This document shows positions 1 to 39,678 of a stretch of 39,678 bases of DNA, piece after piece (the stretch's first letter is position 1; every line of letters starts with the position of its first letter). Under the pieces are notes generated by a model, which was given only the letters and a program-made list of their open reading frames with translations, did not search any database and was not told the origin of the DNA. The stretch spans positions 5,131,036-5,170,713 of the forward strand of contig NZ_KI913949.1 in assembly GCF_000332095.2 (NCBI RefSeq), given 5' to 3'. Origin of the DNA: Leptolyngbya sp. PCC 6406. GTDB lineage: Bacteria > Cyanobacteriota > Cyanobacteriia > Phormidesmidales > Phormidesmidaceae. The position numbers were made by a program, and so were the translations under genes.

Positions 1-118
1 GGGTGGACATAGATCCCGTAGGGGCGGGTTTGGCTCGTATTTGTCGGGGCATGCGGGCAAGGAGGCTCAAAACCTGCCCTGTGGGCATTGTCCACCAGAT
101 GAAGACAGGGTCATACAG

Positions 119-1150
119 CTAGGTATGGATACTGCCGTCGGGCATGGTGGTGCCTGTTAAGATGGCACTGAGTAGATTAGTACTGCTCAACTCTGCTCGC
201 GTCAAAATGGCATTGGTCAAATTGGCCTCCATCAGATTTGTGCGTCCTAGGTAGGCTTCCACTAGGCTGGCATCCTGGAGATCTGCCCGCGAGAGGTCGG
301 TGCGACTAAGGTCACAGCGGTTCATCTGGGCTAGAGTCAGAATTGAGCCGATAAGCGTGGCTTGAGTTAGTTGAGCTTCTGCCAGTCGGGCTCCCTTGAG
401 AATTGACTGATCAAGGTTAACCCCAGAAAAATTGGCCCGATTGGCTAGGACATCGGTGAGGTCGGAACCCATGAGATTGGCATCGGTAAGAATGGCATCG
501 CTGAGGTTTGCTCCCACTAAGGTCACACCCCGCAGGTCTGCCCCCTGAAGGTTTGCGCCCCGCAGGCTGACGTAGGTGAGGTTGGCTTGGCTCAGGTTGA
601 CGTTGGCTAAATTTGCCCCCCGCAAATTTGCCCCCTCTAGGTCTGCATGACGCAGATTGGCCCCCCGCAGGTTGGCGGCATAGTTGCGATTTTCCTGGCG
701 AAAGTTGGCCCCTCGAAGGCAGGCTCCGGTTAGATTGGCACCGCTCATATCTACGTTCCGTAGATCCGCCTCTACCAGGTTGGCATCCATCAAATCTGCC
801 AGGGTGAGATGGGCACTGCGAAGATCGCAGCCCTGAAGGGTGGCTCCGTGGAGGTTGGCGTCGGATAGGTTGGCTTTAGCCAGGTTAGCCTGGTTGAGGT
901 TGGCCCCCGGTAGTTGTGCCCGTAGTAGGTTGGCCCGTTGCAGGTTGACACGAGTGAGAAAGGCAAGGGTGAGGTTGGCGTTTTCTAAATCAGCCCCTTG
1001 GAGATTGGCCCCAATCAAATCGGCCCGCGACAAATCGGCCCCGATTAGCGTAACGCCTTTGAAGTTGTTTTCTCCGGCAGCATAGAGGTCGAGCAGTTCC
1101 TGGGGAGTCATGGATGGTGTTGGCAGGGCAGATGCTGACGGGGTGGGCAT
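119..1150 (-). CDS. Pentapeptide-repeat protein
   Basis: The 343-residue product is almost entirely A(D/N)LxX pentapeptide repeats from about residue 30 to 335, which are known to fold as a right-handed quadrilateral beta-helix. A short leader (about residues 14-30, MTPQELLDLYAAGENNF) resembles the helical cap that often precedes cyanobacterial pentapeptide domains. One interruption near residues 150-160 (RQENRNYAAN) breaks the repeat register, as a loop would. There is no signal peptide or membrane segment, so it is probably cytosolic. It lies 56 bp downstream of the nucleotide cyclase gene on the same strand and may be co-transcribed with it. The biochemical role of such proteins in cyanobacteria is generally unknown. 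The family call is firm; no function is assigned. Confidence 0.9.
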   Translation of the reverse strand: MPTPSASALPTPSMTPQELLDLYAAGENNFKGVTLIGADLSRADLIGANLQGADLENANLTLAFLTRVNLQRANLLRAQLPGANLNQANLAKANLSDANLHGATLQGCDLRSAHLTLADLMDANLVEADLRNVDMSGANLTGACLRGANFRQENRNYAANLRGANLRHADLEGANLRGANLANVNLSQANLTYVSLRGANLQGADLRGVTLVGANLSDAILTDANLMGSDLTDVLANRANFSGVNLDQSILKGARLAEAQLTQATLIGSILTLAQMNRCDLSRTDLSRADLQDASLVEAYLGRTNLMEANLTNAILTRAELSSTNLLSAILTGTTMPDGSIHT

Positions 1151-1206
1151 CGCTAGGGAAGCAACGGGCTCGACTCGGAGACCTAGGGTCGGTGCTAGCA
1201 GAGCCG

Positions 1207-2997
1207 TCAGGGGGCTGCTGATGGTCCTGTGGGCGCGTAGTAGGGTTTCATTGCTTGCAGAATAGCACCCGCTGCTTGCGTGTTTTCATGGGCATTGTCT
1301 AGGCAGTGGGAGATGATGGTGAGTTTACTCTCTAGATCGGAAAAGCTAGGACAGTAGCGGAAGATATCTTGAATCAGATCATCGAGGGTGTTTTCCTTGA
1401 GGGTGATCCAATCGTGGTGGCTGAAGGTAAAAGGACTGCGGATCGTAGACAACAGCAAAATCTTAGCCCGTAGGGGGGGAGTGTAGCGCATGATCTCTAG
1501 ACGCAGGGCAAAGAGATTGGCGCGATCGCGTTTTCGAGGCTGGAGAGGATCTAGGGAAACCGGCAATGATCGCGGTTCCGTATAAGCGATGGTGCCATCT
1601 TGGGGAGAACGCTCTTCTGCGGCGAGGCGGGTGTTGGTGGTGAAGGTATCCCCTATGCTGTGGCCATAGTCGGTGTCCTCTCTGGTTTCTGTAGGGGGCT
1701 CTGTATTAGTCTCATTAGACTCCGTGGTCATGGCGGTCATCTCTGAGGCCACCCTGTGGTTTGGGGCAACGGAGAGGATGGTGCCTTCGTCGATCCCGTA
1801 GAGGGGCTGAAAGGCTTCGATGATAGTGTCGGCGATGCGGGTGTAGCGCTCTTGACGATTAAGGCGCTTGATAATGCGCTCTAGGTGGTACTGCAAATTT
1901 TTGACGGTAGGGGCCATTTGATGGACGGTGGCCACTAGGAGGTCTAGGGGATGCTGGTCCAGCGCCGCGACGTTATTTTCCCAGGTGTCGGTGGTGATGG
2001 TGTAGAGCAGTTTTTTGATCCGCACCGCCTGAATGGAGGATTCTAGGCGCATGGCCACTTTTTGATAGCCTGACTCCCCTGCTGTAATGGCAGTTTCTTC
2101 ATTTTTTTTGGCCTGGGCCTGCTGTTTATAGACGGGCTGCATGATAGCCAAAATGCGGCTAGCCACCGCCAGGTATTCTCCCTGACGGTTTAGGCGGGCA
2201 ATGACGCCATTGAAAGCGGTTTGCAGAGCATCTAGATGGGGATAGCGCTGGAGCAGGGTGCGGATCAGCTCTGTGAGGTCAAAGCGAGCCAAAATTGCTG
2301 GATCGTTTTCCCACACATTTTGGCAAACGCTGAAAATCAACTTTTTGATGCGCCAATGGTTGGCATCTTGCTGGAGTTGGGTGACGGCAATATCCAGAGG
2401 ATTGCTGACACCCCACTGGGTCAGGGGCTCCTGGGGAACGGTGGCTACAGTGGCTTCCCCCAGTGGGGGGATTTGGTAGGCCGGGACGGGCTCGTGGATA
2501 TTTTTAAGCCGCAGGGGGCCTAAAAAGACCGCATTCAGGTCTAGACGGGCCTTCACCACGTCATAGACGGTTTGAGACATACAAATGCCGCCGGGAACGG
2601 ACTGGGTTTGCAGGCGGGCAGCAATGTTGACCCCATTGCCCAAAACATCGGAGTGACTAAAGAGGACATCCCCGAGGTGGATGCCGATGCGGTGCTGGAG
2701 ATAGTCGCCGGGGGAACAGTCTTTAGACAGCTCCGCTAGCTGGGCCTGAATTTCTTGGCCACAGCTTACCGCTTGGACGGCACTGGAAAAGGAGAGTAGG
2801 AGACCGTCTCCGGTGGATTTGAGGACTTGGCCGTTGTACTGTTCGCACAGATCCCCCATGAGTTGCAAATCCCGTTGGATCAGTCTCAGGGTACCTTCTT
2901 CGTCAATGGACATGCGGGCACTGAAGCTTACGGCATCCGTTAGGACGATTGCCGCTAGCACACGCTGACTGTCAGGGATGGGGGAACTACGTTCCAT
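1207..2997 (-). CDS. Class III adenylate/guanylate cyclase with C-terminal repeated helical modules
   Basis: Residues 13-175 form a class III nucleotidyl cyclase domain that would make cAMP or cGMP from the NTP. The metal-binding aspartates are visible at D21 (LTDAVSFS) and D64 (STGDG), and the transition-state pair at N124 and R128 (GVNIAARLQ), so the domain looks catalytically intact. No membrane segment precedes it, unlike many receptor cyclases. The remaining two thirds match no domain I recognise. They contain two clearly related 75-residue segments (about 216-290 and 326-400), each starting RIKKL, with WEN in the middle and RLNRQ near the end, and a weaker third copy near 511-587. A low-complexity Thr/Glu-rich linker separates copies two and three. 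The ATG start has no strong ribosome-binding site. Whether it prefers ATP or GTP cannot be decided by eye. Confidence 0.88.
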   Translation of the reverse strand: MERSSPIPDSQRVLAAIVLTDAVSFSARMSIDEEGTLRLIQRDLQLMGDLCEQYNGQVLKSTGDGLLLSFSSAVQAVSCGQEIQAQLAELSKDCSPGDYLQHRIGIHLGDVLFSHSDVLGNGVNIAARLQTQSVPGGICMSQTVYDVVKARLDLNAVFLGPLRLKNIHEPVPAYQIPPLGEATVATVPQEPLTQWGVSNPLDIAVTQLQQDANHWRIKKLIFSVCQNVWENDPAILARFDLTELIRTLLQRYPHLDALQTAFNGVIARLNRQGEYLAVASRILAIMQPVYKQQAQAKKNEETAITAGESGYQKVAMRLESSIQAVRIKKLLYTITTDTWENNVAALDQHPLDLLVATVHQMAPTVKNLQYHLERIIKRLNRQERYTRIADTIIEAFQPLYGIDEGTILSVAPNHRVASEMTAMTTESNETNTEPPTETREDTDYGHSIGDTFTTNTRLAAEERSPQDGTIAYTEPRSLPVSLDPLQPRKRDRANLFALRLEIMRYTPPLRAKILLLSTIRSPFTFSHHDWITLKENTLDDLIQDIFRYCPSFSDLESKLTIISHCLDNAHENTQAAGAILQAMKPYYAPTGPSAAP

Positions 2998-3094
2998 GGT
3001 GTTGCTGCGTCAGGGTAAGGGGACGAAGGGAACCATTTGTCTTGGGGTGCCCGGTATTTTCCCTAGGGCTAGGGGGTGATCTTAGCGGGAAAGC

Positions 3095-5152
3095 CTATCC
3101 TCCTTTCATATCTGCGATCGCACCTCGGGCCATGGCCGCGATTGCTTGGTCGGTGGCCTTGGGGAGTTGATAGTATTTGCCCCCGGCGGTTTTTGCCAGT
3201 TCCCGCCCAAACCCCGTTGAGACAAACTTGCGTTCAGTGTCAATCACTACCAGCTGGAAGCCGGTGGCCCGGACACGAGCGGCTAAGTCAAGGAGTTCTT
3301 GCTTAATATCAGGCTTTTGATCTGGATCTCCGGATTCTCCGAGAGATCTGGAGAGGGGAATGTTCCCGCGACCGTCGGTTATGGCCACAATTACCACCTT
3401 GCCGATGTCTCCCGACTGCTGGGCATTGGTCCCCACCCGCACCGCCTGGGTGAGGCCGTGGGCCAGGGGTGACCCGCCGCCACAGGGCATCCGCTCTAGT
3501 CGCCGCCGTGCCATGGCAATGGACCGGGTGGGGGGCAGCAAGACTTCTGCCTGCTCACCCCGAAAGGGAATCAGGGCCACCTGATCTCGATTTTGATACG
3601 CCTCAGTTAGAAGCTGCAACACAGCCCCCTTGGCGGACTGCATCCGATTTAGGGCCATAGATCCTGAGGCATCTACAACAAAAATGATTAACGCCCCCGC
3701 TTTGCGGGCCAGTTTTTTGGCCCGAATGTCTCCCTGCTCTACGACCACCTTGCGGTGGGGTTGGCGCTCCCGGCGAGTCTTTTGGTAGGGGGCTGCTGCC
3801 CGCAAGGTGGCATCTACGGCAATGCGACGGGCTTGGCCTTGGGGAATGATGGGCTTGATGTAGCGGCCCCGATCTTCAGAAATGACGAGACTTTGACTGC
3901 CGGATTTGCCCTGACGGGTGAGGGCTTGGGCAAACAGCAGTAGGGAGGGGTCCAGTACTACCCCCTCGGGATCAAAGACAAACTCCTCCGGAATGCTGGG
4001 GGGTGGTTCTTCTGGCTGGTCCTGATCGTCTTCGTTGGTATCGCTATCGTCGCTGTCATCCTCGTCTTGATCCCCATCTGCTTCATCATCGTCCTGGTTT
4101 TGGGGTGGGGGTGGCGGCGGCGGCGATTGCTCCTCTGGGGGCGGCATGGCTTTGGCCCGAGGTAAAATCACAAGTTCAACGGCGATGCGGAGGTCTTCGG
4201 CAGCGACGGTGGCGCGACCATCTAGGGCGGCATGGGCCTTAGCCACGCGCACGGCAAAGAGTTCGGCCCGGTGGCCCTGGACTCCACCCCGTAGGGCTTC
4301 TGTGACCAGGTACTGCACCTGCTCTCGGCTGATCTTGACTTCCTTGAGCCATTCCCGTGCCAGGATGATCTGGGTCTTGAGGGCGTCGAGTTCGTCGCTA
4401 TGGTCGGCTAGAAAGGTATGGGGATCGTTGGCGAAGCGGGTGGCCTGATCAACAACATTGACGCGGCTTTCTAGGGAGAGGGTTTGGTCGGCGGAAAGTG
4501 CGATCGCAATCCGGTCCAACAGGTGATCCCGTAGTGGGCCTTCTTCTGGGTTGTAGGTGGCCAACAGTAGGGGTTCGCAGGGATGCTGAAAGCTGATGCC
4601 TTCACGCTCAATGGGGTTGCGCCCAGCACTGAGGCTACCCAAGAGCAGGTTGGCAATCTGATCATCGAGAAGATTGATCTCATCCACATAGAGCACACCC
4701 CGGTTTGCCTCTGCCAGCAGTCCGGGCTGAAACACTGCGTCTCCAGTTTGGATGGAGCGGGCCACGTCTACGGACCCCAACAACCGATCCTCCGTCACCC
4801 CGAGGGGAATCTGAATGAAGGGAGCCGGTATCACCTGGGTGGGCAGATCAGGAACGGTGCCATCGGCTTGGATCTGGCCTTCAAAACGGCCTAAGGTTTC
4901 ATCGTCCCAGTGACGGGGAGTGCTGGGATCAGCGTTACAGCAGCTTCCCACCACCACCTCAATGGGGGGCAACAGTTGGTGTAGCGCCCGCGCCATGACG
5001 GATTTGGCCGTGCCCCGGCGTCCCGCAATGACGACGCCCCCGAGGCGAGGATCTACCGCCGCCAACAGCAGTGCCATTTTGATCGCGTCTTGATCAACCA
5101 CCGCTGTGAGGGGAAATACGGTGGGGATATCGGGGCGCTGGGCCGTCAGCAT
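3095..5152 (-). CDS. chlD: Magnesium chelatase subunit D (ATPase/MIDAS subunit)
   Basis: ChlD works with ChlI and ChlH to insert Mg2+ into protoporphyrin IX, the first committed step of chlorophyll synthesis. The 685-residue protein has the expected order. There is an N-terminal AAA+ module with a Walker-A-like GRRGTAKS at about 44-51. A Pro-rich then very acidic linker follows at about 345-390. The C-terminal von Willebrand A domain starts at its MIDAS motif DASGSM (D494). Length is normal for the family. The ATG is supported by GGAGGT close upstream on the minus strand. chlI and chlH are not in the window. It is transcribed away from the gene at 5456, sharing a divergent intergenic region. 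Confidence 0.97.
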
Positions 5153-5455
5153 TGAACCTCCAACAAGGGGCGAAAGGGTCGGGCAGCTTGGGGATAAGGT
5201 CTAGGATCGGATACCTTGATCAGGGGTGCTGCAAAATTCCTCACTATTATCGACGATCTCGCAGCGCCTTCGGGGCTGACCCTGAGAATCAGGACTGGGC
5301 TTGTGCAGGTGCAATAGCCCCAGGGCTGGGCAACCTAAACTATAGAGGAGTAGAGCTAAAAATACTGGCTATAGGGTTTGCTGTAGCGTTGCATTGCCTC
5401 TGAAATTGCCAAGATTTTCCAGTTTGTCATCCTTACGTCATCATCCCAAGCACCC
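5153..5455. other. Divergent intergenic region between chlD and the two-repeat protein gene
   Basis: About 300 bp between divergently transcribed genes; it must hold both promoters. Only the ribosome-binding site of chlD (GGAGGT next to 5152) is clear. I see no confident -10/-35 pair, RNA gene or coding sequence. Confidence 0.5.
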
Positions 5456-6052
5456 GTGATTTCCCCCTCTAGACCGTCTAACGTCGCCCGAATTCTTCAA
5501 CCTGTAAAGTTCCTGAGCCAGCGGGAGCAGTATGTTACCTGTCATATCAAGGTGCCGGGGGATCCCCATCGCCTATCCGCGATCGCCCTGAATGGTCGCT
5601 TTTACAGTTTTTTCCGCCTGTGTCAGCAGGTCTCTAAGGCTCTGGGGTTGATCCTGAAGCTGACCGGGCGGGGGGATGCCGTGGTCGTGACTTCCACCAG
5701 TCGGGGCTATGCCCTCTGGGTGGAGGAGCCCGATGCGATGGTAGCCCTGCCAGCCCATGGCAAGATTCCCCGCACCATTCCCCCCACCTTTGGCCCTGCG
5801 GACTGCTGGGTGATCAGCGATCGCCAGCCGGAGTACCGCACCTGCACCCTGAAAGTGCCAGACCTACCAGATGTGGTGCCAGGGCTCACTAATGACAAGA
5901 CCTTCTACAGCCTCTATCGCCGCGAGAAGGATGGCAATACTGTACTCAAGCTGGCTGCCCGACTTAGCGATCGCGGCGATGAAGTCGTAATTCTCGTCGC
6001 CTCTGAGGGCTACGTAATCTGCATCCACGAACCCGGAGCCACCCTAGCCTAG
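5456..6052 (+). CDS. Hypothetical protein with two tandem related domains
   Basis: The 198-residue product is not recognised as a named family. It consists of two similar halves of about 70 residues. Each half begins with a Tyr-x-Thr-Cys motif (YVTCHIKVPG near 25, YRTCTLKVPD near 123). Each continues through an F-Y-S-F/L aromatic cluster and a Leu-Lys-Leu strand, and ends in a Gly-Asp...Val-Val stretch followed by GYxxxxxEP (VEEPDA, IHEPGA). This indicates an internal duplication of a small alpha/beta domain. No signal peptide or membrane segment is seen. The start is GTG with no strong ribosome-binding site, so the true start may differ by a few codons. Codon use matches the rest of the chromosome. 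Confidence 0.75.
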   Translation: MISPSRPSNVARILQPVKFLSQREQYVTCHIKVPGDPHRLSAIALNGRFYSFFRLCQQVSKALGLILKLTGRGDAVVVTSTSRGYALWVEEPDAMVALPAHGKIPRTIPPTFGPADCWVISDRQPEYRTCTLKVPDLPDVVPGLTNDKTFYSLYRREKDGNTVLKLAARLSDRGDEVVILVASEGYVICIHEPGATLA

Positions 6053-6459
6053 TGGTCTGTTTTGCAGGTTGGGGAAAACGAAGGGTCACCCAACAGCGGT
6101 GGGCCATGTTGGGTTCCGCTAACGCTGCACCCAACCTACAAAATTAGGTTTCACCACCACCACTAGTAGTGGTGGTAGTTGGCACAAATACCGTGCCCAT
6201 TTCCCCTAGGCATGGCATTTCTACGGTGCATTGCTTCGCGTTTCGCAAGCAACATAAAAGGCGAAGCCGCGCCTTAGCGCTATGTACCCTAGGAAACCCT
6301 GAAAATCAAACCTGATGATGCATCCGCCCAACATTTTCCGGTCCCCTCTCTCCCTGGGAGAGGGCTAGGGCTTCGGCGTGAGACTTCAGCGTGAAGCTCA
6401 GTCGAACGCTCAGGGGCCGAAGTGTCCACCCTTGGGCAAAGATGTTGGCCAGAAATTAT
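6053..6459. other. Intergenic region packed with small inverted repeats
   Basis: About 400 bp without a gene, between convergent genes. Besides the nested element at 6060-6143 it holds three more hairpins. The first is a perfect 9-bp stem at 6156-6176 (ACCACCACT, loop AGT). The second is at 6231-6252 (TTGCTT-GCG / CGC-AAGCAA with one bulged base). The third is at 6344-6364 (CCCTCTC / GAGAGGG). The last lies 3' of the protease gene and may help end its transcript, but it has no U-run. Dispersed palindromes of this kind are common in cyanobacterial intergenic DNA. Confidence 0.6.
6060..6143. repeat. 84-bp nested inverted-repeat element
   Basis: The outer arms TTTTGCAGGTTGGG and CCCAACCTACAAAA match in 13 of 14 positions. 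An inner perfect pair ACCCAACA (6088-6095) / TGTTGGGT (6107-6114) lies between them. The whole would fold into one long hairpin and resembles a small dispersed non-coding repeat. It starts 8 bp after the stop codon of the upstream gene. Confidence 0.6.
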
Positions 6460-7671
6460 CTAGCGTCCAGTGGGTAAGGCAGCGGGTTGAGCCGTCAGCT
6501 CCACAGTTTGACCACTGCGATCCAGACGAATAGTCAGAGACTGTCCGATGGTGCTGTCCTGCACAATCTGCTGGACCTGCTCCGCTGAAGTCACCGAGCG
6601 CCCCCCCAAGGCCACAATTACATCACCGGGACGGATTCCCACTCGTGCGGCTGGGGACTCCCGCTGCACCCCCAGAACGACAACCCCCTGATTGGCCCGG
6701 ATATTGACATTCGCCCGTGCATCACTGTTCAGCATTTCCTTCACCGCTGGGGTCAGGGTCCGCATCTGGAGGCCCAGATAGGGATGGTCCACCTTGCCAT
6801 TGGCAATCAGCTCATTGGCAATCCGCTGGGCCGTATTGATGGGAATGGCAAACCCCAAACCCTGGGCTCCGCCGATGATGGCAGTATTCATGCCGACCAC
6901 CTGACCTTGCTGGTTGAGCAGAGGTCCCCCGGAATTGCCGGGGTTAATCGCCGCGTCGGTTTGAATAAAGCTGACTCGCTTATCCGGCACCCGAATCTGG
7001 GCGCTAGATCGGCCTGTGGCGCTGATAATACCTGCGGTTACGGTATTGTCGAGACCCAGGGGGTTACCAATTGCGATCGCCCATTCCCCAGGACGAAGCT
7101 GATCAGAATTGCCCACTGCCACTGTGGGTAGGTTGGCCGCTTCCACTTGGATCACCGCCACATCGGTGATGGCGTCCTGTCCCAGGACTCGACCAGACAG
7201 TTCGCGTCCATCCTTGAGGGTGACGACGACGCGATCTGCCCCCTCAATCACATGGGCATTGGTCAAGATAATACCGTTGGGGTCAATGATAAAGCCGGAT
7301 CCGGTGCCCTGTTCCACACGGGTGCGGGGCTCGGCAGGTATCCCCATATCCCCAAAGAACTGTCGGAAAAAGGGGTCGTTGAATACACTGGGTACCTGCT
7401 GCACCACAGTCCGGGCTGCATCTATGCGTACCACAGCGGGGCCAACGCGCTCTACCGCCGTAGCAATGAAGTTGCTGTTCTCAGGGGGCAGCAGGGCTAG
7501 GGAAGGCGAGCCAATTTTAGTCTGGCTCCAGCCCAGCAACGAAGTATCGGGAGTGGAGGTGCGGCTAAACAAAACCAAGGTGCTGGTGCCCAAGAGGGTT
7601 AGCAGGCCGTAGGTTAAGGTCCGCTGCCAACGCTTCATGGCATGGGGGCTAGAGGGTTCAGGGCTTGTCAT
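6460..7671 (-). CDS. Deg/HtrA-family serine protease with one PDZ domain
   Basis: This is a trypsin-like periplasmic or lumenal protease of protein quality control. The catalytic triad is intact: H140 (TNAHV), D170 (DAITDVAV) and S247 (GNSGGP). An N-terminal hydrophobic segment at about 18-36 (after KRWQR) is a signal peptide or anchor. A single C-terminal PDZ domain covers about 300-395 (VVVLGVQRESPAARVGIRPGDVI). One PDZ and 403 residues fit the cyanobacterial HtrA/HhoA/HhoB group; which of the three it is cannot be decided here. The ATG at 7671 is supported by GGAGGT 7 bases upstream on the minus strand. Two perfect 32-bp palindromes separate it from folE upstream. Confidence 0.94.
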   Translation of the reverse strand: MTSPEPSSPHAMKRWQRTLTYGLLTLLGTSTLVLFSRTSTPDTSLLGWSQTKIGSPSLALLPPENSNFIATAVERVGPAVVRIDAARTVVQQVPSVFNDPFFRQFFGDMGIPAEPRTRVEQGTGSGFIIDPNGIILTNAHVIEGADRVVVTLKDGRELSGRVLGQDAITDVAVIQVEAANLPTVAVGNSDQLRPGEWAIAIGNPLGLDNTVTAGIISATGRSSAQIRVPDKRVSFIQTDAAINPGNSGGPLLNQQGQVVGMNTAIIGGAQGLGFAIPINTAQRIANELIANGKVDHPYLGLQMRTLTPAVKEMLNSDARANVNIRANQGVVVLGVQRESPAARVGIRPGDVIVALGGRSVTSAEQVQQIVQDSTIGQSLTIRLDRSGQTVELTAQPAALPTGR

Positions 7672-7798
7672 AGGGTTACCTCCGCAATCATCCCATTGGT
7701 GACGCTGGGATAGAAAACCAAGTTCCGTGCCAGCGGTTACCCGGTGCGAGGGAAATTCTCACCCCTGGGCTGCGAACACCTCTATCGTAGCCCTCAAG

Positions 7799-7830
7799 AA
7801 GTTGGAGACGCCCTAGGGCGTCTCCAACTT
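7799..7830. repeat. Perfect 32-bp palindrome (a)
   Basis: The left half AAGTTGGAGACGCCCT is followed directly by its exact reverse complement, with no loop. It lies between folE and the protease gene, 11 bp from a second, unrelated 32-bp perfect palindrome. No U-run follows on either strand. Confidence 0.9.
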
Positions 7831-7841
7831 GTGAAGGGGGG

Positions 7842-7873
7842 ATAGTTTGTGTGGGGTACCCCACACAAACTAT
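7842..7873. repeat. Perfect 32-bp palindrome (b)
   Basis: The left half ATAGTTTGTGTGGGGT is followed directly by its exact reverse complement. It starts 29 bp beyond the folE stop codon, so it could act as a 3' transcript stabiliser or terminator for folE, although a terminal U-run is missing. Its sequence is unrelated to palindrome (a). Confidence 0.9.
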
Positions 7874-7902
7874 TACAAACCCCGTTGCGGGAGCGAACTG
7901 TT

Positions 7903-8619
7903 TTAGAACAGAGAGGGGGGCTGATGACGGATCAGACTGAGGAATTCCTCGCGGGTCTTTGAATCCTCTTGGAAGGCCCCTAACATAGCGCTGGTGACCG
8001 TCCAGGAGCCGGGTTTTTGGACTCCCCGCATCACCATGCACATGTGGCTGGCTTCTACCACCACTGCCACCCCTTGGGGCTCTAGGATGGTTTGGATGGC
8101 TTCGGCGATTTGACGGGTCAAGCGCTCTTGCACTTGAAGCCGCCGGGAATACATTTCCACAATGCGGGCCAGTTTGCTCAGGCCCACCACCTTTTGGTTG
8201 GGGATATAGGCAACGTGGGCACGGCCCATGAAGGGCAGCATGTGGTGCTCACAGAGGCTAAATAGGGTGATGTCCCGCACCAGCACCATCTCGTTATGGC
8301 CTTCGTCAAAGATGGCGTTGTTGACTAGTTCATCCAAGGACTGCTGGTAGCCACTGGTGAGAAAGCGCATGGATTCGGCCACACGCTTGGGGGTTTTCAG
8401 CAAGCCTTCTCGTTCGGGGTCTTCGCCTACAGACAGCAGCATGGTGCGGACTGCATCCATCAGGGCAATTTTTTCTTCATCGCTGACGGGCTTGATGGCG
8501 GCGCTAGTGCCTTGGATGGTGCTGCGGTCGGGCCGCACGACAGGAGTAATGAGGGGGGCTTCCGAACGGCCATTGGGGGTTACGCCGTTGGTGGCGTTGC
8601 TGGCGGAAACAGTAGTCAT
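7903..8619 (-). CDS. folE: GTP cyclohydrolase I
   Basis: FolE converts GTP to 7,8-dihydroneopterin triphosphate, the first step of folate and pterin synthesis; in organisms with queuosine or deazaguanine pathways it also feeds those. The zinc ligands C123, H126 (SLCEHH) and C194 (SHMCM) are present. So are the family motifs [16 protein letters not shown] near 64, [17 protein letters not shown] near 146, and [12 protein letters not shown] near the C-terminus. The catalytic core starts near residue 45; the first 40 or so residues are a non-conserved extension, which is common. The ATG has only a weak AGG ribosome-binding site. The SDR gene lies 124 bp upstream on the same strand. Confidence 0.97.
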
Positions 8620-8743
8620 GGTGAACCTGTGGATAGGACGACAAAAACGATAACGATGGAAAACCTGGGGGCTTAAATCAACGTTGGCTAAATCAGTGAC
8701 TTAAATCGGCATGAAACTTGGGCTCAAGCCCTAGGGAAACTGC

Positions 8744-9466
8744 CTAGAATGCACCGCCACTGGGCATGAGTTTCAGCTCTTCGACCACGGCGGAAGCCGG
8801 TATTTGCACCGCACTGATAATGGCTTGAGCTACGGTTTCAGGGCTGAGCATCTGCGATCGCGGAAAGTCAGCCTGAACCGTCTTGGCATCCCAGAGGGGG
8901 GTGTTGACCGACCCCGGTGCGATGACAATGACGCGCACCCCGTGGCTCCGCTCCTCAGCAGCAAAGATGCGGGAGAGGGTAACCAGTCCTGCTTTGCTGA
9001 CGCTGTAGGCTCCCCAATCGGGGAAGGCGTTGTAGGCGGCTACGGAAGCAATGTTGACAATGGTGCCGCCGCGATCGCGCATTCCCGGCAACACTGCTTG
9101 CATACAGAGCAACACACTGGTGAGGTTGAGGTTGAGCACCTGTTGCCACTCTTCAAGGGGCATCTCCGCCAGGGAACCGGTGTAGCCCATACCCGCACTA
9201 TTAATCAAAAGGTCAATCGGGCCGCAATCGGCAATGATGGCGGCCAGGGTAGACGACAGTGGGGCCAAATCCGCCAAATCCAAGGCTCGATAGTGCACCT
9301 TGACTCCCGTGGTCTTAAGGTCTTGGGCCAGATTCTCAAGTTTGTCCAGGGAGCGCCCGACTAAGACTAAATCCGTGCCAGTTTGAGCTAGGGCCATCGC
9401 CGTTGCGCGCCCGATACCGCTGCTAGCTCCGGTGACCAGAGCTTGCTGTCGCGTGTCAGATGTCAT
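8744..9466 (-). CDS. Short-chain dehydrogenase/reductase (SDR)
   Basis: This is a classical SDR of 240 residues. The NAD(P)-binding glycine motif TGASSGIG is at 12-19, followed by NSAG near 89. The catalytic residues are S141, Y154 and K158 (YSVSK). Arg at the end of beta-2 (VGRS) suggests NADP(H) preference. It resembles 3-oxoacyl-ACP reductase-like SDRs, but these motifs do not fix the substrate. There is no clear ribosome-binding site at the ATG. It is followed on the same strand by folE. Confidence 0.92.
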   Translation of the reverse strand: MTSDTRQQALVTGASSGIGRATAMALAQTGTDLVLVGRSLDKLENLAQDLKTTGVKVHYRALDLADLAPLSSTLAAIIADCGPIDLLINSAGMGYTGSLAEMPLEEWQQVLNLNLTSVLLCMQAVLPGMRDRGGTIVNIASVAAYNAFPDWGAYSVSKAGLVTLSRIFAAEERSHGVRVIVIAPGSVNTPLWDAKTVQADFPRSQMLSPETVAQAIISAVQIPASAVVEELKLMPSGGAF

Positions 9467-9881
9467 AAATCAGGTTAGATAAAGACTGGTGGGGTGGAGC
9501 AACGGGCAGCCGATGATTACAGCTTTTGCCAATTTACTTACGATACCGGGCACCTCTCGGATGCTTAGTGTCAAAACAAATAGGCTCGCAATCTTGCCCT
9601 AATCGGACTGGTGACTGCGATGGGTTTTGGGACTAAGGCGTCAAAATCAGTCTGCAACCGCGACCCACCTGCGCCGTGCTGTTACTACGACACCTATGTT
9701 AACAAACGTAACAAGCTTTTGTGCCCGTCTCATATTTTTGACACACCCAAGAGCGATGGCATAACCCACAGTTCCTAATCCTATCAGGGTCGGGGGGGAA
9801 GCAAGGCAGGGCTGGGATCGGGATCGGGTAAATCATATAGCGGCATTGATCTCCATTGAGTACGCCTACGGTAGGGGCGCA
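9467..9881. other. Intergenic region, no gene seen
   Basis: About 415 bp between the SDR gene and the LapA-domain gene. It must contain the SDR promoter. I see no RNA gene, repeat of note or credible coding sequence. Confidence 0.5.
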
Positions 9882-10094
9882 CTAGGAACGAGAGGGGGGT
9901 GTGAGCCAGGTGACGAGGCCCGCCGTGGTGATCATGGCCCCACCGGCGCAGGCACTCAGGACCACACCTACGGGAAGCTCTACGGAGCGGAAGACAAGAA
10001 ACCGTAGAGAAACCGGGGTGGCGTTTTGAACGGAAAGAATCGCGATCGCGACCACCCACACCGCCGGTATCAATGCCAGCACCACCTTAGTCAT
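9882..10094 (-). CDS. Small LapA-domain (DUF1049) membrane protein
   Basis: The product is about 70 residues with two hydrophobic helices (VVLALIPAVWVVAIAILSV and a second from about LPVGVVLSACAGGAMITTAGLV). Between them is the NATPVSLRF motif typical of LapA/DUF1049 proteins. Such proteins sit in the inner membrane; the family is linked to lipopolysaccharide assembly in E. coli, and its role in cyanobacteria is undefined. An upstream in-frame codon would add 14 residues. The ATG at 10094 is preferred because GGAGAA lies 8 bases upstream and the family normally begins at the first helix. Confidence 0.8.
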   Translation of the reverse strand: MTKVVLALIPAVWVVAIAILSVQNATPVSLRFLVFRSVELPVGVVLSACAGGAMITTAGLVTWLTPPSRS

Positions 10095-10227
10095 CGGGTC
10101 TTCTCCAGTCCCATACTTCCCCAATCTTACAACCACCCAATTTTCACTAGTGCTCAGTCAATGCATGATTGACGGGTGACCGAAACCCTGGAGTTTAGTT
10201 GGGGTTAAATTTTGAGGGTCTTCGACT

Positions 10228-10246
10228 CGTCAGAATTTTTCTGACG
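10228..10246. repeat. 8-bp perfect stem hairpin
   Basis: CGTCAGAA, loop TTT, TTCTGACG, between the LapA gene and the 3' end of the TPR-DUF4870 gene. It is positioned as a possible 3' end signal for the latter, but without a U-run. Confidence 0.5.
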
Positions 10247-10317
10247 GAAAACTAGGACCGGGCAGGGGTTGTGCCGTTGGTTTTACCTCAGGACAGGATC
10301 CCTTTTCCGTAGCGGGA

Positions 10318-11652
10318 TTACGCCAGATGCAAAATCAGCCAGTTTGGATAACGGGCCTCCTGACCTCCATTTTGCAGGCACTGGATTAGGGCCACAATCG
10401 GCCAGATAGAGAGGGCTATGAAATAGGCCAGCAGCGGTAAGCCTAGGAGAATAATCACGGGCCAAAACAGGATAACTACCGCGAAGAGCGCAATAACTAC
10501 TATCCAGCCGATGAGAGCTATTGCCACAGTCAAAATCAGACAGGTGAGAACGTAGTTGGTGGCCTCACGGGCATTGGCTTTGACGATGGGATCCTGCGTT
10601 ACCAGCAGGATAACCACCGGCACCAAAAATCGCATCAAGCTGAGGGTATTGAGAAGGAGTGAGTCAGGAAACAGAAGAAATAGCAAGAAACTTCCCAAGA
10701 TCGAAATCGAGCCATGGGCGATTGCCGACAGCAAGGCGGGCGTCATGTCGTTGCTGTCCCGCCGGGGGAGCACTCGAAGACTGCCTTGATCTGGAGAGGT
10801 GGTTGTGCTCCGAACTGGGGAGGGATAGGTGCTGGGAAAGGCTGGCGATGGCATCCTCGCCTCATCGGTGATGGAGTTTAAGGGTGGGGCCAGTCCGTCA
10901 GGGGCGGTTGATGCTGAAACGGTTGCTGCTGGCAAGGGTGGCTCTAGGGGGGTGGGCGCTAGGGTTTTCAGGTAGTCCTGAGCCCAGGCCCGAGTCCCCG
11001 CTTGATTGCTCTGGAGGAGTTGCTGGCATAGCGCGATCGCGGCCTCTTCCTGACCATTGCCCCGATAGGCTTTCACCAGACTGGTTCTAGCCCAGCCATG
11101 GTTGGCATAGGTGTCATCGGTACCCCGCAGAAAGGTCTCTAGGGCGTCAATCGCCTCTCCATACAGGTGCTTCCGGAGCGCTTTCAGTCCTACCGACAGC
11201 AATTCTTCGGCCCGTTGGTGGGATACCAAGTCTCCTGGCGTCAGGGGATTAAGCTGAGACCCAGATGCAGAATGGCGGTCTACAGGTCCACTGCTGGGGG
11301 AGCTGCCGAGGGAACTGCTGGGGGAATCGGTGGAGGTGCTAATAGCGACGTGGGTAGGGGCAGTCCCTGGAGAGCCCGAAGCCTCTGTCTCAGGGGGTAA
11401 TTGGGCTAGAGTTTGCTGAGCCCAGTCCCGAATTTGGGCGCGATTGCACTGCCTCAGCACCCCACAGACCTGGCGGGCTTGGGGGTACTGATGGGTTTTG
11501 AGATAGGCCCGCACGAGCCAGCCCTGGGCCTGAACCCGGATCTCAGGATCCGGCTCTTGCCCCAGCGGCTCCAGAAGTGCGATCGCAGTGGCATAGTCCC
11601 CTGCCTGAAACGCCTCCATACCAGCTTTCAGTTGTGGATTAGGGAGCGCCAT
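10318..11652 (-). CDS. TPR protein with C-terminal DUF4870-like membrane domain
   Basis: The N-terminal 240 residues hold two TPR-like helical units (about 5-60 and 145-205, each with an A(I/L)xLLEP or AIDALE pattern and a following VRAYL/VKAYR). A Ser/Thr/Pro-rich linker separates them. The last 150 residues (from about MTPALLSAIAHGSIS) carry four hydrophobic segments. They resemble the DUF4870/Tic20-like family, including a typical short loop with NxREATNYV and a WPIVALIQ(C)L end. The protein should be membrane-anchored with a soluble TPR part. Function is unknown. It is the only gene in its transcriptional neighbourhood, and the LapA-domain gene follows 224 bp downstream on the same strand. 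Confidence 0.8.
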   Translation of the reverse strand: MALPNPQLKAGMEAFQAGDYATAIALLEPLGQEPDPEIRVQAQGWLVRAYLKTHQYPQARQVCGVLRQCNRAQIRDWAQQTLAQLPPETEASGSPGTAPTHVAISTSTDSPSSSLGSSPSSGPVDRHSASGSQLNPLTPGDLVSHQRAEELLSVGLKALRKHLYGEAIDALETFLRGTDDTYANHGWARTSLVKAYRGNGQEEAAIALCQQLLQSNQAGTRAWAQDYLKTLAPTPLEPPLPAATVSASTAPDGLAPPLNSITDEARMPSPAFPSTYPSPVRSTTTSPDQGSLRVLPRRDSNDMTPALLSAIAHGSISILGSFLLFLLFPDSLLLNTLSLMRFLVPVVILLVTQDPIVKANAREATNYVLTCLILTVAIALIGWIVVIALFAVVILFWPVIILLGLPLLAYFIALSIWPIVALIQCLQNGGQEARYPNWLILHLA

Positions 11653-11815
11653 AGGCCAGATTGATGAGGTTAAGGGCAGGGCAGGTGGGGGAGCCCAGAG
11701 ACGAAATGTTGTTCTGAGGATAGCCTATAGCTATAACTCGGGCTCACGGGAGCCAACATTCTTAGAAGTAGAGACTTAGAAGTAGAGATCAAATAATGTG
11801 GGATAGCCGTCCCGG

Positions 11816-11855
11816 CTGTCCACGCTCAGGCAAGATGCCTGACCCACAAGAACTG
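11816..11855. repeat. 40-bp dispersed repeat, copy A
   Basis: Matches copy B (11895-11934) in 38 of 40 positions. Both copies contain the hairpin CAGGCA-AGA-TGCCTG followed by ACCCACAA. This is a familiar type of short interspersed cyanobacterial repeat. Confidence 0.85.
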
Positions 11856-11894
11856 CCCATTAAAGGATCCGGATTCCTTAAGGCATCGTTGGTG

Positions 11895-11934
11895 CTGTCT
11901 ACGCTCAGGCAAGATGCCTGACCCACAAAAACTG
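11895..11934. repeat. 40-bp dispersed repeat, copy B
   Basis: Second copy, 39 bp after copy A and ending about 20 bp before the start codon of the next gene, so its hairpin lies in or near that gene's 5' leader. Confidence 0.85.
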
Positions 11935-11956
11935 TCCATGTATTGGAGACATGCCC

Positions 11957-12409
11957 ATGCGCGTTCCCCTCGCACCCCTTGGATTAGGTGCGATCGCTCT
12001 GATCGCAGGCATTCATTTCTGGGGACCTAACCACATTGAATTGCGACTGTTGGCCTTAATGGGGGTCGAAGTACCGGGCCTAGATCTGCCCCTGACCGCT
12101 ATTCCCAATCAGGTGGCAGCGGACGGCACGCCCCAAGTGCTGGTGTACGGCCCGTTACACTGTCCTCCGGCGCAGGCGCTGATGACAGCCCTAGAGACCG
12201 AGGGCATCCCCTACTTGTTTCGGGATGCTGGCATGGGCAGCACTATCGATCAGGCGGAGTTGGGGGCGGTGATTTTGGCCACCGATGACGGTCCCAGCGA
12301 ATCCACCGCAATTGTTCTGGTGAATGGCAAGGTTCTGTCCAACCCCACCCTGGAGTCCATCCAGGGGGAATACCGCCGTGCCATCGCCAAGGGTGCTCCA
12401 GTTAAATAA
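11957..12409 (+). CDS. Hypothetical protein with thioredoxin/glutaredoxin-like segment
   Basis: About 150 residues with an N-terminal hydrophobic segment (residues about 6-24, signal or anchor). A region near 60-90 then reads VLVYGPLHCPPAQALMTALETEG-IPYLFRD. This looks like the beta-Cys-helix start of a thioredoxin fold, with a single cysteine (HCPPA) rather than CxxC, followed by a beta-strand and ILVNGK-like end. A redox role is therefore only suggested. The ATG at 11957 is preferred over the one at 11951: GGAG at 11945-11948 is only 2 bases from the first but 8 from the second. An IS5-type element is inserted 9 bp after its stop codon, leaving the gene intact. Confidence 0.7.
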   Translation: MRVPLAPLGLGAIALIAGIHFWGPNHIELRLLALMGVEVPGLDLPLTAIPNQVAADGTPQVLVYGPLHCPPAQALMTALETEGIPYLFRDAGMGSTIDQAELGAVILATDDGPSESTAIVLVNGKVLSNPTLESIQGEYRRAIAKGAPVK

Positions 12410-12418
12410 CTATCCATT

Positions 12419-13446
12419 AGACCTGTTGTGAAATAGGGGATAATAGCCTCTAGAGCTAGTTAACCCGGTTGTGCCGTGCTGAACCTCCAACGCGCCCTCA
12501 AGAGTGACCGCCTGCTGCGGGCTTTGACCGGTTTGAACCGGAAAGCCTTTGAGGAACTGGAATCCACCTTCGCTCAGGTGTTGGCCCATGCAGAGGTTCC
12601 CCGTCGGAGTCCCTTACCCCGTCAACGGGCCACCGGAGCCGGACGAAAACCCAATTTAGCAACGGTCGAGACCAAACTGTTCTTCATCTTGTTCTACTTC
12701 AAGGTGTATCCGACCTTTGATTTGGCCGGTGTCCTGTTTGACCTGGATCGCGCTCAGGCGAATCGTTGGATGCATCGCCTCCAACCACTGCTGGAGGAAG
12801 CCCTGGGTGAAAAAATGGCGTTGCCGAAACGCAAATTGACCAGTCTTGAAGAATTTGTCGAAGCCTTTCCCGAGGTGGAACGGGTGATTCTTGACGGGAC
12901 TGAACGCCCCATTCAGCGGGCCAAAGACCGGGACCAACAGAAGGAAGATTACTCAGGCAAAAAGAAGCGCCATACCCGCACCCACCTGGCTGGTGTCGCC
13001 CCAGACCGCCAGATTCTCGTATTCAGCACCGCCTATCCCGGTAAGGCGCACGACAAAGGCATTCTCAATAGCGAGGGATGGGCCGAGTGGATTCCTGATG
13101 ACGTCAAAATCCAGGGTGATTCAGGCTTTCAGGGGCTGCAAAACGAGTATGTCAACGTAGAGATTCCACACAAGAAACCTAAGGGCGGACAACTCACCGA
13201 TGAGCAGAAAGCTGAGAATCAAGCCCTCGCCCGAGAACGGGTCGTCGGGGAGCATGCCTTTGCTGGCCTAAAACGCTATGGGATTGCCGCCCAGGTCTAT
13301 CGCAATCGCAAAGCGAACTTTGATGACCGCTCCATCTTCACAGCGGCAGGACTCTGGAACTTTTATCTGATGGCCGCTTAACCGAGGGAGAGAGGAAGGA
13401 AGTCGCCCTTGAAGGTTTTGACTGAGCACTATTTCACAACAAGTCT
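12419..13446 (+). mobile_element. Complete IS5-family insertion sequence (1028 bp)
   Basis: The terminal inverted repeats match in 17 of 18 positions (left AGACCTGTTGTGAAATAG, right end the complement of AGACTTGTTGTGAAATAG). The element is flanked by the 3-bp direct repeat ATT (12416-12418 and 13447-13449), which marks the target duplication. It carries one transposase gene in a single frame. Intact ends, duplication and reading frame suggest a recent, possibly active copy. Confidence 0.88.
12476..13381 (+). CDS. IS5-family DDE transposase
   Basis: This 301-residue transposase has an N-terminal helix-turn-helix region (about 60-105; ATVETKLFFILFYFKVYPTF followed by FDLDRAQANRWMHRL) and a DDE domain. 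The likely catalytic residues are D140 (ILDGTERP), D215 (QGDSGFQG) and E259 (GEHAFAGLKR). It matches the IS5-type 'helix-turn-helix plus DDE_Tnp_4' arrangement. The start is GTG at 12476, which leaves 57 bp to the left terminal repeat. It fills almost the whole element and is uninterrupted. Confidence 0.93.
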   Translation: MLNLQRALKSDRLLRALTGLNRKAFEELESTFAQVLAHAEVPRRSPLPRQRATGAGRKPNLATVETKLFFILFYFKVYPTFDLAGVLFDLDRAQANRWMHRLQPLLEEALGEKMALPKRKLTSLEEFVEAFPEVERVILDGTERPIQRAKDRDQQKEDYSGKKKRHTRTHLAGVAPDRQILVFSTAYPGKAHDKGILNSEGWAEWIPDDVKIQGDSGFQGLQNEYVNVEIPHKKPKGGQLTDEQKAENQALARERVVGEHAFAGLKRYGIAAQVYRNRKANFDDRSIFTAAGLWNFYLMAA

Positions 13447-13663
13447 ATTCTATAGTCCACCCTAGTATGGCCGACCCCAACTCCATCAGGCCACAAGAAT
13501 ACCTCGACATCGAACAGAAAAGCCCGATTCGCCATAAGATCACCGATTGCTGCCGGGTTACTCAGTACCCTGCTGGTCCCCGTCAAGAAACCAGTGATCT
13601 GAGCCACACCAGAAAAGTAACCAAGTAAAGAGACCGTTTTGTCCTTGCTTCTAGGAACACCCC

Positions 13664-14296
13664 ATGCCCTTCAACGTGAATGGAATTGGCACAACCTACT
13701 ATGGCAGGCGTGACTTCCGCCCCGATGGTTCCTACATCACTACTGAGTGGTTCATTTTTTTGATGGTGCCGATCGCGCCGCTTCGCACATTTCGGGTGTG
13801 GCCGATCGCGAGTGAGCCCCAGTCTTGGTTTGCACCGGAGCGATATCAAGTACAACGGTTAAAGCGCTGTTGGCCCCAGATCCGTCGCACGTATTGGGCT
13901 GGTTTGTCGAGTTTGGCGGGCTGTATGGGGGCATGGGCTACGCTGCCTTACCTGCTTAAGCTAGGGCTAGTGCCGTTTTTTCTGGCCTTGATTCTTTTGG
14001 TCCTGATGACCGTTGGCCTAGTTCACTTTACCCGCCCGCCCGATGCAGTGGTGTCGTCGTCAGAACGAGGGGATCCCAATAACCTGATGAACCAGTACCG
14101 GCAGATCTGGGTGACGGAAGCGCAACTGCGAGATCGCGCCACGGTCTCTATCCTGCACCCAGAGAAGGCATCCAGGATTGCCATCGCGTTGCACCCAGAT
14201 ATGAAAAATCGTTGGGTGCGCTGCTCAGGGGTCGTAGCAGGGGGAAGGGGGCATCTTTTGGTATTGGTGCGGGTCCGCTCTCTGCAAGGCTTCTGA
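13664..14296 (+). CDS. Hypothetical membrane protein
   Basis: The 210-residue protein has a conserved-looking N-terminus (GIGTTYYGRRDFRPDGSYITT, with WFIFLMVPIAPLRTFRV following). I have the impression of a recurrent family of small bacterial membrane proteins but cannot name it. Two or three hydrophobic segments follow (about 28-42, 78-92, 96-115) and then a soluble C-terminal part. The ATG is supported by AGGA 8 bases upstream. The last 20 residues (GGRGHLLVLVRVRS) look less natural and could reflect a late frameshift. No function is assigned. Confidence 0.65.
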   Translation: MPFNVNGIGTTYYGRRDFRPDGSYITTEWFIFLMVPIAPLRTFRVWPIASEPQSWFAPERYQVQRLKRCWPQIRRTYWAGLSSLAGCMGAWATLPYLLKLGLVPFFLALILLVLMTVGLVHFTRPPDAVVSSSERGDPNNLMNQYRQIWVTEAQLRDRATVSILHPEKASRIAIALHPDMKNRWVRCSGVVAGGRGHLLVLVRVRSLQGF

Positions 14297-14428
14297 GTTT
14301 TCGGATGTCAGCCCTAGGCATCAATCTTGGAAAAAGACCAGGCTACATCCTGTAAAGCCCTTGGTGCTTCCTTCAGTGAATGCGGACTTTGGATAAAGTC
14401 GAGCTAAGGCAAAAACCGTTGTGTGTTG

Positions 14429-14454
14429 TGGAATCCCCTTTCATCCTTCTGCCT
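14429..14454. repeat. 26-bp repeat shared with the dnaK-dnaJ spacer
   Basis: Identical over 26 bases to 24027-24052. It contains the unit TTCATCCTTCTGCC, which is tandemly duplicated at the other site. Confidence 0.8.
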
Positions 14455-14537
14455 GCTGCGCATGGGCAAAGCCCTACCTCCTTCTGTCTTTCAGTACTAG
14501 GAAGCACTAACAGCATGTTTTATTCCTGGGAATGTGC

Positions 14538-15509
14538 TTAGTCAAACCGCCACATCACAGGGTCCGAGTCCAAGCCATCCGTCACACCGCGTCCAATCGC
14601 GTCAATAGCCGCGATATCCTCCGGCGATAGATTGAGCGTTGCCGCCTGAGCATTCTCCATTGCCTGTTCCCCATTGCGCGCTCCCACGATGGCGCAGGTT
14701 TGGGGCTGGGCGATCAGCCAAGCTAGGGCTAAATTCCCAAGACTGGTGTCGTATTTTGCGGCGATGGGGCGCAGTTGGGCCAGAGCAGCTTGGGCGCGTG
14801 GGTAGGTTTCTCCCTGAAAGAGTTTGTTGCTGCCCCGCACGTCCCCCTCTGGGAAACGATGATCGGGACCAAACTTCCCCGTCAGCAGCCCTTGAGCCAG
14901 GGAGGAATAGGCTAAGACCGTGAGATTCCTTTCCTCACACAGAGGCTTGGCATCCTGCTCGACCTGTCGCCAAAACAGGGAATAGGGGGGCTGTAAACTT
15001 TCCACGGGACCATACTCCATCGCCTCCGCCAGTTGAGCACGGGAAAAATTGGATACACCGATGGCTCGAATTTTTCCCTCGTCCTTCAGCGTCACCATCG
15101 CCTCCATGGTTTCCGCCAGGGGCACGATGTCGCTGTTAAACGCTCCCGCAGGCCAGTGGATTTGATAGAGGTCGATCACCTCGGTTTGAAGTCGCCGCAG
15201 GGAGCCCTCACAGGCTTCAATTACCTGGGCTGCCTTGAGGTGGGTGGGAAAAACTTTGGTCATGAGCACAATGCGATCGCGCACATTAGCCAAAGCTCTA
15301 GCCACCAGGGTTTCAGAATAGCCATCCCCATAGATTTCCGCCGTATCAAAGGTCGTAATGCCCGCATCAAAGGCACTGCGCATAGCTTGGACCACCGCCT
15401 CATCTTCCACCCCCACCCAGCCACGCTTTCCCGCCTGCCAGGTGCCAAAGATCAAAGGGGTAATGACAATATCCGTATTGCCTAGGGGAATAGTCTGCAT
15501 CTTGCTCAC
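14538..15509 (-). CDS. Aldo/keto reductase
   Basis: An NADPH-dependent aldo/keto reductase of about 323 residues with the complete catalytic tetrad: D55, Y60 (DTAEIYGDG), K85 (LMTKVF) and H118 (YQIHWP). The C-terminal cofactor-binding segment AIVGARNGEQAMENAQA is also present, as in the AKR barrel fold. The substrate cannot be predicted. The start is drawn at GTG 15509; an ATG three codons later (15500) is equally possible, and neither has a good ribosome-binding site. It lies downstream of the M23 peptidase gene on the other side of a strong hairpin terminator, so it probably has its own promoter. Confidence 0.93.
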   Translation of the reverse strand: MSKMQTIPLGNTDIVITPLIFGTWQAGKRGWVGVEDEAVVQAMRSAFDAGITTFDTAEIYGDGYSETLVARALANVRDRIVLMTKVFPTHLKAAQVIEACEGSLRRLQTEVIDLYQIHWPAGAFNSDIVPLAETMEAMVTLKDEGKIRAIGVSNFSRAQLAEAMEYGPVESLQPPYSLFWRQVEQDAKPLCEERNLTVLAYSSLAQGLLTGKFGPDHRFPEGDVRGSNKLFQGETYPRAQAALAQLRPIAAKYDTSLGNLALAWLIAQPQTCAIVGARNGEQAMENAQAATLNLSPEDIAAIDAIGRGVTDGLDSDPVMWRFD

Positions 15510-15561
15510 AAATGATTAGCGTGAATCAACCAGAACACCTAATCAGGATGAAAACCAAAAA

Positions 15562-15590
15562 GGGGGCGCTTGCTTAGCGCCCCCTTTTTT
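15562..15590 (-). terminator. Intrinsic terminator, usable in both directions
   Basis: A perfect 9-bp stem GGGGGCGCT / AGCGCCCCC with loop TGCTT is flanked by A-rich and T-rich runs, so each strand reads as stem plus U-run. It sits 46 bp beyond the stop of the LysM/M23 gene, which is its most likely client. Confidence 0.92.
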
Positions 15591-15635
15591 AGGGTCTTTC
15601 AGACCAGCATGTCAGGCCAGACCTGAAACCAGCCC

Positions 15636-17789
15636 CTAACGCCCTGGCAAAAGGGCGATGGGATTAACCGTTCCCTGATTAGGAATGTGGACCTCAAAGT
15701 GCAGGTGGGGTCCGGTGCTGAAGCCCGTGCTGCCCATTTCCGCAATTTGTTGCCCTTGGCGGACCTGTTGACCCGCTTGTACCAAGTTACGGCTGTGGTG
15801 GGCATAGCGGGTGAGGCTACCGTCAGGATGGCGAATATCCACCATGTTGCCATAGCCCCCGGAGTTCCAGCCCGAGGTGACGACAACACCAGTAGCCGCA
15901 GCCACAATGGGGGTGCCGACCGGACCAGCAATATCAATGCCTCGGTGCATCCGACCCCAGCGCCAGCCATAACCAGACGATAGGACGCCCTGGGCAGGCC
16001 AGATATAGCCATTAAATCGGTTAGGGGCCTCAGGCAGGTACTCACTGGAGTCTGGCAGGATGGGCATACTGGGGGATACCACCCGGCCCGTAGGGCTCTC
16101 TGTCAGAGGAGCGTAGACCTCAGAGCCTAGGGGGGCAGCAGCTAAAAGCTCCCGCTCCGGTAGGGTGACAGGCTGCTCAGATTGCAGCCCATTCTCATTG
16201 GGACGAAACTCAGGATTGACGGGGATAGGAGCAGTATTGACTGTCGCCCGCTCTACACTCTGGGGACTGGAGGCCGCGACTTGGAACGGAACCTCGGTGG
16301 CAAACTCGCTAGAGGTTGGGTTAGCACCCCCAGAGCTTGTGACTTGGGTGGAACTTGCAGCGGCTTCTTCTGCCTCTTCACGGGCAGTTTGGACCCGTGC
16401 CAGCAGATTGGCCACATAGGGATCAGCTGCCACTGAGTCAGACGGGATGGCTTCTTCTACCCCGTCAAGGGCTAACTCGGGTGCTGCCTGGACTGGGAGA
16501 GCAACTTCAGGTGTGACCAAGTCCGCTGCGTTGGCTTCATCGCCCTCATCCCTGGTTCGAGTGGCCTCAGGGGCTACCGGGGCTTGGGGACGATTGGCAC
16601 GGGGCAGGCGGAAGGGCTCTAGGGAAGCCAGTTCAATGGGGGCTGGGACTAACGGCTCGGGGGCGGTAGCTTGGGGAGCCGATTGGGGAATCACCAGTGT
16701 CCTGCCGACAAAAATTCGGTTGGGGTTGCTGATGCTATTGGCTCGCGCCAATTCGGTGGTGGAAATGCCGTACTGACGGGCAATGGTTGAGAGGGTCTCA
16801 CCTCGGCGGATCTGATGGCGAACGGGGGCGGCGACAACGGGGGTCTCTATTCGGCCCACGGCAACCTGTTGAGCACCGGTGTTCGTAGATTCGGTTGGCG
16901 AAGACGCTGCGGCGGCTTCCCCAGATGTTTCAACTGCGATGGTCAGAGACTGGTCCCCAGGGGCCATCGCGGTAGTATCGGCACGATCAGCCTCGACCTC
17001 TCGCGGGACTGAAGCCAGCTCACCCACCAGAGCACTGACATCGGTAGAAGCATCTCCAGTAGTCAGGGGTGTAGGTTCTTTCGGAGACTCCATCTCAGAC
17101 TTACGCTCTGAGGTGGTCAAAGCAGCCAGACTCTGCTGGACCGTCAAGGGAACTTCAGAAGCGGCTTTAACAGGCGTAGCATCGCTGGACTGGGAAAGGG
17201 AGGATGCCTGCGGTATTGAAGCCTGTGGCATTGAAGAGAGTTGCGATCTGGGAGCGGCAGCCACGGCTACGGGGGCGGGGCTATTGCTCATCCCAGGCAC
17301 CTTAATGACTTGTCCTGCTTGAATGACAGGCTCGTCTCCAATGCCGTTAGCTTGCTTGATATCCTCGACGTTAACCCGATGGAATTTGGCGATGTCCCAG
17401 AGGGTCTCTCCGGGGGCAACTGTGTGATAAAAGGCACTGCCGCCACTAGGACGATCTGAACCCACGGAGGGTAAGGTTGGCGACGCGCCTACGGTGGGTA
17501 GTGCGGCCAATACCGTAGCATCAGCGGCTACGGCTTCCCCACTTGGGGCTAAAAATGTGCCTGTGGTGCCTACCGACAGCGCCAGACCCAGCATTGCTGC
17601 CGAGGTTCGGGTTCCACGGCTACATCCTGCGGACTTCTGCCCGGAGGGCTGCTGCTCAGGTAAACCCCGAGACGCAGATTCGTTATGGACAGATTCCCGA
17701 GAAATTGCAGGTTTCAAAGGAACTTCCTCCCTGTGACCAGCGTTTAACTGCATCTTAAGCATCGGAGCAAGTCGCTTCAGAAGGTTCAT
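15636..17789 (-). CDS. LysM-domain M23 metallopeptidase, NlpD-like
   Basis: A 717-residue envelope protein. Residues about 65-88 are a hydrophobic export signal set unusually far inside. Two LysM peptidoglycan-binding domains follow at about 112-157 (HTVAPGETLWDIAKFH) and 322-366 (HQIRRGETLSTIARQYG), separated by long Ala/Ser/Glu/Pro-rich linkers. The C-terminus, about 600-717, is an M23 peptidase with H615 and D619 (HRGIDIA) and H697 (HLHFEV) as zinc ligands, so it should be active. It probably cleaves or remodels peptidoglycan during division. ATG 17789 has GGAG about 9 bases upstream. The gene is followed by the terminator at 15562-15590. Confidence 0.95.
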   Translation of the reverse strand: MNLLKRLAPMLKMQLNAGHREEVPLKPAISRESVHNESASRGLPEQQPSGQKSAGCSRGTRTSAAMLGLALSVGTTGTFLAPSGEAVAADATVLAALPTVGASPTLPSVGSDRPSGGSAFYHTVAPGETLWDIAKFHRVNVEDIKQANGIGDEPVIQAGQVIKVPGMSNSPAPVAVAAAPRSQLSSMPQASIPQASSLSQSSDATPVKAASEVPLTVQQSLAALTTSERKSEMESPKEPTPLTTGDASTDVSALVGELASVPREVEADRADTTAMAPGDQSLTIAVETSGEAAAASSPTESTNTGAQQVAVGRIETPVVAAPVRHQIRRGETLSTIARQYGISTTELARANSISNPNRIFVGRTLVIPQSAPQATAPEPLVPAPIELASLEPFRLPRANRPQAPVAPEATRTRDEGDEANAADLVTPEVALPVQAAPELALDGVEEAIPSDSVAADPYVANLLARVQTAREEAEEAAASSTQVTSSGGANPTSSEFATEVPFQVAASSPQSVERATVNTAPIPVNPEFRPNENGLQSEQPVTLPERELLAAAPLGSEVYAPLTESPTGRVVSPSMPILPDSSEYLPEAPNRFNGYIWPAQGVLSSGYGWRWGRMHRGIDIAGPVGTPIVAAATGVVVTSGWNSGGYGNMVDIRHPDGSLTRYAHHSRNLVQAGQQVRQGQQIAEMGSTGFSTGPHLHFEVHIPNQGTVNPIALLPGR

Positions 17790-18423
17790 CCGCTAGCTCC
17801 GGTGAAATAAACAAGAACTTACTCGCACCCATGGGCATTTGTAAATCCCTAGTCGATGACCATACCGAGATCAACTAACTTAGGCAAGTTTACATGAGTT
17901 AATCGAAAAAGCAATCGTAGTGTTCCCGAGATTGGGGGATCAGGATCCCTAGCCAGCCCTGTTTGCCCTAGTCAACAGCCCGAACCCCTTGTTATACAGC
18001 GCTTCTAGGGTGGCAGACTCAATCCCGAGCAATCTCTACGATAGGGGAAGACTTGGATCCGGATATTGTCTCTAAAAGCGGCTGTAGCCATTGCTCCATA
18101 AGAGTTACAGTCGCTCCAATCGGTTTTTTTAAGTCGCTACAATTCAAGGCTTACTGCTTCAGTTGGACTTAGTTTTTAGAAATCCAGGGATCAAGCATAT
18201 AGAAATTTCTTATTCCAAATCATGGGAAATTGTATCGTGAGAAACCTTTATTCCTAGAGACCTTTGGATTTTATTGTCAGGGTCTAGGAATTGAAATCCT
18301 TCCCGGCTCTACAGGTTGGGGGGAGTTGACGACATTGGGAACAGGCTTCATCACTTGAGGGTGATATGGCTAGAACTATGGTTTATAGTACTGGAGTACT
18401 GTCAGGGGTTTTGCTTCCAGGTC
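17790..18423. other. Long intergenic region upstream of the LysM/M23 gene
   Basis: About 630 bp with lower GC than its surroundings. It lies upstream of the M23 gene and downstream of trmL, so it must hold the M23 promoter. One hairpin is visible (ATTCCTAGA at 18250-18258 with its complement at 18283-18291). I recognise no RNA gene; a small RNA or long 5' leader remains possible. Confidence 0.45.
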
Positions 18424-18885
18424 TCAGTCAAGCTGCCCGGTTTGCCGTAACGCCTCGAACAGGCCAATCGCTACACTACTGGCAAGATTTAAGCTACGGA
18501 CTCCGGGTTGGGCCATGGGAATCCGAGCCGTCTGATCACAGGCGGTCAGGATTGCTGGGGGCAGCCCCCGCGTCTCTGGGCCAAAAATCAGCCAATCTTC
18601 AGGGGTGTAGGCCAGGGCTGTATAGCTAGAAGTTCCTGAAGTGCTAAATCCAATCCACTGGCCGCCGCGATCGCGGGCTTCTTGGGCAAAGGCATTCCAA
18701 GTCTCATGCACCTGGAGATCGACATAGGGCCAGTAGTCAAGGCCCGCCCGCTTGAGGTAGCGATCACTGAGTTCAAATCCCAAGGGCTGCACTAGGTGTA
18801 GTGTCGTTGCCGTCGCTGCACAGGTACGGGCAATGTTCCCCGTATTGGGGGGAATTTCTGGATTAACGAGCACAATTCTGACCAT
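18424..18885 (-). CDS. trmL: tRNA (cytidine/uridine-34 2'-O)-methyltransferase TrmL
   Basis: TrmL is a SPOUT-class enzyme that methylates the ribose of the wobble base of tRNA-Leu isoacceptors using S-adenosylmethionine. The 153-residue protein shows the family motifs: NPEIPPNTGNIARTCAA at the start, FGPETRGLP in the middle, and RSLNLASSVAIGLFEALRQ forming the trefoil-knot cofactor site. An upstream in-frame TTG would add seven residues; ATG 18885 is chosen because family members begin right at this strand (MVRIVLVNPE). A tRNA-Leu gene lies 2 kb away, probably by coincidence. Confidence 0.93.
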   Translation of the reverse strand: MVRIVLVNPEIPPNTGNIARTCAATATTLHLVQPLGFELSDRYLKRAGLDYWPYVDLQVHETWNAFAQEARDRGGQWIGFSTSGTSSYTALAYTPEDWLIFGPETRGLPPAILTACDQTARIPMAQPGVRSLNLASSVAIGLFEALRQTGQLD

Positions 18886-19086
18886 AGCACCGGGTTCCCG
18901 TGGCAAGTATTCGCCCCCAGGGGCACTAGAACATTAGATCGTAAGTTGGTCTGAGATGGGGAGGATCGATAGATCTTTTTTATCTCCCCTTTAGTTTTGG
19001 GGTCGTGGCTTAGGGATCGCGGTTGACAGGGACTAGAAGCTGTGAATCGCTTTCCTGGAGACTGTTTGATGGCCTTCAGGGGGGTC

Positions 19087-20238
19087 TTAAGCCGCGCAGG
19101 GTAGACAGAGTTCCTGGGCCAAGGCAGTTTCCTGATCCTGGGTAGATTGAATGGCCTGGGCCATGATCTCTGCCACTGTGTAGCCCTGATCATGGAGGCG
19201 TAGCCATCTTTGGGCCTCATTGCCAGAAGCCAATAGGGATTTGAGGGGGGTGAGAAAACAGCTAAAGCCGTGGCGACGGGCAATGGGTAAGAGGGTGGTA
19301 TACAGCTCTTGGATCCAGTCCTGGGCACGGATGGGGTGGCCATCTTGCCAGTGGCGTAGGGTCGCTTCTAGGCTAGAGCGAGCGACGGCCTGTTCATTTG
19401 CGATCGCAATTTCCAGTAAGTCCTCCGCCCGACTCTGGGCCGGGAGCTGACTTTGGAGCAGGGGATCCAGACTCGGATCCGCGATGACCTGAAGCAGCCG
19501 CGCCTCCAACAGGGCCGTAATCGCCAGCAAATGGACCGGATTAGTCACCAAATCACTGATCCGCAGTTCCAAACGATTCAGACCATAGGGGCGGCGATCG
19601 CCATTGGGGCGCACCGAAATCCAGAGATGACGTACATTTTGCATCGTGCCCGCCGCAAGCTGGGCTTCGACCCATTGGATGTGGTGGGCGTGACTTTCAA
19701 ACAGGGGCACCTGCTGGGGCGTTTGGGGAAACAGATGCCAGCGGGTGGAATGGTACCCCGTCACTGCCCCATCGAGAAAGGGAGAGGCAGCGGTCATCGC
19801 CAAATAGAGGGGAGCTTCCAGACGAATCAGACGGCAGGCCCGCATCAGCACCTCTGGATCCGCCAGACCTACATTGATGTGAATGCTGGCGGTGACCACA
19901 TCTGTGCCGTAGGTCTGCTCAATATAGGTGTGGTAGGGGTTTTGCGGATCAGAACGGTAGAACTTCTGGGTGTCTCCCAGGGAAAGGGTGCTGCCGGGAA
20001 CCAGGGTGTAGTTCCCCAGTTGCTTAAGGTAGGCGCGGAGGTCTTGGCGCGGACGCACCAGTTCGCACAGCAATTGCTCATAGCGATGGAGGGGGGCGGT
20101 GGTGTACTCGACATTGCGGTTGTCGGGCTCTCGGACAAAACCGTTGAGGTTCGCCACAATGCGATCGGAAAATCCTACGATCTGTCCCGCTGGGGTGCCA
20201 GTGTAGATCTCGACTTCAAAACCTTTGGATAGGGACAC
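19087..20238 (-). CDS. gshA: Glutamate-cysteine ligase, cyanobacterial type
   Basis: It catalyses ATP-dependent joining of glutamate and cysteine to gamma-glutamylcysteine, the first step of glutathione synthesis. The 383-residue length and motifs fit the cyanobacterial/GCS2-like group: GFEVEIYTG at the N-terminus, PDNRNVEYTTAP near 38, TASIHINVGLAD near 116 and NRLELRISDLVTNP near 220. The start codon is GTG at 20238 (GTG TCC CTA). trmL follows on the same strand after about 200 bp. Confidence 0.93.
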   Translation of the reverse strand: MSLSKGFEVEIYTGTPAGQIVGFSDRIVANLNGFVREPDNRNVEYTTAPLHRYEQLLCELVRPRQDLRAYLKQLGNYTLVPGSTLSLGDTQKFYRSDPQNPYHTYIEQTYGTDVVTASIHINVGLADPEVLMRACRLIRLEAPLYLAMTAASPFLDGAVTGYHSTRWHLFPQTPQQVPLFESHAHHIQWVEAQLAAGTMQNVRHLWISVRPNGDRRPYGLNRLELRISDLVTNPVHLLAITALLEARLLQVIADPSLDPLLQSQLPAQSRAEDLLEIAIANEQAVARSSLEATLRHWQDGHPIRAQDWIQELYTTLLPIARRHGFSCFLTPLKSLLASGNEAQRWLRLHDQGYTVAEIMAQAIQSTQDQETALAQELCLPCAA

Positions 20239-20337
20239 GGCACGCCTCGCAAGACAACTCTTCCCATCATATCGGTGGGCTTGCCCTGCAAGCCTTCAGC
20301 CCCATGCGCTGCACAGCATCTGCCGCACAGCATCTAT

Positions 20338-20364
20338 ATATATGCGATATATGCGATATATGCG
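20338..20364. repeat. Three tandem copies of ATATATGCG
   Basis: A perfect 9-bp tandem repeat of three units in the promoter-side region upstream of gshA. It is possibly a phase-variable or AT-rich upstream element; no function is evident. Confidence 0.8.
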
Positions 20365-20474
20365 TGGGATATGGAAATGCAATGGGATATACCATCGCGT
20401 AGACAAGACGCCTACCGCCAGCGTCTAGCGTGCACGACGCAAACAGAGCTGCCTCCATACCGGAGAGGACTAAT

Positions 20475-20679
20475 GTCTACCCCTGTTAAGGTGAACAAAT
20501 GAACTATTCCTTGATATACGGGCGTTTCAGCGATCAGCCCTCAAAATCGGGAATTGCAACCTCGGCTTCGCGGATTTTCTTTCACAGAAGCAAAGTGAAC
20601 CAAGGCTCGTAAACCTTGTTTTCTCGTTGGCCATCACGCCGATCTATTGGTACAAACGCTCACCTTAACAGGGGTAGAC
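20475..20679. mobile_element. 205-bp MITE with perfect 20-bp terminal inverted repeats
   Basis: Both ends carry GTCTACCCCTGTTAAGGTGA in inverted orientation with no mismatch, flanked by the direct repeat TAAT (20471-20474 and 20680-20683). The 165-bp interior has no transposase and no good coding sequence, so it would need a transposase supplied in trans. The wider flank GACTAATGTCT occurs at both ends because the target resembles the element tip. It inserted between gshA and the tRNA-Leu terminator. Confidence 0.8.
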
Positions 20680-20698
20680 TAATGTCTTATCAACTTTG

Positions 20699-20725
20699 GA
20701 GTCTTGAACAACTTGTTCGAGACTC
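20699..20725. repeat. 27-bp imperfect palindrome
   Basis: Two 13-base arms (GAGTCTTGAACAA and its complement with one T/C difference) around a central C. It lies just beyond the tRNA terminator hairpin. Confidence 0.7.
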
Positions 20726-20735
20726 TACCCACAAC

Positions 20736-20776
20736 AAGCCCCGGCCTCAATCAATCGCGATCGCAGGTCGGGGCTT
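20736..20776 (-). terminator. Hairpin downstream of tRNA-Leu
   Basis: A 12-bp stem (AAGCCCCGGCCT / AGGTCGGGGCTT, one G-U pair) with a 17-base loop, 20 bp beyond the tRNA 3' end on the minus strand. The following U-run is broken (TTGTTGT), so it is a weak intrinsic terminator. The loop contains the HIP1 octamer GCGATCGC. Confidence 0.7.
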
Positions 20777-20795
20777 ATGGTTTAAGAGTGACCGA

Positions 20796-20877
20796 TGCGG
20801 ATGAAAGGACTTGAACCTTCACGTCCGAAGACACTAGAACCTAAATCTAGCGCGTCTACCAATTCCGCCACATCCGC
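20796..20877 (-). tRNA. tRNA-Leu (anticodon UAG)
   Basis: The minus strand gives an 82-base class II tRNA. The acceptor stem GCGGATG pairs with CATCCGC plus discriminator A. The D-arm contains TTGGTAGAC. The anticodon stem CTAGA/TCTAG encloses loop TTTAGGT (anticodon UAG, reading CUA/CUN leucine codons). There is a variable arm (TGTCTTCGGACGT) and a T-arm with GGTTCAAGTCC. The CCA end is not encoded. Confidence 0.97.
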
Positions 20878-21224
20878 ATTTCAGATATCTATAGTATCAA
20901 CAATACTGGACAATATTGATCGATTCCGTGGATTGGATCGATTCCGTGGATGACGTAGATGGCGGCGGTGGATCCGCTGCTGCCCGTCCCTGGAAAGAGA
21001 TTCCCGACCCGAGCGCAACCTTCTGCAAGACTGTCCACCGAATCCAGCAAGGGAAGCGACTACACTATATCTTTAGGGCGTGGTTTGATTGAAACGTCAT
21101 TTGTTGTGCCTCACACAACAGGGAAATGGGGTTCGAGGCAAGCTAAAAGCATATTGGGAGCGCTCCGTGCCCAGCGCCCCCCGCTCGCTCCACTGACGCA
21201 GGTATACGAGGAGACACCAAACGG
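20878..21224 (+). promoter_or_regulatory. dnaK upstream region
   Basis: About 350 bp between tRNA-Leu and dnaK. It holds two direct copies of GATCGATTCCGTGGAT (20918-20933 and 20936-20951) and the dnaK ribosome-binding site GAGGAG at 21208-21213. No CIRCE heat-shock operator (TTAGCACTC-N9-GAGTGCTAA) is present. Confidence 0.5.
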
Positions 21225-23945
21225 ATGGGAAAAGTCGTTGGCATTGACCTAGGCACAACCAACTCAGTAGTTGCGGTCATAGAGGGGGGTAAACCCGTCG
21301 TCATTGCCAATGCTGAGGGGATGCGCACGACCCCATCGGTGGTGGCCTTTAGCAAAGATGGCGAGCGTCTCGTGGGGCAAATGGCCCGCCGCCAAACTGT
21401 GCTAAATCCCCAGAACACCTTCTACGGGGTGAAGCGCTTCCTCGGACGCAAGTACGGCGAATTGTCCCCCGATTCCAAGCGGGTTCCCTACACCATCCGC
21501 CGTGATGATGCCGGAGATGTGCGAATCAAATGTCCCCGGCTGGAAAAGGAATTCGCCCCAGAGGAAGTTTCCTCCATGGTGCTGCGGAAGCTGGCGGAGG
21601 AAGCCAGTCGCTACCTGGGCCAGCCCGTCACCGGGGCCGTGATCACTGTGCCCGCCTATTTCAACGATGCCCAGCGACAGGCAACCCGGAATGCGGGGCG
21701 GATTGCGGGGCTAGAGGTCAAGCGCATCCTGAATGAGCCTACGGCTGCGGCCCTGGCCTATGGTCTGGATCAGCAGTACAACCAGACAGTGCTGGTGTTT
21801 GACCTGGGAGGCGGCACCTTTGACGTATCGGTGCTGGAAGTGGGGGACGGCGTCTTTGAGGTCAAGGCCACTGCTGGCGATACCCAACTCGGGGGCACCA
21901 ATTTTGATACCAAAATTGTGGACTGGTTAGCGGAGCAGTTCCTAGAGAGCGAGGGAACCGACCTCCGCCGCGATCGCCAATCCCTACAAAGACTGACCGA
22001 AGCAGCGGAAAAGGCCAAAATCGAGCTGTCAGGGGTGAATGTCACCGACATCAACTTGCCCTTCATCACTGCCACCGCCGACGGGCCAAAGCATATCGAA
22101 ACCCGGCTGACCCGGCTCCAGTTTGAAGGACTCTGCGGCGATCTTCTCAGTCGTCTGCGGGGACCGTTGAAGCAGGCCCTGAACGATGCGGGGATGATTC
22201 CAGATCAGATCGATGAGGTGGTGCTGGTGGGGGGGGGTAGCCGTATGCCCATGGTGCAGGAACTGGTGCGATCGCTCATTCGCCGCGAGCCCAACCAAAA
22301 CGTCAACCCCGATGAAGTCGTGGCAGTGGGGGCCGCGATCCAAGCCGCCATTTTGAATGAAGAAATCCGAGACATTCTGCTGCTGGATGTCACCCCCCTG
22401 TCTCTGGGGCTGGAAACCATCGGTGGTGTGATGAAAAAGGTGCTGCCCCGCAACACCACGATTCCCGTGCGGCGCTCGGACATTTTCTCCACCTCGGAAA
22501 ATAACCAGACCATGGTGGAGGTCCACGTGCTCCAGGGGGAGCGGGAAATGGTGTCTGACAATAAATCCCTAGGGCGGTTTAAGCTCATGGGCATTCCCCC
22601 CGCCCCTCGGGGGGTACCCCAGGTCCAGGTGTCCTTCGATATTGACGCCAACGGCATTTTGCAAGTCTCCGCCATGGACCGCACCACAGGGCGGGAGCAG
22701 AGCCTCACGATTCAGGGAGCCTCGACCCTGGCAGAGGATGAGGTGCAGCGCATGATTCAGGAGGCGGAGGAGTTTGCCGATACCGATCGTCTCAAGCGAG
22801 AGCGGGTGGAAAAGCGCAACCGAGCCGAAGCCCTTACCTACCAGGCGGAGCGGGTGCTGCGGGAAGTGGTGCTGGACTTTGGGATGCAGTTTGGCCGCGA
22901 TCGCCGTCGTCGCATCGAGCGCCTGATTCAAGAACTGCGGGAATGTCTGGAAAAAGGGGATGAGCGGGGCATCGACATCACCCAAGGGGAACTCCAGGAC
23001 GAGGTGTACGAACTCAACCGGGAAGCCTATCTCTACGAAGATGAAGAGGAGGAAGACCTGCTGGGGCAAATTGGTGGCACCCTACGCCGTACCTTTGGAG
23101 GCGGTGGCAACCGGGCCGATGATACTTGGAACCGTCCCTCGGCCTGGGAGGATAATGCCTGGGACTATGATGCCCCCCGCTATGGCAGTCCCCGCCCCAA
23201 TTCCTATCCCGAGGACTACTACAGCCGTCCGCGATCGGATGGTTACGGCAATACGCCCCCCCGCTATCGGGAAGAGTCCTACCGAGGGCCATCCCGGCCT
23301 CCGGCACCCAGTTATGGGAATGACCCTTACCGGGAACCGTCCCAGCCTCCGGCACCCAGTTATGGGAATGACCCTTACCGGGAACCGTCCCAGCCTCCGG
23401 CACCCAGTTACGGGAATGACCCTTACCGGGAACCGTCCCAGCCTCCGGCACCCAGTTATGGGCGGGATCGCTATCGGGAGCCATCCCGTCCCGCCGCTGT
23501 ACCGGATGGGGCCGATTCCTATAATCCTGGCCCCAGATTTTCCGGCTCTCGGGGTCGGGGAGAAACCACGGGCAATATGCCGCCCTCGGGGGATCGCTAT
23601 CCTAGGGAACCCCGCCGTCGGGAAGGGGCTACGCCTGTGCGCCGAGACTATCGCCCCGATTCGGCCTATGGGGATAATCTGGCTACTCCCATGGAAGATC
23701 CCTGGACCAATGGCAATGGCCCAGGAGAGGGCTATTCTACCCCGCCGCCTCAGGGCGATCTGGGACAACGGCCCCGGAGTCGCGATGGCCAGAGGCCGGT
23801 CAAAGACCATCGCAGTGACAACCAACCGCCTGTGCGGGATCCCTATCCCCCAGTCTCACCACGGGATCAGCCTAGCCGTCCTACCAGCCGCCCTGGGGGA
23901 TCCTACGACGATGACAACTGGGGGGATGAGGATGAGTGGTTTTAG
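21225..23945 (+). CDS. dnaK: DnaK chaperone, DnaK3-like, with long disordered tail
   Basis: An Hsp70 chaperone. The ATPase domain covers about 1-380 ([13 protein letters not shown] at the start, [18 protein letters not shown]). The substrate domain follows at about 385-510 ([19 protein letters not shown]) and then a helical lid. Unlike ordinary DnaK (about 635 residues), it continues from about residue 620 to 906 with a Pro/Ser/Arg/Tyr/Asp-rich, probably disordered tail. The tail includes four tandem 16-residue repeats. The insertion-like segment [22 protein letters not shown], the extended C-terminus and an adjacent dnaJ match the cyanobacterial DnaK3 type, reported to associate with membranes. 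ATG 21225 has GAGGAG upstream. The 5' flank lacks CIRCE. Confidence 0.93.
23289..23480 (+). repeat. Four tandem 48-bp repeats inside dnaK
   Basis: The in-frame unit encodes PS(R/Q)[13 protein letters not shown] four times, and a fifth, degenerate copy begins at 23481 ([10 protein letters not shown]). Copies 1-3 are almost identical at the DNA level, implying recent duplication and possible length variation between strains. Confidence 0.92.
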
Positions 23946-24026
23946 GAAATTTCCCAAAACCAGCGCTTAGGACTCTGCGGCGGCAGTAGCTTACCTATTT
24001 GCTGATGTGGAACCCCTTGTGTGTCC

Positions 24027-24065
24027 TGGAATCCCCTTTCATCCTTCTGCCTTCATCCTTCTGCC
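24027..24065. repeat. Tandem TTCATCCTTCTGCC repeat in the dnaK-dnaJ spacer
   Basis: Two perfect 14-bp units (24038-24051, 24052-24065). Bases 24027-24052 also occur exactly at 14429-14454, so this is a dispersed repeat family. Confidence 0.8.
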
Positions 24066-24095
24066 TTGCGGTATTAGGGCTGTTTTTTGGAATCC

Positions 24096-25112
24096 ATGCA
24101 GAACTTTCGCAACTATTTTGAGCTGCTAGGGGTGGCCCAGGGGGCACCCCTAGATGAAGTCAAGCAAGCCTATCGTCAGATGGCCCGCAAATATCATCCG
24201 GATCTCAATCCTGGTGACAAGGCAGCGGAGGAGCAGTTCAAGCTGCTGGGGGAAGCCTACGAGGTGCTCTCGGACCCGGAGAAGCGGGCTCAGTACGAAG
24301 AATACAGCCGCTTTTGGCAGCAGAAGGGCTTTCCTCGACCTGGGAGTAGCCGCAGCGGATCATTCTCCCTAGATAAAATCAATTTCGGGGATTTTGGCGA
24401 CTTTAATACCTTTGTGGATCAGCTCCTCAACCGTCGTCGGGATACCCCCCGCCCCGGTCGGGACCAGCCCCCTGCCCCCGTTCCAGAAATGGGTCGCGCC
24501 GCCGCCGCGAATGATCCCTATCGGCCTGCTGATTCTCGAACGTCTTCCCGAGCCTCCACCCGGCCCAGAGGGCCATCGCGCCCCCCTGCCCGCTCCACCA
24601 GCCGCCGTGATGCCGAGGCCAACCTCACCCTGCCCCTAGAGAAAGCCTATACCGGGGGACAGGAGCGTATCCGCCTAGAGGATGGCCGTTCCCTGGAGGT
24701 AGATATGCCTATGGGTATGGTGACAGGGCAGCGCATTCGTCTCAAGGGTCAGGGTATGGGGGGCGGCAACCTTTATCTGCGGATCGAGGTGGAACCCCAT
24801 CCTCTATTTGAGCTTCAGGGTGATGACATTTTTTGTCGGGTTCCCGTAACCCCTAGCGAAGCAGCCTTGGGTGGCCCCATTGAGGTACCGACTCTGGATG
24901 GTCCTGTGCAAATGACGATTCCGGCAGGGGTGCAGACTGGACGGCGACTGCGACTGGCGGGGAAAGGTTATCCAGTCAACCGCGATCGCAGGGGTGATCA
25001 GGTGGTGGAGCTGGTGGTGACGGTGCCGTCGGAGTTGAGTGATCGCGAACGGGCGCTCTACAGCGAACTGCGAGAAACGGAAACCTTCAAGCCCCGCCAC
25101 ACCTTGCTGTAG
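24096..25112 (+). CDS. dnaJ: DnaJ-family co-chaperone without zinc fingers
   Basis: The J domain is at about 5-65 with the HPD motif at H34-P35-D36 (KYHPDLNPGD). An Arg/Pro/Ser-rich linker follows (about 85-170), and then the two beta-barrels of the DnaJ C-terminal domain (about 175-330; PMGMVTGQRIRLKGQGMGGG, GVQTGRRLRLAGKGYP). There is no CxxCxGxG zinc-finger region, so it is a type II (CbpA-like) J protein. It follows dnaK by 150 bp and probably stimulates that ATPase. An upstream TTG would add three residues; ATG 24096 fits the family start (MQNFRNYFELLGV). Confidence 0.93.
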   Translation: MQNFRNYFELLGVAQGAPLDEVKQAYRQMARKYHPDLNPGDKAAEEQFKLLGEAYEVLSDPEKRAQYEEYSRFWQQKGFPRPGSSRSGSFSLDKINFGDFGDFNTFVDQLLNRRRDTPRPGRDQPPAPVPEMGRAAAANDPYRPADSRTSSRASTRPRGPSRPPARSTSRRDAEANLTLPLEKAYTGGQERIRLEDGRSLEVDMPMGMVTGQRIRLKGQGMGGGNLYLRIEVEPHPLFELQGDDIFCRVPVTPSEAALGGPIEVPTLDGPVQMTIPAGVQTGRRLRLAGKGYPVNRDRRGDQVVELVVTVPSELSDRERALYSELRETETFKPRHTLL

Positions 25113-25167
25113 GGAAGGTGACTACATTCAGGCGAGCAGGGCGAGTCAATCACGGGGGAGGGGCAGC

Positions 25168-26043
25168 ATGGGGGGAAGGGGCAAGATTGAGACAGAGGTC
25201 TGGACCGCTGGGCTGCTACTGGCTCCGGCCTTGGCACTGCTGGGGCTGTTTGTGTTTTGGCCTATTCTCTATCTTCTGGGACTGAGCTTTACCCAGGGCA
25301 GTTTTACCCGTGCTGGGGTGGAGTGGACGGGGCTACAAAATTATCTGCGGTTGGTGCTAGATCCCGATGTGGTTCAGGTTTTAGGGAACACGGTGTATTT
25401 CACCGGGGCGACGGTGGTGCCCAGTGTGGTCATTGCTCTGGGGTTAGCGGTACTACTGAACCGCACTGTGGCGCTGCGGGGACTGCTACGGGCTGCTTAT
25501 TTTATTCCCGCTGTCACGTCCTTGGTGGCGGTGGGGTTGGGGTTTCGCTGGTTATTCCAAACCGATGGTCCGGTGAATAGCCTGTTGGGTTTCCTCGGGG
25601 GAGAACCGATTCCCTGGCTGGGGAGTACCCTCTGGGCCATGCCGGTGCTGATTGGGCTCAGTATTTGGAAACAGCTTGGGTTCAACTTGGTGGTGTTTTT
25701 GGCCGGGTTGCAAACGATTCCCCGCAATCGCTACGAAGCAGCGGCCCTGGATGGGGCGGGGCCATGGGCGCAGTTTTGGCACATTACCCTACCGGGATTG
25801 CGGCCTACCTTGGTGTTTGCGGTGGTGACGACGGCTATCTTCACGCTGCGGGGATTTGAGCCTGTGTATGTGATTACGGGGGGCGGTCCCCTCAACAGCA
25901 CCAATATTCTGGTGCATTACATCTATCAACAGGCTTTTGGCCAGTTCGATTTTGGCTATGCTGCCGCTGCCGCGATCGCACTCATGGCAGTGGTGGGTGG
26001 GTTGGTCTATTTACAATTGCGGTTTTGGGATCAGCCTTCCTAG
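25168..26043 (+). CDS. Carbohydrate ABC transporter permease (MalF/UgpA type)
   Basis: A 291-residue inner-membrane permease with six predicted helices. The EAA loop that docks to the ATPase is present: EAAALDGAGPWAQFWHITLP, followed by GLRPT. The open frame extends 43 codons further upstream into the 3' end of dnaJ, but ATG 25168 is chosen: it has GGGGAGGGG just upstream and the protein then starts at the first helix. No second permease, binding protein or ATPase gene is adjacent, so it is an orphan component whose partners must lie elsewhere. It is read in the same direction as dnaJ, 55 bp downstream. Confidence 0.92.
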   Translation: MGGRGKIETEVWTAGLLLAPALALLGLFVFWPILYLLGLSFTQGSFTRAGVEWTGLQNYLRLVLDPDVVQVLGNTVYFTGATVVPSVVIALGLAVLLNRTVALRGLLRAAYFIPAVTSLVAVGLGFRWLFQTDGPVNSLLGFLGGEPIPWLGSTLWAMPVLIGLSIWKQLGFNLVVFLAGLQTIPRNRYEAAALDGAGPWAQFWHITLPGLRPTLVFAVVTTAIFTLRGFEPVYVITGGGPLNSTNILVHYIYQQAFGQFDFGYAAAAAIALMAVVGGLVYLQLRFWDQPS

Positions 26044-26442
26044 GGCGTGTGGGCAATTAACGAGGAAACCCTTGCGGGGTAGACATGACCACGCCCGCCC
26101 TACTGAAGCAAGCTAGGGGCTGTAACCGCTCCATGGCCAGGAATCTGGCTTTGATTGTCCACAGCTCCTAGGGCAAACGGAACCCGTAAGCGGTGACCCC
26201 CTGCGCGTTTGTCCTAGGATGCGGGAATAGTTAAGGAATAATCACCTACGGATTTTTTGATTCCCCTCGCCCCTTGTCCGCTGTTTTCAGAGCTGTCTGA
26301 TCGGTATTGCCCAGGGTTTGGACCAGGTACTGTTTTGGGCAGAATTGATACACCAGCAGATGTGATGGCTGCGAAGTCAGGGTGATAGTGCCCAGGGATA
26401 TTCTCTCTGGCGAGAGTTTTTACACGCTACCAGTATTCGGGC
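26044..26442. other. Intergenic region with a long structured hairpin
   Basis: About 400 bp. The main feature is a hairpin at 26166-26229: TCCTAGGGCAAACG pairs with CGTTTGTCCTAGGA over 14 bp (one G-U pair) around a 36-base loop. No U-run follows. It could be a 3' element of the permease transcript, an RNA motif in the leader of the kinase gene, or a small RNA. A 28-codon frame from 26084 has no support and is not called. Confidence 0.55.
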
Positions 26443-28089
26443 ATGTTTCAGCGCTCTATTCCCTTGCCTGTTTCAACTTCCCTGGCCGGCATGATGCCGG
26501 GATGGGTAGATATTTTGGAGGCGATCGCCGATCCGGTCTTTGTGCAAGACCGATCTCAGCGGTGGGTGTATGCCAATCCAGCTTGTGCCCAACTTCTGAC
26601 CCGGTCTCCCGAATCCCTGGAGGGGGTGACCCATGGGGATGTATTTGGAGCCAGTAATCACAAGGATTTACTGCGGACAGAGGCGCAGGTCTGGGCCACG
26701 GGCAAGACCCTAGAGCAAGAAATCACGCTTCAGGATAGCCAGGGCCACCCCCTCACTCTTTCAGTCAAGGTTTCCCGATTAGAGCAGGGAGAACAGGGGA
26801 CATTTTTGGTCGCTATTCTGCGAGATATCACTCACCGTACCCGCCAATTGGTGCAGGCCCTAGAGTTTGAGGCCACTTTGAAGCGGATCACCGATCGGGT
26901 GCGAGACAGTCTGGATGAAACCCAAATTCTACAAACAGCGGTGGAGGAATTGACGGGAGCCCTGGAGGCAAAGGGGTCGAATACGGCTCTCTATGACTTG
27001 GAGCAGGGGACTTCTACTATCTACTACGAGTACAACGCTTCCCTGCCCTCCTATCAAGGACGGGTGGCCCAGATGGAGGCGTTCCCGGAGGTCTATCACC
27101 AATTGCTGGCGGGGCAGTACTTTCAGTTCTGCTCGCGGGAGCCCAACCCGGTGCGGGGCCATGTCTCGATGCTGGCCTGCCCGATTTTGGACGATCGCGG
27201 TGTACTGGGAGACCTGTGGCTGATCAATGGCAGCGAGTATGGCTTCAATGATCAGGAAATTCGCTTGGTGCAGCAGGTGGCGAATCAATGTGCGATCGCA
27301 ATTCGTCAGGCCCGCCTGTATCAAGCAGCCCAGTCTCAGGTGAAGGAACTGGAGCGGCTGAACCAGCTCAAGGACGACTTCCTCAGCACTGTCTCCCATG
27401 AACTGCGGACCCCCGTCACCAGTATGCGGGTGGCGCTGCAATTGCTGGGGGTAACCCTGAGTCAAGAGTTTGACCTAGCGGCGGAGTTGAAAAAGCCCAA
27501 GACCAGTCAAAACCGCATGACCCGCTACTATCAGGTGCTCAAGGAGGAGTGTGAGCGGGAAATCAGCCTGATCAACGATCTGCTGGATCTCCAACGCATC
27601 GATGGGGGCAACCATCCCATCTATCCCCAGCGCATTGATGTCACCACCTGGCTACCGGGACTCATCAACAGTTTTCAGGAACGCGCCCAAAGCCGTCAGC
27701 AGATGCTCCAATACACAGTGGCGGCGGACGTGCCCCTGTTGATCAGCGATCAGCCCAGCCTGGAGCGGGTGTTTGCGGAGTTGCTGAACAATGCCTGCAA
27801 GTACACGCCACCAGGGGCCACTATCCACCTCTCGGTATCTGCGATCGCGGGAGACCAAATCTGCTTTCAGGTGGTGAATAGCGGGGTAGAGATTCCCGCG
27901 ACGGAACTCCCCCGGATTTTTGACAAGTTTTATCGGGTACCCAGTGCGGACCCCTGGAAGCAGGGGGGCACGGGATTGGGGCTAGCCCTGGTACAAAAGC
28001 TGTTGTGGCATCTGGGGGGCGAAGTGTCTGCCACCAGCGGCGATCAGCACACTTGCTTTACGGTGACTCTGCCGGTACAGATGTCCTGA
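26443..28089 (+). CDS. Hybrid PAS-GAF sensor histidine kinase
   Basis: A soluble 548-residue two-component kinase. A PAS domain lies at about 18-130 (ILEAIADPVFVQDRSQRWVYANPA) and a GAF domain at about 145-295. The dimerisation/phosphoacceptor domain has H319 (FLSTVSHELRTP), and the ATPase domain carries the N box (ELLNNACKYTPPG) and the GTGLGLAL motif. The G1 box, usually DxGxG, reads NSGVE, so its aspartate is replaced by asparagine. No membrane segments are present, so it senses a cytosolic signal. No response regulator gene is adjacent; it is an orphan kinase. Confidence 0.93.
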   Translation: MFQRSIPLPVSTSLAGMMPGWVDILEAIADPVFVQDRSQRWVYANPACAQLLTRSPESLEGVTHGDVFGASNHKDLLRTEAQVWATGKTLEQEITLQDSQGHPLTLSVKVSRLEQGEQGTFLVAILRDITHRTRQLVQALEFEATLKRITDRVRDSLDETQILQTAVEELTGALEAKGSNTALYDLEQGTSTIYYEYNASLPSYQGRVAQMEAFPEVYHQLLAGQYFQFCSREPNPVRGHVSMLACPILDDRGVLGDLWLINGSEYGFNDQEIRLVQQVANQCAIAIRQARLYQAAQSQVKELERLNQLKDDFLSTVSHELRTPVTSMRVALQLLGVTLSQEFDLAAELKKPKTSQNRMTRYYQVLKEECEREISLINDLLDLQRIDGGNHPIYPQRIDVTTWLPGLINSFQERAQSRQQMLQYTVAADVPLLISDQPSLERVFAELLNNACKYTPPGATIHLSVSAIAGDQICFQVVNSGVEIPATELPRIFDKFYRVPSADPWKQGGTGLGLALVQKLLWHLGGEVSATSGDQHTCFTVTLPVQMS

Positions 28090-28111
28090 AATTTTCTTTG
28101 TTGAAATGCGT

Positions 28112-28288
28112 TTATGGGCTAACTGCCAGCGTTACAACACCAAATGCCAAAATCACCGTGCCGGCGACCCTATTTAACCACTCCATGGTTGTGGGCGTAA
28201 TCCGAGCCCGGAAAAGATTAATAGTCATACTGAGTAGGCACCACCATAGCGCCGAACCCAGGAAAACGCCCAGGACAAGCACTCCAAA
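28112..28288 (-). pseudogene. 3' remnant of a LysE/RhtB-type amino-acid exporter gene
   Basis: The last 58 codons read like the C-terminal end of a LysE-family translocator. There is FLGSALWWCLLS, then a short basic stretch, then a last helix LNRVAGTVILAFGVVTL before a TAA stop. Normal members have about 205 residues and five or six helices; everything before this point is missing and is replaced by GT-rich and hairpin repeat DNA. It is therefore a truncated, probably dead gene. A regulator remnant lies just upstream on the same strand. Confidence 0.7.
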
Positions 28289-28548
28289 TGTAGCGGGGAG
28301 TGGGGGTGTTGGGGTGTTGGGGTGGATGGGTAGGGGCGCGGTTTCCGCGCCCAATGCAGGGAGTGGCAGATGAAAGGAATTTTGAGTTTTGAATTAAATA
28401 TTCCGTAGGGGCAATCCCTTGCTTGCCCTGTTCGCGCAGCGGCTCCGGAGGAGCAACAGAGCCGTTGGCGGAGCCGAAGGGTGGTTGCCCTTGTTGCCGG
28501 GTGACCCGTGATGGGGAGTGGGGGAGTGGGGGAGTTTTTGCCTTGGAT
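28289..28548. repeat. Repeat-rich DNA between two gene remnants
   Basis: Contains GT-rich tandem blocks (GGGTGTTGGGGTGTTGGGG), a perfect hairpin GGGCGCGG-TTT-CCGCGCCC (28334-28352), and a GGCTCCGGAGGAGC-type palindromic cluster near 28440. Such dispersed repeats are typical of cyanobacterial spacers and probably took part in removing the missing gene parts. Confidence 0.6.
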
Positions 28549-28713
28549 TTACACCGGAAGGGCGATGGTTTCTTTAATGCTGGAGAGGACGATAGTGGTG
28601 CGGGTGCGGTGGACGCCAGGGATTTGTTTAAGGCCGTGGGTAATTAGGGCTTCTAATCCTCGGGTGCCTTGGCAGCGGACTTTGAGCAGGTAGTCGTCGC
28701 TTCTCTGGGTACA
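28549..28713 (-). pseudogene. 3' remnant of an Lrp/AsnC-type regulator gene
   Basis: About 54 codons correspond to the C-terminal ligand-binding (RAM) domain of Lrp/AsnC regulators: DDYLLKVRC, then a helix with LKQIPGVHRTRTTIVLSS, then KETIALPV and a TAA stop. The DNA-binding domain and first half of the RAM domain are absent, and the sequence before residue C (28713) no longer resembles the family. A normal protein has about 150 residues. It lies upstream of the exporter remnant on the same strand, in the order expected for an lrp-lysE pair. Confidence 0.75.
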
Positions 28714-28775
28714 CTGTGCCCAGAGAGCCCCTATAGCACCATCGTTGGGGGCGGCAGCGGAGGGTAAAACGTGAG

Positions 28776-29855
28776 ATGAGTGCAATTGTCTATGGCCCTT
28801 ACCACGGCAAACGCCTGAGGGGTAGAACCGTGGCCCAGCTCTATGCCGAGGGCCAGCGCAATTTTGGTGGGGCGATTTTGCGGGGGGCCAACCTGCAAGG
28901 GCAAACGCTATCGCGGGCTGATTTTAGCGGGACCGATATTCGCGGCGCTAACTTTGAGCGGGCGATACTGCACAAAGCAGATTTCAGCCACACTAAGGGC
29001 GGTTTGCCACAGATCTGGGGAGGGCTAAAGCTGATCTTGGCCCTGGTGCTGACAGCAGCGATTGGGTTCATCACCACCGAGATCACGATTTCCATAGCTG
29101 GGGTCACCCTGGGCCAGTATGATCCCCAAACGGTGCTTGGGGTAATCGTCCTGGGCCTAGTTGTCATCATTCCTGTGGTGCTGATTTTAGCAGCGAATCT
29201 TTTGGTGCGTTTGGCTCTGTGGGTTGCGGGCGATAATGCTGGCAACCTGCTGATGGCAGCGGCTATCTCGTTCCCCATCGCCGTATTGATGGCGTTGATG
29301 CTGCTAGAGAATCGTTCAACGGCAATCTCGGTGATGGATGCCATTGGGAGCATAGACCGGGCGCTGGTCATATTTTTTATGGTTTGGCTGGTTGGCGCTG
29401 CGGCCATGGGCGTGGCTGATCCAAACGACAACGTCGCCGAGTTTGGCGATTGGCTTGGTAGCCTCTTGGTGATCTTGACTGGCCTAGGCGGCGTAATTCT
29501 GGGAGCAGAAGATTCGTTTCAGCTCTCCAAAGATAGAGTCGTTCCCCTTGAGATCGTGATGACGGTGACTGGGATCATGTTGGGCGTCATCCTATTTCTT
29601 TGCATCTATACCTATCGTTGGCTGGGCACAAGCACTCAACGGCCCAGCCAACTCCGAGACTGGGGTCTCAGGCTCACAACCCTGGGTGGCACCAGCTTTA
29701 GCGGGGCCGATTTGACTGGAGCCACCTTTGCCGGGGCCAGCCTCAAGCACACCCGGTTTATCTCGGCTCGGCAACCCACAATCTTAACCAATGTTTGCTG
29801 GCAAGATGTCAAGCATCGAGGTCGGGCCTGGTTTGCCCACTCCGACCAACCCTAG
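28776..29855 (+). CDS. Pentapeptide-repeat protein with central membrane domain
   Basis: The 359-residue protein starts with a pentapeptide block (about 28-72; GANLQGQTLSRADFSGTDIRGANF). It continues with about six hydrophobic helices (about 82-280) and returns to pentapeptides at about 300-335 (FSGADLTGATFAGASL). Family members I know of are usually longer at the C-terminus, and this one stops shortly after the second block (NVCWQDVKHRGRAW), so it may be truncated. The ATG has GGAGGG about 11 bases upstream. It begins close to, and opposite, the Lrp-type remnant. Function is unknown. Confidence 0.82.
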   Translation: MSAIVYGPYHGKRLRGRTVAQLYAEGQRNFGGAILRGANLQGQTLSRADFSGTDIRGANFERAILHKADFSHTKGGLPQIWGGLKLILALVLTAAIGFITTEITISIAGVTLGQYDPQTVLGVIVLGLVVIIPVVLILAANLLVRLALWVAGDNAGNLLMAAAISFPIAVLMALMLLENRSTAISVMDAIGSIDRALVIFFMVWLVGAAAMGVADPNDNVAEFGDWLGSLLVILTGLGGVILGAEDSFQLSKDRVVPLEIVMTVTGIMLGVILFLCIYTYRWLGTSTQRPSQLRDWGLRLTTLGGTSFSGADLTGATFAGASLKHTRFISARQPTILTNVCWQDVKHRGRAWFAHSDQP

Positions 29856-29901
29856 GCCCGACAACAGTCGGCTGGCCGCTAGACCGCCACCTCGGGATGA
29901 A

Positions 29902-30018
29902 TCAGTTCTGTTTCAAGTCAAACAACCCCCGCTCACTGGTCAACAGATCCTCGGTCATCCCCAGATGGTTCCCCAGGTGGTGGCCCGTCAGTATAAACCA
30001 AGCGCGCCCCTTTAACAT
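29902..30018 (-). other. Possible small or frameshifted reading frame after the TPR gene
   Basis: The TPR gene's stop overlaps an ATG (ATGA at 30025-30028), the usual sign of translational coupling. That frame begins MTKYVKGAR but ends after 31 residues. A shifted frame from ATG 30018 gives 38 residues (RAWFILTGHHLGNHLG, then a helix-like TEDLLTSERGLFDLK) that look more protein-like. A one-base shift near 30005-30015 would join them. I do not recognise the product; this may be a broken small gene or chance. Confidence 0.3.
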
Positions 30019-30024
30019 ATTTGG

Positions 30025-31659
30025 TCATACCGCCATCTCCTGTACCTGTTGTTCTGCCCGCTGAGCTGATTGATACAGGCTTTCTACTTCTGCTACCCGA
30101 TTAACTTTGCCCAGTTGCTCATAGAGGTCACGGGCCTGGGCCAGTGCAGCCATCCCTTTTTTGAAATACCCCTGGGAGGCCAAAACACTGCCCAGGCCAT
30201 GGTAGCTTTTGGCTATGCCGGGGGAGTCGTTGACATGTTGATAGAGCCGCAGAGCATCGCGGTAATAGAGGCGGGCATTGTCCCAGTCGGCAAGGGCTTC
30301 GTGGGCCACGGCGGTTTGATATAGGGCATTGGCATGGGCGAGAGGATCATCGCCTTGCCGCAGTAGGCGCACACTGTTGAGCAGGATCTGCAATCCCTCT
30401 TGCCATTCCCCCTGTCGCACGAGGCGACTCCCCACAATCGACTGGGTAGCCGGTAGGGCTTGCCAGATTTTGGCGCGATCATAGTGCTCTGGACTGATGG
30501 CCTCTAGGGCGGCGGTATAGGCTTGTAATGCCTGCTCAAGATCGGTGGGGTCTTGACGATGCTCAAAACGGCGCGACAGGGCATTGCCTAGGCGGTAGTG
30601 GCTGTCAATGCCATCGGGGCTGCCGGGGACAGCAACCTCTAGGGCTGCGTGCAGTAACCGAATCGCCTCATCCAAGTCTTGGGAATTCTCCGTTAGTGCC
30701 GCCCGCTTCATCAACGTTTCCGCCAAATTCCCTTGGTTTTCAGCCCACTTTAGGGGTAAGGCATCTTGGGTAAAGATTTCAGCCGCTTGTTGATAAAGGT
30801 TGACCGCCACGGCCAGGTTTTTGGCTGGATCACCTTCTATGCGATCGCGATAAGCAAGACCCAAATTATTCTGTATCCGTGCCCAGTCTTCTGGAAATGC
30901 CTCACGGGTATGAACCTGAAGGGCAAGTTCATAGGCCCTAATAACCTGCTCTAGGTTCTCAGCGCGATTGCCCCGGATGCGATCGCCATAAGCATTACCC
31001 AGATTATTTTGTATCGCTGCCCATTTTTCTGGGAATGCCTCACGGGTACGAACCTGAAGGGCAAGTTCATAGGCTGCAATGGCCTGCTCTAGGTTCTCAG
31101 CCCGATCGCCTCGGATGCGATCGAAATAAGTACCGCCCAGATTATTTTGTATCTCTGCCCAGTCTTCTGGAAATGCCTTATGGGTGAAAACCTGAAGGGC
31201 AAGTTCATAGGCTGCAATGGCCTGCTCTAGGTTCTCAGCCCGATCACCCCGAATGCGATTGCTATAAGCAACGCCGAGATTATTGTGGATCCCTGCCCAT
31301 TCTTGGGGATGAGACTCACGCGGCAGCGCCTTGAGGGCAGTGTGAGTGGCGGCAAGACTCAACTCCAGGTTAAGGGCGCGATCTCCTGAAGGAAATTCGG
31401 TAATGAAAGCCCCAAAACTCATCAGGAGGTAGGCTACATTTTCGCGATCTTGCAACAGCGGATCTGGGGCTAATTTTGACAAGAGGTGAGGCAGAGCAGC
31501 TAGGAGAGATTCATCTAAATGGTCGAGATGCTTGTTGAAAAATTGATGGATTTTGTGCTCATCCCCTTTGACCTTGACTAGGCACCGCCTAAAGGCCCCC
31601 ATGAACTTGGTGGCATTGCGAGTAGGGATTGCTGTTGATGTGCCAAAACCTTTTGCCAT
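30025..31659 (-). CDS. Tetratricopeptide-repeat protein (possibly 5'-frameshifted)
   Basis: The 544-residue frame holds four near-identical 46-residue TPR units at about 123-305 (NNLG-AY-DRIRGDRAENLEQAIAAYELALQV-TREAFPEDWA). Three or more less regular TPRs follow to the end. Such arrays mediate protein-protein contact and in cyanobacteria are often attached to a CHAT protease domain, which is absent here. The ATG at 31659 has no ribosome-binding site. An overlapping frame upstream (31760 down to about 31625) reads like the missing N-terminus (NEQLQQLLQKWQDVK then QWQKVLAHQQQSLLA). A frameshift near 31620 probably separates them, so the gene may be a pseudogene in its 5' part. Confidence 0.8.
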   Translation of the reverse strand: MAKGFGTSTAIPTRNATKFMGAFRRCLVKVKGDEHKIHQFFNKHLDHLDESLLAALPHLLSKLAPDPLLQDRENVAYLLMSFGAFITEFPSGDRALNLELSLAATHTALKALPRESHPQEWAGIHNNLGVAYSNRIRGDRAENLEQAIAAYELALQVFTHKAFPEDWAEIQNNLGGTYFDRIRGDRAENLEQAIAAYELALQVRTREAFPEKWAAIQNNLGNAYGDRIRGNRAENLEQVIRAYELALQVHTREAFPEDWARIQNNLGLAYRDRIEGDPAKNLAVAVNLYQQAAEIFTQDALPLKWAENQGNLAETLMKRAALTENSQDLDEAIRLLHAALEVAVPGSPDGIDSHYRLGNALSRRFEHRQDPTDLEQALQAYTAALEAISPEHYDRAKIWQALPATQSIVGSRLVRQGEWQEGLQILLNSVRLLRQGDDPLAHANALYQTAVAHEALADWDNARLYYRDALRLYQHVNDSPGIAKSYHGLGSVLASQGYFKKGMAALAQARDLYEQLGKVNRVAEVESLYQSAQRAEQQVQEMAV

Positions 31660-31926
31660 TGGGGAGTGCGATCATTTGTCTTGACATCCTGCCACTTTTG
31701 GAGGAGTTGTTGCAACTGCTCGTTCCCTGCCCCTTCAGCACTGGGAATAGCCGATAAACTTTACTAGCAGCGACTTTCTGAGCGTAACCTTAGCCTAACG
31801 GCGTTCAAGCAAGGCGTTGGCGAAGCCACTCCCAGGGAGTTAGCCTGCCCAGAGGGCTTAGGGATCTGCGCTAAGCCCTTTCTCCCTAATTCTGGATACA
31901 TCCCCAACCAGTTAGCCATTCTCCCC
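31660..31926. other. Divergent spacer containing the out-of-frame N-terminal remnant of the TPR gene
   Basis: About 270 bp between the TPR gene and the amine oxidase gene. Bases up to 31760 (minus strand) stay open in a frame that looks like a continuation of the TPR protein but has no start codon after the TAA at 31761-31763. The rest must carry the amine oxidase promoter. No RNA gene is seen. Confidence 0.45.
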
Positions 31927-33333
31927 ATGACCGTTCTACGCCGAAGAAGATTTCTAAAACAAACGGGTCTAGCCACCATCGCCTTTTGGTCAGTACTGGC
32001 GTGTTCGAGGCAGCGGGGTACAGGCTCTAGACCTCAATTTCACACGGCTACTACTGCCGGGGGAAAAGCCGATGTCATTGTGGTGGGGGCAGGAATTGCC
32101 GGGTTAGGGGCCGCTCGCCAGCTCCAGGATGCGGGGGTTGAGGTTTTGGTGTTGGAAGGGCGCGATCGCATTGGGGGCAGAATTTGGACGGATCGAAGTT
32201 TGGGGGTGCCTATGGATATGGGCGCATCTTGGCTCCATGGTCCTGCTGGCAACAATCCCATCACCGCCCTGGCCAATGCTGCTGGAGCCCCGCGTTTTGT
32301 CACCAATGATGACAGTGTGATCGTCTATAACACTGATGGCCAGCCTATTAGTGATAGCGCTTTGATAGCTAGTGAGCGCCAATATGAGCAACTGCTAACC
32401 CGGATTGCGGACTACAGTGATCAACAAGAATGGGATTTGAGTCTCAGAGCTGCGCTAGAACGGGTGGCTCCCACAGCGTTGGCGGATCCCCTCCTGCGTT
32501 ATCACCTAACCACATTTTTAGAATTTGATGCGGGTGGTCCCCTCGATCAACTTTCCGCTTGGTACTGGAACCAGGATCAAGCCTTTCCGGGGGCTGATGT
32601 GTTATTTCCGGATGGATACGATGCCGTGGTTGAGCATCTAGCCCAGGACTTACCCCTTTATCTTCAGCAAGGGGTAGAGGCGATCGCCTACGATCAAAAC
32701 GGTGTCACCATTACCACCCAGCAAGGAGAGTTCACCGCAAAGGCCGCAGTGATTACCTTGCCTTTGGGGGTTTTGCAGGCGGGAACCGTAGCCTTTGAAC
32801 CCAGTTTGCCCCCAAGGCTACGGGGAGCCGTTGACCGTCTCAAGATGGGCATGGTCAATAAAGTCGCCTTGACCTTTCCGACCGTCTTTTGGGATGAAAC
32901 CTTACAGTATTTTGGCTATACCGATCCGGAAATAGGTCGGTATAGCTATTTTTTAAATGCCCGCACCTTTAGCCCTGCCCCAGCCTTAATCACCTTCGGG
33001 TTAGGCAATTATGGTCTCACCATGGAAAGGCAACGGGATGGGGAAATTGTTGCTGATATTCAGCGCACCTTAACCCGTATCTTTGGCAGCACGGTACCAG
33101 AACCCGATCAGGTTTTGGTTTCCCGCTGGACGGCAGATCCCTGGGCACGGGGAGCTTATTCCTATGCAGCGGTGGGCTCAACCCCTGCGGATTTCGATAG
33201 GTTAGGGGGGAGCGTGGCGGATGTTTTATTTTTTGCCGGGGAACATACTATCGCTGCCTATCGGGGTACGGTTCACGGTGCTTATCTTTCAGGGCTCCGC
33301 GCAGCCACGAACCTGTTAGCAGCCTGGACTTAA
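31927..33333 (+). CDS. Tat-exported flavin-containing amine oxidase
   Basis: The 468-residue protein belongs to the FAD-dependent monoamine/polyamine oxidase family. The dinucleotide motif VVGAGIAGLGAARQL is near 52-66, followed by VLEGRDRIGGRIWTD. The C-terminal FAD motif (FFAGEHT then GTVHGAYLSGLRAA) is intact. The N-terminus RRRRFLKQTG with a hydrophobic stretch is a twin-arginine signal; VLAC at about 23-26 looks like a lipobox, so it may be a Tat-exported lipoprotein. It would oxidise an amine to an aldehyde, H2O2 and an amine or ammonia outside the cytosol; the substrate is not predictable. No clear ribosome-binding site precedes the ATG. Confidence 0.92.
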   Translation: MTVLRRRRFLKQTGLATIAFWSVLACSRQRGTGSRPQFHTATTAGGKADVIVVGAGIAGLGAARQLQDAGVEVLVLEGRDRIGGRIWTDRSLGVPMDMGASWLHGPAGNNPITALANAAGAPRFVTNDDSVIVYNTDGQPISDSALIASERQYEQLLTRIADYSDQQEWDLSLRAALERVAPTALADPLLRYHLTTFLEFDAGGPLDQLSAWYWNQDQAFPGADVLFPDGYDAVVEHLAQDLPLYLQQGVEAIAYDQNGVTITTQQGEFTAKAAVITLPLGVLQAGTVAFEPSLPPRLRGAVDRLKMGMVNKVALTFPTVFWDETLQYFGYTDPEIGRYSYFLNARTFSPAPALITFGLGNYGLTMERQRDGEIVADIQRTLTRIFGSTVPEPDQVLVSRWTADPWARGAYSYAAVGSTPADFDRLGGSVADVLFFAGEHTIAAYRGTVHGAYLSGLRAATNLLAAWT

Positions 33334-34007
33334 TCTACGTGCGCTCAATGCTGTAGTCGGGGGTACACCCCCTCAGGTCGCTGAATTCTGGTCTTCACCT
33401 TAAGATTGTCGGCTGGAGATCAAAATTCTCACTATTCTTCACAAAAAAGTTGGCACTGGGGAAAATGCCCTGGAAATGGAGGGGCATGATTGCGATAACG
33501 GGGCTCTGGAACCCCGCTGTGGTTTCACAAGGGTTCCAGGAATCCACCGACTCCATCCACCGCTGCCCCAGACGGAGCCCAGATAGAGCCCAGATGGAGC
33601 CCAGACAACATCCTGTGAGACGGAATCCTAAACCGGGTCAGAAGGACGGGCCAGAGTCAACTGGTTTTTTGTCTTTTGTTCTGAATTACTGAATTAAAGA
33701 TCATAAAATAGGCTTTAGTCACGCTGAAGACCTTGAGATTGATTTTGAGCCCTTGAGTATCCCCTTTGGATTCCTCAGGCCTCCTGGGGTTGTATTAGTC
33801 TCCTCCTCGTTTTGGCACCCCCTTTCTTTCCAGCGGTGCGATCGCCATAATCCAAATCAAGCCGAAAACCTCCGCTGCCCTCGGCAGCATTGACCCTTCT
33901 ACGAGGAGACCCAGCCAAATCCCTGATGAACCGGATCCCTGATGAACCGGAAATCTCCGGTTCATCAGCTCCACACCCCACTCAGCACCCCTAGGAGACT
34001 CTCCCCT
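33334..34007 (+). promoter_or_regulatory. Long region upstream of chlL with repeats and a leader hairpin
   Basis: About 670 bp with no credible gene. It contains a 9-bp hairpin (CTGGAACCC 33506-33514 with GGGTTCCAG 33531-33539) and three tandem 11-bp units CAGAYRGAGCC (33569-33601). The strong leader hairpin at 33939-33968 lies next to the chlL ribosome-binding site AGGAGA (33993-33998). The chlL promoter must be in here, but no convincing -10/-35 pair is visible. Confidence 0.55.
33919..33968 (+). promoter_or_regulatory. Tandem 16-mer plus 13-bp hairpin in the chlL leader
   Basis: ATCCCTGATGAACCGG occurs twice in tandem (33919-33934, 33935-33950). The second copy forms a perfect 13-bp stem with TCCGGTTCATCAG (33956-33968) around loop AATC. 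The first copy could pair with the same 3' arm instead, giving two alternative structures 25-40 bases before the ribosome-binding site. A role in post-transcriptional control of chlL is inferred, not known. Confidence 0.6.
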
Positions 34008-34871
34008 GTGAAATTTTCTGTCTACGGCAAAGGTGGCATTGGTAAGTCCACCACCAGTTGCAACATCTCCGTCGCCCTCGCCAAACGCGGTAAGAAAGTG
34101 CTGCAAATTGGTTGCGACCCGAAGCACGACAGCACCTTTACCCTGACGGGCTTCCTGATTCCCACCATCATTGACACCCTGCAAGAGAAAGACTTCCACT
34201 ACGAAGACATCTGGCCCGAGGACGTGATCTACAAGGGTTACGCTGGCGTGGACTGTGTGGAAGCCGGTGGACCGCCAGCGGGCGCAGGCTGCGGCGGTTA
34301 CGTCGTGGGGGAAACGGTGAAACTGCTGAAGGAACTCAACGCCTTCGACGAATACGACATCATTCTCTTTGACGTATTGGGTGACGTGGTCTGTGGTGGC
34401 TTTGCTGCACCGCTGAACTATTCCGACTACTGCGTGATTGTCACGGACAACGGCTTTGATGCCCTCTTCGCCGCCAATCGCATTGCCGCCTCCGTGCGGG
34501 AAAAAGCCCGCACCCATCCCCTGCGTCTGGCGGGACTGATCGGCAACCGCACCTCTAAGCGCGACCTGATCGACAAGTATGTGGAGCATGTGCCCATGCC
34601 CGTGCTGGAGATCTTGCCGCTGATTGAGGACATCCGCATTTCCCGCGTCAAGGGGAAGACGGTGTTTGAAATGGCGGAGACCGATCCCTCCCTCACGTCG
34701 GTGTGCCAGTACTACCTGAACATTGCTGATCAGATTCTGGCCCGCCCCGAGGGTGTGGTGCCCCAGGACGCCCAGGATCGGGATCTGTTCGCCCTGCTGT
34801 CGGACTTCTATCTGAATCCGCCCGATGCTCCCCAGCAGAAGGTCGAAGAACCGGACCTGATGATGGTGTGA
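34008..34871 (+). CDS. chlL: Light-independent protochlorophyllide reductase, iron-sulfur ATP-binding protein
   Basis: ChlL is the NifH-like reductase that passes electrons, with ATP hydrolysis, to the ChlN-ChlB catalytic component. That component reduces ring D of protochlorophyllide without light. The 287-residue protein has the P-loop GKGGIGKST (7-15) and the two cysteines that hold the shared 4Fe-4S cluster, C95 (AGAGCGGY) and C129 (VVCGGF). The start is GTG at 34008 (GTG AAA TTT), supported by AGGAGA 9 bases upstream and by family alignment; a longer frame from 33942 is not used. DUF5331 and chlN follow in the same direction. Confidence 0.98.
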
Positions 34872-34924
34872 TGCCCTGGGAACCGCCCCTGTCTGAGACC
34901 GGCGTAACGTTGCTGCGATATCCT

Positions 34925-34955
34925 CTCATTTTGGATAGATTTCTTCTATCATGAG
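34925..34955 (+). repeat. Hairpin between chlL and the DUF5331 gene
   Basis: CTCAT and GATAGA pair with TCTATC and ATGAG (11 bp in two blocks with a TTTG bulge). It may adjust relative expression of the genes in the chlL-chlN cluster; no U-run follows. Confidence 0.45.
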
Positions 34956-34986
34956 GCGTTTACAAGCAACGGATTGAGGCAGAGCG

Positions 34987-35334
34987 ATGGCCTTCTTCGA
35001 GAATTTCACCTCGGTTATCCGCCAAAAATGGCTGGATTATGTCCAAGCAAATCGGCCCTGGTTAGAACTTCAGATGCGTCAAACCTCCGTGAGGACGCCG
35101 GATGGCGGTCGCCGTCCGTCTTCGTTCCTCGTTCTAGGGGTGATCAATGCTCTGGAGCCCAAGCTCTCTAACCTGATGGTGCCCTTCTACCAACTCAACT
35201 CCGATGAGGATGCGTTGGTGGAGGTACTGGGTTTGAACTTTGACCCCGAGATGGCCCTAGACAATGGTTCTGTACCCCCGATTCTAAATGCGGATGGGGA
35301 TACGCCCTTGCTGGACTCGGCAGACGATCTGTAG
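34987..35334 (+). CDS. DUF5331-type protein between chlL and chlN
   Basis: A 115-residue soluble protein, helical at the start (FENFTSVIRQKWLDYVQANRPWLELQM), then FLVLGVINALEP and an acidic C-terminal half. It resembles the DUF5331 family that sits between chlL and chlN in many cyanobacteria. The gene order suggests a role in dark chlorophyll synthesis, but no activity is established. The ATG has GAGG about 10 bases upstream. chlL lies 115 bp before it and chlN 172 bp after it, so all three may be co-transcribed. Confidence 0.82.
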   Translation: MAFFENFTSVIRQKWLDYVQANRPWLELQMRQTSVRTPDGGRRPSSFLVLGVINALEPKLSNLMVPFYQLNSDEDALVEVLGLNFDPEMALDNGSVPPILNADGDTPLLDSADDL

Positions 35335-35389
35335 CCTACGCGCTAGGTGCTTAAGTACGCGCCTTCGACAGATGCGGTTCCTCTTCTAA

Positions 35390-36928
<1,539 letters not shown>

Positions 36929-36957
36929 GTTCTCGCCATTGCTAAACCTAAGCTGCG

Positions 36958-36988
36958 GCCCCAATTGTTTAGGCAATTGGGGCTTTTT
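36958..36988 (+). terminator. Intrinsic terminator after chlN
   Basis: A perfect 10-bp stem GCCCCAATTG / CAATTGGGGC with loop TTTAGG, followed by TTTTT. It ends the chlL-DUF5331-chlN transcript. Confidence 0.93.
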
Positions 36989-37089
36989 GTCGCGCGATCG
37001 CAGATCTAAACTGCACGGATTGATCAGGCTCTTTAAATCTTCCTTACAATGCTTCAAACCCCTCCCCAAGCCGCCGCTATACTGAGTCA

Positions 37090-37160
37090 TTCCACCTAAT
37101 CACCCGTATAGGGGTGTTAGGCTGACAGATTTCCACCTAATTACCCGTATGGGGGTGTTA
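37090..37160. repeat. Two 30-bp direct repeats, each with an internal hairpin
   Basis: Copies at 37090-37119 and 37131-37160 differ at 2 positions; both run from TTCCACCTAAT to GGGGTGTTA. Each can fold by CCTAA...CACCC pairing with GGGTG...TTAGG or a close variant. The 5' and 3' tips (CCTAA / TTAGG) resemble integron core sites, but each unit is too short to be an attC site. Confidence 0.75.
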
Positions 37161-37186
37161 TACAGAACGATTCCCTATCATAAAGA

Positions 37187-37193
37187 GTTAGGC
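37187..37193 (+). other. Integron core-like heptamer GTTAGGC
   Basis: Fits the attC/attI core consensus GTTRRRY and marks the left edge of the AT-rich island, 68 bp before the MltR-like gene. A second GTTAGGC is at 37116-37122. A heptamer alone is weak evidence; it is listed because of the attC-like site at 37859-37946. Confidence 0.35.
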
Positions 37194-37261
37194 TTCGGAG
37201 GCAGGTACACGCTTATAGCGTCATCTCGATTCATCCACTACAGAGTCAATAAGCTTCCGAT

Positions 37262-37849
37262 ATGAACGAAAAAATTCAAGATTACGTTGTTGCACAGACA
37301 CAGAAAGTCGTTCAGTTTCGCCAAGCATTAACTTCAGAATCTGATCGTGGATGTGCGCTGTTTGCGGCGGCGTATTTAGATGTGTGTCTTTCGGATCTGC
37401 TTTATGTATCACTTGTAGAAAACAAGAATATTGACAAGGATCTCTTTGAAGGAACAGCACCTTTATCAAACTTCTCATCCAGGATCAAACTTGCTTACTA
37501 CTTGGGACTAATTTCACGAAATTGCAGACGCGACCTAGATATTGTCAGAGGCATTAGAAATGATTTTGCACATAAGCCAGAGATCATTTCATTTGAAACT
37601 CAATCGATTCGTGACCGTTGCAAGAATTTGTCCTTTTCTTACCAGGAAAAGGATGCTGATCCGCGTTCACATTTTACGGCTGCTGTAATGAGGATGTTAA
37701 GCCATATTCACATAGCTACACTTACAGCTACACCCCATGCTGAGAAACTTGATGATACACCTTCTGAAGAAGATAAAAAAGGTCATCGTGAGCTAATTGA
37801 GAAAATCGTAGAAAAGATAAACAGTGATGCTTCTACACAGGAAGAGTAA
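37262..37849 (+). CDS. MltR/MtlR-family-like protein
   Basis: The 195-residue protein resembles the mannitol-repressor (MltR) family. It has SESDRGCALFAAAYLDVCLSDLL at about 25-47, LFEGTAPLSNFSSRIKLAYYLGLI near 61-84, and RGIRNDFAHKPE near 100-111. The C-terminus is a charged tail. The RN-x-x-AH motif is also seen in HEPN-type nucleases, so an RNA-related or toxin-like role is conceivable but not shown. GC content is distinctly lower than in chlN next door, suggesting foreign origin. No ribosome-binding site is evident. The stop codon lies 9 bp before the attC-like site, the arrangement of a gene cassette. Confidence 0.8.
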   Translation: MNEKIQDYVVAQTQKVVQFRQALTSESDRGCALFAAAYLDVCLSDLLYVSLVENKNIDKDLFEGTAPLSNFSSRIKLAYYLGLISRNCRRDLDIVRGIRNDFAHKPEIISFETQSIRDRCKNLSFSYQEKDADPRSHFTAAVMRMLSHIHIATLTATPHAEKLDDTPSEEDKKGHRELIEKIVEKINSDASTQEE

Positions 37850-37858
37850 ACTGAAGAA

Positions 37859-37946
37859 GCCTAACAACCCCAATGCACACCGACCGCCGAGAAGTTGTCG
37901 GTTGGAATTTAAGGTTATCTGCGGCGGGTGATTGGGAACGTTAGCC
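37859..37946 (+). other. attC-like recombination site (88 bp)
   Basis: It starts GCCTAACAA and ends ACGTTAGCC, so its tips are complementary in 6 of 7 positions. Inside, a short unpaired spacer (AAC against GTT) is followed by paired CCCAAT blocks, then CACC and CGCCG blocks with unpaired bases, and a central loop of about 35 bases. This matches the R-spacer-L architecture of integron attC sites, and the length falls within the usual 57-141 bp. It directly follows the MltR-like gene. The right tip GTTAGCC departs from GTTRRRY at one base. No integrase is in the window. Confidence 0.6.
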
Positions 37947-38045
37947 CTCCAATCTGAGATGGAGATGTAGTGGAAATATCATTTGCTAGATGCAAGCTTC
38001 AGGTTCTTGAGTAGCCTCCGCGAGTTACAAAAGCAGAAAAAATGA

Positions 38046-38074
38046 TTAAAAAAAGCAATGAGTTGTCGTACAAT
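38046..38074 (+). promoter_or_regulatory. Possible promoter of the QueC-like gene
   Basis: TACAAT (38069-38074) is a good -10 hexamer with an AT-rich TTAAAA 17 bases upstream (38046-38051). It would start transcription about 20 bases before the GTG start codon. By eye only. Confidence 0.4.
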
Positions 38075-38100
38075 ACTGACTTTGTAAGAGAGATGTTATT

Positions 38101-38706
38101 GTGAAATCGGGCTTGCCTGAAGTAAATCTACTGCTGAGTGGTGGGATAGATTCAACAGCCCTGGTTGCTTTCTATCTCTCACGAGGACTGCTTGTGAAAG
38201 GGTTTCATTTCAACTATGGCCATCCTAGTTTTGCTGCTGAAAAACGTGCGGTTGAGAAAATTTCATCTCACTATAAAATTCCTGTAACAGGAATCGACTT
38301 AGGCTTATCAATAGTTAGTAATAAGGGAGAGTACTATTGCCGCAACGCTACATTATTATTTTCTGCTGCCAGCATTTCTTCCTCCAAGTCAGCTAGATTT
38401 GCTATAGGCATTCATAAAGGTACTCCATACTACGATTGCTCTAAAGCCTTTGTTGATGACATCCAAAGAATTTTCGATGGATATTTTAGTGGTTCTGTCC
38501 AAATTGAAGCCCCATTCTTAGGGCTTACAAAGAACGAGATATTAAGTCTCTGTGGTGAATTAAAAGTTCCAGTTGAAATCACCTATAGCTGTGAGCGAAG
38601 TAGCGATATTCCTTGTGGGGAATGCTCATCCTGTATTGATAGGAGAGTGTTAAATGGTAAGCCTTCAGGGGTTCACGAAGAATTAAGGGTTCCAGGGTCT
38701 CGATAG
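38101..38706 (+). CDS. QueC-like PP-loop enzyme, 3' end replaced by an IS66 element
   Basis: QueC enzymes convert 7-carboxy-7-deazaguanine to preQ0 using ATP. This 201-residue relative keeps the PP-loop SGGIDS (13-18), the FNYGH motif, the RN pair (YYCRNA), and the four zinc cysteines C164, C172, C175 and C178. It diverges elsewhere: the usual VPxRN is YYCRN, and a YDCSKAF segment is present. It may therefore belong to QueC-like proteins of other systems (for example QatC or type IV CBASS) rather than queuosine synthesis. From residue 186 on, the reading frame runs through the IS66 left end (38657), so the last 16 residues are not original. The start is GTG with AGAGAG upstream. GC is low. 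Confidence 0.82.
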   Translation: MKSGLPEVNLLLSGGIDSTALVAFYLSRGLLVKGFHFNYGHPSFAAEKRAVEKISSHYKIPVTGIDLGLSIVSNKGEYYCRNATLLFSAASISSSKSARFAIGIHKGTPYYDCSKAFVDDIQRIFDGYFSGSVQIEAPFLGLTKNEILSLCGELKVPVEITYSCERSSDIPCGECSSCIDRRVLNGKPSGVHEELRVPGSR

Positions 38707-39678
38707 GGGTTAAGGTAGGCTCATGAGTGAAGGCAACGAGCCCACCATAGACATCGGCGGCATCTCCATTTCTGTGTCAGATTGGGATGCCACCCCGGCT
38801 AGCGTAAAAAAAGCTCTGGTGTGCGCTCTCATTGAGACCATCAGTCGCTTAGAAGAGCGGGTGAGCCACCTCGAAGAGCAACTCAACCAGAATTCGCAAA
38901 ACTCATCGTTGCCGCCTTCAAAGGATGGATTCGGCCCCCCTAAGCCAGACCCGGAGGGCAAAGGCAAAGGGAAGCGGAAGCGCGGAGGCCAACCGGGACA
39001 CAAAGGATATTCCCGCAAGCTGTATCCCCTAGAAGCCTGCAAACAGGTGTTCGAGCATCGCCCCAAGACCTGTGGGCATTGTGGAGAGCCGCTATCAGGA
39101 AACGACCCAGCGCCCTATCGGCACCAGATTGTCGAACTACCGCCAATTGAGCCCATCGTCATCGAGCATCGCCTGCACGCCTTAGATTGTGAGCACTGCG
39201 GTAAAACCACCCGTAGCAAATTACCAGCAGAGGTGCATCAAGGCGGTTATGGTGAGCGGTTGAGTGCAGTAGTGGCCTTACTGAGTGGCGCTTATCGCCA
39301 AAGCCATCAGCAGGTGAAGACCTGTCTAGCAGCGCTGTTTGAGATCGAGATTTCTGGCGGCAGCATCAACCGGCTACGCCGAGAAGCCAGTGCGGCACTG
39401 GGGCAGCCAGTAGCTGAGGCGCAAGGCTACGTGCAGGGGGAAGCGGTGATTCACAGTGATGAGACTAGCTTTCGCCAGGGGAACAGCGATGGCCAGAATC
39501 AGGCCCAGCGACAGGGTTGGCTGTGGGTGCTGGTGACGCCGATGGTGAGTGTGTTCAGCATTCTGTTGAGCCGGTCTCAAGCCGCCGCCCAAGCACTGAT
39601 TGGCCCAGCCTATGACGGCATTGTGGTCTCAGACCGCTACAGCGGCTATGGGTGGATTGATATTAGCCAACGCCAGGT
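38657..39678 (+). mobile_element. IS66-family insertion sequence, left part (runs off the window)
   Basis: The left end is placed at GTAAGCCTTCAGGGG because IS66 elements are known to begin GTAA and to duplicate 8 bp. The preceding 8 bp, GTTAAATG (38649-38656), is the predicted target duplication, lying inside the QueC-like gene. Only a tnpC-type gene is seen, as in the ISBst12 subgroup. The right end is beyond the window. Confidence 0.75.
38723..39678 (+). CDS. IS66-family transposase (TnpC), 3' end outside window
   Basis: 318 codons are visible. An N-terminal leucine-zipper-like segment (ISRLEERVSHLEEQLNQNSQNSSLPPS at about 40-66) is the IS66 hallmark. A Lys/Arg/Gly-rich stretch (GKRKRGGQPGHKG) and a zinc-finger region with CGHCG and CEHCG follow. 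The catalytic domain then has aspartates in IHSDETSF and VVSDRYSGY; the final glutamate would be downstream. ATG 38723 has AAGGTAGG 6 bases upstream. The frame is open to the window end, so nothing indicates decay. Confidence 0.93.
   Translation, partial: MSEGNEPTIDIGGISISVSDWDATPASVKKALVCALIETISRLEERVSHLEEQLNQNSQNSSLPPSKDGFGPPKPDPEGKGKGKRKRGGQPGHKGYSRKLYPLEACKQVFEHRPKTCGHCGEPLSGNDPAPYRHQIVELPPIEPIVIEHRLHALDCEHCGKTTRSKLPAEVHQGGYGERLSAVVALLSGAYRQSHQQVKTCLAALFEIEISGGSINRLRREASAALGQPVAEAQGYVQGEAVIHSDETSFRQGNSDGQNQAQRQGWLWVLVTPMVSVFSILLSRSQAAAQALIGPAYDGIVVSDRYSGYGWIDISQRQ

Follow-up and report, generated by a model that had tools for sequence, protein, structure and literature searches.

The intergenic DNA beside a tRNA-Leu gene of Leptolyngbya sp. 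PCC 6406 contains a short stretch with inverted ends, which raises the question of what kind of element it is, where exactly it begins and ends, and which enzyme moved it there. In the window (the whole stretch of 39,678 nucleotides that was analysed) the sequence GTCTACCCCTGTTAAGGTGA occurs at 20475-20494 on the plus strand and at 20660-20679 on the minus strand with 0 mismatches, and 0 such matches are expected in shuffled sequence. An earlier note, made from the window alone, took these "perfect 20-bp ends" for the termini of a 205-bp non-autonomous MITE flanked by a 4-bp TAAT duplication. We searched the whole 5.78-Mb genome that holds the window (three contigs) with the 20-mer, allowing up to 3 mismatches, and found 13 matching ends. 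Their outer three bases differ from copy to copy (GAC, CGC, CTC, GGG, GAG, CAC, CAG, TAA, TAC, TCC), and TACCCCTGTYAAGGTGA is constant, except that the second copy of the MITE shows single changes in it. It follows that the true terminal inverted repeat is 17 bp long and that the element measures 199 bp (Table 1). The inverted repeat is thus real, free of mismatches and far above chance, but it is three bases shorter at each end than had been proposed.

The outer GTC/GAC of the 20-bp repeat is part of the target site duplication, which is 10 bp long and present on both flanks, and the sequence around the element reads AGAG-GACTAATGTC-TACCCCTG...CAGGGGTA-GACTAATGTC-TTAT. Because the ends of the duplication, GAC and GTC, are complementary to each other, the inverted repeat appears 3 bp longer on each side, and the TAAT that is left, which is only the middle of the duplication, resembles a 4-bp duplication. 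That TAAT is itself a 4-bp duplication, of the length given for the IS701 family (PMC2266710), is ruled out by the variation of the outer three bases among the copies. The repeated flanks GACTAATGTCT, which had seemed puzzling, are explained by the 10-bp duplication and one T that matches by chance, and the suggested insertion next to an older end becomes superfluous, since the duplication accounts for the flanks. Complementary ends of a target duplication can therefore create the appearance of a longer inverted repeat and a shorter duplication.

Table 1. The element, its boundaries and its neighbours (positions in the window)
Feature	Positions	Strand	Remarks
MITE, non-coding, 199 bp	20478..20676	+	97.5% identical to second copy; ends common to four complete IS
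Left terminal inverted repeat, 17 bp, TACCCCTGTTAAGGTGA	20478..20494	+	Perfect inverse of 20660-20676; outer bases variable
Right terminal inverted repeat, 17 bp, TACCCCTGTTAAGGTGA	20660..20676	-	Inverse of left end
Target site duplication, left, GACTAATGTC	20468..20477	+	Same as 20677-20686; like 10-12-bp duplications elsewhere
Target site duplication, right, GACTAATGTC	20677..20686	+	Same as 20468-20477
tRNA-Leu, neighbour outside element	20794..20878	-	ARAGORN and Rfam RF00005; about 115 bp away
383-aa ORF, neighbour gene outside element	19087..20238	-	ORF list; adjoins tRNA-Leu also in G010, G061 and G062

The 13 ends resolve into two 199-bp elements, three of 1486 bp and one of 510 bp, and the left-over end belongs to a fourth 1486-bp element, so that the genome search for ends, full IS and copy number proposed in the earlier note yields two copies of the MITE and four complete IS. 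The second MITE copy (G000:C1:3819064-3819262) lies within an 11-bp duplication of its own (GGATCTACGGG). The four 1486-bp IS (starts 315218, 2910897, 4983804 and 4569597) do not differ by a single base, are presumably recent, and are flanked by duplications of 10, 10, 10 and 12 bp (GCGCTAACAC, CTGCTACCTC, GTAGGTTGAC and CCGACACCGGAG). One of their termini agrees with the MITE end at all 17 positions, the other at 16 of 17; beyond the 17 bp the likeness is modest (11/16 on the left, 9/16 on the right).

The element is well below the limit of about 500 bp that is usual for MITEs, has perfect terminal inverted repeats and a target duplication on both sides, carries no transposase gene, occurs in more than one copy at unrelated sites (two in this genome, more in other genera of the family) and shares its ends with autonomous elements of the same genome. 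The common ends, the agreement in duplication, the separate duplication around the second copy and the presence of four IS that are intact and identical all speak for an IS4-driven MITE, although a total of two copies in the genome is few for a MITE and counts against this reading. We conclude that, very probably, the 199-bp element is a MITE and the transposase of the resident 1486-bp IS4-type element brought it to its present site. We infer that the mover was this transposase and not that of a lost relative, and that movement was by cut-and-paste as in other IS4 elements: the transposase would recognise the shared 17-bp ends together with some subterminal bases, excise the element and join it into the target with a 10-12-bp stagger, and repair would leave the duplication. 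The earlier note is supported as to the kind of element, and was wrong as to its boundary and the length of its duplication.

The history of the element was followed in 63 genomes of the family to which the source belongs. Relatives of the whole 199 bp or of large parts of it were found in G024 (92% and 74%), G029, G004, G055 and G052, which belong to other genera of this family; they are 71-92% identical and mostly of similar length, and the MITE interiors align with each other but match no IS interior. Intact duplications at other sites flank L031 (CTATTGAGCC), L033 (ATGTAAAGAC) and L044 (GCAGTGCCCACC), with lengths of 10, 10 and 12 bp. This divergence with mostly conserved length indicates that the MITE family is old. 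A wider search of 386 genomes from the whole phylum yielded no match over the full length beyond the family; the matches obtained there were of end size or due to chance, and one of them (L153 in G297) proved to mark the terminus of a 203-bp element whose ends are partly degenerate. A search of a plasmid collection gave no match.

In G024, G029 and G052, which are draft genomes, no match to the transposase was detected. Together with the lack of similarity between the MITE interior and the resident IS, this would fit a mover from another IS with ends of this family that has since disappeared, the resident IS being related to it only through the ancestry of its ends. We regard such a lost mover as unlikely, since the ends of the resident IS match so closely and the duplication length agrees; besides, IS copies break contigs in draft assemblies.

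A recent origin of the element by internal deletion of the resident IS would also account for the shared ends, and the genome does hold one derivative of this type. It is the 510-bp copy (L025, G000:C1:4176344-4176853), which retains bases 1-169 and about 1140-1486 of the IS, is 97% identical to the intact copies, has no target duplication and contains a short fused reading frame. However, positions 34-166 of the MITE show no similarity to the IS interiors tested (best E 0.33), which speaks against this origin and for an end-sharing MITE, and the diverged relatives of mostly similar length in other genera argue for an old MITE family; we therefore consider a recent deletion very improbable.

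The absence of coding capacity claimed in the earlier note holds, as the ORF list contains no ORF of at least 60 aa within the element and its longest stop-free frame has 57 codons. Its plus strand folds better than shuffled sequences (z -6.1) and some interior base pairs vary on both sides, as would be expected of a conserved, non-mobile RNA structure or a regulatory hairpin with the 17-bp repeat at its borders. Yet the predicted fold consists mostly of the terminal repeat, a feature of every element of this type, and covariation contributes little (-1.84 kcal/mol). No Rfam family except tRNA is matched, and the copies lie at unrelated sites with duplications; for these reasons we regard this explanation as very unlikely. 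A scan around the element revealed no promoter-like site, and two weak terminator-like matches lie inside it. There is no indication of a host function, and nothing suggests a role beyond transposition.

The element lies between the tRNA-Leu, beside which it had been placed correctly, and the 383-aa ORF, which we take to be a gshA-like gene because it resembles cyanobacterial glutamate-cysteine ligase; the start of this gene is about 240 bp away, with the element upstream of it. A short tandem run of ATATATGCG-like units is located just upstream of the same gene (20336-20366). On the other side, a DnaK-like ORF of 906 aa (21225-23945), unusually long for DnaK, ends in an extended C-terminal tail built of repeats rich in Pro, Tyr and Gly.

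The order gshA-like gene, tRNA-Leu, dnaK is kept in three relatives (G010, G061 and G062), where the ends of the element are absent and the gap between the first two genes is about 160-200 bp, compared with 555 bp here, of which 209 bp are the element plus one duplicate. The outcome named in the earlier note as contrary to a MITE, a single copy with no related IS and a site occupied in all relatives, thus did not occur. The proposed comparison with empty sites succeeded in part: the three syntenic relatives lack the element, but the joined flanks gave no match and no exact empty site among 29 dnaK-region loci of relatives (two of the same genus), because the intergenic DNA is unalignable even with the nearest species.

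For the target, we pooled 17 non-redundant insertions of MITEs and IS, distant IS included, that carry a 10-12-bp duplication. When the arms that flank the duplication are read outward, 25 of 34 have T as the second base and 24 of 34 have A as the third, so that there appears to be a preference for YTA. The right arm in the window (TTAT) fits it and the left arm (CTCT) fits partly. The target preference suggested earlier thus seems to exist, but in these arms and not in GAC/GTC.

The product of the partner IS (457 aa) matches Pfam DDE_Tnp_1 (PF01609, E 2e-10) and NCBIfam NF033592 (IS4 family) with 115.3 bits, barely above the cut-off of 115. In the IS4 family the duplications measure about 10 bp and the YREK motif is complete, and the emerging families IS701, ISH3 and IS1634 have duplications of 4-6 bp, 4 bp in IS701 (De Palmenaer et al. 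2008, PMC2266710). The partner IS encodes a single-ORF DDE transposase of IS4 type, but its Y(2)R(3)E(6)K motif is incomplete: in YLERWTVEKMFQVVT Y, R and E are correctly spaced and K is replaced by T, as also in the three relatives read. Its ends (TACCCCTGTTAAGG) fit none of the end consensus sequences of the subgroups in PMC2266710. By profile and duplication length it would be classified as IS4-related, and not as a strict member by the 2008 definition.

Relatives of the transposase with 74-79% identity are present in Leptolyngbya, Phormidesmis, Shackletoniella and other cyanobacterial genomes, and those with about 39-46% identity in Cupriavidus, Gemmataceae and myxobacteria; those of Cupriavidus have CACCCCTTTCAAGGTGA as their ends and are flanked by 11-bp duplications. 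G015 (L131, L147) contains at least 11 full-length copies of more distant relatives (about 49-50% identity), which form two sets of equal score and suggest a recent expansion; the two copies read carry 11-bp duplications. It is possible, though we propose it tentatively and at somewhat less than even chances, that we are dealing with an old MITE lineage with its own conserved interior, distributed across one cyanobacterial family, which persists in several species where no autonomous partner can be detected and is carried by an IS4-like branch with a YRE-T motif outside the published subgroups.

The element itself is an ordinary example of a well-known kind, to which it is added as a new member, and such a clean pair of MITE and partner IS in a cyanobacterium is useful for annotation and may serve as a transposition system. 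It resembles other prokaryotic MITEs such as the cyanobacterial Nezha (Zhou et al. 2008, listed in PMC10969869) in being short and non-coding, with terminal inverted repeats, a target duplication and more than one copy, a likeness in general features; IS4 does not appear in the text of that review of prokaryotic MITEs. The partner IS differs from the IS4 family of PMC2266710 in the last residue of the motif and in its ends, but agrees with it in having one ORF within 1486 bp, a DDE_Tnp_1 domain, 10-12-bp duplications and 5'-NA ends, and, as is reported there for some elements of subgroup IS4, it seems to favour certain bases in the arms that flank the duplication.

Follow-up and report, generated by a model that had tools for sequence, protein, structure and literature searches.

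In the 39,678-nucleotide stretch of the Leptolyngbya sp. PCC 6406 genome analysed here (the window), the 3' ends of two genes, one for a LysE-type exporter and one for an Lrp/AsnC regulator, are present side by side, and the 5' parts of both are missing. The reading favoured here, with moderate confidence, is that a second lrp-lysE pair was once located at this site and was broken by two separate 5' losses. The arrangement is real, exceeds what chance would produce and represents ordinary decay of a second copy; no new system is shown by it.

The LysE remnant is located on the minus strand at 28112..28294 and comprises residues 163-220, followed by two more residues and a TAA stop; residues 1-162 are lacking. 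Residues 23-75 of the open reading frame containing it (28112-28354, minus strand) matched positions 136-189 of 193 of the Pfam profile PF01810 (E 4.8e-6, 26.6 bits versus a cut-off of 25.6). Other Pfam matches of this frame, to Colicin_V (E 0.006) and YmiA-like (E 0.057), were below the cut-offs, and among the NCBIfam models TIGR00949 gave a weaker match far under its curated cut-off (E 7e-4). In tblastn searches the piece (window 28121-28294) aligned to residues 163-220 of a 222-residue protein of genome G003 with 72% identity and to residues 163-219 of a 222-residue protein of G010 with 70%. A complete LysE membrane domain is absent, as residues 163-220 of 222 are all that is found. The C-terminal 58 codons of a LysE-type exporter, which the first-pass annotation had claimed, are borne out by profile and alignment alike.

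The Lrp/AsnC remnant, also on the minus strand, occupies 28549..28701 and consists of residues 101-150 and the stop; with residues 1-100 the N-terminal DNA-binding domain is absent at the locus. Its open reading frame (28549-28785, minus strand) matched the profile of the ligand-binding domain, PF01037, with residues 30-68 (E 6.4e-9, 36 bits versus a cut-off of 25). Positions 34-72 of 73 are covered, half a domain, and positions 1-33 are missing; the NCBIfam model for Lrp was again matched more weakly and far under the curated cut-off (E 3e-5). According to tblastn, window 28552-28701 corresponds to residues 101-150 of the 151-residue Lrp of G010 (80% identity), followed by G032 (78%) and G003 from the same genus (65%). 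The family and the C-terminal end assigned previously hold, but the length has to be reduced from some 54 to about 50 codons. As had been described, lrp lies upstream of lysE on the same strand, and comparison with whole proteins by tblastn shows both stops kept and both 5' parts lacking. Similarity to LysE and Lrp/AsnC C-termini was found for the respective pieces, both of which pass the Pfam cut-offs. Judged by its sequence, the LysE piece is a remnant and not a working member of the exporter family. Most of the LysE membrane helices and the DNA-binding part of Lrp are presumably missing here, considering the known build of these families, and function as an exporter or a regulator is unlikely for either remnant.

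Matches to the Lrp piece were obtained in 32 and to the LysE piece in 41 of 58 relatives (33 and 42 of 59 with the own genome). Nineteen lysE loci, those returned out of the 41 relatives with a match, were examined. The lysE alignment starts within the first 14 residues in 17 of these, the exceptions being G013 and G023, and the G023 locus sits at a contig edge. A full lrp gene stands beside lysE in 13 of the 19 loci, a partial one in G017 and none in five, two of which (G012 and G023) are at contig edges. An M23 peptidase gene was contained within the fetched flank in 14 of the 19, and the five loci without it come from a single genus (g2). A gene that we take to be hemJ is divergent to lrp in G010 and in the five genomes of g2. 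Many relatives carry the order lrp-lysE-M23, and the window locus is not the usual locus of the family. The suggested comparison with close relatives yielded intact lrp-lysE pairs, but no whole pair at the site of the window.

At this site, the lysE remnant is arranged tail-to-tail with a PAS/GAF histidine kinase gene assigned by Pfam (26443..28089, plus strand), 22 bases separating the stops, and beside the lrp remnant a pentapeptide-repeat protein gene is located (28776..29855, plus strand; PF00805, E 3e-21). For the pentapeptide protein, a scan of named genomes gave seven distant matches, six in records under cyanobacterial names (Nostoc three times, Oscillatoria, Microcoleus and Aphanothece) and one in a Gracilibacteria bin. 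Matches to the histidine kinase at E <= 1e-60, including paralogues, were obtained in 36 of 39 genomes, the own one counted. Queries with lrp and lysE (E <= 1e-4) found no match in the histidine kinase loci of 11 relatives, nor in seven longer stretches, of which five come from sites included in the 11. The genes next to the kinase were viewed in six of the 11 loci and four of the seven longer stretches, G001, G002 and G013 being cut short or unclear. In G003, G010 and G023 the next gene specifies a membrane protein and is followed by a gene presumed to be dprA, and in G004 and G017 a different gene is found next to the kinase. The own copies of this membrane protein gene and of dprA are located at C1:1.137 Mb (membrane protein at L127 8705-9388), together with genes that we take to be petA and petC. 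Since the neighbour of the kinase in G003, G010 and G023 is found there, the 3' side of the kinase in the window looks rearranged. A whole pair at this site turned up in none of the relatives, so its former presence is inferred, as are the order and mechanism of the losses and their recent date.

A rearrangement could also have moved or copied a fragment to this place, consisting of lrp from codon 101 onward, the spacer and lysE, so that lrp was never whole here and the loss in lysE was the only deletion in place. This is rather unlikely, even if the displaced neighbour of the kinase is in its favour, as is the finding that neither hemJ nor an orthologous M23 gene stands beside the window pair (an M23 relative, 49%, is located at window 15648-16007). 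No donor copy with a matching breakpoint was found in the genome.

That the pair in the window was a second one is suggested by another locus. The own M23 peptidase gene is intact (L074 5696-6892, minus strand; L074 begins at C1:330000) and is adjoined just upstream by a separate lysE remnant (L074 6889-7175, C1 near 337 kb). This remnant retains residues 126-220, is interrupted by a frameshift and one TAA, and has no lrp; its stop and the M23 start form an ATGA overlap. The two lysE 3' ends are identical in 41 of 58 residues. Since the own M23 gene is accompanied by a lysE that was broken separately, lysE was once present twice in the genome, and the copy in the window is taken to be a second lrp-lysE pair acquired by duplication or transfer. 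In trees both lysE pieces are placed near G003, G010 and G013 with values of 0.19-0.88 at the relevant nodes; such trees of short pieces, poorly supported, cannot tell duplication from transfer.

When whole Lrp and LysE were searched against the 5.78 Mb genome (E <= 1), no 5' half of either gene was detected elsewhere. The remaining matches were, for Lrp, an Lrp-like protein at 25% (E 1.3e-4) and another at E 0.74, and for LysE, a LysE-like protein at 33% (E 0.002) and a stretch at 28% that contains seven stops (E 0.07). The genome consists of three contigs and is rated 99.96% complete, and the window, located at C1:5131036-5170713, is free of N. The stretch 28447..29717 has an exact second copy (1,271 of 1,271 bases) at C1:3701505-3702775 (L007 4506-5776). 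There it takes the place of the end of a CBS-domain gene, which continues in G010 and G037, and breaks off at a run of N. This copy is probably an assembly artefact at a gap edge, a true recent duplication being less likely, and it marks one place where the assembly deserves a check. Assembly in the vicinity of these repeats is thus not free of flaws, and one or both truncations could be misjoins, with the pair intact in the organism. The copy starts within the spacer, cuts the CBS-domain gene and ends at N, and the remnants show little decay, all of which would fit. Nevertheless, misjoins are improbable: a nearly complete genome does not contain the missing 5' parts anywhere, the window has no N, and other repeat copies align across 28446/28447 in the same way as the window.

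The spacer between lrp and lysE (28290..28548) is composed of dispersed repeats with tandem tracts, for which at least 104 matches were counted in the own genome, a lower bound as 40 of 327 candidates were scored. The presence of repeat DNA between the remnants, noticed at first pass, is thereby confirmed. The spacer includes octamer tracts at 28295-28330 and 28513-28535 and, at 28331-28353, the GTAG-tagged palindrome GTAGGGGCGCGGTTTCCGCGCCC, which was found exactly in 27 of 127 loci, many of them overlapping. For comparison, the spacers of 19 relatives, those whose Lrp loci were returned out of 32 with a match, were read by eye. They vary from 8 to 271 bases, with 97 bases or more in eight of the 19. 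A C-rich tract directly before lysE was seen in six (G010, G032, G004, G017, G016 and G024) and a palindrome of similar build in three (G017, G032 and G004); no obvious C-rich tract precedes lysE in the other 13, among them G028 with a spacer of 169 bases. In the window, a C-rich tract of the same kind closes the spacer and abuts LysE codon 163, the repeat tract meeting the break at 28290-28295. From this position and the similar tracts in relatives, it is probable that the spacer already contained the repeats and that lysE was cut at the spacer edge; the repeat DNA has the appearance of an ordinary lrp-lysE spacer.

At the lrp break (28701), the matches listed included no repeat except for the exact copy (40 of 161 candidates scored). 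Repeats at the deletion ends, for which a check had been proposed, are therefore found at the lysE break, but among the matches listed none is found at the lrp break. Exactly at the latter is an inverted repeat (28702..28726); the RNA of 28701-28728, plus strand, folds into a hairpin (-18.6 kcal/mol) with a 12-bp stem and a 3-nt loop. The matches listed (40 of 161 candidates scored) contained no copy of it other than the exact 1,271-base one. A boundary of a mobile element was considered at this point; a hairpin without further copies among the matches listed is weak evidence against it, and no insertion end is claimed.

These data also bear on the other possibility raised by the first-pass annotation, repeat-mediated replacement; here, a REP-like repeat would have been inserted or recombined and thereby replaced the 5' DNA of lysE. 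The end of the repeat tract and the lysE break are no more than about 5 bases apart, and GTAG-tagged palindromes are proposed to be miniature transposons in one account (PMC3733652). Replacement by repeats is nevertheless very unlikely, since similar tracts occupy the same place in some relatives with a whole lysE, and no repeat is found at the lrp break among the matches listed. Of the earlier reading, two 5' losses from an lrp-lysE pair are supported. The repeat-mediated variant is not, as the repeats fill the spacer and the spacers of six of the 19 relatives have a similar C-rich tract at their lysE end.

Differences at codon positions 1:2:3 in lysE amount to 16:7:31 between window and G003 and 16:9:31 between window and G010, compared to 15:7:33 between G003 and G010. 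For lrp, the values are 8:6:23 (window versus G010), 9:7:26 (window versus G032) and 8:5:24 (G010 versus G032). Since the remnants differ from whole genes as whole genes differ among each other, little neutral decay appears to have occurred since the break, and from this pattern the remnants look as if selection had acted on them during almost the entire divergence. Recent losses are far likelier than frames that are still constrained; in a simple base-composition model, the chance of one given frame staying open over this length is about 11-15%. Continued production and use of the short frames, as a short ligand-binding or membrane peptide, can practically be dismissed, because the pieces lack almost half of the ligand-binding profile and 162 of the 222 residues of LysE and because chance accounts for an open frame at the rate just given and recent loss for the codon pattern equally well, even though both frames are open and coding-like in codon pattern.

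According to the favoured reading, that of two separate 5' losses, the site would first have carried a second, relocated or duplicated lrp-lysE pair. One deletion, whose upstream edge lies at the C-rich end of the spacer, would have taken lysE up to codon 162. A further deletion, or the end of a rearrangement, would have removed everything upstream of lrp codon 101, leaving over the lrp 3' end, the spacer and the lysE 3' end.

Truncations of this kind are not restricted to the window. Besides the own M23 locus (residues 126-220), lysE is truncated in G002 (L070 4404-4571, residues 168-218) and in G013 (L068 6339-6860, residues 47-219, no lrp), and in G017 only residues 106-149 of lrp are left (L071 8143-8274). 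A truncation inherited together with that of the G017 lrp was considered, but the pieces are only 58-66% identical and were treated as independent. The lysE-M23 junction was compared in 16 loci (14 of relatives, G002 and the own genome), M23 starts being chosen by their nearness to the lysE stop. Stop and start overlap as ATGA in G003, G013, G010, G007 and the own genome, and an in-frame start follows 1-10 bases past the lysE stop in G012, G019, G023, G016, G020, G009, G058 (GTG) and G002. The distance is about 30 bases in G030 and G026, and G040 gives an unclear picture; these three loci argue against a tight coupling in all cases. It may be suggested, quite tentatively, that loss of the pair recurs in the family, always from the 5' side, and that the M23-linked lysE 3' end is kept as the translation start region of M23, a plain possible reason being the overlap of the lysE stop with the M23 start. 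If true, the tail of a dead exporter survives as the leader of a cell-wall gene. The window illustrates clearly how an operon decays, with neighbouring genes possibly determining which of its ends is retained, and it calls for caution in annotation, as fragments of lysE or Lrp in this family may turn out to be remnants. A literature search of limited terms and scope found no account of lrp-lysE decay in cyanobacteria.

Compared with known arrangements, the window pair resembles the lrp-lysE-M23 cluster of G010, G003 and others in having the same two genes in the same order and on the same strand, and the retained pieces show 65-80% protein identity to the clusters of G003 and G010. It differs in that both genes are 5'-truncated and no M23 gene is directly downstream. 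The own M23-linked remnant is like the window in retaining only a lysE 3' end, lrp being gone; the piece is longer, contains the frameshift and TAA, and has its stop overlapping the M23 start. The spacer resembles the GTAG-tagged REP palindromes of PMC3733652 in general build, in that GTAG stands beside a palindrome that has many copies dispersed in the genome. Cyanobacteria are named among the hosts of such repeats in the same account.
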